This document shows, in pieces, positions 1-61,782 of a DNA stretch of 61,782 bases. The stretch comes from Candidatus Hydrogenedentota bacterium (lineage in GTDB: Bacteria > Hydrogenedentota > Hydrogenedentia > Hydrogenedentales > CAITNO01). Every line of letters begins with the position of its first letter. The stretch's first letter is position 1. The stretch is taken from contig JAAYBJ010000226.1 in assembly GCA_012730105.1 (NCBI GenBank), forward strand, positions 1-61,782, given 5' to 3'. The notes below the pieces were generated by a model. That model was not told the origin of the DNA. It ran no database searches and saw nothing but the letters and a program-made list of their open reading frames with translations. A program made the translations under genes and the position numbers.

Positions 1-645
1 CGTCAGGCTGGTGAGCGCGGCCAGCGGCGTGAGATCACTGATTTGATTTTCCGCCAGATGCAGCGACGTGAGGACTGTGAGTCCCCGCAGTGGCGTAAGG
101 TTGCTGATTTGATTGTCATGCAACTGCAAATCTGTCAGGCTCGTGAGGCCCTGCAGCGGCGTGAGGTCGCTGACTTGATTATTCCACAGATTCAGCTTTG
201 TCAGGCTGGTGAGTCCGGCCAGCGGCGTGAGGTCACTGATTCCGTTACGGCCCAAAATCAGGTACGTCAGGCTGGTGAGCCCCTGCAAGGGCGAGAGGTC
301 ATTGACCCGGTTATGTGACAGATTCAGCTCCTCCAGGATGGTAAGCCCTTGCAGGGACGTGATGTCGCTGATGTGGTTAAAATGCAGATTCAGCTTGGTC
401 AGTCCCATGCAGTATTCGAGTCCGGTAAGGTCCGCAATTTCACGAACGGGGGCATACAAAGCGGGGATCTTCCTCAGGGCGCTCGTCCTGATGGGGGCGG
501 TGGGGCGGATTCCGGGGGCGTAGCGCATTGCCCATTCCAGGCCTGGATCGGGAATGGTGACTTCGGCAGCGCCAGCGGCGATGGTCAGGGTGACCGCGAG
601 GGTGAGGAGGAGGAGGCGGTTTAGGGGGGTAATGGTGTGTTTCAT
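1..645 (-). CDS. Internalin-like leucine-rich repeat protein, 3' part outside the window
   Basis: Reading the minus strand from the ATG at 645 gives an open frame with no stop to the window edge, so only the first 215 residues are visible. Residues 1-25 are a Sec signal peptide (MKHTITP, then a Leu-rich core ending AAGAAE). From about residue 72 there are 22-residue repeats of the form LTxLxLxxNxIxDLTPLxGL, at least six copies, which is the SDS22/internalin-type LRR pattern. Such proteins are exported and bind proteins or glycans through the LRR horseshoe; the ligand cannot be read from sequence. The short plus-strand frames here are shadows created by the 66-bp periodicity of the repeats. 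Confidence 0.85.
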   Translation of the reverse strand, partial: MKHTITPLNRLLLLTLAVTLTIAAGAAEVTIPDPGLEWAMRYAPGIRPTAPIRTSALRKIPALYAPVREIADLTGLEYCMGLTKLNLHFNHISDITSLQGLTILEELNLSHNRVNDLSPLQGLTSLTYLILGRNGISDLTPLAGLTSLTKLNLWNNQVSDLTPLQGLTSLTDLQLHDNQISNLTPLRGLTVLTSLHLAENQISDLTPLAALTSLT

Positions 646-739
646 GGTGTGGCCGTTTCTGAATTAAGAATTACGAATTTACGAATTAAGAATTGAAAGC
701 CAAGTATTTGGTTTTCCCGAGGGTTGCAGTCGGTTTTTC

Positions 740-1021
740 TCATAGGGTTACGGTGCATTCGGCGGGGTCGCCGTAGGGGCCGAGTTTGAGGTTTTTGCCG
801 ATGTAGCGGACGCGGTAGGCGATGGTGGTCGGCGCGGTTTCGCTGACGTTGTGGATGCAGGGGGAGTCGGTGTCGGTTTCGAGCACGTGCCAGGCGCTTT
901 TACCGTTGATAGTATTGGTATTCTTCCTGCACACCCCATTTCCGTTTAAACGATTCAACCTTATCACAACAACGTTTTTCTTCATAAATATAATATTACA
1001 TGTTGTTAAGGCTTGTGTCAA
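740..1021 (-). pseudogene. Possible relic of the C-terminus of a secreted FnIII-like protein
   Basis: A 93-codon minus-strand frame. Its C-terminal half (SAWHVLETDTD ... YRVRYIG ... GPYGDPAECTVTL) reads like the last beta-strands of a fibronectin-III-like tail of a secreted protein, while the N-terminal half (MKKNVVVIRLNRLNG) does not look related and is AT-rich. I take it as a gene relic joined to unrelated DNA; a genuine small protein starting at the Met at 985 is the alternative. No ribosome binding site stands out. The rest of the 646-1213 gap holds nothing I recognise. Confidence 0.25.
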
Positions 1022-1213
1022 GAAAGGCTTTTCTTTTTAGAATGCGCAGTTTGCCGTATTTGGTGGGTTCGGGCGGGGTATGGACCGTATGGACGTTTAT
1101 GGACGGCGCGTGCCTTGGGTGTATTCTGGGCGGATCTGCGTAGTTGTGGATGCCGGCTTTAACCGGGTACACTTATTTTGTGTGGTGTACAGCAATTGAC
1201 GCACAGGGAGACC

Positions 1214-3010
1214 ATGATGGCTGGTAGCTGGAGAATACGGATGGGGGCGCTGCCCGAGGCAACGGGGTGCGTGTTTCGTGTCTGGGCGCCCAATGCGCAG
1301 GCGGTTTTTGTGGTGGGTTCCTTCAACGGGTTTTCGGAGGAAGCGAACCCCATGAAACGAACGAAGGCGGACGTTTGGTCGGTCACCATACCGGGGGTAA
1401 AACCGGGAGACGCCTACCGGTATCGGATCGTTACGGAGAACGGTGCGTTCTTGCGCATGGACCCGTACAGCCGGGCGGCCAGCCATTCCGACGGTCATTC
1501 CATTGTGCCTCAGTTGGCGTTTTCGTGGGGGGGAGAGGCGTTTAACGCCCCTGCGCCCCATGAGATGGTGATTTATGAGATGCACATCGGTACCTTCGCC
1601 AAGAATCCAGGGGAGGAGGTAGGCACGATTGATGACGCCATTGCGAAACTGGGGTACCTGAAGGACTTGGGCATCACCGTGATTGAGATTATGCCGGTCA
1701 TGGAATTTGCCGGCAGCCACTCGTGGGGCTACAATCCGGCACTTATCTATGCGGTGGAAAGCGATTATGGCGAGGAAAGGGACTTGCGGCGGTTTATTCG
1801 GTCGGCCCATGAACAGGGGATCGCCGTATGGCTGGATGTGGTCTATAATCATCTGGGGCCGCAAGACTTGGACCTGTGGCAGTTTGACGGCTGGCAGGAA
1901 AACGACAAGGGGGGCATTTATTTTTATAATGACGACCGGAGCCGCACGCCGTGGGGGGATACGCGGCCGGATTACGGGCGCCCGGAAGTGCGGGCGTTTC
2001 TGCGTGACAATGCCCTGTATTGGCTGCAGGACTATCATTTTGACGGCCTGCGCTGGGATGCCACGGCGTATATTCGGAATGTGGACGGACGGGAGGGGGA
2101 CGCGGCGGGGGATTTGCCGGACGGCTGGAGCCTGATGCAATGGATTAACGAGGAGGCGCGGAAAGTAAAACCGGGTACGGTGACCATTGCGGAGGATTTG
2201 CGGAGTAATCCTGCGATAACCCGTCCCGCGTCCGCGGGCGGCGCCGGGTTCGATGCGCAATGGGACGGGGCCTTTGTGCATCCGGTGCGGCAGGCGCTTA
2301 TCGGGGCCGAGGATGCAGCCCGGGATATGGAAGCGGTACGGAACGCCCTGCTCCATCGTTTTGATGACAATGCCTTCGCCCGCGTTATCTATACGGAATC
2401 CCATGATGAAGTGGCCAACGGCAAGGCACGCGTGCCCGAGGAAGTAGACCCCGGAAATGCATCGTCCTGGGCGGCCAAAAAGAAATCCGTGCTGGGGGCG
2501 AGCCTGGTTTTTACCGCCCCCGGCATTCCCATGATCTTTCAGGGCCAGGAGTTTCTGGAGGATGACTGGTTTCATGATACAGACCCGCTGGATTGGTCGA
2601 AAAAGGACCGCTATGCGGGCATTGTCCGCGTCTATCGTGATTTGATAGCCCTGCGCTTGAATCGTGCGGGGCAGACGGCGGGGTTATGCGGACAGCAGAT
2701 TGACGTGTATCACATGGACCAGCGGAACAAGATGTTGGCGTATCATCGCTGGAAGGAGGGTGGTCCGGGGGACAGCGTGGTGGTCGTGGTGAATTTCTCG
2801 ACGCAGCTGTATGAAAACTATGTGGTGGACTTTCCGGCGGAAGGGGAATGGAAGGTGCGTTTCAACGGGGACAGCGGGTATTATGATCCGGAATTCAACA
2901 ATGGGGGCGTCTGCTGTTGTGACGCCCTCCGACAGGAGGACAACGCGATACGGGGAAGCCTGATTATTCCGCCGTATACGGCCTTGCTCCTGTCTCAAGA
3001 TAAGCCGTGA
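1214..3010 (+). CDS. GH13 alpha-glucan branching-type enzyme (CBM48 + GH13)
   Basis: Alpha-amylase-superfamily enzyme acting on alpha-1,4-glucan, most like 1,4-alpha-glucan branching enzyme; malto-oligosyltrehalose trehalohydrolase is the main alternative. From the ATG at 1214 (preceded by AGGGAG) it is 598 residues. Residues 1-95 form a CBM48-type beta-sandwich (FRVWAPNA, VGSFNGF). The catalytic barrel has GH13 motif I DVVYNH (207-212), motif II GLRWD with predicted nucleophile D282, motif III IAEDL with acid/base E327, and motif IV ESHDE with D398. No signal peptide, so cytoplasmic. Its stop overlaps the start of the potassium transporter gene by 4 nt (GTGA), so the two are probably co-transcribed, possibly coupling glycogen or trehalose metabolism to osmotic adjustment (inference). 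Confidence 0.85.
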   Translation: MMAGSWRIRMGALPEATGCVFRVWAPNAQAVFVVGSFNGFSEEANPMKRTKADVWSVTIPGVKPGDAYRYRIVTENGAFLRMDPYSRAASHSDGHSIVPQLAFSWGGEAFNAPAPHEMVIYEMHIGTFAKNPGEEVGTIDDAIAKLGYLKDLGITVIEIMPVMEFAGSHSWGYNPALIYAVESDYGEERDLRRFIRSAHEQGIAVWLDVVYNHLGPQDLDLWQFDGWQENDKGGIYFYNDDRSRTPWGDTRPDYGRPEVRAFLRDNALYWLQDYHFDGLRWDATAYIRNVDGREGDAAGDLPDGWSLMQWINEEARKVKPGTVTIAEDLRSNPAITRPASAGGAGFDAQWDGAFVHPVRQALIGAEDAARDMEAVRNALLHRFDDNAFARVIYTESHDEVANGKARVPEEVDPGNASSWAAKKKSVLGASLVFTAPGIPMIFQGQEFLEDDWFHDTDPLDWSKKDRYAGIVRVYRDLIALRLNRAGQTAGLCGQQIDVYHMDQRNKMLAYHRWKEGGPGDSVVVVVNFSTQLYENYVVDFPAEGEWKVRFNGDSGYYDPEFNNGGVCCCDALRQEDNAIRGSLIIPPYTALLLSQDKP

Positions 3011-4728
3011 ACGAGCGGGTAGGCCCCGGGAACAAGCAGGTGATCACATTTAGACAAAAAGCGGAACGCTATATTATCGGGGTGGTATCCCTGGTTGCGT
3101 TTGTGCTGCTTATCGCTGAGAATACGACCTTTGGAGACGCCCATCCCGTCTTTTTCCGCACCGTCAATTTTGGGGTATGGTTTCTGTTTATCGTTGAGGT
3201 GCTGTCGCATGTGGTTACCAGCAATGACAAGGTGGCGTACCTGCGCAGTCACTGGATAGAAGGCATCGTTTTCATTCCCTTAATTCAATACCTGCCGGGC
3301 GCGCATCACCCCGGGGTCTTCAGTGTGGTGCGACAGGTGGTTATTGCCGTGATGCTGATTTCACGCATTCGCCGGGCGCGCAGCCTGGTGAAACTGCTGG
3401 AACTCAAGCCCGCCCAGTTGATGCTCACGGGCTTTCTGGCCGCGATTGGGGTGGGCACGGTGTTGTTGATGCTGCCTGCCGCCACGGTCAGCGGTGCGCG
3501 GATGCCGTTGATTGATGCCGCATTTACCGCCACTTCCGCCATTTGCGTTACCGGGTTGATCGTAGAGGATACGGCCACCTATTTCACCTTGTACGGGCAA
3601 CTGGTGATTCTGGCCCTGATTCAAATCGGGGGACTGGGGATTATGACCTTTTCCGTGTCGCTGGCCGTGCTGCTGGGAAAAAAGATGGGCGTCGGCCAGC
3701 GTGCCGCCCTGCGGGATGCCCTGGATCATGATACGCTGGCGGGCGTACGCCGGCTGATACGGTTTATTGTCTTAATGACCTTCGGTTTCGAACTGGTCGG
3801 CGGCGTATGCCTCTTTTTATCCTGGCACGGCCGGTTTGATTCGTTGCCTTTGGCAATCTATCATTCCTTTTTTCATGCCATATCTGCCTTCTGTAACGCG
3901 GGCTTTTCCACCTTTTCAGACAGCCTGATGCAATTCCAGCATAATGCAGGGGTCAACGTGTCTATATGCGGGTTGATTATTTTTGGCGGGCTGGGTTTTG
4001 CCGTTATACAGGGACTTCTCGGGGTGTTCCGCGCGCGACTAGGCCGGGGCCCCGGAAACCGGATACGCCTGCAGATGCGGATCGTGCTGCGCATGACCTT
4101 CTTCCTTATTCTGGTCGGCGCCGCGCTTGTTCTGCTAACGGAATGGACGGGTCAGTTGGCGGGCCTGCGGACGGATTCCCGTGTGTTGTCGGCATTTTTC
4201 CAATCGGTAACGGCGCGGACCGCCGGATTTAATACCATGGATATCGGGGCCCTGTCTTCTGCGACCCTGTTCTTGACCATTGTGCTGATGTTTATTGGCG
4301 CGTCGCCGGGTTCCACGGGCGGCGGTATCAAGACGACTACCGTAGTGTGCCTGTGGGCGGCGGTCGTGACCAGTTTGCGTAACCGGCCACACGTGGAAAT
4401 GCACCGGCGCACTATCCCGGATGAAACGGTTTACAAGGCCTTTACCGTACTCTGCCTTTCGCTGGGAGTGGTCATTGTGTTCACCCTGGTGTTATTGGTT
4501 ACGGAGACAAAACCCTTTATGGACGTGTTGTTTGAAACCGTCAGTGCCTTTGGTACGGTGGGCCTATCCACAGGGCTAACCTCGGAACTTTCCAGTGCAG
4601 GGCGGATAGTGATTATGATTCTGATGTTTATTGGCCGCTTGGGGCCGCTGACGGTAACCTATGCCATGTTGCCGACCCATGCCAGGGTTAACTATAAATA
4701 CGCGGAAGAGCGTATCATGATTGGGTAA
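3007..4728 (+). CDS. ktrB: KtrB/TrkH-type potassium transporter subunit with extended N-terminus
   Basis: Potassium-translocating membrane subunit of the superfamily of K+ transporters. The four pore loops are visible: TSAICVTGL (about residue 176), SAFCNAGF (about 293), VTARTAGF (about 401) and SAFGTVGLSTG (about 513), each with the selectivity-filter Gly. Length is 573 residues against roughly 440-480 for ordinary KtrB; the extra 130 residues at the N-terminus hold several membrane segments and an Arg-rich helix (SRIRRARSLVKLLELKP) that resembles a voltage-sensor S4 segment. Start is GTG at 3007 inside the stop of the GH13 gene. The KtrA partner follows 12 nt downstream. Family assignment is firm; the sensor role of the N-terminus is inference. 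Confidence 0.92.
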   Translation: MNERVGPGNKQVITFRQKAERYIIGVVSLVAFVLLIAENTTFGDAHPVFFRTVNFGVWFLFIVEVLSHVVTSNDKVAYLRSHWIEGIVFIPLIQYLPGAHHPGVFSVVRQVVIAVMLISRIRRARSLVKLLELKPAQLMLTGFLAAIGVGTVLLMLPAATVSGARMPLIDAAFTATSAICVTGLIVEDTATYFTLYGQLVILALIQIGGLGIMTFSVSLAVLLGKKMGVGQRAALRDALDHDTLAGVRRLIRFIVLMTFGFELVGGVCLFLSWHGRFDSLPLAIYHSFFHAISAFCNAGFSTFSDSLMQFQHNAGVNVSICGLIIFGGLGFAVIQGLLGVFRARLGRGPGNRIRLQMRIVLRMTFFLILVGAALVLLTEWTGQLAGLRTDSRVLSAFFQSVTARTAGFNTMDIGALSSATLFLTIVLMFIGASPGSTGGGIKTTTVVCLWAAVVTSLRNRPHVEMHRRTIPDETVYKAFTVLCLSLGVVIVFTLVLLVTETKPFMDVLFETVSAFGTVGLSTGLTSELSSAGRIVIMILMFIGRLGPLTVTYAMLPTHARVNYKYAEERIMIG

Positions 4729-4740
4729 GGGAGGTTTGCA

Positions 4741-5428
4741 ATGAAACAGTTTGCGGTTATTGGCCTGGGCAATTTCGGTTGGGCCCTTGCCCAGGAACTG
4801 ATGGAGCAGGGCGCACAGGTGATTGCCATCGACCGGGATGCGCAGCGCATTGAGGCGATCAAGGACCAGGTAACCTATGCGGTTACCCTCGAGGCGGGCG
4901 ACGAGGCGGCGCTCAAGGCAGCCTATGTACATGAAGTCGATGCCGCTATCGTCTGCATCGGCGACAATATGGAGGCCAATCTGCTGGTTACCGTGCTGCT
5001 GAAAAGACTCGGGGTAAAGGAAATCTGGGCCCGGGCGATCAGTCCCCTCCAACAGGAGATTTTGAAGGCGCTAGAAATCGATTCCATTATCAATCTTGAA
5101 CATGATATGGGGTGTATGGTTGCTCGCAGTCTGGTCCTTGAAAATGTAGTAAAACATATTTTTCTAAGTCCGGGGTATAGTGTCGCCGAGATCAAAGTGC
5201 CTGAAGGCATGATCGGCAAAACCCTGCGGCAGAGCGGGTTAAGGAAAGACTACAATCTCAATGTGGTCGGTATAAAAAGAAAAGTCCCGCAGATTACCAA
5301 GGATGGGGAAAGAACGTTTGAAGAAATTACGGAAAACGTACCCCCCTCCAGATGCGAAAATGGAGGCGGATGATGTGCTTGTGCTGGTGGGGAAAGACCC
5401 GGATATCTTGAAGTTTACGAAAACATGA
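4741..5428 (+). CDS. ktrA: KtrA/TrkA-type RCK regulatory subunit, frameshifted in RCK_C
   Basis: Cytoplasmic nucleotide-binding gating subunit for the upstream KtrB. The Rossmann RCK_N domain is intact (GLGNFG at residues 8-13, acidic VIAIDRD after strand 2) and is followed by an RCK_C domain (IKVPEGMIGKTLRQ). In the starting frame the protein stops at 5373 after an unconserved tail SRCENGGG. One base out, from the run of six C at 5341-5346, the frame continues PPPDAKMEADDVLVLVGKDPDILKF to a stop at 5426-5428, exactly the expected end of a KtrA protein and an ATGA overlap with the next gene. One C too many explains this. The coordinates give the restored gene; the literal frame ends at 5373. 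RBS GGGAGG precedes ATG 4741. Confidence 0.9.
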
Positions 5429-6129
5429 AAAAGAGTATGAAAATTAAACCTCTGACCCTGCTGGCAGCAGGGTTAACAGGTGTCTTGCTGATCCTTATGG
5501 TAACCGAGGCGACGATGTCCAATCGGACCATTATATTTCGTGTTGTTTTTGAGGGGTTGCTGCTGTCAGGTGTGGTCTGTATTATTCTCGTGCTTTTCCG
5601 GCTGATTCGTTTTTATAACAAAACGTATGGCCTGCTGCGGCGGTTGGTTAGCGGAGACTATGAGGTGGGCTTTCCAGCCCCCACGTACTGGAAGGATGAA
5701 TTTACGACTTTGGAGGACCTCTTAAACCGACTGGCAGATACCCTCAGACAGTATGATGAATTGCGCGTAACTAGAATTCGGCAATTACGAATGACGTTGG
5801 ACCTGGTACTTCAGTATTCCGGTGAGCCTATGGCATTGCTTGATATGGAAAGAGGCGCATTGGAGTTTAACCCGGCCATGTTGGAAGTGTTGCAGACAGA
5901 ACGAAACCTGGTGAAATTGGATACCTTGAAGAACTTGGAATCCAATAACCCCTTTGTAAATCTATTGACAAAAACTATCGAAACGGAAAAGTCTGCTCAA
6001 AACGGTAAGGTAAGTCTGCAGCTCCCCGGTCAGGAAGCGCCCGTAACAATACAGGTTTATATCGTTCCTTATAAGGATAAAAAAGAGCAGGTCCCATTGG
6101 CTATTGTGTTTGCCAAAGCGGAAGTTTAA
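5425..6129 (+). CDS. Two-helix membrane protein with HAMP-like linker and PAS-like domain
   Basis: 234-residue protein sharing ATGA with the restored end of ktrA, so the third gene of the potassium operon. Residues 9-28 and 38-62 are membrane helices with a very short external loop. Residues 65-120 look like a HAMP/coiled linker (LVSGDYEVGFP ... LEDLLNRLADTLRQYDELR). Residues 125-234 look like a PAS-type sensor fold (SGEPMALLDMERGALEFNPAMLEVL, ending in paired strands VTIQVYIVPY and PLAIVFAKAEV). There is no kinase, cyclase or methyl-accepting output domain, so it may act by contacting the transporter. Not a family I can name. Confidence 0.7.
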   Translation: MKKSMKIKPLTLLAAGLTGVLLILMVTEATMSNRTIIFRVVFEGLLLSGVVCIILVLFRLIRFYNKTYGLLRRLVSGDYEVGFPAPTYWKDEFTTLEDLLNRLADTLRQYDELRVTRIRQLRMTLDLVLQYSGEPMALLDMERGALEFNPAMLEVLQTERNLVKLDTLKNLESNNPFVNLLTKTIETEKSAQNGKVSLQLPGQEAPVTIQVYIVPYKDKKEQVPLAIVFAKAEV

Positions 6130-6412
6130 GAAAATCGAATTGTGATATAGTCCTGGTGGATTGAAGTGGCAGCGGTTGCATGAATAAGTGAGACTGGTTT
6201 CCTTCAATTATGCGGCGAAAGTAACCGGGTAGTTATAATAACGATGCTGTATTACAAAGGCGCCAGGCCCGTCGGTGAGACAGGGATGCCTATAGGCACA
6301 GGAGACGGACGGCCTATGACGAAGACGGCAAATGAATTTTTGTATCGGTTATGTCTGAAGGCGACAGAAATCAATTCGGCAGGTAATGATCTTTGCGTCA
6401 TGTACGACGTAA

Positions 6413-6823
6413 AGCGGAAACTTCTTCCCGATAGGCGACATTGCCGACGCCCATGCGTATCCGGATACCAAGTTCCCCTTCGAGCCGGATTGCCTTGAAA
6501 CAGCCATTAAGGTGACTGGCATGTTCGGCGGCCACGGGTTCCCAGTGAATGGACGTCGCTGAAACCCCGATCAGAAGAACTGGGGCTATGGTAAAAAGTT
6601 GCCGGCATCTTTGGAGGAATACAAGGCGCTTTTCCGCCGCACGCTGGAAGAGTTGAACCAACTCCGCCAACAGGGAATCGCGGCAGGCGTATATACCCAG
6701 ACCACGGACGTGGAGGTCGAGATTAACGGCCTGCTTACCTATGACCGCGCCGTAGCGAAAATACCGGCGCAAGAACTTGCCGGGATACGGCGGGAACTGC
6801 TCCCGAAACTTACGGATAACTGA
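6413..6823 (+). pseudogene. Decayed GH2-type glycosidase C-terminal fragment
   Basis: In one frame the sequence reads NFFPIGDIADAHAYPD, then KVTGMFGGHGFPV, then after a TGA at 6560-6562 NPDQKNWGYGKKLP, then GIAAGVYTQTTDVEVEINGL. This order and wording are characteristic of the C-terminal catalytic part of sugar-binding-domain GH2 proteins (the AVYTQTTDVExExNGL motif). A TAA at 6410-6412 ends the frame upstream, and the first 500 or more residues are missing. The TGA stands where I expect Trp before NPDQ, consistent with a TGG-to-TGA mutation. The preceding 280 bases (6130-6412) show nothing else I can identify. Interpreted as a truncated dead gene. Confidence 0.7.
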
Positions 6824-6830
6824 AAATGTT

Positions 6831-7059
6831 GTAGGCCGGGTGGAGCGGATGTAAGGATCTTTCCTGCAATGGAAAACAGACTATATGTATGCAAAGATGC
6901 TGTTGATTAAAAGACAGCAAAGCGAAACCCGCCTTTATATTCCGCAACATCAAAAGGCGGGTTACGCTCTGCAAGTATAAATACTCAAAGATCTTTTTAT
7001 GTATTCGGTTGCCAGAAGACTTATAGGTTGTTGAAAGTGTTCCGCTTCACACGGCCTAC
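6831..7059. repeat. Interspersed palindromic repeat, copy 1 (RAYT-associated family)
   Basis: About 229 bp bounded by GTAGGCCGGGTGGAGCGG at the left and an imperfect inverted partner CTTCACACGGCCTAC at the right. Inside is a second inverted pair, AACCCGCCTTT (6926-6936) and AAAGGCGGGTT (6953-6963), able to form a stem. The same architecture recurs at 55800 and 56674 on either side of a REP-associated transposase gene. This copy sits between the dead GH2 fragment and the sialic-acid operon. Confidence 0.75.
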
Positions 7060-7086
7060 TGAAAAAACAATAGAGGAGGAGTAACC

Positions 7087-8304
7087 ATGCATGAGGTCGT
7101 AAATCGAACGTTTGCGGATTTCCGTACGGTGGGCATAACGGTATTATATGTCACGGTAGTGGTCGTTGGTGTTTTCTGCTGTATGGCGCCATGCGTGGCG
7201 GAAGCATTGGCCCCGGACCTCGAATTGCAGGATCTGTTCACGGGTATGCGTATACCGAAGATTGACGTCGCTGAAGACGGCACCGTCCTCGCCTTCGCTA
7301 CGTCCGGGAGTCTGCTACGGCGCAGCGAGGACGGCGGTATTACCTGGGGCGATATAATATCCGTGGGTGAGGGTGCGGCAGGTACGTGCGTCGTTGATCA
7401 AAGTACGGGCGACGTGCTCGTGGTGCGTCCCGAAAAAGGGCGGCTCTGGCGCAGCAAAGATCATGGAAAGACCTGGACGCCGGAAGACATTGTTGTAAAG
7501 GCGAACGACTACGGCCATGGAACGCCTGAACTCCTGCCTGTGGAAACGAGTTGCTCCGAGTCAGGGGTAACGCTGCAACATGGAAAACATAAAGGCCGCC
7601 TGCTCGTGCCCGGGCGTGTTATGGCGCCCAAGGGAAACAATGATCAGGAATGGTGGCCCTATCATTACAATACGTCCATTTACAGCGACGATGGCGGCCA
7701 TACCTGGCAGGCGAGCGCTCCGGTGCAAACTGGCACCGGGGAAGGCACCCTGGCGGAAATGTCCAACGGGGACGTCTATTACAATTCCCGTTCGCACATG
7801 TCCGTGGATCATCGCAGGCGGATCGCCTGGAGTTACGATGACGGCAATATGTATGTGGATTGGCGAGTGGATGACTACTTGTTCGAGGTGGGCCAGCCTT
7901 TCTACTTCAAGTATGGCACGGAGCCCAGTTACGGGTGCAACGCCGGTTTGGTGCGCCTGCCCCTGGAAACCACAGGCGGCAAGGATGTGCTGGTGTTTAG
8001 CACGCCCGACAACCCCGGCGGTGATCGTCTGCGCATGACTGTATGGGCAAGTTTTGACCGGGGCACGACCTGGCCGGTGAAGCGGCTCGTATATGAGGGG
8101 TTCAGCGCCTATTCCTCGCTGGCCGCCGACAAGCAAGGCAATATCTACCTGCTGTTTGAAAAGGGTGAAAAGAAACTGTATGAAACCGTGGCCCTGGCCA
8201 GGTTCAATCTGGAGTGGCTCGCTGAGGGCCATGACTTGGACGCGCTGCTCGCGACCGAGGTGGAAGCACGCCGTCCCTTGGGTGAAACGAAGAAAAAGAA
8301 GTAG
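7087..8304 (+). CDS. Secreted BNR-repeat sialidase
   Basis: Exo-alpha-sialidase-type six-bladed beta-propeller that would release terminal sialic acids outside the cytoplasm. Residues 15-40 are an N-terminal hydrophobic export segment ending near VAEA. Four Asp-boxes are visible: SEDGGITW, SKDHGKTW, SDDGGHTW and SFDRGTTW. RIPKIDV near residue 55 corresponds to the blade that carries the first Arg of the arginine triad in sialidases. 405 residues. A strong RBS (GAGGAGG) lies 6 nt before ATG 7087. First gene of a run with an N-acylglucosamine 2-epimerase and a mutarotase-symporter, which supports sialic acid as substrate. Substrate specificity within the BNR family is inferred from context. Confidence 0.85.
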   Translation: MHEVVNRTFADFRTVGITVLYVTVVVVGVFCCMAPCVAEALAPDLELQDLFTGMRIPKIDVAEDGTVLAFATSGSLLRRSEDGGITWGDIISVGEGAAGTCVVDQSTGDVLVVRPEKGRLWRSKDHGKTWTPEDIVVKANDYGHGTPELLPVETSCSESGVTLQHGKHKGRLLVPGRVMAPKGNNDQEWWPYHYNTSIYSDDGGHTWQASAPVQTGTGEGTLAEMSNGDVYYNSRSHMSVDHRRRIAWSYDDGNMYVDWRVDDYLFEVGQPFYFKYGTEPSYGCNAGLVRLPLETTGGKDVLVFSTPDNPGGDRLRMTVWASFDRGTTWPVKRLVYEGFSAYSSLAADKQGNIYLLFEKGEKKLYETVALARFNLEWLAEGHDLDALLATEVEARRPLGETKKKK

Positions 8305-8434
8305 CGCTGCTGTGCCCTGTTTCCATTTGTCGTGCTTACCGTAAGGGCGCTCTACCCAAGCCGCCTGTGGCTGTTCCCGGTGTGGATAAACTGGTTTAAG
8401 CAAATCCTTGGATAGAATTCATGTGAAGAGCCTT

Positions 8435-9640
8435 ATGAATGATGAAGAAAAAAAACGATACAGCCGTCTTTATCGAGATGGCCTGTTGAAAGATACACTG
8501 CCCTTCTGGTTTCCCCGGTGTGTTGACACGGAGCACGGCGGTTTCTTTACCGCACTCGACCGGGACGGCACGGTCGTTGACACGGACAAAAGCATCTGGC
8601 ACCAGGGGCGCATTTCCTGGCTGCTGGCAACGCTTTATACCACAGTGGAGCGGCGTCCGGAGTGGCTGGCATGGTCCCGGTCTGGAATCGAATTCCTCCG
8701 ACGGCATGGCTTCGACAGTGACGGGCGCATGTTCTTTCAGATGACGCGGGAGGGCCGGCCGTTGCGCAAGCGGCGGTACGTGTTCAGCGAGGCTTTTGCC
8801 GCCCTTGCTTTTGCCGCCTATGCCGCCGCGTCGGGGGATGAAAAAGCCGCCACGGAGGCGCGTGCGATTTTCGACAGTTTCCTGCGCTATACCACGACAC
8901 CGGGCTTGCTGCCGCCCAAGAGCATTGTGGAAACCCGCCCGACCAAGGGTCTTGCCCAGCCCATGATCACCATTAATGTGGCCCAGCAACTGCGCGATAC
9001 TGTGGGTGATCCCGAATACTGTACGGCGCAGATTGACCGCTGTATTGACGAGATCCGTAAGGATTTTCTCCATCCGGAAATGGAATGCGTCCTGGAAACG
9101 GTGGGGCCGAACGGGGAATTCCTGGACCATTTTGACGGGCGCACAGTGAATCCCGGGCATGCCATCGAAGCCGCCTGGTTCATTCTGCACGAAGCGTGCC
9201 TGCGGGGTGGAGATCGGGAACTTGCGACGCTGGGCTGTCAAATGCTCGACTGGATGTGGGCGCGCGGTTGGGACCAGGAGTACGGCGGCCTCTTGTATTT
9301 TATTGATGTCAAAGGCCTGCCCGTGCAGGAATATTGGCATGATATGAAATTTTGGTGGCCCCACACCGAGGCCATAATCGCCACCCTGCTGGCCCATCAA
9401 CTCACAGGTGATGCAAAATACGCGGACTGGCATCGGCAGGTTCATGACTGGGCGTATGCGCATTTCCCCGACCCTGAACACGGGGAATGGTACGGGTATC
9501 TGCATCGAGACGGTAGCGTGTCGGTGCCCCTGAAGGGGAATATGTGGAAGGGAAATTTTCACCTGGGCCGCATGCAGTGGTGTTGCTGGCAACTCCTGGA
9601 GGGCAGACCGCCCGGAAAACCGCTTGCGCCCCCGTACTAG
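8435..9640 (+). CDS. N-acylglucosamine 2-epimerase (AGE/RenBP family)
   Basis: Cytoplasmic (alpha/alpha)6-barrel epimerase interconverting ManNAc and GlcNAc or related sugars. Family features: GGFFTALDRDG and KSIWHQGRISWLLATLY near the N-terminus, YVFSEAFAALAFAAYA, the DGRTVNPGHAIEAAWF segment with a catalytic His, and MKFWWPHTEAIIATL with the second. About 401 residues, the usual size. I chose ATG 8435 (MNDEEKKRY); a longer TTG start at 8408 is possible. In sialic-acid catabolism it would process ManNAc released by a lyase, but no NanA lyase or NanK kinase is in the window. 130 nt after the sialidase, 12 nt before the next gene. Confidence 0.88.
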   Translation: MNDEEKKRYSRLYRDGLLKDTLPFWFPRCVDTEHGGFFTALDRDGTVVDTDKSIWHQGRISWLLATLYTTVERRPEWLAWSRSGIEFLRRHGFDSDGRMFFQMTREGRPLRKRRYVFSEAFAALAFAAYAAASGDEKAATEARAIFDSFLRYTTTPGLLPPKSIVETRPTKGLAQPMITINVAQQLRDTVGDPEYCTAQIDRCIDEIRKDFLHPEMECVLETVGPNGEFLDHFDGRTVNPGHAIEAAWFILHEACLRGGDRELATLGCQMLDWMWARGWDQEYGGLLYFIDVKGLPVQEYWHDMKFWWPHTEAIIATLLAHQLTGDAKYADWHRQVHDWAYAHFPDPEHGEWYGYLHRDGSVSVPLKGNMWKGNFHLGRMQWCCWQLLEGRPPGKPLAPPY

Positions 9641-9652
9641 AAGGAGAATCGG

Positions 9653-12334
9653 ATGCCGTCTGCTTGCTTTAGCCGAATTACTATTCATATTCCTTCCCGT
9701 ATGTCGCTTATCACGGCGTGCCTTGCGATACTGCTGCTTTCTTTTCCCTTGACGGCGTCTCCGTTGAACTGGGAGGAACTCCCGCCGCTGCCGAACGCGG
9801 ACGGCGTTGCAGGGCCTTTCGTCGGGGTGCACGGCGATGCGCTTCTTGTCGCGGGCGGCGCTAACTTTCCGAAACCTGTCTGGGAAACGGAAAAGACTTT
9901 TTATGACGCTCTTTATGTCCTGCTTCGTGAACTGAAGGACGGAAAAACGACCTACCGTTGGGTTACAGAATTCCATCTTGATCGGCCCATCGCCTATGGC
10001 GCTTCCGTTTCCACAGACCGGGGTGTGGTCTGTATCGGTGGAAACGACGCCTCACGGGTCTACGCGGATGTTTTTCTGCTCCGCTGGAATCCGAACACGC
10101 AATCGGTCGAGCGGGAATCCCTGCCGTCCCTGCCCGGGCCCCGCACCAACGCCTGCGCGGCCGTCATCGGAAACCAGGTGTACCTGGCTGGGGGAACTTC
10201 AGGCTTGGACCTGGGAACCGCTACCGCTGATTTCCTTTGCCTTGATTTCGGGAACGCGAATCCGGCATGGGAGCGTTTGCCCGCTTGCCCGGGACCGTCC
10301 CGGGCCTTTGCCATCGCCGCCGTGCAGAACAACGGTGTCGACGAATGCGTCTATGTTTTCAGCGGCCGCCGCGTGAACGAAAACGGTGGAACGGAATTTC
10401 TCAAAGACGTCTGGGAGTTCAACCCGGCCAGCCTGCGTGCGGACATCGGCGGGAGTGGGGGAAAAAGCCCCTGGCGTCAACGGGCCGATGCACCGCGCTG
10501 CATGATGGCGGGTACGGGTATTGCCCTCGGCCAGAGCCATGTTTTCCTCCTGGCCGGCGCGGATGAAACCCATTTCCATGAGGTGGATGCGCTCAAGGAC
10601 GCCCATCCCGGCTTCCCGAAAGAGGCCTTCGCCTATCACACCATTACCAACACATGGACCAGCGCCGGCGCCACGCCCGCAAACCAGGTGACCACCACGG
10701 CGGTGCGGTGGGGAAGCGATACCGTCAAGGACCCCATTATCCTGCCGAGCGGGGAACTGCGGCCCCGGGTGCGCACGCCGAAGGTGTGGCGAATCACACC
10801 CGTTCCGGGCGTGGAGCATTTCGGTTGGACGGATTTCTCCGTGCTGGGTCTGTATCTGGCAGGCGTGATCCTGGTGGGTGTCTTTTTCGCGTTCAGGAAC
10901 AGGACAGCAGACGATTTCTTCCGGGGCGGTCAGCGGATTCCCTGGTTCGTGGCGGGGATGAGCATTTTCGCCACCATGCTGAGTTCCATCACGTTCATGG
11001 CTATTCCGGCAAAAGCCTACGCTACCGACTGGGTGTATTTCCTGGTGAACATGACGGCGGTGGCGATCGCGCCGGTGGTGATCCTGCTTTTCCTGCCCTT
11101 TTTCCGGAATATCGACGCTACAAGCGCTTACGAGTATCTCGAAAAGCGTTTTAACCGTCTTGCCCGGCTGTTCGCCAGCGCCTCCTTCACCCTGTTCCAG
11201 GTGGGGCGCATGGCGGTGGTCCTGTACCTGCCCGCCCTGGCCCTGGCGGCCATCACCCCCCTGTCGGAACAGCAGAGCATTCTGCTTATGGGCGTGTTGA
11301 GCATCATCTATTGCGCCATGGGTGGCCTGGAAGCGGTGGTATGGACGGATACCATTCAGAGTTTTGTGCTGCTGGGCGGGGCCCTGTTCAGCCTTGTGTT
11401 GATTGTGACCCAGGTGGACGGCGGCCTGGCCGGGTTTTGGGATACCGCCATGGCGAACGACAAACTGCATTTCGCCAACCTGGATTTTTCAGCGCACAGT
11501 TTCGCCACCACCGCCCTGTGGGTGGTGGTGCTGGGCGGGCTTGGCCAAAGCCTGGTGCCCTACGCGTCCGATATGGCGGTAGTGCAACGGTACATGTCGG
11601 TGCCGGATATAGGCCGCGCGAAAAAAGCCATCTGGACCAACGCCGTGGCCGTTATTCCTGCCTCGCTGCTGTTCTTTGGTATGGGCACCGCCCTGTTCGT
11701 TTTTTACGCGAACCACCCGGACCGGCTTGATCCTACCTTCAAGACCGACGCTATCTTTCCGCTCTTTATCGCCCGCGAACTGCCTGCGGGTATCGCCGGA
11801 CTTGTCGTGGCAGGGATTTTCGCCGCCGCCCAGTCCACCATCTCCACCAGTATCAACAGCATGTCCACCGCCGTCGCCACCGATTTCATCAAACCCTTAA
11901 ACCTGATCAAAACGGAACGGGGCTTTCTGTTCCTCGGCCGGGTGCTCACGGTCCTCTTCGGGACGGCCGGGGTGCTCCTGGCGCTGCTTTTCGCCTCCTC
12001 GGACATCATGTCGCTGTGGGATCAGTTCATGAAAATCCTCGGTCTCTTCGGAGGCGCCATGTGCGGCCTGTTCTGCCTGGGCATCTTCACGACCCGCGCC
12101 AACAGCAACGGCGCAATCATCGGCGCCTTGGCCGGCGCAGCCGGGCTTTTCCTCGTGCAACAATATACACATGTCCATTTGCTGCTGCACGCCTTTGTGG
12201 GCGTTGCCCTTTGTTGTATCATCGGATATGCCGCCAGTCTGCTGTTCCCGCCCATGAACCGTTCGATCGAAGGGTTGACCATCTATACGCTTCGCGATGC
12301 TGAAAAGACGGTCCTGGAAAATACTAAGATGTGA
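9653..12334 (+). CDS. Kelch mutarotase fused to a sodium/solute symporter
   Basis: Residues 25-385 form a NanM-like kelch beta-propeller of the cyclically permuted mutarotase type (LNWEELPPLPNADGVAGPFVG, LLVAGGANFP, LPGPRTNACAAVIG), behind a signal peptide. From about residue 393 it becomes a sodium:solute symporter with 13 or so membrane helices (TADDFFRGGQRIPWFVAGMSIFA, WTDTIQSFVLLGG, LSSITFMAIPAKAYA). The periplasmic propeller would convert released N-acetylneuraminate to the anomer taken up and hand it to the attached SSS transporter. The fusion is known from glycan-degrading bacteria. 893 residues; RBS AAGGAG precedes ATG 9653. Third gene of the operon. Confidence 0.9.
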   Translation: MPSACFSRITIHIPSRMSLITACLAILLLSFPLTASPLNWEELPPLPNADGVAGPFVGVHGDALLVAGGANFPKPVWETEKTFYDALYVLLRELKDGKTTYRWVTEFHLDRPIAYGASVSTDRGVVCIGGNDASRVYADVFLLRWNPNTQSVERESLPSLPGPRTNACAAVIGNQVYLAGGTSGLDLGTATADFLCLDFGNANPAWERLPACPGPSRAFAIAAVQNNGVDECVYVFSGRRVNENGGTEFLKDVWEFNPASLRADIGGSGGKSPWRQRADAPRCMMAGTGIALGQSHVFLLAGADETHFHEVDALKDAHPGFPKEAFAYHTITNTWTSAGATPANQVTTTAVRWGSDTVKDPIILPSGELRPRVRTPKVWRITPVPGVEHFGWTDFSVLGLYLAGVILVGVFFAFRNRTADDFFRGGQRIPWFVAGMSIFATMLSSITFMAIPAKAYATDWVYFLVNMTAVAIAPVVILLFLPFFRNIDATSAYEYLEKRFNRLARLFASASFTLFQVGRMAVVLYLPALALAAITPLSEQQSILLMGVLSIIYCAMGGLEAVVWTDTIQSFVLLGGALFSLVLIVTQVDGGLAGFWDTAMANDKLHFANLDFSAHSFATTALWVVVLGGLGQSLVPYASDMAVVQRYMSVPDIGRAKKAIWTNAVAVIPASLLFFGMGTALFVFYANHPDRLDPTFKTDAIFPLFIARELPAGIAGLVVAGIFAAAQSTISTSINSMSTAVATDFIKPLNLIKTERGFLFLGRVLTVLFGTAGVLLALLFASSDIMSLWDQFMKILGLFGGAMCGLFCLGIFTTRANSNGAIIGALAGAAGLFLVQQYTHVHLLLHAFVGVALCCIIGYAASLLFPPMNRSIEGLTIYTLRDAEKTVLENTKM

Positions 12335-12365
12335 AGTGCGCCTACCTTTTTACGGAGAAGTGCCA

Positions 12366-13664
12366 ATGTCAATTTCCAAAGAAGCCCCGGGTTTGAAGAT
12401 GATTCCTATCTCAGATCGGACGGCAAACACCTGTGGGAGATTTATTGCTGTCCTATTGCTCCTTATCGGTGTTATGCAAGGGGCAGTATCCGAGGATACC
12501 TGGAGGCTGGAAGCGCAGCAACGCATCGAACAGATTCGAAAATCTGATTTGACGGTTCGCGTAACGGACGCTGACGGGAAGCCGTTGTCCGGTATGCCTG
12601 TGCATGTCACCATGATCCGCCACGCCTTTCCCTGGGGTACCTGTGTGAAGGCGCAACGTATAACCGGAGATTCGCCGGATGATGCGATCTACCGGGGAAA
12701 AGTAGTTGAGTTGTTCAATTGCGCGGTCCTTGAAGATGCGCTGAAGTGGAACGCGTGGCATGGGGCGTACGGCCCGAGTTTTACCCGCGAGAACACGGAG
12801 GCGGCGTTAAAGTGGCTCAAGGAAAGGGCCTTTCGCCTCCGGGGACATTGTCTGGTGTGGCATGGATGGGAAAACCTGCAACCTTGGGGAGCATCGCTTG
12901 CCGACGATTTGCCGGACCTGCGGCGGCGTATACTCGAACATATTGATGAATTGTCCAAATTCACCCGGGACTACGTGGACGAATGGGATGTCGTCAATGA
13001 ACCGGTAAATGTTAACGAGGTGCTCACGGTACTGGGTGAGGAGGTTCTGGCGACGTGGTTTCACCGCGCCCGCGCGGCACTGCCGGATTCCTGTCGACTG
13101 TTCATCAACGAATATAACATTGTGGAACCTTTCAGTGCCCGTACGCGGGATGACTATGAAGCGATTATCCAGGCATTACTTGACGCGAAGGCGCCCCTGG
13201 AAGGGATAGGATTTCAAAGCCACTTTCAACTTCCGCCCGAATCGCCCGTTGAAGCCCTACAGGTCTTTGATCGCTTCGCCCGTTTCGGGCTGCCGATCGT
13301 GGTTACGGAATTTGATGTGAATACCAAGGATGAAGAGCGGCAGGCGCAATTCACACGTGATTTCCTTACCGCCGCCTTCAGTCATCCTGCCTGCACCGGT
13401 TTTGTCTTCTGGGGATTCTGGGAGGGCTCCCATTGGCGTCCGGACTCCGCGTTGTTTCGAATGGACTGGTCGGAAAAGCCGAATCTTGCCGCGTATCGTG
13501 ACTTGGTCTTCAAAGAATGGTGGACCGACGAAACGGGAAGAACGAACGAGAACGGAGAATTCGTGCTGCGCGCATTCAAGGGAACGCACACGGTTATTGT
13601 CGGCAATCAGGAGAAGGTGGTGGAGATAGGGGACAGTGCTGCTAAGATGGAGGTTATTCTTTGA
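12366..13664 (+). CDS. GH10 endo-beta-1,4-xylanase-type glycosidase
   Basis: Retaining glycosidase of family GH10. From ATG 12366, residues 20-40 are a signal peptide (FIAVLLLLIGVMQGAVS), residues 55-80 a short beta-domain common before planctomycete-type GH10 modules (LTVRVTDADGKPLSGMPVHV), then the TIM barrel. The acid/base is E212 in WDVVNEP and the nucleophile E315 in VVTEFDV; HCLVWHGW provides the conserved His-Trp substrate-binding strand. A C-terminal beta-segment (GRTNENGEFVLRAFKGTHTVIV) follows. Substrate is probably xylan. It lies 32 nt after the symporter gene, so it is probably the last gene of that operon although xylan has no obvious link with sialic acid. Confidence 0.9.
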   Translation: MSISKEAPGLKMIPISDRTANTCGRFIAVLLLLIGVMQGAVSEDTWRLEAQQRIEQIRKSDLTVRVTDADGKPLSGMPVHVTMIRHAFPWGTCVKAQRITGDSPDDAIYRGKVVELFNCAVLEDALKWNAWHGAYGPSFTRENTEAALKWLKERAFRLRGHCLVWHGWENLQPWGASLADDLPDLRRRILEHIDELSKFTRDYVDEWDVVNEPVNVNEVLTVLGEEVLATWFHRARAALPDSCRLFINEYNIVEPFSARTRDDYEAIIQALLDAKAPLEGIGFQSHFQLPPESPVEALQVFDRFARFGLPIVVTEFDVNTKDEERQAQFTRDFLTAAFSHPACTGFVFWGFWEGSHWRPDSALFRMDWSEKPNLAAYRDLVFKEWWTDETGRTNENGEFVLRAFKGTHTVIVGNQEKVVEIGDSAAKMEVIL

Positions 13665-13814
13665 TGACAGCGCTATTCCCCTCGTTCCCAAACGGAAGAA
13701 GGCCCAAAGGACGCCTCGACGCGTACACTGAAAAACCACAGAAGACAGGATTTTCCCGTGCCCGTCACGCGCAACATTAGTCACCAGGAAGTCATGCTAA
13801 AAGTTTCTTAACTA

Positions 13815-13823
13815 TGGTATAAT
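13815..13823 (+). promoter_or_regulatory. Extended -10 promoter element
   Basis: TGGTATAAT matches an extended -10 (TGnTATAAT) exactly. The -35 region is poor. The ATG of the following toxin-like frame is only 7 nt downstream, so a transcript from here would be leaderless or nearly so. Confidence 0.45.
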
Positions 13824-13829
13824 TTTCCA

Positions 13830-14072
13830 ATGGTCGAATACAGATATACAGATTATTTTGACAATGAGGTATTAAGGAAGCGTTCTTACTTAAGAAAAGC
13901 ATGGTGTGTATAGGTAGTCGAAAATGCCGAAAAAGTTGAATCCCAAGAACAGAATCGGTATCGGTTTTGGGCTAGGATTCCGGAACTTGAAAATCGGTAC
14001 CTGCGTGTTGTTACCTTGGATGACAAGATTACCATACATAATGCTTTTCCCGATAGGAGGTTTAAGTTATGA
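13830..14072 (+). pseudogene. Small toxin-like gene interrupted by an amber codon
   Basis: An 80-codon frame reads MVEYRYTDYFDNEVLRKR, then WCV and a TAG at 13911-13913, then in the same frame VVENAEKVESQEQNRYRFW, LRVVTLDDKITIHNAFPDRRF and a stop at 14070-14072. Small proteins of this type (a DUF4258-like fold with an HNAFPDR end) are the usual upstream partner of DUF2283 proteins in putative toxin-antitoxin pairs. It overlaps the DUF2283 start by ATGA. The single nonsense codon would leave 27 residues, so this partner looks inactivated while its neighbour is intact. A sequencing error or amber suppression are alternatives. Confidence 0.65.
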
Positions 14073-14284
14073 AAATGAAATACTATAAAGACACCGATTC
14101 TCTCTATATCGATCTTTCAGAGAATCCCAGTGTTGAAAGTAAAGAAGTTTCAGAAGGTGTTCTTCTTGATTATGACGTCAATGGCAACTTGGTTGGTATA
14201 GACATAGACAATGCCGCCTCAAAGGTTGCCATGGACAAACTCGTGGTCAGTAGTATGCCCGGATCGGTTGAAACCGCTGCCTGA
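14069..14284 (+). CDS. DUF2283 small protein, probable antitoxin
   Basis: 71-residue DUF2283 protein: KYYKDTDSLYIDLSE at the N-terminus and VLLDYDVNGNLVGIDIDNAA in the middle are the family signature, two beta-hairpins around an acidic core. An AGGAGG at 14055-14060 is placed 8 nt before ATG 14069. It shares ATGA with the preceding broken toxin-like gene. DUF2283 proteins are presumed antitoxins from gene-pair context; direct function is not established here. Confidence 0.8.
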   Translation: MKMKYYKDTDSLYIDLSENPSVESKEVSEGVLLDYDVNGNLVGIDIDNAASKVAMDKLVVSSMPGSVETAA

Positions 14285-14678
14285 TGAAATGAGAAACAGC
14301 AACAGGAACGGCAATGTGAGTGGGGTTGTTCATGCTTTTATGGTGAAGGGTCTCTGTCCCTGTACGGAGAAATGAACAATTGCTGCCCTTTTTATCAAAA
14401 TAGAAGCCTCGGCGAATCCAAGCAGGGAGCAAGGGATGAAAGTGCCACTTCCCAATTTACCCAATGTGTTGCGGAAAATCGTACTCTTTGGCATAAGTCT
14501 GTGTGTGGGCCTTTCGGGAACTTAAAATCGCCTGCGCCAAAGGCGGCGAATGTCCATTATTCCGCGCTGCAAATGATAGTCGCCATAAAACACTTTGGCT
14601 GTGGCTATGCCACGCTGTATTTTAAACTGCCGGGAACGTGTTCTGTAGTCTGGAACGCGGACGGTCTATCATGGGGAT
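14285..14678. other. Intergenic stretch, no gene seen
   Basis: 394 bases between DUF2283 and the WYL regulator. An open frame runs through it from 14372 into the next gene in another frame, but its composition is not protein-like. I see no RNA gene, clear promoter or repeat. Confidence 0.4.
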
Positions 14679-15686
14679 ATGATGCCAAGCAAAAAAGATC
14701 CTTACGCAAATGCGGCGCAGAAGGTCATCGGCCTGTACGCCCTGTTGCTATTCACGGGCCGCTCTTATTCGCTGCCGCAACTGGCTGGGTTGTTTCATTG
14801 TTCCAAGCAGACGGTGCTGCGCATGGTGGAGCAGATTGAGACAAGTCACCGTCTTGAACTGGAAACCTGGTATGAAGGCGGCCGTAAATGGTTTCGGGCG
14901 CGGCCTCTGGCGCGGCGCCCTAATGTGACGCTAAGCGTCGAGGATTTGCAGCAGTTGCTGTTGTGTCGCGACATCGTCTGGCGGCTCTTCCCAAAGCCGC
15001 TTGGCGACAAACTCACCGAAACCATCGCCAAAACCGCGGTGCTTCTCCCGAACTATGAGGACCGCGCCGAAGCCTTGGATTCAGTGACCCACTTCCAGCC
15101 CAAAGGTATTGTGGATTACTCCGGGTCGCGGGAGATCCTCGATACCCTGCTTCGCGCCATCCGGGAACGGCGCCTGTGCGACATCATCTACCGCGCGCCG
15201 GAATGGCCCCGGGCGCGGACGCTCACCGTGGCGCCTTTTCGCTTTATAGTTTTTCGCGAGGGCTTTTATGTTCGCTGCCGTCCTGAGGCCGCCCTGGATC
15301 CGCCTGATCCCGTCCTGGACCGAACCTTGGCCGTGCATCGGATGCGCAAGGTTGTTGTCAAGGACCGGAAGTTTAAACCGATTCCGGATGCGGATCTGCC
15401 CTCCAGTGAGGCTTTCGGTCTGGCCCGTGAAGCGCCTTTTGCCGTGGAGGTGGATTTCGTGCCCAAGGCGGCCGTCTATGTGCGTGAACGGATCTGGAGC
15501 GGGGATCAGCGCATCATCGACAAGCCCGATGGTGGCATTACCCTCAGGTTTACGGCCACAAGCCGGCCCGAAGTCCTGGCATGGGTGCTCAGTTTCGGCG
15601 GGGAGGCTGAACTGCGCGTGCCCGTAGATATCCGGCAGGAACTCCTCCGGCGCCTGCGCGTCATGATGCGGGCTCATCAAGAATAA
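14679..15686 (+). CDS. WYL-domain transcriptional regulator (DeoR-like HTH + WYL)
   Basis: 335-residue DNA-binding regulator. Residues 8-60 carry a helix-turn-helix (AQKVIGLYALLLFTGRSYSL then QLAGLFHCSKQTVLRMVEQI), and residues 150-240 a WYL-type ligand-sensing SH3-like fold (IRERRLCDIIYRAPEW, LTVAPFRFIVFREGFYVRCR). The C-terminal WCX extension is present (AVYVRERIWSGDQRI, EVLAWVLSFGGEAEL). WYL regulators bind nucleotides or nucleic acids and often occur beside defence or stress loci. It may control the two following genes or the nearby island; no operator was identified. Confidence 0.88.
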   Translation: MMPSKKDPYANAAQKVIGLYALLLFTGRSYSLPQLAGLFHCSKQTVLRMVEQIETSHRLELETWYEGGRKWFRARPLARRPNVTLSVEDLQQLLLCRDIVWRLFPKPLGDKLTETIAKTAVLLPNYEDRAEALDSVTHFQPKGIVDYSGSREILDTLLRAIRERRLCDIIYRAPEWPRARTLTVAPFRFIVFREGFYVRCRPEAALDPPDPVLDRTLAVHRMRKVVVKDRKFKPIPDADLPSSEAFGLAREAPFAVEVDFVPKAAVYVRERIWSGDQRIIDKPDGGITLRFTATSRPEVLAWVLSFGGEAELRVPVDIRQELLRRLRVMMRAHQE

Positions 15687-15855
15687 TCCCATCGGTATCA
15701 CCGGCCTCGCCGTTCAAATGTGGAACCCGCCTTTTACTAAATAAAAATATCCGTGCCGTTCCGCAGGATGGAACGATGACCGGATATACTTGCGACAAGA
15801 AGCGCCCGACACACCGGGTGCGGAAGGGAATCAACCACGAAAGGAGATGCATACC

Positions 15856-17220
15856 GTGAAGAAAGAAATGTTCCTTGCTGTTGGATGCGTTGTTACCCTG
15901 TTGGGCGCGCTCTTGGGCGTTGCGGAAACAACCATTGAGATGGACATGAATGCCGCCGAGGCATTGCATGAGGCCGACGCCGCCCTTAACACTGCCTATA
16001 AGGAAGTGATGGCGGTCTACGGCGAGCCGCAGCAGGAGGCGCTTCGGCTGGCCCAGCGCGCGTGGATTAAATACCGGGACGCCTGCGCCGATTCCGAGGG
16101 CAGCCTGTACGAGGGCGGCAGCCTGCAGTCCGTCGCGCGCACCCGGTCTGCCGTGGCGTTGACCGAGGCGCAAACGGAACTGCTCCGGGCGCTCCTGCCC
16201 GGGGCCGTTGCCGCACTCCCGTCGGAAACGCCGGATCCGGAGACGTTGCGGGAGGCCCGGGTGCGGGCGGAAACGCACATGAAAAAGGTCTACGCCGATT
16301 ATAGGAAAGACTACGAAGTGCCTGAGGTCGTGGAAGCCCAGAAGACCTGGGAGGCCTTTCGCGACCTGTGGGTGGCCGCGGAAACGGCCTGTTACCCGGC
16401 AGATGCGGCAACAACCGTCAAGGAGCGTTCCCTGGCCGCGCTGAACAGTGATCGCGCCGAGCGGCTGAAGGAACTTTTCATGGAGGGTTACAAAGAAGAA
16501 GAGGCGTCCGGGGAAACGGCAGACCTCGCCTTTGAGGATCCGCCCCTTATGAAAGCCGTCGCCGCGAATGATCTTGATGCCGTAAAACGGTTGATTGAGC
16601 GTGGCGCGAACGTCAATGAAGTGAACGATGCCGATTATACCGCGCTTCATGTCGCCGCGGAAACGGGCAATGCGGCGATGGTCACCCTGTTGCTGAATGC
16701 CGGCGCGCGCAGGGACCTTTACGATTTTGACGGCCGCACGGCTGCGGATGTCGCCCGCGAGTGGGACAAACCGCATATCGCGCGCATGATTGAGGAATTC
16801 GGCGCGCCGTCCACGGAACAAAAGCCGCCGGAACCGCAACCCCAGGCGACGCCGGCGGCCCGGGAAGAGGCACCCGGTCCGGAACCTGTCGACCTGGAAC
16901 AACTCCTGGACAGTTTCGGCAACCTGACCGAGCTGCGCCAGGATCAGTGGAACCGGGACAATGAATGGAAACACATCGTCCGCGGCGCCGGGGAAGTGTC
17001 CGAGGTGAACCGCACCGGATTCCTGTCTGAAATCACAGACGCCGAATACGAGGTGACCTGCGAACTGCGCGGCGGGGACCGGGCGGTCCTGTACATGGAC
17101 AAGAACCACAGCGACTTTGTGCTCGACCTGGAGGTCGGCGACACGATCACCTTTACGGGAAAACTGAAAAACATGCAGGATTGGGGCTTCTGGTGCAGTG
17201 GTTATGTCAAGGTCGACTAG
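15856..17220 (+). CDS. Secreted protein with two LprI domains and ankyrin repeats
   Basis: From GTG 15856 (AAGGAG at 15841-15846, 9 nt upstream) the protein has a signal peptide (FLAVGCVVTLLGALLGVAE), two tandem LprI/DUF1311-type lysozyme-inhibitor-like helical modules (ALNTAYKEVMAVYGEPQQEA ... AQRAWIKYRDACAD and KVYADYRKDYEVPEVVEAQK ... ACYPAD), then at least two ankyrin repeats (DLDAVKRLIERGANVNEVND; YTALHVAAETGNAAMVTLLL), a Pro/Glu-rich linker, and a C-terminal beta-barrel-like domain. The LprI modules suggest a periplasmic role in protecting peptidoglycan or binding another envelope protein. The combination is unusual. 454 residues. Confidence 0.75.
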   Translation: MKKEMFLAVGCVVTLLGALLGVAETTIEMDMNAAEALHEADAALNTAYKEVMAVYGEPQQEALRLAQRAWIKYRDACADSEGSLYEGGSLQSVARTRSAVALTEAQTELLRALLPGAVAALPSETPDPETLREARVRAETHMKKVYADYRKDYEVPEVVEAQKTWEAFRDLWVAAETACYPADAATTVKERSLAALNSDRAERLKELFMEGYKEEEASGETADLAFEDPPLMKAVAANDLDAVKRLIERGANVNEVNDADYTALHVAAETGNAAMVTLLLNAGARRDLYDFDGRTAADVAREWDKPHIARMIEEFGAPSTEQKPPEPQPQATPAAREEAPGPEPVDLEQLLDSFGNLTELRQDQWNRDNEWKHIVRGAGEVSEVNRTGFLSEITDAEYEVTCELRGGDRAVLYMDKNHSDFVLDLEVGDTITFTGKLKNMQDWGFWCSGYVKVD

Positions 17221-17292
17221 CCGGCCCCGCAACCAAAATCTGTGCGGCCGCCGGTCGCCGGTTCACAATAACCTGTTACCTTGAAAGGAGAA

Positions 17293-17664
17293 ATGAAAAT
17301 GAAAACTGCTGGTGGAATCATTGCGCTTATCGCGGGCATCTTCGGCATATTCGCGGCGGGCGGTACCCTCATGATCGGCGGGTTTGGCGGCGCGGTCGAG
17401 GCCGACGGCGCGGAAACGGTCGTGTGGCTTGGGTTCGGAGGGGTGTTCTTTTCCTTCCTTACCATTGTTCTCGGGGCCGTGGCGCTCGGGGTGAACTCAA
17501 AGAAGACGGGCGTCGCCCTGATCATCACCGCCATTCTCGGCATGGTCCTCGGCGGCACCTTTGTCGCCCTATTCATGGTGCTTGCCCTGCTCGGCGGTAT
17601 ACTGGTCGTCATCGGGGCGGGCCCCAAAACCGCCGCCCAGCCCACAACCTCCACAAGCCCCTGA
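17293..17664 (+). CDS. DUF4064-like four-helix membrane protein
   Basis: 123-residue protein of Gly-Ala-Phe-rich membrane helices (GGIIALIAGIFGIFAAGG; FFSFLTIVLGAVALGV; GVALIITAILGMVLGG; FVALFMVLALLGGILVVIG) with a short polar Thr-Ser tail. The pattern, with an N-terminal KTAGGII and internal GGFGGAVEADG loop, resembles DUF4064. RBS AAAGGAG is placed before ATG 17293. It lies 72 nt after the LprI/ankyrin gene and may share its transcript. Function unknown. Confidence 0.65.
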   Translation: MKMKTAGGIIALIAGIFGIFAAGGTLMIGGFGGAVEADGAETVVWLGFGGVFFSFLTIVLGAVALGVNSKKTGVALIITAILGMVLGGTFVALFMVLALLGGILVVIGAGPKTAAQPTTSTSP

Positions 17665-17832
17665 GGCCGTCAGGCTGACATTTCGTTCTGCAACTACCGG
17701 GAGCCTCGGCAATTACGGACGGCGGCGTTGGAAAATACCCGAGTGTCGTCAGAAGCGCCGGCGCTTCCGGTAGTAACCACTCTCTTAACTCCGGCAGACG
17801 GACTGCCGTAAATTCGATGAAAGGAACAACCC

Positions 17833-17991
17833 ATGAGTACGAACCTCGTCCGGCCCCCCGGCATACACGATCCCCGGGAAAATGTCGCCGATAAGGCCGA
17901 AAAGAAGATCAGGAAACTCCTTGGAAACACGCCAGCCGCAAAACTCCTCGGTAAAATCGTGAAGATCTCCATACGAAACACGCCCACATGA
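17833..17991 (+). CDS. Possible 52-residue small protein
   Basis: ATG 17833 has a good upstream AAAGGAAC and opens a Lys-rich amphipathic frame (ENVADKAEKKIRKLLGNTPA, then KLLGKIVKISIRN). Plausible but with no recognised family and no independent support; the C-terminus could be a truncation. Confidence 0.3.
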   Translation: MSTNLVRPPGIHDPRENVADKAEKKIRKLLGNTPAAKLLGKIVKISIRNTPT

Positions 17992-18015
17992 AACAAAGTA
18001 TTTGGGGTGATAGCC

Positions 18016-18110
18016 AGACAGGAATGTTATTAACGGTGGGCCCGACATTCCTGTCTGTTCTGCTACCACAGGAGTCCCAGCACCCCAGGCGGGTGTGGCA
18101 CCCACTCCTG
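18016..18110. repeat. Pair of intergenic palindromes
   Basis: AGACAGGAATGT (18016-18027) pairs perfectly with ACATTCCTGTCT (18045-18056) around a 17-nt loop, and CAGGAGT (18069-18075) pairs with ACTCCTG (18104-18110). These look like chromosomal REP-type palindromes at the left edge of the dynamin cassette, or a bidirectional terminator without a U-tract. The rest of 17992-18351 shows nothing else. Confidence 0.5.
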
Positions 18111-18351
18111 ATAAATGGCCTGACGGAAGTTTCAGAAAAAGACACCAATCAAGATTTGGATGGATAAAAAGAGTGTGGTATGTGAAGGGAAACGAGTCGG
18201 ATTTCACAAAGGCACTTTCCAATTGAACAGACTTCCAAAGTACTTGTTTTCATGAAAGGTATTGTGATACAAAAGGATTGTGTTGCGAAACCGTATCAGA
18301 ATGGAATGGCCTGTTTTGTACCGACGATACAAACGAGAAGGGGATAAGGAT

Positions 18352-18540
18352 ATGTCACTGCCTATTGCGGACGTATTCATCAAATTCATGGCGGACCCGA
18401 AAAACATCGGACGGCTCTGTGAGGTGGTCGGTGAAATGCCCAACATCGAATTCCCCACCATGGGCGACCACGTTTTCTGGGATACCCTCGCCACAGAAAA
18501 TGGTTACAAACTCCAGAAGAGCAAAGTGACCGGACATTGA
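18352..18540 (+). CDS. Small protein preceding the dynamin cassette, family unknown
   Basis: From ATG 18352, preceded by GGGATAAGGA, the frame encodes 62 residues: MSLPIADVFIKFMADPKN, then LCEVVGEMPNIEF and WDTLATENGYKLQKSKVTGH. It is compact, acidic-hydrophobic and protein-like, without membrane segments. The end at VTGH is abrupt, so it may be a shortened version of a longer protein. Its position at the head of the TerB-dynamin genes suggests it belongs with them; I do not recognise the family. Confidence 0.55.
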   Translation: MSLPIADVFIKFMADPKNIGRLCEVVGEMPNIEFPTMGDHVFWDTLATENGYKLQKSKVTGH

Positions 18541-18662
18541 TGGAATACCAATAATCTATGATTGCCCAAAAGGTGGATAGGAAGATGACGCTGGAACGGT
18601 CGCAAAGATGTTCAATCAATTGAATTGTATCGGAATAACGTAAAGAAAGCGGTGGAGGAACC

Positions 18663-18872
18663 ATGTCCACAAAAATAAACTATATAAAAGGTCTCGACCG
18701 GGCCATTATAGTTCTTGTCAGCCTTGTTTCTATTTTTTATTTCTTGGAGACATTCGACCCCTTAGGAGCGCTTTTGGGCTTTATCCTTTCAATAGTATGC
18801 CTCTGCAGTTTGACGCGATTTGTTCGCTGGGCCATACCTTGGGTCAAACAAGGATTTCTTGATGAGGAATAG
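18663..18872 (+). CDS. Small two-helix membrane protein
   Basis: 69 residues with two membrane helices (AIIVLVSLVSIFYFLETF and LGALLGFILSIVCLCSL) and charged ends (KGLDR, WVKQGFLDEE). RBS GGTGGAGGAACC precedes ATG 18663. It lies 148 nt upstream of the TerB-dynamin gene on the same strand. Possibly a membrane anchor or sensor for the cassette; no family recognised. Confidence 0.6.
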   Translation: MSTKINYIKGLDRAIIVLVSLVSIFYFLETFDPLGALLGFILSIVCLCSLTRFVRWAIPWVKQGFLDEE

Positions 18873-19020
18873 CGTTTATCGTTTTGGATGGCAGAACCGT
18901 CAGGTGGAGGATATATTTGATGAAGTGATGGCAGATGCTTTTACGATGTTGAGGTTGATTGTTGGTTGCCATTTAATTTTGTATCGCGGTGGAAGACGGC
19001 ACAAAGTGGAGTAAGAAAAG

Positions 19021-22002
19021 ATGTCGATTTTTGATGACCATGAAATGCAGGAAGAAATCGGAATCGAAAGTATCAGCACGAGAGCGGTCCACCCTGTTCA
19101 AGGTCTTGCTGAAGATGACAAACAGCGCTATCTGAATCTTGTTGCATATCTAGGCAATGCAGATGGGGAATACCACCCCACTGAAACAGAGATGCTGGAG
19201 GATCTTGCCGTTGCGCTGGGACTCACTAAAAAGAATGCCGAAGCGGCGACTGCACTTGTCCGTAATAAAGATAAGGTTGCGCTAAAAGACTCTCTGTCAG
19301 CGTGGGAAAACCATGCGTTACGATTTGTCCTGTTCTTTGATATGTGCCGCATTGCTGCTGCGGATGGCAGCATTTGTGATAAGGAGAAGCGCTATCTGGA
19401 AGATTTTTCCAAACCCCTGCAAATCGGCAGTGCCAGCGAGTCTCTGCAAGAACTGGCCCGAGCCCTTAAGCCGTACAGCGCAGGCAATACGAAACAAAAC
19501 TTTGATTTTATCATAGAAAATGCAGGGGTAAGCCCCGAAAATTTTGCTTTCATACGTGAAGAGTTTCAGGACGCGCCCTCGGGGTGCGACGGGAAGAAAC
19601 CGGTTATTTCCGCTTCCATCTTTGATACGGAGCAAAGTAGTCCTCCCCGCGATATGAGTCTGGCGAACAGGGTGATTCAGGAGTGTCAGGAAAACGTCTT
19701 GGCGCATCTTTCGATGCTTCAAAATGTCCTTGACAAATGCAGACCGACCGGAAGCGGAAAATACGCGTTGGCCAGCGCAGAAGAAATTGATAAGTATGTG
19801 TGTCAAATTCAAGAAGAGAAGGCCAAGGTTGACCAATTGCGCATGACCTTGGCTGTTATCGGCCCCATGAAGGCGGGAAAATCCACATTAATTAATGCCA
19901 TCGTTGGCGCGGAAGTGCTTCCAAGCCGGAGTGGCGCCATGACGACCATGCCCACTCTCATCACGCATGTTGATGGGTGTAAGGAGCCGGTCCTGAAGTT
20001 TCTAAAACCGGAGCCGTTTAACAATACCATCGCCGCGATTGCAAAAATGAAGTTTTCCTTAAAAGAAAGGGACGGAGATGATTACATCGGGACGCTGGAA
20101 CGAATCCGTTCCGGAAAACTTACAGAGATTCATACTGAATATCGGGGCGAGGCGCAAATTGCAGACTTCATGACCGACCTGAATGACCTTGTCCGTATTA
20201 GCCAACTGCCGGAATTCGATTTGCCGAGTCCGTTGGAGAGCTACAGCCAAATCGATGACTTTCCCGAGATCGAGGTGGAGTTCATCTCACTGACCAATCG
20301 TGTGAGTAACACGCTCGGAAAATTGACGCTGATAGATACTCCAGGGCCCAATGAGGCAGGCCAGGGACACTTGAAGGGGGTCGTGAAACAACAACTGCAA
20401 CAAGCAGCGGCAATAGTCGTTGTGGTGGCGCCGACACAGAAAGATGGAGAGGCATTTGCCGAGATTCGCTCCTGGGTGCATAACGCCCGGGTGCACAACG
20501 GCGTACCGCTTTATGTGTTTTTGAATAAATTCGACGAGATGCGTTTCGCGGAACGCAACAAAGACAACGCGGTGGCATTGTGCCGACGTCTTTTTCCTGA
20601 CATTCCGCTCGACGACGGCACGCTACTTACAGTTGAGGGCTGTACTTTTCCAACCTGTGCCTTTCCGGCGCTGCTTGCAAACAAGGCCATTCGGTCCTTG
20701 GAGAACAACGGCAAATTGCCGGACAAGGTCGCTTGCCCCTGGGTGTGGGACTTTGCCGAGCAGGCTTTTGGTACGGCGCTTGCCAGTGAAAAACTCGAAC
20801 AGGGGGGGCACCATGATTTTCGGGAGGGAAGTAATATCTTGTGGCGGTCGTCACTGATGGACAATCCGCTAAGAAGCGTGGTAAGCGCTTCGCTCTATCG
20901 GGCGGCACCGTTGTGCCTGCATTCCGCCGTGGATAAAATCGCAGCCACAGGCAAATTTTTTGAAGACCAGGCGAAAGGTCAAAGAACATCACTGACGCAA
21001 AGTCTTGATACCTTACAGAGCACCATACGCACCATGAACGGTTACTTGGAAGACCTCAGAAAGGCGCAGGCAAAATTGCAAGTCATTGTTGGCTCCGCTG
21101 TCGATACAATAGGCAAAAAACTCAACACCGAACTGGATGCTCTACAGTCAAGTGCGGAGTCTATGGTGAAGGCGTTGGCAAAACAAAAAGGCCGTGAACT
21201 TGATGCGCAGGAAGAAGCAAGGAAAGATCAAAAACGCTCACCATTTTTAGATCTTTTCAATAACTCCAAGAAATCAGCCCCTATCGATAAAGTTTTTACG
21301 GGTAATGAGGTTCTGGAGTTTGATTCCCAAAACGATGCTGAGCAGTTCTCCCGTGAAATTAGCGACTCCCTGAATGCGAAGATGAGAAAGACACTCCAAG
21401 CAATGGCAGATGGCTTAGAGCCAATCGTATTGAAGGAGCAGGAATATCTTGCAAAAAAAATAGAGGCGCACATAAGTCCTATTGTTAAAGCAATTGCTGA
21501 TGAGACCAAAGACACCTTTGATATTAATTTGACACCACCAAAAATTAACTTGCCAAGGCTTTATCTAGACCTAGACATTATCTCATGCGTTAATATCGAC
21601 AAGAAAACGATACGAAAGAGTTATACTGAGCGTCGATGGTACACACTTTTCCTCAAGAAACATAAGGTGGAATACGTTGATGATGTATACAAAGTCGATC
21701 CCCGAGAAATTCGTAAGTCCATTGTTGAAATGTTCAAGGGAAAAATTAAAGACTTGCAGGAGGATGTGAATGCCTTCATTGGCAACAAATTCTCCGAAAC
21801 CATGGGGGAGTATTTTCAGGGCTTGGAAGTGAATGTGTCCCAGGTCCGTTCCATTGCGGAAGCGGGAATAGAGAATAAAAAACTAGACCAGCAGGCGCAG
21901 AAGCAGGCAAAACAACAGTGGCAAGATACTGAGGAAGAACTTCAGGATTTTGGCGCCTCCGTATCACATACAAAGGGCAAACTAAAAGAAGTGGAGGTAT
22001 AG
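19021..22002 (+). CDS. TerB-domain dynamin-like GTPase
   Basis: 993-residue bacterial dynamin-like protein. Residues 37-155 form a TerB-like helical domain (YLNLVAYLGNADGEYHPTE, then FFDMCRIAAADGSICDKEKR), a tellurite-resistance/stress module that binds metal and associates with membranes. The GTPase follows: P-loop GPMKAGKSTL at about 280-290, G3 DTPGPNE near 438, G4 NKFDE near 502. Residues 640-780 and 800-990 are long helices and coiled coil (FFEDQAKGQRTSLTQSLDTL; QQAQKQAKQQWQDTEEEL), as expected for a dynamin stalk. No clear transmembrane pair. Dynamins polymerise on membranes using GTP. Next gene starts 3 nt later. Confidence 0.9.
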   Translation: MSIFDDHEMQEEIGIESISTRAVHPVQGLAEDDKQRYLNLVAYLGNADGEYHPTETEMLEDLAVALGLTKKNAEAATALVRNKDKVALKDSLSAWENHALRFVLFFDMCRIAAADGSICDKEKRYLEDFSKPLQIGSASESLQELARALKPYSAGNTKQNFDFIIENAGVSPENFAFIREEFQDAPSGCDGKKPVISASIFDTEQSSPPRDMSLANRVIQECQENVLAHLSMLQNVLDKCRPTGSGKYALASAEEIDKYVCQIQEEKAKVDQLRMTLAVIGPMKAGKSTLINAIVGAEVLPSRSGAMTTMPTLITHVDGCKEPVLKFLKPEPFNNTIAAIAKMKFSLKERDGDDYIGTLERIRSGKLTEIHTEYRGEAQIADFMTDLNDLVRISQLPEFDLPSPLESYSQIDDFPEIEVEFISLTNRVSNTLGKLTLIDTPGPNEAGQGHLKGVVKQQLQQAAAIVVVVAPTQKDGEAFAEIRSWVHNARVHNGVPLYVFLNKFDEMRFAERNKDNAVALCRRLFPDIPLDDGTLLTVEGCTFPTCAFPALLANKAIRSLENNGKLPDKVACPWVWDFAEQAFGTALASEKLEQGGHHDFREGSNILWRSSLMDNPLRSVVSASLYRAAPLCLHSAVDKIAATGKFFEDQAKGQRTSLTQSLDTLQSTIRTMNGYLEDLRKAQAKLQVIVGSAVDTIGKKLNTELDALQSSAESMVKALAKQKGRELDAQEEARKDQKRSPFLDLFNNSKKSAPIDKVFTGNEVLEFDSQNDAEQFSREISDSLNAKMRKTLQAMADGLEPIVLKEQEYLAKKIEAHISPIVKAIADETKDTFDINLTPPKINLPRLYLDLDIISCVNIDKKTIRKSYTERRWYTLFLKKHKVEYVDDVYKVDPREIRKSIVEMFKGKIKDLQEDVNAFIGNKFSETMGEYFQGLEVNVSQVRSIAEAGIENKKLDQQAQKQAKQQWQDTEEELQDFGASVSHTKGKLKEVEV

Positions 22003-22005
22003 TGG

Positions 22006-22932
22006 ATGAACGATGCGCCTGATATACAGCTAGAGGCATGGCAGGAGTGTGTCCAGTTTCTCAAGGACGAATCGATCCAAATTCCCCACCTGTCTGAACG
22101 CCTCCTGGTGGATACGGTGAATGGACTGGATGTCATAGACGACCAGTTACGCTATAAGAGCAAACAAGGACTTGTTTCCCGTTGTCTCGGCGTTTTCGGT
22201 TCAAACCGGCGTCGTGAAATAATTATTCAGCAGACGCAGCAACAGGCCATGCACGGGTTGTTGTATTGGATTGAAGAGTTGACGCATAACGCATCCATTA
22301 CCTGTGAAGCATTGTCACAGACCCGAGTGCGTCTGGAGGCAACACGCCGAGATTTGCTTTATGTGGCTCGGCACAGCATCCGAAACAGGGATCTTATTGA
22401 GGCGAATACCGAGCGTATCAGCTATATTGAACAGCGACTCAATATGGAGATTGAGACGCGGCTGGAATCTTTGGAAATTGACAATGAAATAAATAAGAAA
22501 TGCACGGCGTGGCAGGCAGGAAATTTATACGCCAATTACCCTGCGCTTATACAAGCAGCGTATGTAATAGACGACCTGATTCGTGGGGCTCGTGGACACC
22601 GTATCTGTGAGGAGCATAGGGAGTATCTGTACAATGCGGTTGTGGTTGGCTTGAAATCAATGGGCTTTGAACCGGGAGCGCCTCTTTCGCTTGACGACTG
22701 GTTGCGCGGCGCTTCGATTGACGAACCGGAAAGACAACAGGTAGCCGTTTGGTTGCTGTGCCACAGGCGAAAAGCATTGTTGCATAATGCTATTGGGGAA
22801 TCGGCGGAGTTGGGAAAACCCGCGATGTGGGTTTGTGAAAAAATAAGTAATGGGCAACTTTTGCCTTACTATAAGCCATCTGGACTGGTGCGCGAACTGC
22901 GCCGCGAGGCGGCAAGCGCGTTGGAGAATTGA
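22006..22932 (+). CDS. rdcB: RdcB-family partner of the dynamin-like GTPase
   Basis: 308 residues, mostly helical. The opening SERLLVDTVNGLDVIDDQL followed by LVSRCLGVFGSNRRREIIIQ, a helical segment (MHGLLYWIEELT), and a middle NEINKKCTAWQAGNLY resemble the diguanylate cyclase regulator RdcB (YjcZ) family as I remember it. In E. coli RdcB is encoded next to the dynamin-like RdcA (YjdA/CrfC) and the two activate the cyclase DgcE; the same dynamin-plus-RdcB order is seen here. No cyclase is nearby. The start is 3 nt after the dynamin stop and the patatin gene starts 2 nt after this one, so a single operon is near certain. Confidence 0.7.
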   Translation: MNDAPDIQLEAWQECVQFLKDESIQIPHLSERLLVDTVNGLDVIDDQLRYKSKQGLVSRCLGVFGSNRRREIIIQQTQQQAMHGLLYWIEELTHNASITCEALSQTRVRLEATRRDLLYVARHSIRNRDLIEANTERISYIEQRLNMEIETRLESLEIDNEINKKCTAWQAGNLYANYPALIQAAYVIDDLIRGARGHRICEEHREYLYNAVVVGLKSMGFEPGAPLSLDDWLRGASIDEPERQQVAVWLLCHRRKALLHNAIGESAELGKPAMWVCEKISNGQLLPYYKPSGLVRELRREAASALEN

Positions 22933-22934
22933 TT

Positions 22935-24017
22935 ATGGCAGTGATAAAATCAGGTTTAGTGCTTTCAGGGGGGGGCGCGAAAGGCGCTTACGAAGTTGGT
23001 GTTATTAAAACGCTGGCTCGGCTCGGTTTTAAATTGGACGCGGTATCTGGAGCCAGCATAGGTGCTCTTAATGGTGCTGTAGTGGCCGCATCACCAAATC
23101 TTCAAACGGCTGCAGATATACTTGAGGCTGTTTGGACAGGTCTTGATAGCGAGTCAGTCCTTAAACTGAATAAATCCAATATCCGATATATTGCTTTGGG
23201 AGCACTTCATCAGGTTTTGAGAAAAGCACTCTTCCTTAACCCGGTATCCTTCGTTGCCATGGTTGCCGCTTCCAGGATTGGGCGAATAGTTTTTACAGAA
23301 GAAGACGCCCGGTTTATGGCAATTTTGGACAGTTCGCCCTTGGAGAAAATCATAGAGGTAGCCTTGGATTTTGATACACTTCTTGGCCCAGAGGGCAAAG
23401 AGTTTTACGCATCGGTTTATCCGTCTCGCGGGGGCCGGTTTCTCGGCACAGTGAGAGATTTAGTCCGGTATGGCGTCAGCGCGGGTGAATCGGTATTTCT
23501 CAGGATTAACGATTATGACCAAGAAACCGCTATCAAAATTATTCTTGCCAGCGCGGCAATTCCTATTGCGTTAAACGCCGTCAAGGTTGACGATGAAATC
23601 TACCGAGATGGCGGCATGGGTAATCGGGTTGAGGAGCAGGGTAACGTGCCTATGAAACCTTTAGCCGATGCGGGTTGTACTCATGTTGTTCTGGTCATGT
23701 TGCGGCAGGGTAGTTTGTTCAACCGTAATGAGTGGCCAGATATAACACCCATAGAAATCCGGCCATCGTTCGACATCACCGGTGGTCGCATGCTCAAATC
23801 GACCTTTGACTTTTCACCTCAGAGAATCCGAGAACTTATTCAGTGTGGAGAGGAAGATGCAGAAAAATATATCGGAAATATTGCACGGGCGTACGGCCTT
23901 CTCCGTAATATGCGGCGGCAACAAAAAGAAATGGCAAAAACCTGTGAACTTAACCATGCCCAGGAACAGGAATACGATTCGGGCATGAGGAAAATTCACG
24001 AGGATTTGCATCGGTAG
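22935..24017 (+). CDS. Patatin-like phospholipase
   Basis: Serine acyl hydrolase of the patatin family, which cleaves fatty acids from membrane phospholipids. The oxyanion loop GGGAKGAYEVGV lies at about residues 11-22, the nucleophile elbow GASIGALNG at about 38-46 (Ser near 40), and the catalytic dyad Asp in RDGGMGNRV near 225. 360 residues, no signal peptide, so it would act on the inner face of the cytoplasmic membrane. I chose ATG 22935 over the overlapping TTG at 22929. Coupled to the dynamin and RdcB-like genes. Patatins are recurrent membrane-damaging effectors of bacterial defence systems, which makes an effector role plausible. Confidence 0.88.
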   Translation: MAVIKSGLVLSGGGAKGAYEVGVIKTLARLGFKLDAVSGASIGALNGAVVAASPNLQTAADILEAVWTGLDSESVLKLNKSNIRYIALGALHQVLRKALFLNPVSFVAMVAASRIGRIVFTEEDARFMAILDSSPLEKIIEVALDFDTLLGPEGKEFYASVYPSRGGRFLGTVRDLVRYGVSAGESVFLRINDYDQETAIKIILASAAIPIALNAVKVDDEIYRDGGMGNRVEEQGNVPMKPLADAGCTHVVLVMLRQGSLFNRNEWPDITPIEIRPSFDITGGRMLKSTFDFSPQRIRELIQCGEEDAEKYIGNIARAYGLLRNMRRQQKEMAKTCELNHAQEQEYDSGMRKIHEDLHR

Positions 24018-24101
24018 TCCACCCACAGAAACCGATCAGTGTGCTTTGAAAACAAGCCATCCTGCGCAATAGAAATTATTTTACGAAACATGAGATGCCC
24101 A

Positions 24102-24738
24102 TTAAAGACGCACAATCTTCTCATCCACGGCGTCTCGGGGCGCAGGGATATGTCGGACAGTGTTCCGGTAGGATTCGCTGCTGTTTTTGGGGAGGTCGTC
24201 CCAGGGGAAGATGTTGGGCCGGGTGCGTCTTATATCGTCCCGAGGGCCGGGGTGTAGCCGGTGTGGAATCGCTCCGCGCAGTAGCGTTGATGTTCCATTT
24301 CTGCGAGGGTTTCTGTTTCTTCGGGGGTGAACACGGTCACGGGGGAGTCTGGCGCGTTCTTTGGGGCGATGACGCACCCGATGGTCCGCAGTTTTACGGG
24401 GATGTGGTCGGCCTGTAGCTGGTTCGAGTTGCGCCGCAGCAGATGGAGGTCTTACCAAGGGCGGCAGGCAGGGTTGCTGACGGCGTCGTTTTTATGGGCA
24501 TGGTTTCTGTAATATGCCTCGTGTACAGCGCGCGTGAGTTTATCAAGCCGCGCGTTCACAATCTCGTCAATCTTGCAGGTTTCCGCGAATCCCGCGAAGG
24601 CGTGCATGCAGCCCAGCCAGCCTTCATTCTTTTCGAGGAGTTTGGCCAGCCTGGGCGGAGCGGGGCATTGCGCTGATTAAGGATTTCAAGGATCGCCTCC
24701 TCCAGCATCCTGTCCGCAAATCCTGTGGCCTTTCGCAT
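24102..24738 (-). pseudogene. Decayed RyR-domain protein gene
   Basis: Read from the ATG at 24738, three minus-strand pieces line up as one RyR-domain gene: MLEEAILEILNQRNAPL; then, one frame over, LAKLLEKNEGWLGCMHAFAG, LTRAVHEAYYRNHAHKND and PACRPW, a TAA where PWED is expected, and DLHLLRRNSNQLQADHIP then KLRTIGCVI and FTPEETETLAEMEHQRYC; then, another frame over, GPRDDIRRTRPNIFPWDDLP. The MEHxRYCAER...PNxxPWDxLP pattern is the ryanodine-receptor repeat found in bacterial nucleotide- or ligand-sensing proteins. At least two frameshifts (near 24655 and 24245) and one nonsense codon make it a pseudogene unless the assembly is poor. Start overlaps the LRAT stop (TGATG). Confidence 0.6.
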
Positions 24739-25355
24739 CACGCTTCATCGTAGTCCGGGACCAGTCCCGCGTTTAAGAAAACCCTTTGGCAGAGGGTTGC
24801 CCAGTGGCGCACCTGGCGGCTTTCACTGATGCCCGTCTTGCACCATACCACAAAGTGTTCGCAGTTGTTGGTGAGCAGGTTGTATTCGCGTTCACCAATG
24901 CGGGAACTGGCGCGTTTCAGGGTCTCTTCCGGCGCAAAGGCCGGTGGAGTGTCATGCTCGTCCCGCCTCGCGCGCTTCCCCGCTTCTTTCGCGTTCGACA
25001 GGGCCGACGACAAAAACATGTCCAGCAGGCCACCGGACGATTCACCCGGTTCCAGGATGAAATACTCGGCGTCATCGCGCAGGAAACGCTCAAGGGAGGT
25101 CTCCTGGATTTCGGCATTTTCCGGGTCCAGATCGGAGGTGTCGGCGGTGTAGTGGATGACACGGTTGTCTCCGGCATAGATGCCGTAATGCTGGTACATG
25201 CCGCGGTCCACGCCGATGATGTCGCCCGGAACCGGCGTCCGCGCTTCCCCTTCAGAGATGTCGAAGGGTCCGCTAAGGCAGGTGCCCTCCAGGAGTTCCT
25301 CCAAATCCTCAACGATGGTTTCGACCAGTTCACGAAATTCGCTGCAAATGCTCAT
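24738..25355 (-). CDS. LRAT-fold (NlpC/P60 superfamily) cysteine hydrolase or acyltransferase
   Basis: LRAT-domain protein. PGDIIGVDRGMYQHYGIYAG carries the conserved catalytic His with a preceding Gly-Asp, and the later LLTNNCEHFVVWCKTG carries the catalytic Cys in the NCEHF signature. Such proteins act as acyltransferases, phospholipases or thiol hydrolases. Start ATG 25355 (MSICSEFRELV) has AGGAG 8 nt upstream; 205 residues. An acidic N-terminal helix (LVETIVEDLEELLEG) precedes the domain. It is the first gene of a pair with the decayed RyR gene. Bacterial LRAT proteins often sit in defence-like contexts; substrate unknown. Confidence 0.8.
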   Translation of the reverse strand: MSICSEFRELVETIVEDLEELLEGTCLSGPFDISEGEARTPVPGDIIGVDRGMYQHYGIYAGDNRVIHYTADTSDLDPENAEIQETSLERFLRDDAEYFILEPGESSGGLLDMFLSSALSNAKEAGKRARRDEHDTPPAFAPEETLKRASSRIGEREYNLLTNNCEHFVVWCKTGISESRQVRHWATLCQRVFLNAGLVPDYDEA

Positions 25356-25594
25356 GGCGTAGTCTCCTGTTTCCGCGCCGGACCATTCCGGCCGCGATGA
25401 TGCAATGAGTATATCTGGCAAGTGTTCCATTGTGCGGAACGGTATGGTGTAATTGCGCGACGCAGCGACAGACTACCCAATAGCAGGGGCTGCCACACGG
25501 CTTACACATAACGGTTATAGGCTATTGAGCAGTCAGTTCCTGTTTCGCTCTGTCTTCTTGTTTCGTTTCCATCGTATTCGTGCTCGTGATTCGT

Positions 25595-25634
25595 TTTCGT
25601 AATCGAAATGCACAAAAGGGATTCGATTACGAAA
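25595..25634. repeat. Perfect 13-bp inverted repeat
   Basis: TTTCGTAATCGAA (25595-25607) and TTCGATTACGAAA (25622-25634) are exact reverse complements with a 14-nt loop. It lies between the divergent LRAT and DUF433 genes, roughly 105 nt before the DUF433 start, so it could be an operator or a transcript hairpin. Upstream (25541-25595) is a run of TTCGT-rich near repeats. Confidence 0.55.
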
Positions 25635-25660
25635 GGCGATTTGTAAAATGCGGGTGCGCC

Positions 25661-25692
25661 TTGGTTACGGTTATACCGTGCTGTGCTATACT
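25661..25692 (+). promoter_or_regulatory. Candidate promoter of the DUF433/DUF5615 pair
   Basis: TTGGTT at 25661 and TATACT at 25687 could serve as -35 and -10, but the 20-nt spacer is longer than optimal. No other candidate stands out before the DUF433 start. Confidence 0.25.
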
Positions 25693-25737
25693 CAATTATA
25701 GTGTTTGTCCGAGCCAACCCTACTGAAGGATGCTAAC

Positions 25738-25968
25738 ATGAATGAAAGAGTGTGGATCGACCCGCAGATTTGTCATGGAAAGCCCGTGATTCGCGGTACG
25801 CGTGTGCTGGTTTCCACCATTCTTGGCGCTCTTGCCGGCGGCGATACGGTTGAGACCATTTTGGAGGATTACCCGAATATTACCCGGGAGGATGTGTCCG
25901 CGGCGCTGGAATTTGCCGGAGAACTGTCACGGTTTGAAGAATTGCCTTATGAAGTAAGCTCCCCATGA
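25738..25968 (+). CDS. DUF433 antitoxin
   Basis: 76-residue DUF433 protein: IDPQICHGKPVIRGTRVLVS and TVETILEDYPNITREDVSAA are the family hallmarks, a winged HTH-like VapB-type fold. These are the antitoxin and autoregulator of the DUF433/DUF5615 type II pairs. ATG 25738 follows GAAGGATGCTAAC. The stop overlaps the next gene by ATGA. Confidence 0.88.
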   Translation: MNERVWIDPQICHGKPVIRGTRVLVSTILGALAGGDTVETILEDYPNITREDVSAALEFAGELSRFEELPYEVSSP

Positions 25969-26336
25969 GGTTCTTCTTTGACGAAAATTTTCCCAAGGCC
26001 GCGGCCCTGTTAATTACCGCACGGGGACACGAATGTATTGACATTCGGGGGACAAATCAAGAAGGCGCCGATGATGATACGATTTTTCATTTGGCGCAGG
26101 AACAGGGCGCTGTATTGCTGACCACAGACAGAGACTTTTTTCATACGATCCCTTTATTGGTACGGGATCACCATGGTGTTGTTGTGGTGGCTTTGCGTCA
26201 ACCCAACAGACAAGGCATTCTAAAACGGCTTGAATGGTTCCTGGAACATTACGAAAACACGGATATCAGGAACAAGGTGTTCGAACTTCGGAATAGCACC
26301 TATTTGGTGTTTCCGCCAGCCGAAATGGACAAATGA
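25965..26336 (+). CDS. DUF5615 PIN-like toxin
   Basis: 123-residue Mut7-C/PIN-like ribonuclease-type protein. MRFFFDENFP gives the first acidic active-site residue, GADDDTIFHLAQEQGAVLLT the middle one and TTDRDFF the DxD-type motif, all in the expected order. It is the toxin of the VapBC-like pair with the DUF433 protein, starting inside its stop codon. Intact, so the module is probably functional, unlike the DUF2283 partner at 13.8 kb. Confidence 0.88.
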   Translation: MRFFFDENFPKAAALLITARGHECIDIRGTNQEGADDDTIFHLAQEQGAVLLTTDRDFFHTIPLLVRDHHGVVVVALRQPNRQGILKRLEWFLEHYENTDIRNKVFELRNSTYLVFPPAEMDK

Positions 26337-26421
26337 CCTGGAGGAGAAAGCCCGTTGCCCTGCGAGTCGGTAGCGTATCCTGGTAAGCAGACGCCATAAT
26401 CACCGAGGAGGAATTTTTATT

Positions 26422-29373
26422 ATGAAACTGTCGCTTACACCGAATCTGTTCCTTTTCCTATCCGTACTCACTGCAGTAGGATGCGCGGTGAGCATCGCCG
26501 AACCCATCGGCACGCCCCTCTACACGCAGGGCGACAACGGCTTTCATACGTATCGCATTCCCGCGCTGGCAGTGACGAAGCAGGGGACGGTGCTCGCCTT
26601 CTGCGAGGGGCGCAAGACCTCCGGGGGCGACAGCGGTGATATCGCCATTGTGCTCCGTCGCTCCGGGGACAACGGCGATACCTGGGGTGAACAACAAGTG
26701 GTCTGGGACGATCCCGGCAACACGAGCGGCAATCCCTGCGTGGTAGTGGACCGGGATACGGGCGTTATCTGGTTGCTGATGACCTGGAACCGGGGCGACG
26801 ACCACGAGAAGGACATCATCGCCCTGCGCAGTAAGGACACGCGCCGCGTGTTTGTTAGCCATTCCGAGGATGATGGCCAGACGTGGAGCCCCGCAACGGA
26901 GATCACCTCCGAAGTGAAACAGGAGAACTGGACCTGGTACGCCACCGGTCCCGGCAGCGGGATACAACTCCAGCAAGGCCCGCACAAGGGCCGCCTGGTC
27001 ATTCCCTGCGACCATATCGAAGCGAAAACGAATCATTATTACTCCCATGTCATTTATTCCAACGATCATGGCAACACCTGGCGGCTGGGCGGCAGAACGC
27101 CCAATCACCAGGTGAACGAATGCGAGGTGGTGGAACTGGCCGATGGACGGCTGATGCTGAACATGCGCAACTATGACCGGGATAAGAAATATCGCCAGGT
27201 CGCTTTCAGTGAGGACGGGGGGATGACCTGGAAAGACCAGGCCTTTGACACGGAACTCATCGAACCCCTCTGCCAGGCGTCCATCACGCGGCACCATTGG
27301 CCCGCCGGAGACGCCCCGGGTGCCATTGCCTTCAGCAATCCGGCCAGCAAGGACCAGCGCGTGAACATGACCGTGCGCGCCAGCTTCGATGAAGGGCGCA
27401 GCTGGAGCGCGAGCACGGTGCTGCACACCGGGCCCAGCGCCTATTCTTCGTTGGCGGTGTTGCCCGACGGTCAACTCGCCTGCCTTTATGAAGCAGGCGA
27501 AAAACATCCCTATGAATCCATCGTGTTCGCCCGCATCCCGTTGCCGACGCCGTTCCTGCCGTCCTTGCCCGAAGGCCGTTCCTGGGATCTGGTCTGGCAG
27601 GACGAATTTGACGGGGAGGCGATTGACGAAGGTAAATGGGAGGTCATCGGGGACAGCCCGCGTCGCGATGGATTCTGGGTGAAGGAGGACGCCTTCCTCG
27701 ACGGCGAGGGAAACCTCGTGCTGCGCACCAAAAAGGACGGCGACCGGTACACGAGCGGAGCGGTCCGCACGCGGAGTAAGTATGAAAGCGCCTATGGCTA
27801 TTGGGAAGCCCGATGCGAATTTCCGGTCCAGCCGGGCCATTGGCCCGCTTTCTGGCTCATGCCGCCGAAGGGCATTGGTTCGTTGGAACAGGCCGGGCAG
27901 GACGGCACGGAAATCGACATTATGGAGAAGCCCTGGCGGGAGGATAAAATCCAGCACGCCTTGCACTGGAACGGCTATGGCGAGCATCATAAATCGGAAG
28001 GCAAGATTGCCGATATCCCCGGCGTCAGCCAGGGCTGGCACACCTTCGGTCTTTGGTGGACGCCGGAGGAGTATGTCTTTTACGTAGACGGCAAGGAAGC
28101 GTGGCGCACGGCCGCGGGCGGGGTATGCCGCGTGCCGGTGTATATTAAACTCACCGAGGAAATCGGGGATTGGGGCGGCGACATCGCCGAGGCGGCCCTG
28201 CCCGACACGTTTCGCGTGGATTATGTGCGGGTCTATCAGGAGAAGCCTGCGCCGGACAAGGACGGACCGGAAGCGCTGCCCCTGGTGGATCTTTCGGGGG
28301 ATACAGCGCGGCAGGTAGTGATTGCGGCGGGCACGGAAACGGTCTACCAGGGCCATCCGACCACCGTGCTGCTGCCCGACGGCAAAACGATGTTTGCCGT
28401 GTGGTGCATTGAACACGGCGGGCTTGCGGGGCCTATGGCCAAAAGCATCGACGGCGGCCTCACCTGGACGCGGATCGACGACCGGATGCCGGAAGGCTTT
28501 AAAACCCACCGGAACTGTCCCAGCATCTACCGCATGGAAGGTCCGGACGGTGTCGAGTGGCTGTGGGTGTTCTCCGCCTGCACTGGTGAAAAGGGCGGGC
28601 CGCCGTACATGCCGCGTATCCTGAGCGAAGACGGCGGCGACTCTTGGCGCGAAATGGAGCCCTTGGGTGATAAATTCAACTGCGTCATGACCTTCAGTTC
28701 CGTGCTGCGCCTCAAGAACGGCACGTACCTGGGCATGTACCACCGGCGCAGCGGTCCGGAAAATAAATTATTGGAAGTGGTGCAGACGATTTCACCGGAC
28801 GGCGGCCTTACCTGGTCCGACCCTGTGGTCGTTGCCACGGTCCCGGATAAAATGCCCTGCGAGCCCTTCGTGTTCCGCTTCCCCGACGGCAACGAACTTT
28901 GCTGTCTCATGCGCGAGAATACCCATAAAGGCCGCAGCCTGATGATGTTCAGCAACGATGAGGCGCAGAGTTGGTCCACGCCCGTGGACACGCCCTGGGG
29001 CCTCAGCGGCGACCGGCACATGGGCGTATACGCGCCCGACGGCCGGCTCGTGATTGCTTTTCGTGACCGCGCGCCGGACAGTCCGACCTCGGGACATTTC
29101 GTCGCCTGGGTGGGCACCTATGACGATATCCGCAACGGCAGGCCCGGCCAATACCGCATTAAACTGCTCCACAGCCACGTCGGAAGCGATTGCGGCTATC
29201 CTGGTGTGGAACTGCTTCCCGACGGCACCATCGTCGCCACGACTTACATCAAGTACCGCGAAGGCAAGGCAAAACATTCCGTAGTCAGCACGCGCTTTAC
29301 ATTGGAAGAGATAGACCGGATATTGAATGACGCTCCCGATGTGAAACACTCCGGCAGGGGTGGAAGCCATTAG
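26422..29373 (+). CDS. Three-module secreted protein: sialidase - GH16 - sialidase
   Basis: 983 residues. Signal peptide 1-27 ([19 protein letters not shown]). Module 1, about 28-375, is an exo-sialidase propeller ([20 protein letters not shown] with the first active-site Arg, Asp-boxes [32 protein letters not shown]). Module 2, about 390-615, is GH16 ([19 protein letters not shown]) with catalytic ExDxxE E497/D499/E502 in TEIDIME. Module 3, about 640-980, is a second BNR propeller ([24 protein letters not shown]). It could act on a sialylated or beta-glucan/galactan-linked glycan in one pass. AGGAGG precedes ATG 26422. Its last ten codons lie inside a genomic repeat. Confidence 0.9.
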
Positions 29374-29452
29374 TCGGTGGTTGAGCGAAGCGATACCACC
29401 GGATCACGACATCACCTAATGACCCATCCTGGAGGGATGGATTGGTCTCTCG
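29343..29452. repeat. Direct repeat A of a chromosomal intergenic repeat
   Basis: About 110 bp (GAAACACTCCGGCAGGGG through the GTTGAGCGAAGCG segment to a TTGGTCTC end) recurring at 29630-29736 with scattered changes. It contains the palindrome GGTGGT...ACCACC. It begins inside the 3' end of the trimodular gene, supplying its last codons and stop. Confidence 0.7.
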
Positions 29453-29599
29453 TTCCCAAGTTGTACTTGGGAACGCACGCTCTCTTGAAATTCTATTTCT
29501 TTCTGACCCTGTGTGCAATAGGCTTGCCGCAGGCGATGGTTAATGATTGCGAAGTACAACTTCGCACAGAATTGCGTTCCCAAATAGAATTTGGGAACG
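29451..29599. repeat. Hairpin cluster between the direct repeats
   Basis: Three near-perfect stem-loops in a row: CGTTCCCAAG/CTTGGGAACG (29451-29475), GCGAAGT/ACTTCGC (29549-29565) and CGTTCCCAAAT/ATTTGGGAACG (29575-29599). Short open frames here (VPKLYLGT-like) are typical of spurious ORFs on such repeats. A similar CTCGTTCCCAAATTG piece recurs near 61640. The remainder of 29374-29907 has no gene. Confidence 0.65.
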
Positions 29600-29629
29600 A
29601 GCGGCAAAGGGGGTGCGTCACTCCGCTCT

Positions 29630-29736
29630 GAAACACCCCGGCAGGAGTGGAAGCCATTAGCCGGTGGTTGAGCGAAGCGATACCACCGGATCACGACACC
29701 GCCTCATGACCCATCCGGAGGTATGGATTTGTCTCG
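29630..29736. repeat. Direct repeat B of the chromosomal intergenic repeat
   Basis: Second copy of the repeat at 29343, same orientation, beginning GAAACACCCCGGCAGG and running to TTTGTCTCG. The two copies bracket the hairpin cluster. Confidence 0.7.
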
Positions 29737-29907
29737 CCCCAAAGTTGTAGAAATTGTCTCGTTTTACCCACAAGGATTACTATAGATCCCCTGACTGAAG
29801 AATGAGTTATGAAAGCAGGGACGGGCTTAAGCGAATCTGACCCGGCGGCGTAAGGCGGTGCTGGCCCAACATTCCCAAGGCGGCCTTACGAACATGGAGT
29901 ATACGGG

Positions 29908-30822
29908 ATGAACCGAAGAAAGAAATGGTACATAGCCGGTATCGGCGGTGTTCTCGGGCTTGTTCTCATTTCCGGCGTGCTCCTGGCGGCAGCCTGGTAT
30001 TCGCTGTCGGGTCCGGAAGGGCAGTACTTCGATTCGGCCGGGGTACGGATTCATTACATAGATGAGGGACAGGGGGTGCCCGTGGTGCTCGTGCATGGTT
30101 TCGCGGTCCCGGCCCACCTGCAGTGGCGCAAACCGGGCCTGATAGCGGCCCTGGCGAAGGACTATCGTGTGATAGCGCCGGACAACCGCGGCCACGGGAG
30201 AAGCGACAAGCCTCACGATCCCGGCCAGTACGGCGTACAAATGGCGGAAGACGTGGTGCGTCTTATGGACCACCTCCATTTGGACAAGGCCCACGTGGTC
30301 GGCTATTCCATGGGCGGTTTCATTACGCTCAAACTCGTAACCTTGCACCCCGAACGCCTGTTAAGCGCGGCGGTATGCGGCGCCGGCTGGCTCCAACCCA
30401 CGGAGGAAAACCGGGCATTAAGTGAGGCTGTGGCGCGGGCCCTCGAGGCCGGGACGGGATTCGGCCCCCTCCTCAGCCGCCTGGGGTTGCCGGACCGTCC
30501 AATGACATTTCGGAAGAGGGCGATGCTCTATTTCTTCATGACGTTTTTTCACGACCCCCTGGCTCTGGCCGCCGTTTCCCGTGGCGGCGAGGAGCTCAAC
30601 GTGACTGAAGCGGAACTGCGGGCCAACACGGTTCCCGTCCTGACCATTATCGGCAGCGAAGACGGACTGCTCCCCGAAGCCGAAGCGCTCACAGGCGTCA
30701 TGGCCAACCACCAACTGGTTGTGCTGGAGGGGAAGAATCATAATACCACGTCCGGCTCAAAGCCATTTCTCGGCGATCTGCAGACGTTTTTAGCGACGCA
30801 CACGACCGGGGAATCACAATAA
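29908..30822 (+). CDS. Alpha/beta hydrolase, membrane-anchored
   Basis: 304 residues. One N-terminal membrane helix (IAGIGGVLGLVLISGVLLAA) probably anchors it with the catalytic domain outside. HGFAVP is the oxyanion loop, GYSMGG carries the nucleophile Ser, GSEDGLLP the acid and GKNHNT the His. Typical esterase/lipase fold; substrate unknown. ATG 29908 opens a run of same-strand glycan-related genes to 45 kb. Confidence 0.85.
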   Translation: MNRRKKWYIAGIGGVLGLVLISGVLLAAAWYSLSGPEGQYFDSAGVRIHYIDEGQGVPVVLVHGFAVPAHLQWRKPGLIAALAKDYRVIAPDNRGHGRSDKPHDPGQYGVQMAEDVVRLMDHLHLDKAHVVGYSMGGFITLKLVTLHPERLLSAAVCGAGWLQPTEENRALSEAVARALEAGTGFGPLLSRLGLPDRPMTFRKRAMLYFFMTFFHDPLALAAVSRGGEELNVTEAELRANTVPVLTIIGSEDGLLPEAEALTGVMANHQLVVLEGKNHNTTSGSKPFLGDLQTFLATHTTGESQ

Positions 30823-30834
30823 GGTTTGCGTGCC

Positions 30835-31911
30835 ATGGACTCCAAAGAACGGGCGTTGGCCGCGATTGATTTCCAGCAAACGGATCGCGTTCCCATGGAC
30901 TTCCACGCCAATCCCTGGGTGTATGAACGGCTGCACCGCGATCTTGGAACCTCTTCGCACAGGGAACTGCTATTGCGGTTGAGAAGCGATATCGTAGACC
31001 TGCGCGGTGTTGTGGATCCCGTATACCACGGTCCCGTGCCGTTATCACGCGACCTGGGCGACGGTGTCCGGGAGAACGTCTGGGGCTGGCGGCAGAAACT
31101 GGTGGAAACGGCAACCGGATGGGAAGACTGCTACGTGGCGTATGCCCTTTCCGAAGCCTCCTCAGTAGATGACCTGGAACAACATCGCTGGCCCTCGCCG
31201 GACTGGTTCGATTTTTCTGATATCGCGGAGCGGCTCGAGCCCTGGAAAGGGTTTGCGGTCATGGCCAGCGGCGCGAGCGTGTTTCAACACCCGACTTTTC
31301 TGCGCCGACTTGAAGTCCTGCTGATGGATATGGCTACGCAGCCAGAAATGGCCCATTGGCTCATGGACCGCTTTACCGACTTCTACGTGGGCTTTTTCGA
31401 CCGCATGCTGACTGCGGCCGGGGGACGCATTGACATCCTTCGCGCGGCGGACGATCTCGGCACCCAGCACGGGCTGCTGTTCAGTCCCGACATGTTCCGC
31501 ACCTTCATCAAGCCGCGACTGAAAAAACTGGTGGATATGGCGCACAGCCATGGTGTGAAATTCATGTTTCATTCCTGCGGTGCAATTCGTCCTTTCATTG
31601 AGGACCTTATCGAAATCGGGATTGATATTCTGGACCCCCTTCAGGCGGCCGCCGCGGGCATGGAACCAGAAGGCCTCAAAGAAGATTATGGCGACCGCGT
31701 CTCCCTGCATGGCGGCATTTGCACCCAGCACCTGCTGCCCATGGCTTCCCCTGGAGAAGTGAAAGCGGAGGTACGGCGGCGCATTGAGATACTGGGCAAA
31801 GGCGGCGGCTATATACTGGCGCCCTGCCACGTGCTGCAGTCGGATGTGCCGACGGCGAATATCCTGGCCATGTCTGAAGCGGGGGTTGCGTTCGGGAGCG
31901 GTTCTTCGTAA
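30835..31911 (+). CDS. Uroporphyrinogen-decarboxylase-like (MtaA/CmuA-type) protein
   Basis: 358 residues from ATG 30835. UroD-like TIM barrel: RVPMDFHANPW near the N-terminus, the HSCGA segment, GLKEDYGDRVSLHGGICTQH and PCHVLQSDVPTANILAM near the C-terminus. The His-Cys-Cys pattern in FHSCG and APCH resembles the zinc site of cobalamin methyltransferases (MtaA, CmuA) rather than heme UroD, and heme genes are absent. Such proteins are common in sugar-use loci of this type with no proven role. 12 nt after the hydrolase gene. Confidence 0.75.
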   Translation: MDSKERALAAIDFQQTDRVPMDFHANPWVYERLHRDLGTSSHRELLLRLRSDIVDLRGVVDPVYHGPVPLSRDLGDGVRENVWGWRQKLVETATGWEDCYVAYALSEASSVDDLEQHRWPSPDWFDFSDIAERLEPWKGFAVMASGASVFQHPTFLRRLEVLLMDMATQPEMAHWLMDRFTDFYVGFFDRMLTAAGGRIDILRAADDLGTQHGLLFSPDMFRTFIKPRLKKLVDMAHSHGVKFMFHSCGAIRPFIEDLIEIGIDILDPLQAAAAGMEPEGLKEDYGDRVSLHGGICTQHLLPMASPGEVKAEVRRRIEILGKGGGYILAPCHVLQSDVPTANILAMSEAGVAFGSGSS

Positions 31912-31963
31912 GATAGGAGAAAGGCAAAGACGTATGTATTCACAACACAGGGAGCCGAAGTTC

Positions 31964-33592
31964 ATGAAAAGGACCATTGGGATATCCAGAATAGTGTTGT
32001 TTGCGCTAATGGTCGCGACAATGGCCTATGGGCAGGATGTTTTTGAGCGGGCGTCACAGTCTGGGGTTGTCGTGGGGCATGCCCTGGATAAGGTGCACCG
32101 CTGGCTTCATGAAGTCGCCTTGTCGAAAATTGATCCTGAAACCGGTTTGTACAAGGCTGATGGCAACTGGAATTACCAGGACACCGCAGCGGACTGCTAC
32201 CCCTTTTTTATCTGGGCGGCCTACGTGGTGGACCGGGAAGTGCTGAACGGGCCCGCCCGGTCGGTGCTCTATCGGGAAATAACGCTTTGCAATACGGTGG
32301 ATCGCATCCCCGTTCCCTGGGACTTTGAAAAGGGCGCGCCTGCGACCGATACGGAATGGGACGAGATGGTGTTTCAGGCGTCGGAATATGTCAAGGACGG
32401 GGTGATCGCCATTGTCGAGGTCACGGGTCCGGACGAATGGTTCGACCGCATGCGCGCCATCGAAGACGACCTCTGGGCAACGGCCCGTTACGACACCCCG
32501 TCCGGCAAAATTCCCTCGACCAATGTTGAGGTCAATGGGGAGCAACTGCAGGCACTGGCACGGTTGTACACGATGACCGGGGAAGAGAACTATCTCGACT
32601 GGGCGGATCGCCTGGCGGACTACTATTTCGACGATGCAAACTTCGTGGTGACGCGTCTGCGCGATCACGGTTGTGAGATCATCGGCGGGTTGGGCCTGCT
32701 CCATGCCGTGGAGTCCACCCACCGTCCGGACCGGGCTAAACACTATGAGCCCAAATTGAAACATCTATTCGACACCATTCTTGCACGGGGTTGCAACGAA
32801 GACGGTATGATGTACGACACGCTCCGTGAATCCCCGACCGGCCTCAAAGGCGTGGTCGGCGCTGCGGTAGGAGCCCTAACCGGCAAGAAGGAAGACCGTC
32901 TCAGCGACGGCTGGGGCTATAATTACGTGGGCTATCTCTGTTACGACATGGCTACGGGGGCAAACACCTACCGTGCGCAGGTGGAGCGGGTATTGAAAAA
33001 TACGGCCAAGCCGCTTTACCAGGACTACCCCTGGGAGGGGGAATCCATAGACGGGTTCGCGGATTCCATTGAAGGCGCCTTGTACCTGCTGAACCGGGTG
33101 CCCGTTCCGGAAGGATTCGCCTGGGTGGACCGGGAGACGAAAAACAACCTCGTGGACCATCCTTCCCGGCTGGAAAACGGCGACCTGTGGGGTACCATGA
33201 AACTGCAGGCCAACGGCGTGCGCACGGTGTTGATCCATTCCCTGATGCATACGCAAGGCGTCATTGCCCGTCCCTGGCTTCAGGGGCTTCAATTGGGCGC
33301 CGCCCCCGACGGTGCCGGCCTTGTCATTTCCTTGCGCTCCCGGGAGGCGTATAGGGGCGTGCTTGAGTTTGATTTGCCCCGTCACCGCGTCTACATGGGC
33401 TTTGCCCGCGACTGGCCGCGCATGAACACGCTGCCGGAATGGTTCACCGTTGAGCCGGATAGCCTTTATACGGTTTGCAGGGGCGATGAACCGCCGCGCC
33501 ACTATACCGGAAGACAGTTGCACGCGGGACTTGAAGTGTCGCTCAGTGCGGGCGATACGCTTCGCATCTCCGTGGCTCCCGTCGCCCGGTGA
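31964..33592 (+). CDS. Secreted (alpha/alpha)6-barrel-like protein, unknown glycan enzyme
   Basis: Start ATG 31964 is supported by AGGGAG 9 nt upstream and a clean signal peptide (MKRTIGISRIVLFALMVATM, cut near AYG). The 542-residue mature-type sequence is rich in aromatic-helix motifs (YPFFIWAAYVVDREVL, WADRLADYYFDDANF, ESIDGFADSIEGALYLLNRV) typical of six-hairpin glycosidase barrels, with a C-terminal beta-sandwich. No catalytic signature I can name. Neighbours suggest polysaccharide degradation; exact substrate unknown. Confidence 0.55.
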   Translation: MKRTIGISRIVLFALMVATMAYGQDVFERASQSGVVVGHALDKVHRWLHEVALSKIDPETGLYKADGNWNYQDTAADCYPFFIWAAYVVDREVLNGPARSVLYREITLCNTVDRIPVPWDFEKGAPATDTEWDEMVFQASEYVKDGVIAIVEVTGPDEWFDRMRAIEDDLWATARYDTPSGKIPSTNVEVNGEQLQALARLYTMTGEENYLDWADRLADYYFDDANFVVTRLRDHGCEIIGGLGLLHAVESTHRPDRAKHYEPKLKHLFDTILARGCNEDGMMYDTLRESPTGLKGVVGAAVGALTGKKEDRLSDGWGYNYVGYLCYDMATGANTYRAQVERVLKNTAKPLYQDYPWEGESIDGFADSIEGALYLLNRVPVPEGFAWVDRETKNNLVDHPSRLENGDLWGTMKLQANGVRTVLIHSLMHTQGVIARPWLQGLQLGAAPDGAGLVISLRSREAYRGVLEFDLPRHRVYMGFARDWPRMNTLPEWFTVEPDSLYTVCRGDEPPRHYTGRQLHAGLEVSLSAGDTLRISVAPVAR

Positions 33593-33749
33593 TCGTCATT
33601 CGCCGGGAGGGCGGCACACACGGCGTATCGGGTTGTCTCACTACGGCTGCGTGCACTATACTGCAAAAATACCCCTTTGACCGGTACTTTCACGGGGTAG
33701 TATCTTGTTCGGAGTCGCGATGTACCGGCGGACGAAGCGGGAGTCTGTC

Positions 33750-35792
33750 ATGATGCGCCAAAGAATGTCCTTGTCCGGTCCTGTTACCGCATTGCTGCTG
33801 CTCGCCTGCCTGGGCATGTTCATAGAATTCGCCGTACCGCTGTTGCTTGTGCCGGCGTCGGCGGAAGAAACGCCCGACCTCGCTTCCTTGGCGCCGGAAA
33901 AAGTCCTCTCCACGCTGGACCTGTCCCGGCCCGGCCTCGCCGCGGTGGGAAAGGCCGAAGCTGCCGGGGACCATGGGAAGGCCCTCAGGGCATTGTTGCA
34001 GTATTACCGCGAAAAATACCCGCCTGCCCCCACAAGGGATATTGCCGGGGCCTCCCGCAAGGAAGCGGATGACATTGTCAATCATATCTTTCAGTGGGGG
34101 CCCTATGAATCCGCCGACTATGGCAGTGAAATTCGGTGGGACTGGGACCCGCGGGGCGATATTGAATGGGTGGCGGCTATGTACCGCTTCCACTGGGCCG
34201 ATCCATTGGCGCAGGCCTTTGCGGAAACGGGAGACCCGAAATATGGCCAGGCCTTTGTCGAAGTGACCCGCGACTGGATCGTCAAGCACCCGCTGGAAGA
34301 ACGGGACAAGGCGCACTATGTGTATGAACACTGGGAGGGGTTCGCCTGGTTGGACATCCAGACGGGGATACGGGCGACCCGGCTGTGCCAGGCCTTTCCC
34401 GTGATGGTGCATGCTGACGCGTTCACCCCGGAATTCCTTGAACGGTTTCTCGCCAGCCTGTACGACCATCAGGTCAAGACGGAACGCTATCCTATGGGCA
34501 AGGTGCATAACAAGGCCGTTTTTGAACAGCGCGGCTTCGTCAATATCGCCTATACCTTCCCGGAATTCAGGGATGCGCCGCTCTGGATGGCCCTGGCCAT
34601 GGAACGGCAGTATGAGGCCTTCATGGCGCAGGTTACGCCCGACGGCGTGCAGCGCGAGTGGTCGGGCGGCTATCATACCGGCGTGCTGCGCGATGCCGTG
34701 GAAATTATGGAGCGCATGGATGCCGGGGACGTTTCCGTTCCGGAGGACTACCGGCAGCGGGTGCGGGCAATGTACGACTATATGTTCGGCATTGCCACGC
34801 CCGAACTTGCCTATCCCATGTTCGGCGACACCAGCCGGGGCATCGATAAACCGGCCGCGCGTTCCCAATGCCAACTGTATTCGGAACTAATCAAGGCCAC
34901 GGAACTGTTCGGCGACCCCAAGTATGCCGCGCGTGCCACCCTTGATTATGCCCGCCTGCCAGAACAGGGCTGTTACGCCTTTCGGGACGCGGGGATGTAC
35001 GCCCTGCGCGATACTTGGGAGCCCGACCAGATTTACCTGGCCCTTCATTGTTCTCCGCCCGCCATCAGCGGGCATGACCAGCCAGATAACGGCACCTTCG
35101 AACTCTGTGCGTTCGGACGCTGGCTGATGACGGACAGCGGCTACTACACCTATGGGCATGACCCGGAAGAAGCCCGGGCTTGGCACCGGCGGACCCGGGT
35201 GCACCAGACGCTGACCCTGGATCGTAAAGACACGGCCGTGGCGGGCAAGTCCCTGCTTTGGCATACGGAACCGGAATTGACTGTTGTGGCCGTGGAAAAC
35301 GCCTCCTATCCAGACCTGACCCATCGGCGTACGGTGTTTTTTGTGGACAACCGCTTCTTTGTGCTGTTGGACGAAGCCATCGGAAATGCGCACGGTTGCC
35401 TCGACCTGCATTTTCAATTTGCGCCGGGTGAGATAACGGTTGATAAGGATGCGGGGCAGATAGCAACAGCATTTGACGATGTAAATGTGTGTGTCCGGAA
35501 GGGAGCAAGTATCTCCGCAACCATAGAGGAAGAAGAGGGCTGGTTCGGATGGACCTACGGCAAGCGGGTGGCGCGGCCGGCGGTGCGGTTTCGCCATGAC
35601 AATCCCGCGCCGGCGTATTTTCTGACCCTTATCGTTCCCTACACAGGTGTCGGGGCGCCTGTCCTTACTGCCGTCATGGATGATGGGTACCTCGTCGGTG
35701 CTGATAAGGTCAGCCTCACCGTTCAGGAGCCCGGGAAAACCTATGCTTTGGGCTGCGATCTTAAGCAACAAAAGGCCTGGTATAACAGATAG
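33750..35792 (+). CDS. Heparinase II/III-family polysaccharide lyase
   Basis: About 680 residues. Signal peptide after ATG 33750 (SGPVTALLLLACLGMFIEFAV). An N-terminal alpha/alpha toroid (YVYEHWEGFAWLDIQTGIRA, REWSGGYHTGVLRD with conserved Tyr-His) is followed by the C-terminal beta-sandwich (YALRDTWEPDQIYLALHC, HDQPDNGTFEL, DRKDTAV), the standard heparinase II/III layout. It would cleave uronic-acid-containing glycans by beta-elimination; the preferred glycan (heparan, alginate, other) cannot be read from sequence. Sulfatases follow directly, which favours a sulfated substrate. Confidence 0.82.
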   Translation: MMRQRMSLSGPVTALLLLACLGMFIEFAVPLLLVPASAEETPDLASLAPEKVLSTLDLSRPGLAAVGKAEAAGDHGKALRALLQYYREKYPPAPTRDIAGASRKEADDIVNHIFQWGPYESADYGSEIRWDWDPRGDIEWVAAMYRFHWADPLAQAFAETGDPKYGQAFVEVTRDWIVKHPLEERDKAHYVYEHWEGFAWLDIQTGIRATRLCQAFPVMVHADAFTPEFLERFLASLYDHQVKTERYPMGKVHNKAVFEQRGFVNIAYTFPEFRDAPLWMALAMERQYEAFMAQVTPDGVQREWSGGYHTGVLRDAVEIMERMDAGDVSVPEDYRQRVRAMYDYMFGIATPELAYPMFGDTSRGIDKPAARSQCQLYSELIKATELFGDPKYAARATLDYARLPEQGCYAFRDAGMYALRDTWEPDQIYLALHCSPPAISGHDQPDNGTFELCAFGRWLMTDSGYYTYGHDPEEARAWHRRTRVHQTLTLDRKDTAVAGKSLLWHTEPELTVVAVENASYPDLTHRRTVFFVDNRFFVLLDEAIGNAHGCLDLHFQFAPGEITVDKDAGQIATAFDDVNVCVRKGASISATIEEEEGWFGWTYGKRVARPAVRFRHDNPAPAYFLTLIVPYTGVGAPVLTAVMDDGYLVGADKVSLTVQEPGKTYALGCDLKQQKAWYNR

Positions 35793-35960
35793 ACCACCCT
35801 ACAATGGGAACAGGAAGACACAAAATATCACCACATCCTAGGATGAACAGAACTACCGGAACGCGGGAACTTAACGTCGCAACGTGATTAGCGCATGAGA
35901 CAAATGCGACAAGTTCACCTATCGTTCAACTTTCCAGAACCGTGTTACGAGGAAAACAAC

Positions 35961-37415
35961 ATGAATCGCAGACACTTCCTGCAAAACATCACAGCGGGCG
36001 CGCTGACTTTTTCCTGTGCCGGGCCGCTTATGGCGGAAAACGAACCACTGCTTCCCAATATCGTACTGATTATGGCGGATGACCTCGGCTACAAAGAATT
36101 GGGTTGTTATGGGCAGGAAAAGATCAAGACGCCGAATATAGATCGTCTCGCGGCAGAGGGTATGAAATTCACCCAGTATTACGCGGGCTCCGCCGTATGC
36201 GCGCCGTCCCGATGCAACCTCATGACCGGGATGCACGGCGGGCGTGCTTATATACGGGACAACTTCGGTATGAAAGCCCCATCGCCGAAGCGCTTCGGCG
36301 GGCAATTGCCCCTACTCGAAAACATACCCACCCTGGCCAAAACGCTCAAGGGTCGGGGCTATGCCACCGGTTGCTTCGGGAAGTGGGGCCTGGGGCCGCA
36401 GGGGTCGACGGGTGACCCGCTCAGGCAGGGTTTTGAGCATTTCTACGGCTATAATTGCCAGAGTAACGCCCACAATCTGTATCCCGAATACCTGGAAGAC
36501 GATGACGGCATCCATGAACTCGAGGGTAATGATCGCGGCCTGACCGGGAAACACTACGCGCCACAGTTGATTGCCGACCGGGCCCTGGACTTCGTGCGAC
36601 AGAACAAAGACCGCCCTTTCTTTCTCTATTATCCGACCGTGCTGCCGCACTTGGCGCTGCAGGTGCCCGAGGCGGATCTTGCCCAATATAAAGGCCTCTT
36701 CCCGGAGACGCCTTACAATGGGAAATCCTACCTGCCTCATGACACCCCGAAAGCGTGTTATGCCGCCATGATATCCTTCATGGACCGGCAGGTGGGCCGG
36801 CTCATGGCGCTGCTCAAAGAACTGGATCTGGACGACAACACGGTCGTACTGTTCACATCGGACAACGGCACCACCCACCTCAAAGAACAGGTGGATGCCG
36901 AATTCTTTGACAGTGTCGGGCCGTTGCGTGGGCTGAAGGGGCAACTGTATGAAGGGGGCATCCGCGTGCCCCTGGTGGCGCGCTGGCCCGGAAAAATCGA
37001 GGCCGGTGCCACCAGCGATCACCTTGCCGCTCATTACGACCTGCCTGCAACGCTGGCCGATATTGCGGGAACGTCCTTTGGCAATGCGACCGACGGTATC
37101 AGCATGCTTCCCACCCTGCTGGGCCGCACCGACAGGCAGAAAGCGCACGAGTTTCTTTTTTGGGATTTCGCCGGATACGGCGGTCAGACGGCCGTGCGGA
37201 TGAGAGAATGGAAAGGTATCAAACAAAACCTGGGCAAGAACCCGAATGCGCCCCTGGAATTGTACAATCTGACAAAGGACATTGGCGAACAGCACGATGT
37301 CGCGGCTGAGTTTCCGGATATCGCGGCAGAAATAGAAGATATCATGTCACAAGAAAGAACCTTTCCGGAAGTGGAGAAGTTTCGCTTTGGCAGCTACGGC
37401 AACGGAAAAAAGTAA
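35961..37415 (+). CDS. Tat-exported sulfatase A
   Basis: 484 residues from ATG 35961. The N-terminus NRRHFLQNITAGALTF is a twin-arginine leader. Sulfatase core: PNIVLIMADDLGYKELGCYG, formylglycine site CAPSR at 80-84 (C80 converted), GKWGLG, VLFTSDNGTT near the second half. It removes sulfate esters from glycans. A maturase (FGE or anSME) is not in the window. Usually such enzymes work with lyases and glycosidases, as arranged here. Confidence 0.9.
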   Translation: MNRRHFLQNITAGALTFSCAGPLMAENEPLLPNIVLIMADDLGYKELGCYGQEKIKTPNIDRLAAEGMKFTQYYAGSAVCAPSRCNLMTGMHGGRAYIRDNFGMKAPSPKRFGGQLPLLENIPTLAKTLKGRGYATGCFGKWGLGPQGSTGDPLRQGFEHFYGYNCQSNAHNLYPEYLEDDDGIHELEGNDRGLTGKHYAPQLIADRALDFVRQNKDRPFFLYYPTVLPHLALQVPEADLAQYKGLFPETPYNGKSYLPHDTPKACYAAMISFMDRQVGRLMALLKELDLDDNTVVLFTSDNGTTHLKEQVDAEFFDSVGPLRGLKGQLYEGGIRVPLVARWPGKIEAGATSDHLAAHYDLPATLADIAGTSFGNATDGISMLPTLLGRTDRQKAHEFLFWDFAGYGGQTAVRMREWKGIKQNLGKNPNAPLELYNLTKDIGEQHDVAAEFPDIAAEIEDIMSQERTFPEVEKFRFGSYGNGKK

Positions 37416-37439
37416 CCTGCGTTGTTTTGTTGGGTATGC

Positions 37440-37480
37440 CTATAGGACATCTACGACAGATAGGACCTATAGGACGGCAG
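37440..37480. repeat. Degenerate TAGGAC-type short repeats
   Basis: Between the two sulfatase genes the motif ATAGGAC/ATAGGACC recurs about every 7-15 nt (CTATAGGACATCT, GATAGGACCTATAGGAC). A related stretch with GTCCTATCCGTCCTGCGG lies near 45122. Likely a decayed short interspersed repeat rather than a regulator. Confidence 0.35.
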
Positions 37481-37535
37481 GAGCAGGTTGTGGGCTCGTT
37501 ACCATAAAAGGCAAGCATTCAGGGAGAACCAGGAT

Positions 37536-38888
37536 ATGCCCCATACACCATTGGATCGCAGAACCTTTATGGAAATAGTGGGCGCTGCCGTGGGCATGGC
37601 GGCGTGGTCGGGTGCCGCGCGCGCGGAAACAGCCGTAACACGTCCCCCGAATATCGTGCTCATTTTTGTGGATGACATGGGTTATGGCGATCTCGGATGT
37701 TACGGCCATCCTTTGATTCGCACGCCCCATCTTGACCGGATGGCGCGGGACGGCGTGCGACTGACCTCGTTCTATGCCGCCGCGCCGGTGTGCTCTCCCT
37801 CGCGGGCGGCCCTGCTCACCGGCCGGTACCCGGTACGCTGCGGCATGCCGGGCAATACGGGGCCGGGAAGCAAAAAACACCTCCCCGAATCGGAGATTAC
37901 CATTGCCAATCTGCTCAAGGACCGGGGCTATCGGACCATGGCGATCGGCAAGTGGCACCTGGGCCATCAGCGCCCGGAAGTACTGCCAACAGGCCGCGGC
38001 TTCGACGCCTGGTACGGCCTTCCCTATAGCAATGATATGCGCAAGCCATTCGTGCAGACCGACGAACCGCTCAAACTGTATCGCGACACGGAGCCCATAG
38101 AATATCCCGTGAACCAGAACACCCTGACGGAACGATATACGGAGGAAGCGGTGAATTTTATCGAAGCTTCGGGTGATGGGCCTTTCTTTTTATATCTCGC
38201 CCACAGCATGCCGCACCTGCCGGTCAGCACCTCGGAACAGTTCCAGGGGAAATCCGATGGTGGCTTGTACGGGGACGTGATTGAGACCATCGATTGGAGC
38301 GTTGGTCGTATCCGTCAGGCCCTTGAGGAACGAGGCCAGGCGAAAAATACACTGCTCATTTTTACCAGCGACAATGGACCTTGGCTTGATTTGCCCGACC
38401 GCATGCTGAACGAGGGGGTTGAGCGCTGGCATGGCGGTTCCCCGGGTCCGTTGCGCGGCGCCAAGGGAAGCACCTGGGAGGGCGGCATGCGTGTCCCCAT
38501 GATTGCCTGCTGGCCGGAACATATTCCCGCAGGCACGCAAAATGCCCAGGTCGCTTCAACCATGGATGTGCTGCCGACCCTGGCGGGTATCTGCGGCGCC
38601 GAGATCCCCCGGGACCGCACTCTGGACGGTTGCGATATTCTGCCGTTGCTACAAGGCGAGGCGACCTCTCCTCATGAATTCTTTTACTATTTCCTGGATA
38701 AGCGGCTCCAGGCGGTGCGCCACGGCGTTTGGAAACTGCGCCGCGAAGACGAGGATGGGGCAGCCGAATTGTTTCACCTGGGCCGTGATCCGGGAGAACG
38801 CTACAATGTGGCGGAGGCGCACCCGGAAATCGTGCAACAACTGACGGTGCGCATGGCTGCGTTCGTTGAGGAGGTGAAAGGGCCGTGA
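37536..38888 (+). CDS. Tat-exported sulfatase B
   Basis: 450 residues from ATG 37536, preceded by AGGGAG and CAGGA. Tat-type leader LDRRTFMEIVGAAVGMAAW. Formylglycine site CSPSR at 86-90 in PVCSPSRAALLTGRYPVRC, metal and active-site motifs PNIVLIFVDDMGYGDLGCYG, GKWHLGH, LIFTSDNGPW. Closer to the arylsulfatase A group than its neighbour, suggesting a different sulfate position. 120 nt after sulfatase A. Confidence 0.9.
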   Translation: MPHTPLDRRTFMEIVGAAVGMAAWSGAARAETAVTRPPNIVLIFVDDMGYGDLGCYGHPLIRTPHLDRMARDGVRLTSFYAAAPVCSPSRAALLTGRYPVRCGMPGNTGPGSKKHLPESEITIANLLKDRGYRTMAIGKWHLGHQRPEVLPTGRGFDAWYGLPYSNDMRKPFVQTDEPLKLYRDTEPIEYPVNQNTLTERYTEEAVNFIEASGDGPFFLYLAHSMPHLPVSTSEQFQGKSDGGLYGDVIETIDWSVGRIRQALEERGQAKNTLLIFTSDNGPWLDLPDRMLNEGVERWHGGSPGPLRGAKGSTWEGGMRVPMIACWPEHIPAGTQNAQVASTMDVLPTLAGICGAEIPRDRTLDGCDILPLLQGEATSPHEFFYYFLDKRLQAVRHGVWKLRREDEDGAAELFHLGRDPGERYNVAEAHPEIVQQLTVRMAAFVEEVKGP

Positions 38889-39047
38889 TTATTGACGGTG
38901 ATGCGCGGGCGGGTCCGGCTGGTGCATGAAACAAAAAGGATGAAGCAGATCTGAACAATGCGCTATGTTTAAGTTATGTCCGTTAAACCACATGTCGGCC
39001 AGTTGCGAAATAGTCTTTTGCCTTAACACTAATAGGAGTTTTCCCTT

Positions 39048-40928
39048 ATGCGGCACTTAGTATACCTTGTCGTCCTGTTAGCCGCTTTTCTCCCCGATGC
39101 CGTGTTTGCCGAAACCGATCCCGCCCGGGCAGCGTTGGGCAGGACCGACAAACTGCGCGTGCTTGTGGACAAAGTCATGCAGCCCGAGGCCAAATGGGTC
39201 ACCGAGGAATGGATGATCAAGGAGGCCGCGGAGGCCGGGTTCAATGTGTTCTCGCCTCGTGCCGGCTATGACCGCCTCGATGAAGTGCGACAGGTGGCCA
39301 CCTGGTGCGGGAAATACCGGATCTTTCACATGCCCTGGATGCGCGGTTCCCTGACCGTGCCCGATACCCCGGATGCCGATGGGAAGCGGGTTGTGTGGGA
39401 AGATGGCACGGAACAGCCCCTCTGGAGTCCGAACGCGGATGCCTTTTGGGAATGGAGCGGACGCTATGTGCTGGAATATGCCCGCATCAGTGTGGAATGC
39501 CCTGCGTTGATGGGTGTATTTCTCGATTATGAAAATTATGCCCCCGGCAAGCCGGGCAATCTTTATTCCCTGTCCTATGACGACGATATTTTGGGCAGGT
39601 TTGCTAAAGCCGTCGGCCTGGAACTGCCGCGTCTTCAGACGGGGGAGCGGAAAGGATGGCTCGAAACGCAGGGGCTTCATGAGCGGTTTGAGGAATTCCA
39701 GTTGAACCATTGGCGTGAACGCTGCAGGACGCTCCGGCAGGCCGTTGACGCCATTGCGCCGGACTTCCAATTCTGCGTGTACCCAGCGCCGGGAACTCCT
39801 TTCATGGTGCAGGCGATCTATCCCGAATGGGCGACGGCACAAGCGCCCTTGATCCTGGCTGACGCGTCCACCTATGGTCGGCCGTCCAGGTTTCAGCCGG
39901 AAGCGGAATGCCTGGAAGGGAATCGTGCCAGGATGATGGATGGACTGCAGGTGCCCCGGGAAGCGGGCATCCCCTTTATGTACATGGGTGGCATCGATCC
40001 CCTGGTGCGCGGGGCGGACTCCGAGTTTTCCGGAAAGAATGCGGTTATGATTTCGGAGATCACCGACGGGTACTGGATTTTCTATGAAGGCCCGTCCTAT
40101 ACCAAAGACGACCATGCCGCCTATTGGAAATGGTTTACCTGGGCCAATAAGGCCATCCTGGAGGGCCGCTTCGACGCCCAACATCAGCCCCGTGAGACTC
40201 CGGAGCATTGGTTCGCGGAGGCGTTCAGCCGGGTAAAGGCGGGCGTTAAACTTGTTGCCGCTGAGAAAGCGGGGGAGACCTTGGAACTTCCCGGCGTCAA
40301 ACTGCGCGGCGACAACCTTAGTGTGGTGTCGGTTACGGCGGGCAGGCCGCTCGAGGTCCTGTTGCGGGATGTTCCGGTCGGCCGTTATGACGCGCCGTTG
40401 CGTTGGGAACTGCGTGATTCGTCCATGAAGCCCCTTGTTTCCGGGACTATCCCGCACGATGAAAGCGGGAACGTTCAGTTTGTCCCCGAGGCGGACGGAC
40501 TGTTTTTCCTGGCCTTGTCCTCCGGAAGTTGCGCTTATTCCATCGTCAAGGCCAACGCGCCCCTGGGATTGTATGCTGCCGAGGGGCTTTCGTTGATCGG
40601 AGGCGTCGAACGGCTCTGGTTCCATGTGCCGGACAGAACGGACACATTCAGCGTGACCGTAAACGGCCAGGGGGCGGAAACCGCCCGCCTGAACGTCTAT
40701 GATCCCGCAGGCGAACCGGTCGCTACGGTCCAGACTTCCACGAAGCAACAAAGCGCCAAGGCGACCATTACCCCGGACAACGAAAGGGCGGGAGGCGTGT
40801 ATTCCCTGGAGATAACCCGGGCGGATGAGGGCGTGCTCGAAGACTGCACCGTTACCCTTGACGCCAAACTGCCGCCGACACTTTCCCTGGCGCGAGAACA
40901 AGTTTTCCAGCTGCTTCCTGAAAAGTAA
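39048..40928 (+). CDS. Secreted TIM-barrel-like protein, unrecognised
   Basis: 626 residues with signal peptide (MRHLVYLVVLLAAFLPDAVF). The N-terminal two thirds resembles a glycosidase-type barrel: FNVFSPRAGYDRLDEV, MGVFLDYENYAPG, ITDGYWIFYEGPSY. A C-terminal beta-domain follows (LSVVSVTAGRPLEVLLRDVP). No family signature I recognise, and catalytic residues cannot be assigned; D and E in FLDYEN and EITDGYW are candidates. Good AATAGGAG precedes ATG 39048. Confidence 0.5.
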   Translation: MRHLVYLVVLLAAFLPDAVFAETDPARAALGRTDKLRVLVDKVMQPEAKWVTEEWMIKEAAEAGFNVFSPRAGYDRLDEVRQVATWCGKYRIFHMPWMRGSLTVPDTPDADGKRVVWEDGTEQPLWSPNADAFWEWSGRYVLEYARISVECPALMGVFLDYENYAPGKPGNLYSLSYDDDILGRFAKAVGLELPRLQTGERKGWLETQGLHERFEEFQLNHWRERCRTLRQAVDAIAPDFQFCVYPAPGTPFMVQAIYPEWATAQAPLILADASTYGRPSRFQPEAECLEGNRARMMDGLQVPREAGIPFMYMGGIDPLVRGADSEFSGKNAVMISEITDGYWIFYEGPSYTKDDHAAYWKWFTWANKAILEGRFDAQHQPRETPEHWFAEAFSRVKAGVKLVAAEKAGETLELPGVKLRGDNLSVVSVTAGRPLEVLLRDVPVGRYDAPLRWELRDSSMKPLVSGTIPHDESGNVQFVPEADGLFFLALSSGSCAYSIVKANAPLGLYAAEGLSLIGGVERLWFHVPDRTDTFSVTVNGQGAETARLNVYDPAGEPVATVQTSTKQQSAKATITPDNERAGGVYSLEITRADEGVLEDCTVTLDAKLPPTLSLAREQVFQLLPEK

Positions 40929-40935
40929 CGATCGG

Positions 40936-42228
40936 TTACGCTTCGTTCACTTCAATGTCCACCGCGCCGACCCAGTGGGCGGCGTGGTTGGTCCAGGGCT
41001 GGGGCGGGGTGGCGTCAAAAACAGCGAGAAATTTTCCCGGAGCGAGGGTGACAATGTCCGTGTAGCCCGTGGTGAAGAAGGGGGCGAAGTTCATTTCTTC
41101 CGTCCAGGAGGCGCCGCCGTCCGTACTGAAGGTGATGCAGTTGCCCCAGCGCGGATAGGCGAGTCCGCCATAGGTGAGCGCGAGCACTTCCCCGTCAAAG
41201 GCCATGCGGGGGAAACAGCCGCGGGCCTGTTTCATGGGTGCGGGCCGCGACCAGGTGGCCCCGCTGTCCCCGGAGAAGGAAATCACCAGCGGCGCGCTGG
41301 GCGGACCGGGTTCGTAGTAGTCCTCCGCCGGAAGCGTGCCGGGGTGAATGCCCGTACCGGGGATGGCGTAGGAGAGATCTTGATACGTCTTTTTCGGCGC
41401 GGCCATGAGCGGCTTGGAGTCATCATTGACCAGGCGCGCGACACAGACGAGATTTCCGTCGCAGAGGTGGGTGATATTGGGCTCGCAGGGCCCCCACAGG
41501 CTCCAGCCTTTTCGGGTGGTCCCTTCCGGGTCGTCCAGCGTATCGAGGGAGGCGATATGGCTTACAAAGCGCCAGGTTTTCCCGTTGTCCGATGATTCGG
41601 ACAGGAACGTCCGGAACACCCAGGGTTCATGGGTGCCCTGCATGGCGGCGAGCAGGCGGCCGTCCGGGAGTTCTATGGTGTTGCCGTGAAACCAGTGTTT
41701 TTCTTCCTGTTTGAACTGGTCCGGGGGCAGCCGGAGAGTGCCGTCCTCGAGCGGGCCGCGCAGGGTATGCAAGCCGTCATCGGACTCCCAGCGCCGGGTC
41801 GTCCGCAGGCCTTCCTCGCCCGGCACTGGTTTCGTATCGTAATGAATCGAGACGGCGGGACCCGCGCCCGGTTGGAAGGTGTTCAGGCCGAGACCATCCA
41901 CCCCGGCCGGATGGGTGCGCCATGTTTCCCCCCTGTCCTCGGACCGGATAGCCGTAAGGGGGCCGCCTTCCTCAACGGCCTGGGCGAATACCAGGATCGA
42001 TGCATCACGGAAACAGGCCAGGTTGGGGAACATGGGCCCGCGCATGAGCACGCGTGGGCGACCAATGCGAATGTCAAGACCGTTCAAACGCGCGCGGTGC
42101 GCCGCAAAAGGGGAGGGAAAGGCGATATCCGAATCGGGGGTGCGCTCCGGATCTGTCCCGGCCGCGCGCGCCCTGTTCGCCGCCATGGCGCTGCCCGCCG
42201 CCATTCCCAAAAAATGCCGTCTTTTCAT
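40936..42228 (-). CDS. Tat-exported BNR sialidase-family protein
   Basis: 430 residues from ATG 42228 (the frame is open further upstream but MKRRHFLGMAAGSAMAANRA is a clear Tat leader). Asp-boxes SEDRGETW, SSDNGKTW, SGDSGATW, STDGGASW give the sialidase-type propeller. The active-site Arg blade RVLMRGPMFPNLACFRDASI is atypical, so it may use a different glycan. Minus-strand, ending 8 nt from the end of the preceding plus-strand gene; divergent from the next. Confidence 0.78.
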   Translation of the reverse strand: MKRRHFLGMAAGSAMAANRARAAGTDPERTPDSDIAFPSPFAAHRARLNGLDIRIGRPRVLMRGPMFPNLACFRDASILVFAQAVEEGGPLTAIRSEDRGETWRTHPAGVDGLGLNTFQPGAGPAVSIHYDTKPVPGEEGLRTTRRWESDDGLHTLRGPLEDGTLRLPPDQFKQEEKHWFHGNTIELPDGRLLAAMQGTHEPWVFRTFLSESSDNGKTWRFVSHIASLDTLDDPEGTTRKGWSLWGPCEPNITHLCDGNLVCVARLVNDDSKPLMAAPKKTYQDLSYAIPGTGIHPGTLPAEDYYEPGPPSAPLVISFSGDSGATWSRPAPMKQARGCFPRMAFDGEVLALTYGGLAYPRWGNCITFSTDGGASWTEEMNFAPFFTTGYTDIVTLAPGKFLAVFDATPPQPWTNHAAHWVGAVDIEVNEA

Positions 42229-42465
42229 GGTTGTGTCCCCGGTTTTAAAAGATAAGTGTAGTTGACAACTATAGAGGAACCTACCGCTTATTTCAATAGC
42301 AACAGCAAATGGACCCGGAAAATGTATAGAACTCAGCCCCCGATATCCGGCTGTTTGAGCGCATGCGGGGAACACGTATATCATGAGGGGTAAAGGATCG
42401 CAATAAGATCGGTAGCGGGACCAGCCCGCCGGCCGCAACTGTTGCGGGAATATGGGAGACGGGCC

Positions 42466-43557
42466 ATGCGTATGATCTTTATGTCGGTGGGGTTAATTAT
42501 CCTGCTGTTCGCTGTCGGCGCGGTTGGAGCGGAGGAAAGCCTGTGGCTTCACCCCAAGTGCGGGAGTCTTCCCTCCGGCACGCTCGGTCCTTTCGTTACG
42601 CTGGGCGACGGCGCCATTCTCGCCGTTCATGACACCGTGGCCATGGTCAGCCGGGATGAGGGCGCGACATGGCAGGTGTCTCCTATTTTCACACAAGGCG
42701 AGCAGGTATCCCTCAGTACGGAACGCGCCTTGCTGCGCACCAGCGCCGGCGTGATTATTGCCGCCTTCATGAACATGCGCGCGGAAGACTGGCGCTGGAA
42801 CAGTGAAACCCACGACGCGGACCCGGGCACGCGCCTGCCCTGCTGTGTCATCCGCAGCCTGGATGAGGGGAAAACCTGGCAGGACTTTCAAACGCTCCAT
42901 GAGGAATGGACCGGCGCCGTGCGCAATATGATTCAGACCCGGGACGGGCGGGTGGTGTTTACATCCATGCGCCTGCTGAACCGTCCCGGAAGGCACAGTG
43001 TGCTGACCTATTCTTCGACCGATGACGGCCTTACTTGGAAACCCAGTAATGTCATCGATCTTGGCGGCAACGGCCATCACGACGGGGCCACGGAGGCCAC
43101 CGTGGAGGAACTGCGCGACGGGCGGCTCTGGAAACTGATCCGCACCAATCTGGGCGTGTTCTGGGAGGCCTTCTCGGACGATGGTGTCTACTGGCGGACG
43201 ATGGGTCTGACAAGCATACAAGCGAGCAGCGCCCCGGGCCTGCTCAAGCGTTTGCAGAGCGGGAGACTTCTGCTGGTATGGAACCGGCCTTTCCCGGAAG
43301 GAAAGACGGGGTATCCCCTGACGGGCGGGGACTGTGAGTGGTCGGAAACGCCGGTGAGCAACCATCGGGGTGAAGTGTCCGTCGCCTTTTCCGAGGATGA
43401 CGGGAAAACGTGGACTGCGCCGGTCGTGATCGCCCGGCAGCCGGGCGCCTCGCTCGCCTATCCTTACGTTTACGAGCGGAAACCGGGTGACCTCTGGATC
43501 ACCACCATGCAGGGTGGTATCCGTGTGAAGGTTGCCGAGGCTGACCTGCTTCCGTAA
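42466..43557 (+). CDS. Secreted sialidase-like protein
   Basis: 363 residues from ATG 42466, signal peptide IFMSVGLIILLFAVGAVGA. Asp-boxes SRDEGATW, SLDEGKTW, STDDGLTW and SEDDGKTW. GGNGHHDGATEATVEELRDG carries an acidic-Glu segment seen in bacterial sialidase-like proteins. Same family as its divergent neighbour but with another N-terminus, so a paralogue with probably different specificity. 237 bp separates the two divergent starts. Confidence 0.8.
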   Translation: MRMIFMSVGLIILLFAVGAVGAEESLWLHPKCGSLPSGTLGPFVTLGDGAILAVHDTVAMVSRDEGATWQVSPIFTQGEQVSLSTERALLRTSAGVIIAAFMNMRAEDWRWNSETHDADPGTRLPCCVIRSLDEGKTWQDFQTLHEEWTGAVRNMIQTRDGRVVFTSMRLLNRPGRHSVLTYSSTDDGLTWKPSNVIDLGGNGHHDGATEATVEELRDGRLWKLIRTNLGVFWEAFSDDGVYWRTMGLTSIQASSAPGLLKRLQSGRLLLVWNRPFPEGKTGYPLTGGDCEWSETPVSNHRGEVSVAFSEDDGKTWTAPVVIARQPGASLAYPYVYERKPGDLWITTMQGGIRVKVAEADLLP

Positions 43558-43788
43558 AGAAAGCCCCACGTTTTTTTAAAGGAGTTGATGTAAGGAAACG
43601 TTAACGCAGGGTTCGCTAGTTGTTTTATTTGTACTGTGCATTTTGTGTGCTATGTGGCTTTTCTTAGAATAGTTTTCTCGCCACAAAAAGCACATAAATC
43701 ACAAAATATCTTTGGATTGCTTCTATGCCTTGTTTTATCAGGTTATCAAGGGCCGATATTCATTGTTTTTTCGAACCATAAGGAAGTC

Positions 43789-45054
43789 ATGGACATGCGC
43801 AGCATACAGGTAAGTATCGTTCTCGCGGTGTTTTGCGTTGTTTGCACCCTGAATTACGGTACGACTCAAACACTGGGGGATATAGTTTCTCCCGCTGTTC
43901 CCAGGACAGCCGAACTACTGTTGGCAGGCAAGGAGCCTGTCCGCATCGTATGCCTGGGTGACAGCGTCACGGGTGTCTACTACCATACCGGCGGCCGGCG
44001 CGCCTATACGGACATGCTCGCCATCGCGCTGAAACGGCTGTACCCGGAGGCCCAGGTGGAAGCCTTTAACGCGGGTATCAGCGGCCACACCACGGTTGAC
44101 GGGCTGAAACGACTCGAGGCGGACGTGCTCGCCCGCAAACCGCACCTGGTAACCGTGATGTTCGGGCTTAACGACATGACCCGTGTGCCACAGGAGGAAT
44201 TCGAGGCGAACTTGGCGTCCATTATCCGCCAATGCCGGGCGGTTGGCGCCGAGGTCATGCTGTGCACGCCCAATTCCGTAACCGATACCCCCGAAAGACC
44301 CATTGCGAAACTGGAGGAATATGTGGCCGCCATACGGGAAACCGGTGCGCGGGAACAGGCTCCGGTGGTTGATTGTTACGCGGCCTTTGAGGTGGTCCGG
44401 TCACGCGACCCGTTTCAATGGCAGATGCTGATGAGCGACGAAATCCATCCGAACATGACGGGCCACAAGTTGATTGCGGAAACAATAGCCGGGACCCTTT
44501 CCGGCAGGGAAGTATCCCTTGCGGATGAGGGGCCGCCCCAACCGCTGCTTCCCAAGACGCTCGCGCTTCTCAAGGGGGGCAAGCCGGTCCGTATTTTCGC
44601 CATGCCTCCCTACGACAGCCAGGCGCTTTCAGCAGTGCAGGCGGTAATGCCCGGCGTGACCGTGGAAATGATACCGTGGCCCGTGGAAGGCATGTCGCTG
44701 CCGCAAATTGAAGAAAGCGCGAAGCAGGTGCGGGAACTGAAACCGGACCTTGTCCTTGTCGCCGTTCCGGTGGAAGCCGGGGCCGATTCCGGGGAGCAGT
44801 TCCTGCGATCCTATAAATGGGTACTTAATAATGCCCTGAGCTTTGGATATCAGGAATGGGACTGCCTGGCCGTGGCGCCTTCCGTTTCAACGCCCGAACT
44901 CGAAGGGGTTGCCTTGGAACGGAACCAACTCGCGACAGCGCTGATCCGGGCGCAGGATATCGGGATGGTGGAAAGAACCGAGGGGGATACGTGCGCCCCG
45001 GAGGAACTGCTTACCGCGTGGTTTCGTGACGCACTGGTTACGGGAGAGAACTAG
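43789..45054 (+). CDS. SGNH/GDSL-type secreted esterase
   Basis: Start ATG 43789 follows ATAAGGAAG; the frame is open well upstream but that part is AT-rich, non-coding in character and includes a CACAAAAAGCACA repeat. Signal peptide IQVSIVLAVFCVVCTLN. Blocks: GDSV with nucleophile S59, GISGHTT, GLND, and DEIHPN with D217/H220. 421 residues, longer than most single-domain SGNH enzymes; the C-terminal 170 residues look like a second, degenerate SGNH-type domain. It may deacetylate or deacylate glycans. Confidence 0.82.
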   Translation: MDMRSIQVSIVLAVFCVVCTLNYGTTQTLGDIVSPAVPRTAELLLAGKEPVRIVCLGDSVTGVYYHTGGRRAYTDMLAIALKRLYPEAQVEAFNAGISGHTTVDGLKRLEADVLARKPHLVTVMFGLNDMTRVPQEEFEANLASIIRQCRAVGAEVMLCTPNSVTDTPERPIAKLEEYVAAIRETGAREQAPVVDCYAAFEVVRSRDPFQWQMLMSDEIHPNMTGHKLIAETIAGTLSGREVSLADEGPPQPLLPKTLALLKGGKPVRIFAMPPYDSQALSAVQAVMPGVTVEMIPWPVEGMSLPQIEESAKQVRELKPDLVLVAVPVEAGADSGEQFLRSYKWVLNNALSFGYQEWDCLAVAPSVSTPELEGVALERNQLATALIRAQDIGMVERTEGDTCAPEELLTAWFRDALVTGEN

Positions 45055-45207
45055 GTATTGTCCGGGGCCGTGTGGTTTCGTGGGGTAGTACGGGCAGGAC
45101 TAATGTGGTCAGGGTTTTCTCGTCCTATCCGTCCTGCGGGTCCTGCATGTCCTACCCGCCCTTGACATCCGTGCCGCGGCGGAGCAAAATAGAGTAACGC
45201 AAGGAAT

Positions 45208-46185
45208 ATGAGCACGATGACGCTACAATGTAATTTATGCCCCAAAGGCTGCGTTATCGAACACGGCCAAAGCGGCGAGTGCCGGATACGCGTCAATATT
45301 GATGAGCGGCTTGTTGCCGTCACCTATGGCCACCCCTGTTCCGTTCATATCGATCCCGTTGAAAAGAAGCCTATGTTTCATTTCCTTCCGGGCACCGGAA
45401 TCCTGAGCATTGCGACCGTGGGCTGTAATCTCCATTGCAAGAACTGCCAGAACTGGGAGATCTCCCAGGAAAACCCCGAGAACGTGTCCGCAGAGGAATT
45501 GTCTCCGGAACGGGTGCCTGCGCTGGCCAAGGAATACGGCTGCCAGTCCGTGGCCTATACCTATACCGAGCCGCTTGTTTATTACGAGTACACGCTGGAC
45601 TGTTCCATGCGCGCCCGGGAGGCGGGCCTTAGAAATGTGATCGTGACGGCAGGCTATCTCAACGAAGAGCCCCTGAGAAAACTCTACCCCCATATCGACG
45701 GCGCGCAGATCGATATCAAATCCATGTCGGACGCTTTCTACCGTGACATCTGCGACGCGTCGCTGGGGCCGGTGCTGAATGCGTGCGTGCTGGCGCGGGA
45801 AATGGGCGTGCTTGTGGAAATAACCAACCTGGTGATACCGACACTGAATGACAGCGACGAGGAGTTGAGGAAACTTGCCCGATGGGTGGCAGCCCATCTC
45901 GGCGCGGAAACGCCGCTCCACTTTTCACGGTTCTTTCCCCAGTACCGGATGAAGAACCTGCCGCCCACCCCCTCGGAAACGCTTGTGCGTGCGCGGGATA
46001 TCGCCCGCGAAGAAGGGCTCTGCCATGTCTATATCGGCAACCTTTCACTGCCGGATTCGGAAAACACCTATTGTCCCGCGTGTAAACAGTTGCTGATAGA
46101 ACGGCGCGGGTTCAGTGTGCTGACAAACAACATTAAGTACGGAAAATGTCCATGCGGGAAAGAACTTTACGGCATATGGCAATAA
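45208..46185 (+). CDS. amrS: AmmeMemoRadiSam-system radical SAM enzyme
   Basis: 325-residue radical SAM protein. The N-terminal CNLCPKGCVIEHGQSGEC zinc- or Fe-S-type knuckle is followed by the radical SAM cluster motif C73/C77/C80 in CNLHCKNCQNW, HFLPGTGILSIATVGC just before it, and a C-terminal Cys motif (CPACKQLLIERRGF, KCPCGKELYG). This is the AmrS layout. It probably modifies an unknown substrate with the Memo and AMMECR1 partners encoded directly downstream. The reaction of the system is not established. The next gene overlaps by 10 nt. Confidence 0.9.
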   Translation: MSTMTLQCNLCPKGCVIEHGQSGECRIRVNIDERLVAVTYGHPCSVHIDPVEKKPMFHFLPGTGILSIATVGCNLHCKNCQNWEISQENPENVSAEELSPERVPALAKEYGCQSVAYTYTEPLVYYEYTLDCSMRAREAGLRNVIVTAGYLNEEPLRKLYPHIDGAQIDIKSMSDAFYRDICDASLGPVLNACVLAREMGVLVEITNLVIPTLNDSDEELRKLARWVAAHLGAETPLHFSRFFPQYRMKNLPPTPSETLVRARDIAREEGLCHVYIGNLSLPDSENTYCPACKQLLIERRGFSVLTNNIKYGKCPCGKELYGIWQ

Positions 46186-46361
46186 ATCGGCGGGGATTCC
46201 TGCGGGTGACGACGGCGGCGATCCTGGCGCCGATTCCACGGTTCGCCGGGCATGGCATGGTCCGGGGGTATGTGGAGGCGGTACCTGCGCGCCGTTACCC
46301 GGGTCCGCTACGGAAAATAACGGAAAAGGAAGTAAAAATACCGGGCCATTGGGCGGGTTGA
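46176..46361 (+). CDS. Small Tat-leader protein in the AmmeMemoRadiSam locus
   Basis: 61 residues from ATG 46176 (MAINRRGFLRVTTAAILAPI, a twin-arginine leader). The mature part is only about 35 residues with RRYPGPLRKITEKEVKIPGHWAG. It overlaps the radical SAM gene by 10 nt. Its placement between amrS and the Memo-AMMECR1 gene and the consistent RRxPGxLR...PGxWAG pattern suggest a dedicated substrate or partner, perhaps carrying a modified residue. I recall similar small Tat proteins in related loci but do not know a name. Confidence 0.6.
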   Translation: MAINRRGFLRVTTAAILAPIPRFAGHGMVRGYVEAVPARRYPGPLRKITEKEVKIPGHWAG

Positions 46362-46398
46362 GGACGCGCACGGTCCCGTGACCGGAAAGGATACGGCA

Positions 46399-47997
46399 AT
46401 GCCTTGGAGACATGTGCGACGGTTAGTGGTTCTGTTCCTGCTGCTCGTGGTGTTCCTGGCAGGATTGCAGGCCTTTCTTTTTCCGAGAATGATCAAGTAC
46501 GTCAAGGCGAAAGCGATTCAGGAGGTTCCGGAAATCATGGAAACGACACAAGCCAAAAAGGTTTTCAATTCACCCCTCGCGGGAATGTGGTATGACGCCA
46601 ATGCGTCCCGGCTCAAAAGCGAGATTGACGGGTATCTCGCGGGGGCGGATCCCGCCCCGCTGGAGCAGATGCAGGCCCTGGTGCTGCCCCACGCGGGATA
46701 CCGTTATTCAGGCGGCGTGGCGGCCTTCGGTATCCGGAAAATTGCCGGGGCAGCCTACACGCGTGTTATTGTCATGGGCCCGTCGCACCGGGTCCGCATG
46801 CATAACGCTGCCCACGTTTCCGATGCAACCCATATCGTCACCCCTCTGGGCGAAGTGCCTTTGGATGTGGACGCCTGCGCCGAACTCCGCAAACACCCGG
46901 AATTTCGTGCGGTCCGGGGCGTGGATGAAACGGAACACAGCGTCCAGATCCAATTGCCGCTCCTGCAAGCGGCGTTGTCCGGCTTCAAACTTGTCCCCAT
47001 TGTGGTGGGTGACGCGGATGCGGCAACCCTGCAAACGATGGCCAAAGTACTACTGGGTATCACCGATTCCAGGACGCTGGTTGTGGCCAGCAGCGATTTT
47101 ACCCATTACGGTGCCAACTACGGCTATGTACCCTTTGAAGAGGATGTTTTCGCGAATTTGGAGAAACTCGACATGGGAGCATGGGAAAAAATCCGGGACA
47201 AGGATGTCGACGGGTTTAACGAATACGTGAACGCGACAGGCGCCACCATCTGCGGACGGCACCCGATTTCCATTCTCCTTTCTATGCTTCCGGAAGCCTC
47301 CCGGGCACATTTGCTCAAGTATGACACGTCGGGCCGCATGACGGACGACCCGGACATGTCAGTCAGTTATTTAAGTCTTGCCTTTACGGGAACATGGCCC
47401 GAGAACAAGGCGGCATTTGTCAACAGCGAACCAGCTGGGACGGCGCTTTCCGAAGAGGATAAAGCGCAATTGCTTAAACTGGCCCGGGGTATGCTGGAAA
47501 CCTATGTGAAAACCGGCAAGACCGCTTCGGCGGAGGCGCTCGGTGTCACGATCACCCCGGGCATGCGCCAGGTGATGGGCACTTTTGTTACCCTGACCCT
47601 GGACGGCCAGTTGCGGGGCTGCATCGGCGAGATATTTCCGAGGCGGCCCCTCTACGAGGCCGTGATGGAACGCGCCGTGGATGCCGGAATCAACGACCCT
47701 CGATTCCGGTCGGTGACGGAAAAAGAGTTGCCCATGCTCCACTATGAAATATCAGCGTTGACGCCGCCTGTCCCGGTCGCTTCCTATCAGGATATCGTGC
47801 TGGGCAGGCACGGGATGGTGATCCAGAAGCAAGGCCGCAGTGCGGTGTTCCTGCCCCAGGTCGCGCCGGAACAGCACTGGACGCTGGAGGAAACGCTTAC
47901 CCATCTTTCCCTCAAGGCGGGGCTTTCCCAGGACGCATGGAAAGAAGGCGCTTCCTGGACCGTTTTCGAGGCCATTGTCTTTGAAGAAGAACATTGA
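46399..47997 (+). CDS. amrB: Membrane-anchored Memo-AMMECR1 fusion
   Basis: About 532 residues. One N-terminal membrane helix (LVVLFLLLVVFLAGLQAFLF) places the rest outside the cytoplasm. Residues about 60-345 are Memo (AmrB): LPHAGYRYSGG, VMGPSHRV, DETEHSVQIQLPLLQ, SSDFTHYG, ATICGRHP with a conserved Cys and His set for metal binding. Residues about 365-530 are AMMECR1 (AmrA): LRGCIGEIFPRRPLYEAV and DPRFRSVTEKELPMLHYEIS. Memo and AMMECR1 are separate in most loci; the covalent fusion and membrane anchor are notable. ATG 46399 has AAAGGA upstream. Confidence 0.9.
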   Translation: MPWRHVRRLVVLFLLLVVFLAGLQAFLFPRMIKYVKAKAIQEVPEIMETTQAKKVFNSPLAGMWYDANASRLKSEIDGYLAGADPAPLEQMQALVLPHAGYRYSGGVAAFGIRKIAGAAYTRVIVMGPSHRVRMHNAAHVSDATHIVTPLGEVPLDVDACAELRKHPEFRAVRGVDETEHSVQIQLPLLQAALSGFKLVPIVVGDADAATLQTMAKVLLGITDSRTLVVASSDFTHYGANYGYVPFEEDVFANLEKLDMGAWEKIRDKDVDGFNEYVNATGATICGRHPISILLSMLPEASRAHLLKYDTSGRMTDDPDMSVSYLSLAFTGTWPENKAAFVNSEPAGTALSEEDKAQLLKLARGMLETYVKTGKTASAEALGVTITPGMRQVMGTFVTLTLDGQLRGCIGEIFPRRPLYEAVMERAVDAGINDPRFRSVTEKELPMLHYEISALTPPVPVASYQDIVLGRHGMVIQKQGRSAVFLPQVAPEQHWTLEETLTHLSLKAGLSQDAWKEGASWTVFEAIVFEEEH

Positions 47998-48006
47998 GGC
48001 ATCATC

Positions 48007-51000
48007 GTGAACGGAAAGCGCGGCTTTCTTCCGTTGGTGGGACTGGGCTTTTTTTCCCTCATCGCCCAATCGCTGCTGTTTCGGGATGTCGTCGCGACTT
48101 TTGAGTACAACGAGCTGGGCATCGGTGTTTTCTACGCAAGCTGGTTGCTGTGGATTGCCTTGGGAGCGTGGGTGGGACGGCGCGAAAGCCTGCCGCTTCG
48201 CAAGGGTGCGGCATGGTTTCCCCCAGCCCTGCTCGCCTATATCCCGGCCTTTCTGCTGCAGCATGTCCTGATCATAAACGCGCGGTGGCTGGCGGGGGTA
48301 CAGGCCTATGAACTCTTCCCGTTGGCGGTGATGTTAGGCCTGTTGTTCCTGGTAAATGCCCCGGTGAGTTTCCTCACGGGCTTTTTGTTCCCGACCGGGT
48401 GCCGCTGGGTGGAGCGGGACTCCAGCCTTCCCGCGGCGCGGGTCTATGCCTTTGAAACCTTGGGGGCCTGCCTGGGCGGCTTGTTTGTAACGGCGCTGCT
48501 CCTGGGCCGTGTGTCCGGACAGGTGGTCTTCGCGTGGATGTGTTTTATCGCGTTTTTGGCGTTGCCTTTCGGGGTGGGCTTCGGGCGCGGTTCCCGCCGC
48601 AGGTTCGTGTTTTGGATGGTCTTCCTTGCCGTTGTCGTGCTGGCGGGCCTGGGGGATGTGCCCGGCAGGCTGGGAAGGCGCTGGACCGGGACGGAAGACC
48701 GGGCGGCATGGACCCGGCTGCTTCCACTTGAAAGCTATATCGGAAGCAGGAACACCGCCCGGGCGCGCTATTTATACGGCACGCGGGAAGGACAGCTTAT
48801 GGTGATGTCCGGCGGCGGCGTGTGTGAGTCTTTCCCCGGAGGTGACCACGCGGCCGAGGTCGTGGCGCTGCACTTGGCGCAGCATCCGGACGCCAGCGAG
48901 GTCCTGGTCTTCGGCGCCGACACGCTCGGCATGTGCGCGGCCTTTGCATCGATTCCAAGTATCGCCCGGGTAACCTGGCTCCATCCCGACCCGGAATATC
49001 CCGCGATGCTTTCGGAAATGCTTGCCGGGCGCCTGCCCGGGAAACTAGAAGCGGTTCCATCTGAGTTAAGGGCGTTCATTCGGGAAACATCTCGTCGCTT
49101 TGACCTGGTCCTGCTTTACCTTCCGGATGTGACGACGCTTACGCTCAACCGTTATTGTACGCGGGAGTTTTTTGCGGAACTTGCCGGTATTCTGTCTGAA
49201 CAGGGAATGGTGGGCGTCCGCGTCAGCGGTGGGGCGAACTATGTCGGGGCCGAATTGAGCGATCCCGGCGCCATGATGCTGGCGACCCTTGGAACAAGTT
49301 TCAAAAACACGGTGATCAAACCGGGGGATGAGACGTGGCTGATCGCATCCAATGGCAACGGTGTGGAACAGTCGGCGGAGATACTGTTTAAGCGGTACGG
49401 CGGAATCGAGGGGGCGGAGGACCTTTTCCCGCCCGAAGGCGTGCTCGCCCTGTACGCGCCGGAACGAGTGGCATTTCAGAGGAGCGCCTATGAAAAGGCC
49501 ATGGCCGATGCGTCCGGCGATGCGGTGGTGAACACGGACAATCTCCCGAAAGCCCTCAAGTTCGGTTTGTTCCTGGCGCTGAAGCAGGCCGGATGGCGAA
49601 GGGTTTCCGGGGCCCTGCGTTATGCGCTTCAAGCGGGCATCTGGCTCTTTCTGACGCCGATACTGATCTACGGGGTGTTCAGAGCCGTATATGTGCTGAA
49701 AGGACGGGGAAAGGAGCGGTCGCTGTTTGACAGTCATTTCTTGATGCTGTCCACCGGGCTTGTGAGTATGGCCTTCAGCATCGTGCTGATGTTTGTTTAC
49801 CAGTCCCGTTTCGGTTCCCTCTTCCTGGAAATCGGCATGGTCACGGCCTTGTTCATGTTCGGCGGGGCCGCGGGCTGCGCGGCGGTGAGTTGGCTGCTGC
49901 GGCATCGTCCCGGTCTCTCGGGACGATGTCTTTTGGGAACGTGCCTGCTGCTTCAGGTGCTCCTGCTGGCAGTAATCGCAGTGTCTCCTGAGGGGCCGAA
50001 ACCGTTCTGGCTGGGCCTGTTCGTCCTTGGCGGCGGATTTACCGGCGTATATTTTCCCATGGCCGCGAAGCGGATGATCGCCTCGGGAATCGATGCCGTG
50101 CGGACGGGCGCTGTGCTGGAAATGTGCGATACCTTGGGCGGGGCCTTGGGCGCATTCCTGACTGGACTGTTGCTGTTGCCACTGGCGGGTGTTTCCGTGA
50201 CGATTGCACTGCTGGCGGGCCTTGTGGCGGTGAATATCGCGGCGCTGTTGACTCCGACACGGAATACCATCGCGGCCGGGGACTGGTTCGCAAGAGTGTC
50301 CCGTCCTTTGGGATACACGCTTGCCGGCATCGCGTGTTACGCGCTGCTGGTATCCCATCTTGCAGCCAATGTCGAGGCGGCAAGACAGGAGCGGAGCATC
50401 GAAACACATGCGCGTGTACTGGCGGGAACAGCGGAACTGCAAAAGGAAACCACAATCCGGGAGGATGGAACAGCGGCGGAATATCTGTCAGTTGCTCCGG
50501 AGGCGGATAATCCGGGAGGCTATGTGTTTGATAGTCGAGACTGGACAGGCCCCGTAAACGGCTACGGCGGTCCCATGCGCCTGTTGGTATATACCTGCCC
50601 GGACGGCGCCCTGCGGGATTATGAGATCGTGCGCCATCAGGAGACGCCTGCTTATCTGCGCATAGCGCAGGCGGAAAAACTGCGCCTGCTGGGGCGCTGT
50701 TTGTTTGAGTCCGCTCCTTTCAGGGAGGTGGATGCCGTAAGCGGCGCCACCGTGACCAGTGAAGCAATCACCCGTATCCTGGAGGAGGCTGGTCGTGGAT
50801 TTGTGCAATACGCGTTGGGCAGAAATATGGAAGGTTACGACAGGTCTCCGGGTAGTTCCCGGCGTACCAGGAATACGGGGCTTCGTGATTTTTCCCTTCT
50901 CGCCCTGATGCTGGGCGCTGCAATCGTGGTGCGTTTACGGCCGGGTGTATGGCCGAGGCGTGTCTTGCTGGCCTTTTCGTTGATAGTGGCGGGCATGCTG

Positions 51001-51828
51001 TTGAACCTGCAATATTCCATGCAGCAGGTGATCATGCTGGCGGACTTCAATCCCGGTATGGTCGGCTTGACGGGCGGCTTCTTCCTGGCGGTAGTCGTTC
51101 CTCTATCGGTGTTGTTTTTCGGTAATGTCTACTGCGGTTACCTATGTCCCTTCGGCGCACTGCAGGAATTCCTGGGAGACCTTGTCCCCGGCAGCGGGCA
51201 CATTCCGGAAAGAGGAACCTGGCGTTACGGTCGCGCCGTCAAATATGTATTTCTCTTCTGTTTGCTGGTTTTGTTCGCAGGCGTCCGTGACGCTTCTGTC
51301 CTGCGGGGCGATATCCTGATCACGCTGTTTGGCGGCGCCCGGGAGCGACCCGTTGTAGTGCTCGCGGTTGCGGCGCTTGTCCTGTCGTTCGCATTCCCCA
51401 GGTTCTGGTGCCGTAACCTCTGCCCGGCGGGCGCCTTCCTGGCCCTGTTAAACGGGGCCAGGCCGCTGCGCCGCTGGATGCCCCGGCAGCACCCCGCCCA
51501 ATGTCATCTGGGCGTCAATACGCGATCGGAACTTGACTGCATTCACTGTGACAGATGTGTGGTTCGACAGAACATTGCCGTTCCGGAGCGGGACTCGCGT
51601 TCGACAAAACGCCTGAACATTCTGTTCTTGCTTTTTGTGTTGCTGGCATTTATTGGGGCTATGGCGTTGACCGCGACTTCCACTGCCACGTGGCTTGACA
51701 ATGCAAGGATACAGGAGGCGCCGGCCGGTGTTGGCAAACCGAGAACTGTCGACACGGTTGAGATCAAGCGTCTGATACAAGAGGGCAGCCTGTCGGACAG
51801 CGAAGCGGATTTCTACACCAGCAAATAG
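48007..51828 (+). CDS. Giant membrane flavo-ferredoxin fusion (spermidine-synthase-like + FMN + NosR/NapH-like)
   Basis: 1273 residues from GTG 48007, 9 nt after the Memo-AMMECR1 gene. Residues 1-225 have six or so membrane helices, 230-500 a spermidine-synthase-like Rossmann fold (VLVFGADTLGMCAAF, LYLPDVTTLTLNRYCTREFF) whose catalytic Asp position looks altered, then another helix bundle to 800. Residues about 830-930 are an FMN-binding domain with flavinylation motif DAVSGAT (Thr near 914). The C-terminus has NosR-like helices with CGYLCPFG near 1041, CRNLCPAG near 1134 and CIHCDRC near 1180. Predicted transmembrane electron carrier, likely needing an ApbE not seen here. Confidence 0.82.
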   Translation: MNGKRGFLPLVGLGFFSLIAQSLLFRDVVATFEYNELGIGVFYASWLLWIALGAWVGRRESLPLRKGAAWFPPALLAYIPAFLLQHVLIINARWLAGVQAYELFPLAVMLGLLFLVNAPVSFLTGFLFPTGCRWVERDSSLPAARVYAFETLGACLGGLFVTALLLGRVSGQVVFAWMCFIAFLALPFGVGFGRGSRRRFVFWMVFLAVVVLAGLGDVPGRLGRRWTGTEDRAAWTRLLPLESYIGSRNTARARYLYGTREGQLMVMSGGGVCESFPGGDHAAEVVALHLAQHPDASEVLVFGADTLGMCAAFASIPSIARVTWLHPDPEYPAMLSEMLAGRLPGKLEAVPSELRAFIRETSRRFDLVLLYLPDVTTLTLNRYCTREFFAELAGILSEQGMVGVRVSGGANYVGAELSDPGAMMLATLGTSFKNTVIKPGDETWLIASNGNGVEQSAEILFKRYGGIEGAEDLFPPEGVLALYAPERVAFQRSAYEKAMADASGDAVVNTDNLPKALKFGLFLALKQAGWRRVSGALRYALQAGIWLFLTPILIYGVFRAVYVLKGRGKERSLFDSHFLMLSTGLVSMAFSIVLMFVYQSRFGSLFLEIGMVTALFMFGGAAGCAAVSWLLRHRPGLSGRCLLGTCLLLQVLLLAVIAVSPEGPKPFWLGLFVLGGGFTGVYFPMAAKRMIASGIDAVRTGAVLEMCDTLGGALGAFLTGLLLLPLAGVSVTIALLAGLVAVNIAALLTPTRNTIAAGDWFARVSRPLGYTLAGIACYALLVSHLAANVEAARQERSIETHARVLAGTAELQKETTIREDGTAAEYLSVAPEADNPGGYVFDSRDWTGPVNGYGGPMRLLVYTCPDGALRDYEIVRHQETPAYLRIAQAEKLRLLGRCLFESAPFREVDAVSGATVTSEAITRILEEAGRGFVQYALGRNMEGYDRSPGSSRRTRNTGLRDFSLLALMLGAAIVVRLRPGVWPRRVLLAFSLIVAGMLLNLQYSMQQVIMLADFNPGMVGLTGGFFLAVVVPLSVLFFGNVYCGYLCPFGALQEFLGDLVPGSGHIPERGTWRYGRAVKYVFLFCLLVLFAGVRDASVLRGDILITLFGGARERPVVVLAVAALVLSFAFPRFWCRNLCPAGAFLALLNGARPLRRWMPRQHPAQCHLGVNTRSELDCIHCDRCVVRQNIAVPERDSRSTKRLNILFLLFVLLAFIGAMALTATSTATWLDNARIQEAPAGVGKPRTVDTVEIKRLIQEGSLSDSEADFYTSK

Positions 51829-51976
51829 CCGGCAAGAGATTTTCCTTCAGGGATTTGTTTTCTGTGTGTATTCTGCCGGGGACGCAAGAAATAAGTGTAT
51901 TCCCTCTCCGCAAGTGTTATGAGTGCGCACATGTATGGAAAAAGATTGTTGTGTGGCCAGGAGGGACAGAAGCCGG

Positions 51977-53179
51977 TCACGCCTTGCCTGGCGGACTTTC
52001 CCCTGTACGATCGCCGTGAAACTTTCCTTCAGGCGGTTTCGAACGTTTTCCGACAGCGAAGGATATGGAACGGGTGGGACAAACCTCGATGCAGGTGCCG
52101 CAGGCGAAACAGTCCGGTATAACCCGGTTTCTTTTTAATACGGCGTCCATGACGGTGGAGGGACAGGCCTTGGCGCAGGCTTCACAGGCGATACAGGTGT
52201 CGTAGTTTACCTTAATTTTGAAGAGGCCGATTTTTTCAAAAAGCCATCCCACCAGGCCGAAGGGACAAAACATGCTGCACCAGGGACGGTAGGTAAAAAG
52301 ACTTAAAAGAAGAAGGACAAAAAGAAAAATACCCCCTGTAATTCCCAGGTACTGCGGTTTATATATTTTGAACGGATCGATAGGGTCAACAATATCAACA
52401 GCCCATAAAAAGGCCGCCACGGTAAAAAGAATAAAAAACAGGACGCGAATGCTGTTCGACAGGACAAAAGGAATTTTGAACTGTCTGACATTCCCTTTTC
52501 GGTCTTTCGGATCCCGGTTTAGTCTGAATATCAGGTCCTGAAGCGTTCCGAACTGACATCCCCAGGCACAAATAAATTTGTTTGCCAGAATGATCATAAG
52601 TAGGAAAACGGACAGGGCGATTATTCTCGGGAGAAAAAGCACTCCCTTGGAGCCGAGAAGTATAATGGCGTCCTTGACCGTGCCCATTGGACTGGGGTCG
52701 GATCCGAGAACCACGCCAAAGAGCACTACCGATGCGGTATACAGACCGATCCTTGCCCGTGGTGTTAAAGATTGTCGGTGTAAAAGGACAAGGACCACGG
52801 TAAGGAAAGCGATCCACAAAGCAAACTTTACCAGGATTTTGATCCAGTTTTTGGATTCCTGTTCGATGTAGATGGCCAGCGTTTTATCGACACGCGCGCA
52901 TACTTCTGTTTGGCTCAAGGTGAAGTCGCCGATTTTTATCCGGAGGTCATCCTCCGAATCAAGTTGAAGCGCCTTTTTCAGTACTGGTTCAGGTACGTTG
53001 TTGGCCTGTCCGAACTCGGCGATGGTCATGTTTTCATGTATTGTCCATTCCTGGATAACGGGGCCCTCTTCCGGTTTTCCGCCCCATACCAGTGTGGAAA
53101 GAAATGACAACGTAAGGATAATACCGATCAGCGAAACGAATTGAATGGCGACGGTAACTTTAGCCGGCGTTTTTTTCAT
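51977..53179 (-). CDS. NapH/MauN-like membrane polyferredoxin
   Basis: 400 residues, about five or six membrane helices with paired FICAWGCQFG and WCSMFCPFG motifs (the NapH/NosR CxxxCP signature), then two 4Fe-4S motifs CIACEACAKACPS and CFACGTCIEVCPT. A large N-terminal periplasmic loop (EWTIHENMTIAEFGQANNVP and following) is predicted. It carries electrons between quinol or ferredoxin and a periplasmic acceptor. It is convergent with the 1273-residue fusion and may serve the same redox chain. The start ATG 53179 follows GGAAAAAG. Confidence 0.85.
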   Translation of the reverse strand: MKKTPAKVTVAIQFVSLIGIILTLSFLSTLVWGGKPEEGPVIQEWTIHENMTIAEFGQANNVPEPVLKKALQLDSEDDLRIKIGDFTLSQTEVCARVDKTLAIYIEQESKNWIKILVKFALWIAFLTVVLVLLHRQSLTPRARIGLYTASVVLFGVVLGSDPSPMGTVKDAIILLGSKGVLFLPRIIALSVFLLMIILANKFICAWGCQFGTLQDLIFRLNRDPKDRKGNVRQFKIPFVLSNSIRVLFFILFTVAAFLWAVDIVDPIDPFKIYKPQYLGITGGIFLFVLLLLSLFTYRPWCSMFCPFGLVGWLFEKIGLFKIKVNYDTCIACEACAKACPSTVMDAVLKRNRVIPDCFACGTCIEVCPTRSISFAVGKRSKPPEGKFHGDRTGESPPGKA

Positions 53180-53268
53180 TTCTTTTTCCTATTATCGATT
53201 ATTCCACGCAAACGAACCAACTTACTGTAATTGACATTATTTCAAAAGGCAGGGAATGAAGGGTATTT

Positions 53269-54249
53269 TTATTGCGGTTGTTCCGGTGAAATCCACCACG
53301 CCATGGCGTCGGAACCGTTGCCGGTCTTGATTACGCCTGCGAGGGAGAGTGTGTCCAGGTCGATCACATGTACGCCGTCCTCATGTTCACTGCCGACAAA
53401 GGCGCGCGTTCCGTCCGGGGAAAGTTCCAGGCCGATGGCCTGCCTGCCGACGGGAAGCCGCTTGAGCTCCTTGTGCGAGTCCGCCTCCAGAACCACCAGT
53501 TCCCCGATGTCGGTCCAACTGGCCACAAGAACCCGCTGCCCGTCCACGGTAAAGCGGATGCGTACCGGCATGCCCGGGCACGGGAAGGTTTCCACGGCGG
53601 TATTTGATGACGTGTCGATGATGGTTATCGAGCCCGCTTCCTGATTGCCGACCCAGAGATGTTTCCCGTCAGGGGTGAAGCACATGCCTTCCGCGCCCTT
53701 GCCGCAGGGCACTTGGGTGATCAATTCCCCGGAAGCGCGATCGATGACGGAAACATTTTCAGTCACGATATTCGCAGTGTAGATCCGTTTTCCGTCCGGC
53801 GACACCAGTACCATGTGCGAAATCTTGCCGTGGGTCGGGATGGCGCGGGTGACGGCGTGGGTGCCGGTGTCCACCTCAACCACGTAGCCGCTTTGGCCGG
53901 CGGTGAAATACGCATGTTTTCCGTCAGGGGCGATGGCGGCGCCGTGGATGCGGCCATAGTCTCCGGTGGATATCTGTTTCACATGGTTGCGGCGCACAAG
54001 GTCGATTACGGAAATGGTATTGCCCGGAGGCGCGTAATTGGACAGATAGGCAAAACGCCGGTCGGCGGAAAGCACAATTTCATGGGGATTGGGGCCTGTG
54101 GGAATCTTGTCCACAGGCTTGAGGCTCGCCGGGTCGACAAAGGACATGGTGTCTTCATGTTTGTTGCACACGAGCAGGAAGGGGTTGGTAGCCTCGGCTA
54201 CCGCGAAGAGGGGCAGCAGCAACGCTGACAGAAAGAAAAGGATTCGCAT
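53269..54249 (-). CDS. YncE-like secreted beta-propeller
   Basis: 326 residues with a signal peptide (RILFFLSALLLPLFAVAEA). Repeated blades (ISVIDLVRRNHVKQISTG, VSVIDRASGELITQVPCG, ITIIDTSSNTAVETFPCP, VHVIDLDTLSLAGVIKTG) are YVTN/NHL-type seven-bladed repeats. Likely a binding or scaffold protein. Located 89 nt from the polyferredoxin start, same strand, and so perhaps one transcript. No enzymatic signature. Confidence 0.8.
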   Translation of the reverse strand: MRILFFLSALLLPLFAVAEATNPFLLVCNKHEDTMSFVDPASLKPVDKIPTGPNPHEIVLSADRRFAYLSNYAPPGNTISVIDLVRRNHVKQISTGDYGRIHGAAIAPDGKHAYFTAGQSGYVVEVDTGTHAVTRAIPTHGKISHMVLVSPDGKRIYTANIVTENVSVIDRASGELITQVPCGKGAEGMCFTPDGKHLWVGNQEAGSITIIDTSSNTAVETFPCPGMPVRIRFTVDGQRVLVASWTDIGELVVLEADSHKELKRLPVGRQAIGLELSPDGTRAFVGSEHEDGVHVIDLDTLSLAGVIKTGNGSDAMAWWISPEQPQ

Positions 54250-54346
54250 GTCAAATCTCCATGGGCCTGTACAGAGTTGGTAATGGCGCCACCCATCTGG
54301 TGTGCGCGAGATAAGTGTCGTTTCCGGTTTCGGAACGGTGCTTCCG

Positions 54347-55735
54347 TTATTCTTTCAGAAGTGTCTTAATGGCTTCGGTGAGCACCGCTTCCACTTTGGG
54401 AGATACATTGCTCGAACGCGGACTGGTCTCATAACCGCCTTGTTCGTAGGCGATGGCCGTACCGATATACCCGGGCGTATAATCGCCGTAGGCGGCCATG
54501 GCAACAAACAAATCCGGGCGCTCGGCCTTGGCCATCAGTTGGTACTCCACAAACAGTTCGGCGGGAAGATGGAGGATACGCGCATTACCGAGCGACAGGC
54601 AGGCTACGTCAATGGGAATGCCCGCCTCGCGCCGTTGAAGCCACGCGATCTTGCGGGCACAGTCCTCAACGACGGTCATGTCCTTTTCTTCGAGCATGCG
54701 TTTCTCGAGTTCCTCTGCATTCAGCCCCTCCGCTACGGGCAATCCGACGGGCTCCACCGCCCAGCGAATGTCTTCCGCATTGATGGGCGCGCGTTCCGTG
54801 GCTTCCCAGGCTCGGCGCATGCCGTCTTCCAACCGTTGCGCCAATATTAGACGCATTTCTTTGGAACCGTCGTTGTATTTGCCTGCGGCCACGTTGCCGC
54901 CGGCCCCGTCAAAATGGATATGCAGGGCTTGCGGTACCGCCAGTTGCCGCATAAACCGGGCGATGCCGGGATAATCCGGATTGGCTACGCCGGTCCGGTA
55001 GTAACTCTGCGGGTGGCAGGCATAATAACTGAGTACGGCCAGGGGTGTTTCACCGTTCCAGAAACTGACCAGCGAAATGTTCGGGTCAATCAACCCCTCG
55101 GGGGCTGCGATCAAGTCGGGAGTTTTACAGGAAGAACCGCGCATCGGACCCACCTTGCCGTCCGGCCCCAGAATGCGCCGGTTGGAGGCTACCTGGTGTA
55201 CCGGTGCGCTGCCCAACCCCAGGTGTGTTACGGGGTGCTGTTTCCCCATGGCATCCCGCACCGCCGTGCCCAGGCGTTGCAGCACTTCCCGATGAAACGC
55301 GCCCTCGTAGCGGTGCGGCGTGATGCCGTGTTCTTTTAGAATGCGCTCCGCCGTGAAGTCACAACCGGGGGCGTCATGCTGATGCACCGTATGTACTGCC
55401 ACCCGCTGCATGTCGGTGCCCGCGGCTTCGGCGAGGGTCTGCCGGAACGCGTCATGGCCTTCACTGCCGATGCCGACCCAATCCACCGCGCACAACACAA
55501 TCGGTTTCCCCGCGCCCGTCAATACGATGCCGCGCGCCCGGAGGCTCATGTCCCAGTTATTGACGACCTCATCATAAGCCAGGTAAGAACCAATGGGCGG
55601 TGTGGCGTCAATATCAAAAACAGCAAGTTGCAGCCCGGCCGTTTCTTCTGCATGGGAAGTCTGTACAGCCGTCAGTGCCAAGAATAGAACCACGAACAAC
55701 GCATTGAATTTAACATAAAATCGTTTTATGCCCAT
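54347..55735 (-). CDS. Neutral/alkaline ceramidase-like hydrolase
   Basis: About 462 residues from ATG 55735 (MGIKRFYVKF), signal peptide FVVLFLALTAVQTSHAEE. VHTVHQHDAPGCDFTAERI has the metal-binding His pair of ceramidase-type N-terminal domains, and YYACHPQSYYRTG a third His. IDATPPIGSYLAYDEVVNNW is the usual N-terminal strand. The family includes many secreted proteins in glycan-rich genomes whose real substrate may not be ceramide. The alternative start is ATG 55747, 4 codons upstream. Confidence 0.8.
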   Translation of the reverse strand: MGIKRFYVKFNALFVVLFLALTAVQTSHAEETAGLQLAVFDIDATPPIGSYLAYDEVVNNWDMSLRARGIVLTGAGKPIVLCAVDWVGIGSEGHDAFRQTLAEAAGTDMQRVAVHTVHQHDAPGCDFTAERILKEHGITPHRYEGAFHREVLQRLGTAVRDAMGKQHPVTHLGLGSAPVHQVASNRRILGPDGKVGPMRGSSCKTPDLIAAPEGLIDPNISLVSFWNGETPLAVLSYYACHPQSYYRTGVANPDYPGIARFMRQLAVPQALHIHFDGAGGNVAAGKYNDGSKEMRLILAQRLEDGMRRAWEATERAPINAEDIRWAVEPVGLPVAEGLNAEELEKRMLEEKDMTVVEDCARKIAWLQRREAGIPIDVACLSLGNARILHLPAELFVEYQLMAKAERPDLFVAMAAYGDYTPGYIGTAIAYEQGGYETSPRSSNVSPKVEAVLTEAIKTLLKE

Positions 55736-55799
55736 GGGTGGTATCATCCTTTCTTTATTCCTTCCTGTATAACATATTAAACGTCAGAGAGCAAAAAGT

Positions 55800-56031
55800 G
55801 TAGGCCGGGTGGAGTGGAACCATTTGGTATGTCGTTCGTGATAAATACGGCCGAAAAGAAATGCTGATGCGTGGGACATGTTCAAGGCTGAGCGTAACCC
55901 GCCTTCACAACATACATGCCGAGTTCAAAGGCGGGTTCCGCTTTGCTTATTTCATCCTTTCTGTGCAATATGCATACCTTCTGTGTGTGTGTCACCATGG
56001 TTTGATTTGTTAAGGCCCACTCCACCCGGCC
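55800..56031. repeat. Interspersed palindromic repeat, copy 2
   Basis: Begins GTAGGCCGGGTGGAGTGG, holds AACCCGCCTT (from about 55896) and AAAGGCGGGTT (from 55927), and ends in a reverse-complement-like CCACTCCACCCGGCC. Same organisation as copies at 6831 and 56674. It lies 54 bp upstream of the transposase start. Confidence 0.75.
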
Positions 56032-56084
56032 GATTTCGAAATACTTTTTGGTACACTTAGATTCGAGCCAGAAAGGATACGCTT

Positions 56085-56627
56085 ATGTCCCGGTATATTC
56101 GCCTAAGACGTGAAGGCGGGCTATACTTCTTCACCCTCGTGACCCATAATCGTTGCCCGTTTATGACCAGTGAACTTTCACGAAACTGCTTGCGAGCCGC
56201 TTGGAAAGAAACCCAATCGTTATATCCCTTTGATATTGTAGCGGTATGCGTGCTTCCGGACCATTTACATTGTATCTGGCGATTGCCCGAAAAGGATGAC
56301 GCCTTTCCAAAACGATGGCAAAAACTGAAAAGTCTGTTTACGCATGCATATCTTAAGGCGGGCGGAAAGGAAGGGCAACCTACCGTACGTCAACAAAAAA
56401 AGGGAGAACGGGCTGTCTTCCAACCGCGCTATTATGAGCATTCCATTCGTGACCAAGAGGATCTGAAACGTCATTTTGATTACATACATTACAATCCAGT
56501 GAAGCATGGTCTGACGCAAAGTGCCTCTGCGTGGCCTTGGTCTACTTTTCATAAATACGTGAAGATGGGGTGGTACGATACTGATTGGGATCTTTCTCCG
56601 GATGCCCCGGATTTGGACTTGGAATAA
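56085..56627 (+). CDS. REP-associated tyrosine transposase (RAYT)
   Basis: 180-residue Y1-transposase domain of the RAYT/IS200-like type. The HUH motif is in CVLPDHLHCIWRLP, the catalytic Tyr in DYIHYNPVKHGL, and the early GGLYFFTLVTHNRCPFM is characteristic. RAYT proteins are single-copy genes that process palindromic REP sequences, and here one of the repeat copies lies on each side. Intact, so it is the probable source of the interspersed repeats in this window. Confidence 0.92.
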   Translation: MSRYIRLRREGGLYFFTLVTHNRCPFMTSELSRNCLRAAWKETQSLYPFDIVAVCVLPDHLHCIWRLPEKDDAFPKRWQKLKSLFTHAYLKAGGKEGQPTVRQQKKGERAVFQPRYYEHSIRDQEDLKRHFDYIHYNPVKHGLTQSASAWPWSTFHKYVKMGWYDTDWDLSPDAPDLDLE

Positions 56628-56673
56628 AAATCCGTTTTGTAATACGACCACAAACGCGAAGCATATAATTGAT

Positions 56674-56910
56674 GTAGGCCGGGTGGAGCGGAACCATGGG
56701 GTATATCTTCCGCTATAAATAAGACCGAAAACAAACTTGCTCATTTGGGACATGTACGCCATTGAGCGTAACCCGCCTTCAAATAGTCTGTGCCAAATCT
56801 TAAAGGCGGGTTCCGCTTGGGATATTTCATGATATCGGAATCATGCCCATGAAAACGTTGTACACAATGTATATGTTTGTAACAAATGGGTTACGCTTCA
56901 CCCGGCCTAC
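56674..56910. repeat. Interspersed palindromic repeat, copy 3
   Basis: Begins GTAGGCCGGGTGGAGCGG at 56674, has AACCCGCCTT (56770-56779) and AAAGGCGGGTT (about 56802-56812), and ends with TTCACCCGGCCTAC at 56910. Adjacent to the duplicated gene end that starts at 56929. Confidence 0.75.
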
Positions 56911-56915
56911 ACCGT

Positions 56916-57205
56916 TTATTTTATGTCTTCCATTGCTGCCAATTTCCACGTATCGCCTCCGTCGGGGGACATCATCAACGCGCGGCGGGTGCCGTGGTGG
57001 TCGTTACGGTAGAACCAATAGGTGGACCAGCAGTCGTAGGACAGAAACAGGCGTCCCTGGGGATCGATGGTGAGGCGGTGGTAGAAAACGCCGTATTCGG
57101 AGAAGGGGGAGACTATGAGCACTTTCGGGGAGGACCAGGGTTCTCCCGGCCGTTTCCGCATATAGGCCAGGGTTGCGTAATGGCTTGCTGGGAAATAGGG
57201 CTTGC
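56916..57205 (-). pseudogene. Duplicated 3' end of the large BNR protein gene
   Basis: 277 bases (56929-57205) match 59191-59467 with no gaps and about a dozen mismatches by my count. Both read KPYFPASHYATLAYMRKRPG to the end (LAAMEDIK here, LAAMENLKH there). This copy lacks the first roughly 700 residues and reads upstream into AT-rich DNA, so it is a fragment, not a gene. Confidence 0.85.
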
Positions 57206-57318
57206 TAATCATAAATTTCAATAAATAACTTGCTTTTTTTTTTTGCATTTGCTGTATCATAGGACATAATTGTACTGACAAGTATGCGTAAGAACAGGTT
57301 AAAATAAGGAGATAAAAC

Positions 57319-57732
57319 ATGAAGCAGTATTTACGGCTGACAGTAATTTCTTTCATGGCTATGGGGGCAATACTTACCCTTAGTGGATGCCCTCCAGATT
57401 GTGAATGTGAAGGAGAAGAAAAGGCTTGTACCAAACCCCCAACGCCTACGAAATGTGCTCCTCCTGGCTCAAATAATAATTGTTATGGTTGCCTTGATGT
57501 TTATAGTTCTCGGAATCAAAATTATAAACTGTGTGTTGATGCGGATGACCATAAGAAACCCTGCCCTTCAGGGGAAAAATGTGACAAACCATGTTCTTGT
57601 CAGTGCGACCTTATAAAATGGGTATACCCTATTGATTGCGGTACAGATGCAGGAGGAGATATGGATTGTGATAAAACCGCATGTGGAGAACCAACAGCTG
57701 TTTCTGTAGCTGCGGAATTTGGATGTGAATAA
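57319..57732 (+). CDS. Cysteine-rich lipoprotein
   Basis: 137 residues. Lipobox LSGC at about residues 21-24 after a hydrophobic leader makes it a likely outer-membrane or cell-surface lipoprotein. The mature part has about 18 Cys with a spacing suggestive of disulfide knots (PPDCECEG, CAPPGSNNNCYGC, CSCQCDL). No family recognised. AT-rich compared with neighbours. It starts a two-gene islet between the two copies of the duplicated 277-bp segment. Confidence 0.7.
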   Translation: MKQYLRLTVISFMAMGAILTLSGCPPDCECEGEEKACTKPPTPTKCAPPGSNNNCYGCLDVYSSRNQNYKLCVDADDHKKPCPSGEKCDKPCSCQCDLIKWVYPIDCGTDAGGDMDCDKTACGEPTAVSVAAEFGCE

Positions 57733-57866
57733 ATCTGATCCACTAAAATCAACTTCCAGAATTGGTAAACTGTATAGAAAAAATGTTATGAGGGATGCTG
57801 TACTTTTCTGATACTATGCCCATTATAGGCTTGGACTTTTTCGCGTAAAAGAAAGGTATTAAAGAG

Positions 57867-59045
57867 ATGACAGTACTTGCGTGTTGTGCATGGATGCTTC
57901 TCGGCCTTAGTTCCACTGACTGTCCGGGTTTTGGAGTTTCGGAAGATACTCTTTATGTTTCTTCTGATGCCGCTGTTTGGCGCAACGCATTGTTGGATTG
58001 GTCACGAAGCCTCAAGTCATTCCAAGGAACATACACAGTCAATAATACCTATACGGACCCATTGGAACCCGGCACCACTCGGCCAGAATGGTTTAAGGTA
58101 CATTACCGCCGTCGTGACGATGCCTTTTATGTCAGTGTGGAGAGTGATATAGCAAAAAATGAACAAGACATTTATGTCGAGCGTAATAACTACTTAACCT
58201 ATCTTACAGTTAACCTGGATGATCCTTATGAATCTGTTTACTCACAACAAACACTTAATCCAGGTGAAATACATGCGTATGCCTATCCTAGAGAGGCAAT
58301 CTCTGTACCACAGTTTTTGTTTGGTCAAGACTTCAGATCTTATGTCGTTGAGGAATCTGTAGAAGGGTTTTTGGCTGCAGGATGTTCGTGCATGATTATA
58401 CGGGATGACCAGCCTGTATTCGCTCATTTTCGGGGCGGCCGTTTTATTGAGTGCCAATTTGATAAGGGGGATAGGCCAGTACGTCTCAGTTTTGGTACCG
58501 GGTGCGATTGTCCGGCTGACTTACGACAATTCTATGTGAAGGAATATGGGTTTGACGCCGGTACTATTGGTGTACCTTGGGTTGATATTTTCTATTATGA
58601 CTACAAAATTATCGGCGACATTTTTTTCCCTCTACACATTACCCGATACGTTTATAAACGTAATCAGGATGCTATCATTTGGACCCAGCAACTAAAAGAT
58701 CGTCTAAAGGAAATAGGCGAACCACCAGGAAGCGCGGAAGTTCGCGAAGAAAGATGCAAAGTGCTTGCAGAAATTTCACGCCTGAAAATGTATGAAGCCA
58801 ACAGAATATCGGATATAAGATACATTGAAGAAACCCTGTCAATAAATGTACCGCTTGATGACACCTGCTTCGATATAGCATTGCCCGATGGGACCAAGGT
58901 TTTCGACAAGGAAGGACGGTTTTCATATCAAAAAGGGGTTACTATGCCACCTTTAGTTAAGAAACTCTTACTAGTGGGTGCAATAACCGCCGCCACGGTA
59001 TTTTGTTTAGTCGTGATAGGGTTTATGTTATATCGTCGAAAATGA
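57867..59045 (+). CDS. Secreted protein with C-terminal membrane anchor, family unknown
   Basis: 392 residues. Short hydrophobic leader (VLACCAWMLLGLSS), a beta-rich central part (DIYVERNNYLTYLTVNLDD; VDIFYYDYKIIGDIFFPLHI) that resembles LolA-like lipid-carrier folds only loosely, a coiled segment (LKDRLKEIGEPPGSAEVREE), then a single membrane helix KLLLVGAITAATVFCLVVIG ending YRRK. The final helix plus Arg-Lys is like a sorting anchor. 134 nt downstream of the lipoprotein, AT-rich. Function not assignable. Confidence 0.6.
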   Translation: MTVLACCAWMLLGLSSTDCPGFGVSEDTLYVSSDAAVWRNALLDWSRSLKSFQGTYTVNNTYTDPLEPGTTRPEWFKVHYRRRDDAFYVSVESDIAKNEQDIYVERNNYLTYLTVNLDDPYESVYSQQTLNPGEIHAYAYPREAISVPQFLFGQDFRSYVVEESVEGFLAAGCSCMIIRDDQPVFAHFRGGRFIECQFDKGDRPVRLSFGTGCDCPADLRQFYVKEYGFDAGTIGVPWVDIFYYDYKIIGDIFFPLHITRYVYKRNQDAIIWTQQLKDRLKEIGEPPGSAEVREERCKVLAEISRLKMYEANRISDIRYIEETLSINVPLDDTCFDIALPDGTKVFDKEGRFSYQKGVTMPPLVKKLLLVGAITAATVFCLVVIGFMLYRRK

Positions 59046-59174
59046 TAGTCAGGTTTGACAAGATGCTTGTGGTGAAATGTTTGTTCTTTGCTGATATCGT
59101 AGTATCAGAAACTTACATGTTGCATTTCTAAAGACTGTAGATTTCCGAGAATCTTATCCTTATCTGCATACCCA

Positions 59175-61574
59175 TCAATGCTTCAGGTTTTCCATCGCCG
59201 CCAATTTCCACGTATCGCCGCCGTCGGGGGACATCATCAACGCGCGGCGGGCGCCGTGGTGGTCGTTACGGTAGAACCAATAGGTGGACCAGCAGTCATA
59301 CGACAGAAACAGGCGTCCCTGGGGATCGATGGTGAGGCGGTGGTAGAAAACGCCGTATTCGGAGAAGGGGGAGACTATGAGTACTTTCGGGGAGGACCAG
59401 GGTTCTCCCGGTCGTTTTCGCATATAGGCCAGAGTCGCGTAATGGCTTGCGGGGAAATAGGGCTTGCCGCCGTCAAACCAAAGCCGGAACACGACATGCA
59501 GTGTGTCCTCCTGATCGCATACCAGCCCGACATAAGTCTGGCGCAGGCCGGGGCCGAGTTCCTCGGGTTCCGTCCAACCGCCTTCGGCATCGTTGGGTTG
59601 CAGGGACCGGACATACTGGAAGGTGCGGCCATGGGTGCCGATAAGGACATGGAGATATCCCTGGCTATCCATGGTAATGGAGGGCGTATTGTGACAGTCA
59701 TTGGCTGGTGGGCCATAGCCCACCAGGGCGGACTTGCCCAATTGTTGCGTGTTTCGGTCGTAGGTCACAACGAAAGTGGGCACGCCGGGCGCTTTTTCTT
59801 CCGGCTCGGTCGCTTCGGCCCATACGACATGCACCTTGTTGTCCCGGGACACCACCGACGAGGGAATGCCGGAATGGGCGGAAAATCCGATGCACTTCCT
59901 GGAGATCGGTATCGGCTTCCCGATGGAAATGGCGCCGTCCGTATTTTGTGCCGGCAACAACAGGTCCAGAGTATTCAGTCTGCGCCAGAACACTTCCGGG
60001 TCTTTTTGCGTGAGCGTGTATCGTGTCATGGGCGGCGGTCCTTCGGGCGTATTGTTCCCCGAGAACTGTTCCAGGTCTAAAGCGCCTTCGCCCAGAAGTG
60101 CGCACATCTTCAGGCGGGTGTCGCCGGGACGGGCAAAAAGGAGTGCGGAACGTCCCTGCACCTCGCCCAGGAGATAGACCGTGTTGTCCCTGTCAAAGGC
60201 GCATTTTGAGGATCGGCTGCGGAAGGGAAGCGAGCCACCGTCCGACTGAACGACTTCTGATATGGCGGTCCATTCCTGGGTACGCCAGGTCATCAACGCG
60301 GTATCCGAAACCATGAAAGGACAACCATCCGGGCTGAAATAGACCTGGTTGTCATTGGGATAGCGGGGCAGATACCCGAAGCGTTCATTCTCGTGGGTGT
60401 ACGGTTTAAGCACCAGGGGCAGTTCGAGCGGTTGCGCCGCCGGGGGCGAACCACGCTGAACGGTAACAGTCGCGTACGTTGAAAAATCGGGTGTGTCCCG
60501 GGGCGTTGCATGCACGCGGCAGGAGGCGCTGTCGACGCCGTCCGGCAGGGCGCAGCTGAGGTCTACCGTCGCAGCGCTTTTGGCCGCCACCGTAACTTCA
60601 GAAACGGAAAGCGCCGCCTGAAATGCTGCTCCGGGAAAATCAAGGCTTAGCGTGACGGTTCTGGGCGCTACGTCATTATTGTGTACTTCAAACGAGACCG
60701 TTTCACGGGGCGCGCCGTTCAGATACACGTTGCGGCTGTACGGGGTGAGCAGCCAGCGATTCTCGTGAAAGGGAAACGAGGAATCCTCGTTGGGTGTCCA
60801 CAAAGAAAAGTTGGGAAAATCACTCCCTGCGGGCCAACGGGTTACGCCGTCAATCTGGACCGTTCCACGGAACACCGGCAGATGCAGCCGCCAGGGCGTT
60901 GACGCGCGCGGCGCCTCGGCGGGAACCGTGAAGTGTCCGTTACCCTCGGCGTCCAGGGCAATCACGCCGACCACCTCATCGTCCCCGTTATACAGTACGG
61001 GTGTTTCTGCACTTCCTTTCATGCCGGAAATTTCCAGGGTAAAGGCCTGGCGTTCAGGACGGAAACAGATATCGCCGGGCACCTCTGGCCCCAGCAGCAC
61101 CAGCGGTTCTTCATGGGCCGCATCCCGGTGGCCCCGCGAGGTTTCGACGAGATACTGCGGACAGTTCGTGCGAAAGCCCCACGCGATGTCCTCGCCATAC
61201 CGATCCTCGCTCACGGTGATGTTCAGCGCGTAAACGCCCTTGCAGGGCACCTCCGCGCTTAACCGCGTTCGCTGTACCGGTCCCGGACCGTCCCCCTTGC
61301 CCAGCCCGTCTTCGGGCAGGGTCTCTTCCGCCAGCACGGTTCGGTCCGGTCCCGCCAGAATCGCCCGCAGAAAGGTCTTACGCCCTTTCAGATTCAAATC
61401 GTATTTTTCGACCTCCACCCACAGTTCCCCCGGTTCCGCCAGAAAATACACCCCGCCGCAACCGCCATAATGCAGCACTGGCGCCTCGGAAGACTGCGCC
61501 GCCGCCGTCCCAAACCCGCCGCCCAGAACGACCAGTATGAAAAGACAACCCGTTAAAGCCTGTATCCCTCTCAT
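59175..61574 (-). CDS. Large secreted BNR-type protein
   Basis: About 799 residues from ATG 61574, preceded by AAGGA. Signal peptide RGIQALTGCLFILVVLGGGF. N-terminal two thirds are beta-rich domains (MKGSAETPVLYNGDDEVVGV, FEVHNNDVAPRTVTLSLDFP). The C-terminal part is a BNR_4-type propeller (SAHSGIPSSVVSRDNKVHVV, SPDGGDTWKLAAMEN). It probably binds or cleaves a glycan. Its 3' end is duplicated at 56929-57205 with an islet of two genes in between. Confidence 0.8.
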   Translation of the reverse strand: MRGIQALTGCLFILVVLGGGFGTAAAQSSEAPVLHYGGCGGVYFLAEPGELWVEVEKYDLNLKGRKTFLRAILAGPDRTVLAEETLPEDGLGKGDGPGPVQRTRLSAEVPCKGVYALNITVSEDRYGEDIAWGFRTNCPQYLVETSRGHRDAAHEEPLVLLGPEVPGDICFRPERQAFTLEISGMKGSAETPVLYNGDDEVVGVIALDAEGNGHFTVPAEAPRASTPWRLHLPVFRGTVQIDGVTRWPAGSDFPNFSLWTPNEDSSFPFHENRWLLTPYSRNVYLNGAPRETVSFEVHNNDVAPRTVTLSLDFPGAAFQAALSVSEVTVAAKSAATVDLSCALPDGVDSASCRVHATPRDTPDFSTYATVTVQRGSPPAAQPLELPLVLKPYTHENERFGYLPRYPNDNQVYFSPDGCPFMVSDTALMTWRTQEWTAISEVVQSDGGSLPFRSRSSKCAFDRDNTVYLLGEVQGRSALLFARPGDTRLKMCALLGEGALDLEQFSGNNTPEGPPPMTRYTLTQKDPEVFWRRLNTLDLLLPAQNTDGAISIGKPIPISRKCIGFSAHSGIPSSVVSRDNKVHVVWAEATEPEEKAPGVPTFVVTYDRNTQQLGKSALVGYGPPANDCHNTPSITMDSQGYLHVLIGTHGRTFQYVRSLQPNDAEGGWTEPEELGPGLRQTYVGLVCDQEDTLHVVFRLWFDGGKPYFPASHYATLAYMRKRPGEPWSSPKVLIVSPFSEYGVFYHRLTIDPQGRLFLSYDCWSTYWFYRNDHHGARRALMMSPDGGDTWKLAAMENLKH

Positions 61575-61743
61575 GGCAAAATCCTTGTGTAATTGTTCAG
61601 GCAGGCGATATCCCGCCCGCCTGACCACTCAGCTCTAGGCTCGTTCCCAAATTGCATTCTTGTCATTACCCACATCTTGTATCTATAATTTCCTTCAGCA
61701 CAACATATAGTGCCTGCTATAAGTTGCTGGAAAGGATACTATT

Positions 61744-61782
61744 ATGAATGTACTTGCGTGGGCAAATCAAGAATTTGGAGAA
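61744..61782 (+). CDS. Start of an IS4-type transposase, cut by the window edge
   Basis: The last 39 bases encode MNVLAWANQEFGE. This opening resembles the N-terminal DNA-binding region of IS4/Tn5-like transposases, which start with W(A/V)xxEFGxxxLGDKR. Preceded by GGAAAGGATACT. With only 13 codons the family is a guess; a mobile element here would fit the repeat-rich right end. Confidence 0.45.
   Translation, partial: MNVLAWANQEFGE

Follow-up and report, generated by a model that had tools for sequence, protein, structure and literature searches.

A candidate extracytosolic radical SAM system: an AmmeMemoRadiSam operon with a Tat-leader mini-protein and a flavin/Fe-S membrane fusion

On which side of the cytoplasmic membrane, and with which partners, does the AmmeMemoRadiSam gene set act? 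The question is raised by four forward-strand genes in the window, the whole 61,782-nt stretch of DNA analyzed here. These are amrS (45208..46185), encoding the radical SAM enzyme of the set, which lacks a leader; a gene for a 61-residue Tat-leader mini-protein with the C-terminus PGHWAG (46176..46361), which starts within the final codons of amrS; amrB-amrA (46378..47997), encoding a Memo-AMMECR1 fusion with a signal anchor; and a gene for a giant 1273-residue membrane fusion with FMN and Fe-S features (48007..51828; FMN_bind, Fer4_5, and NosR/NapH similarity), beginning 9 nt past the Memo-AMMECR1 stop. Coordinates and profile matches confirmed the initial annotation, which had described this gene set, the fused and singly anchored Memo and AMMECR1, and the 9-nt gap to a DAVSGAT/NosR-NapH-like fusion. 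Memo (B), AMMECR1 (A), and AmrS (TIGR04337) scored 205, 154, and 372 bits against cut-offs of 26, 99, and 220, placing the locus within the AmmeMemoRadiSam set.

AmrS was found in 56 of the 68 genomes of the window's order. Nineteen of these genomes carried an AmrS of the window type, and in all 19 the mini-protein gene lay directly 3' of amrS, usually overlapping its end; because a homologue follows amrS in every such genome, the gene arrangement is not a product of chance. The amrBA fusion and the giant protein came next in 17 of the 19, some loci being cut by contig ends, and in G028 and G047 the two were encoded in the same genome on contigs away from amrS. The initial annotation had made its interpretation depend on co-occurrence of the small protein and the giant fusion with AmmeMemoRadiSam genes in related genomes; these counts (19/19 and 17 plus 2) bear it out, and the genetic coupling of an electron conduit to these genes, which it had also proposed, is kept across the window-type genomes of the order.

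The window AmrS belongs to the radical SAM superfamily by its PF04055 match, by a CxxxCxxC motif (Cys73, 77, and 80) that was invariant across 22 AmrS relatives, and by the fold of a relative. It also possesses additional N- and C-terminal Cys motifs. The closest solved fold was PFL-activating enzyme (Z 24, 2.2 Å over 225 residues, using a model of the relative L103). The window's genome encodes a second, leaderless AmrS paralogue scoring 274 bits and lacking a mini-protein (G000:C283:10440-11441), and a second Memo gene on a different contig (G000:C88:505-1365); the two may represent a set that works in the cytosol.

To our knowledge, no radical SAM enzyme acts outside the cytosol, since both SAM and a low-potential electron are considered accessible inside only. 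A profile scan of GTDB genomes across many phyla gave 80 AmrS loci nearest to the query, most of them derived from metagenome-assembled genomes. By a simple rule, a few of whose assignments are doubtful, AmrS carried an N-terminal leader before its first Cys motif in 57 of the 80 loci (40 Tat-like and 17 Sec/TM). L105, L108, and L112 were Tat-type by the rule and Sec/TM-type by eye, the reading by eye preceding the TatC search, and the doubtful L128 was counted as leaderless in the AmrS tree. The charge pattern of the leaders was N-in/C-out (47 vs. 6, P = 6e-9). TatC was present in 21 of 23 genomes with a Tat-type AmrS leader and in 5 of 16 with a Sec/TM-type leader (Fisher P = 1.4e-4 with classes assigned by eye and 0.013 with automatic classes). 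Leader type thus tracks TatC, which independently points to use of the leaders in export, and the comparison across loci lends good support to export of leadered AmrS. Neighboring Memo proteins at these loci were mostly leadered, some with lipobox-like leaders. AmrS of the window clade is leaderless, and TatC is encoded elsewhere in the window's genome.

The mini-protein, which we propose to be the Tat leader of AmrS supplied in trans, occurred beside leaderless AmrS only. It was found at 9 of 23 leaderless loci, these nine belonging to other phyla, and at 0 of 57 leadered loci (Fisher P = 3.5e-6, related loci being only partly independent) in a search that allowed RK besides RR, with L102 and L114 carrying RK forms. 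In the AmrS tree, the carriers formed one group (SH-aLRT 94) that also contained L155 and the cut locus L091. The leaderless AmrS of L155 (7911-8960) had no mini-protein detected beside its gene, and the Memo protein there showed a leader-like N-terminus. All 22 window-type mini-proteins, three of them from other phyla, share the twin Arg and a C-terminal W-x-G (W at -3, G at -1) and are otherwise divergent; in the window, the W-x-G lies at 46350-46361.

The mini-protein tails of five other loci, L092 (REALFYHSDDGLAG), L093 (KKADYYRELAG), L099 (KEADFYRPHDRAG), L102 (TARYYSQNDSLAG), and L114 (KEARHYEKLAG), resemble EARYYEKL, the EAxYY segment located N-terminal to the core in AmrS proteins with a leader. 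When the mini-protein profile was compared with leadered AmrS, none of about 300 column permutations aligned as well, and the same held for the tail alone. For the window-type mini-proteins, the alignment covered the Tat part only (P = 0.0015), and the same profile comparison detected no similarity between the window clade tail (PGxWxG) and the AmrS N-terminal segment, so that homology of this tail to the AmrS segment remains unsupported and orthology within the window clade is argued from position and the Tat part. The initial annotation had suggested that the small protein is a substrate. Its restriction to leaderless AmrS of one clade and the match of its tail, in several phyla, to the cis N-terminal segment of leadered AmrS do not favor that suggestion and fit a split-off leader serving as an export escort better. 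A RiPP precursor would be expected to accompany its maturase across the family, and the mini-protein is absent beside all 57 leadered AmrS; the sequence features of a Tat hitchhiker pair are all present, namely leaderless cargo, a partner with a Tat signal, and a genomic TatC. In the window clade, the mini-protein is a likely escort of AmrS.

The partner proteins point to the same side of the membrane. Memo (PF01875, 195 bits) and AMMECR1 (PF01871, 165 bits) are encoded in one frame with a single hydrophobic helix (residues 16-34, 46423..46479) preceded by a basic N-terminus, and orthologues carry Sec or lipobox leaders. The metal ligands of MEMO1, a protein of unknown primary molecular function, are H49, H81, and C244 (PMC11081632), corresponding to H105, H137, and C292 in the window Memo.

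The giant fusion comprises, in order, seven TM helices, a SpeE-like domain, eight TM helices, an FMN domain, a NapH/NosR-like Fe-S membrane domain, and a tail ending in EADFY. The FMN_bind domain (residues 852-928, 50560..50790; PF04205, 42 bits against a cut-off of 22) contains the flavinylation motif DAVSGAT at residues 909-915 (50731..50751), so that the acceptor is Thr915, one residue beyond the Thr914 first named; FMN is predicted from this motif to be bound there covalently. The NapH/NosR-like domain (50881..51675), with Fer4_5 (PF12801) above its cut-off, has two CxxxCP motifs (1043 and 1135) and one CxxCxxC (1178). These Fe-S motifs are predicted to face the cytosol, and the FMN domain and the EADFY tail the outside, a combination of PF12801 membrane protein, extracytosolic FMN_bind, and flavinylation motif that characterizes NapH-like flavinylated systems. 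A search for apbE elsewhere in the genome, proposed as a check on flavinylation, found two genes, both on other contigs and thus neither within the gene cluster. At L041, a frame judged by eye to be ApbE-like (flavin transferase; 13282-13911) lies directly 3' of the conduit genes. Adjoining amrS in L092, L102, L103, L106, and L126 are FMN_bind-Fer4_5 proteins, some of which include a DsbD-like domain. Near other amrS genes there are DsbD_2 membrane proteins (L100, L105, L108, L117, L125, and L165) and Tat-leader DUF362 proteins (L115, L120, L144, L158, and L160), which are possibly alternative electron donors. Convergent with the window operon on the reverse strand are genes for a second NapH-like Fe-S membrane protein (51977-53179; Fer4_5, Fer4) and then a YncE-like beta-propeller (53269-54249), neither of which, as far as the analysis went, belongs to the conserved block.

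The SpeE-like domain (residues 240-544, 48724..49638), which had been missed earlier, lies between the two transmembrane halves of the protein. An AlphaFold2 model of residues 1-786 had a pTM of 0.87, and Foldseek matched the domain to spermidine synthases (E = 7e-9). Helix count, the model, and the positive-inside rule (Lys+Arg density of 0.19 inside and 0.05 outside in 29 sequences) predict that the domain is extracytosolic. It is not a spermidine synthase by profile or active site: a Pfam search gave no PF01564 match in the window giant protein, and the DxxDP-type active-site Asp motif is replaced by an NLPxP-like sequence. The nucleotide-binding glycines are retained in most SpeE-like relatives, but the window domain has a degenerate glycine loop; with the Asp motif also lost, SAM binding by the window domain is uncertain. 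In about 35 of the 80 loci, a SpeE-like protein is a separate neighbor of amrS, and such unfused relatives pass the PF01564 cut-off. Within the order, 21 of the 22 genomes encoding an exported-type AmrS had a SpeE-like protein, the sole exception having its gene cut at a contig end, compared with 1 of the 46 others. G058 is the only genome of the order with a SpeE-like protein (C699:20-1954) and no detected AmrS, in an assembly that is 84% complete.

Beyond its last helix, the giant protein terminates in LSDSEADFYTSK; this predicted extracytosolic tail (51676..51825), a proposed AmrS-docking segment, closes with ..RLIQEGSLSDSEADFYTSK. Its extreme C-terminus, LSDSEADFY, carries the EAxYY-type segment of leadered AmrS, a feature also overlooked at first. 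The EADFY tail is kept in 15 clade members, being fused in the window, L033, L037, L080, and L088 and separate in ten loci as a small membrane protein encoded directly downstream. Tails of this type terminate an FMN-NapH protein encoded immediately 5' of amrS in L092 and L102 and a small TM or leadered protein in L091, L093, L094, and L114, and an EADFY-like segment is fused to AmrS itself in L103, L106, and L126. Against the N-terminal segment of leadered AmrS, the tail profile scored higher than any of 300 permutations. AlphaFold2 modeling of the L103 AmrS placed the segment behind a membrane helix and within the confident fold (blocks at pLDDT 97-98). Together with the tail similarities, this model suggests that AmrS is plausibly bound in trans by both the conduit tail and the escort. 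In L094 and L114, an EAxYY-type tail is present both on a membrane protein encoded upstream and on the Tat mini-protein encoded downstream, giving two possible tail partners for one AmrS.

The reading we favor, at a probability of roughly 0.6, is an extracytosolic radical SAM system composed of Tat-escorted AmrS, a membrane electron wire, and a Memo-AMMECR1 partner. From the gene set and its conservation, the predicted topology, the exclusivity of leader and mini-protein, the tail similarity, and the TatC correlation, we infer export and docking of AmrS, an electron route, a SAM supply, and a substrate. The leaderless AmrS would fold and acquire its Fe-S clusters in the cytosol, where the mini-protein, as a split-off AmrS leader, would bind the folded enzyme and bring it in trans to the Tat translocase (hitchhiker export). 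Outside, the EADFY tail would keep AmrS at the membrane. Electrons from quinol or a cytosolic donor would enter the Fe-S centers at the cytosolic face, cross to the extracytosolic FMN on Thr915, and continue to AmrS, to the Memo metal site, or to both. Memo-AMMECR1, anchored on the same side, would be the AmrS partner acting on a substrate, and the SpeE-like domain is a possible binding site for SAM or one of its products. The extracytosolic redox pathway suggested by the initial annotation agrees with this topology and gene conservation. A more tentative generalization, which we put at somewhat under even odds, is that AmmeMemoRadiSam in many bacterial phyla is an extracytosolic radical SAM pathway with its own transmembrane flavin/Fe-S wire, SpeE-like SAM handling outside, and, in one clade, a split Tat escort. 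The weakest point of the export model is the route of SAM to the outside, and the low-potential electron outside is likewise unexplained. The strict W-x-G of the window-type mini-proteins, which exceeds what a plain docking tail should need, counts against the escort.

That same invariance speaks for the rival reading of the mini-protein as a substrate, in which cytosolic AmrS would modify the W-x-G, Tat would export the product, and Memo-AMMECR1 and the conduit would act outside. The overlap of its gene with amrS fits this reading, as does the resemblance of AmrS to PFL-activating enzyme, whose target is a glycine within a peptide, and MEMO1 binds glutathione close to its iron, the glycine carboxylate lying at H192 (PMC11081632). 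Its distribution is hard to reconcile with such a role: the mini-protein is absent beside every leadered AmrS of the same family and limited to one AmrS clade with a lost leader, and five loci of other phyla have the AmrS N-terminal segment as its tail in place of W-x-G. We therefore retain the substrate role as an unlikely rival. We give still less credence to the view that AmrS leaders are membrane anchors only or misassigned starts, AmrS being cytosolic and only Memo-AMMECR1 and the FMN domain lying outside. Leaders were indeed assigned by a simple rule, archaeal and some bacterial AmrS are leaderless and without a partner, and the roughly 17 Sec/TM-looking leaders are odd for an enzyme whose Fe-S fold forms in the cytosol, which counts against export. 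The tracking of TatC by leader type, the N-in/C-out charges, and the AmrS-matching tails on the predicted outer side of the fusion nevertheless argue for export.

A further possibility is that the giant fusion serves ordinary respiratory or flavin electron transfer and has no tie to the AmmeMemoRadiSam genes beyond adjacency; flavinylated proteins of the NapH-like kind are both common and modular (PMC8238504). This reading seems highly improbable, since the fusion follows amrBA in all clade members with enough contig except the two in which it lies elsewhere in the genome, its tail matches the AmrS segment, and the SpeE-like part tracks exported-type AmrS.

If AmrS is exported, SAM and a low-potential electron need delivery outside, and the operon offers a candidate for each. 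The analysis proposes where a widespread gene set of no known function acts and with which partners, and supplies parts that can be tested; it bears on human MEMO1 and AMMECR1. If the reading is true, a gene set shared with humans would sit outside the cytoplasm here. A split-off Tat leader escorting its former enzyme would be a new small-protein strategy. A search of literature available without subscription found no description of an exported radical SAM enzyme or of an extracytosolic AmmeMemoRadiSam; AmmeMemoRadiSam was named in five papers, but in no title or abstract. The protein families are known; an exported, escorted AmmeMemoRadiSam with its own conduit would be new to the literature searched.

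Comparison with known systems delimits what is distinctive. The locus matches the AmmeMemoRadiSam set (TIGR04335, TIGR04336, and TIGR04337) in that all three proteins exceed the curated cut-offs, but here Memo and AMMECR1 are fused and anchored outside, AmrS is probably exported via a trans leader, and an FMN/Fe-S conduit and a SpeE-like domain are added. AmrS shares its closest solved fold with PFL-activating enzyme but has extra Cys motifs, is probably exported, and adjoins no glycyl radical enzyme. The SpeE-like domain has the fold of the SpeE membrane polyamine aminopropyltransferase (PRK03612, PF01564) but no DxxDP-type motif and is predicted to lie outside the membrane. As in NapH-like flavinylated systems, an extracytosolic FMN_bind domain is combined with a Fer4_5 membrane protein bearing CxxxCP motifs (PMC8238504, in which Memo, AMMECR1, spermidine synthase, and radical SAM go unmentioned); unlike them, the window protein also includes a SpeE-like membrane protein and is linked to AmmeMemoRadiSam. 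Finally, Tat hitchhiker pairs such as the NiFe hydrogenase subunits likewise encode a leaderless cofactor protein with a Tat-signal partner (PMC10924467); in the window, where co-export is predicted from the genes, that partner is almost only a leader and a short tail.
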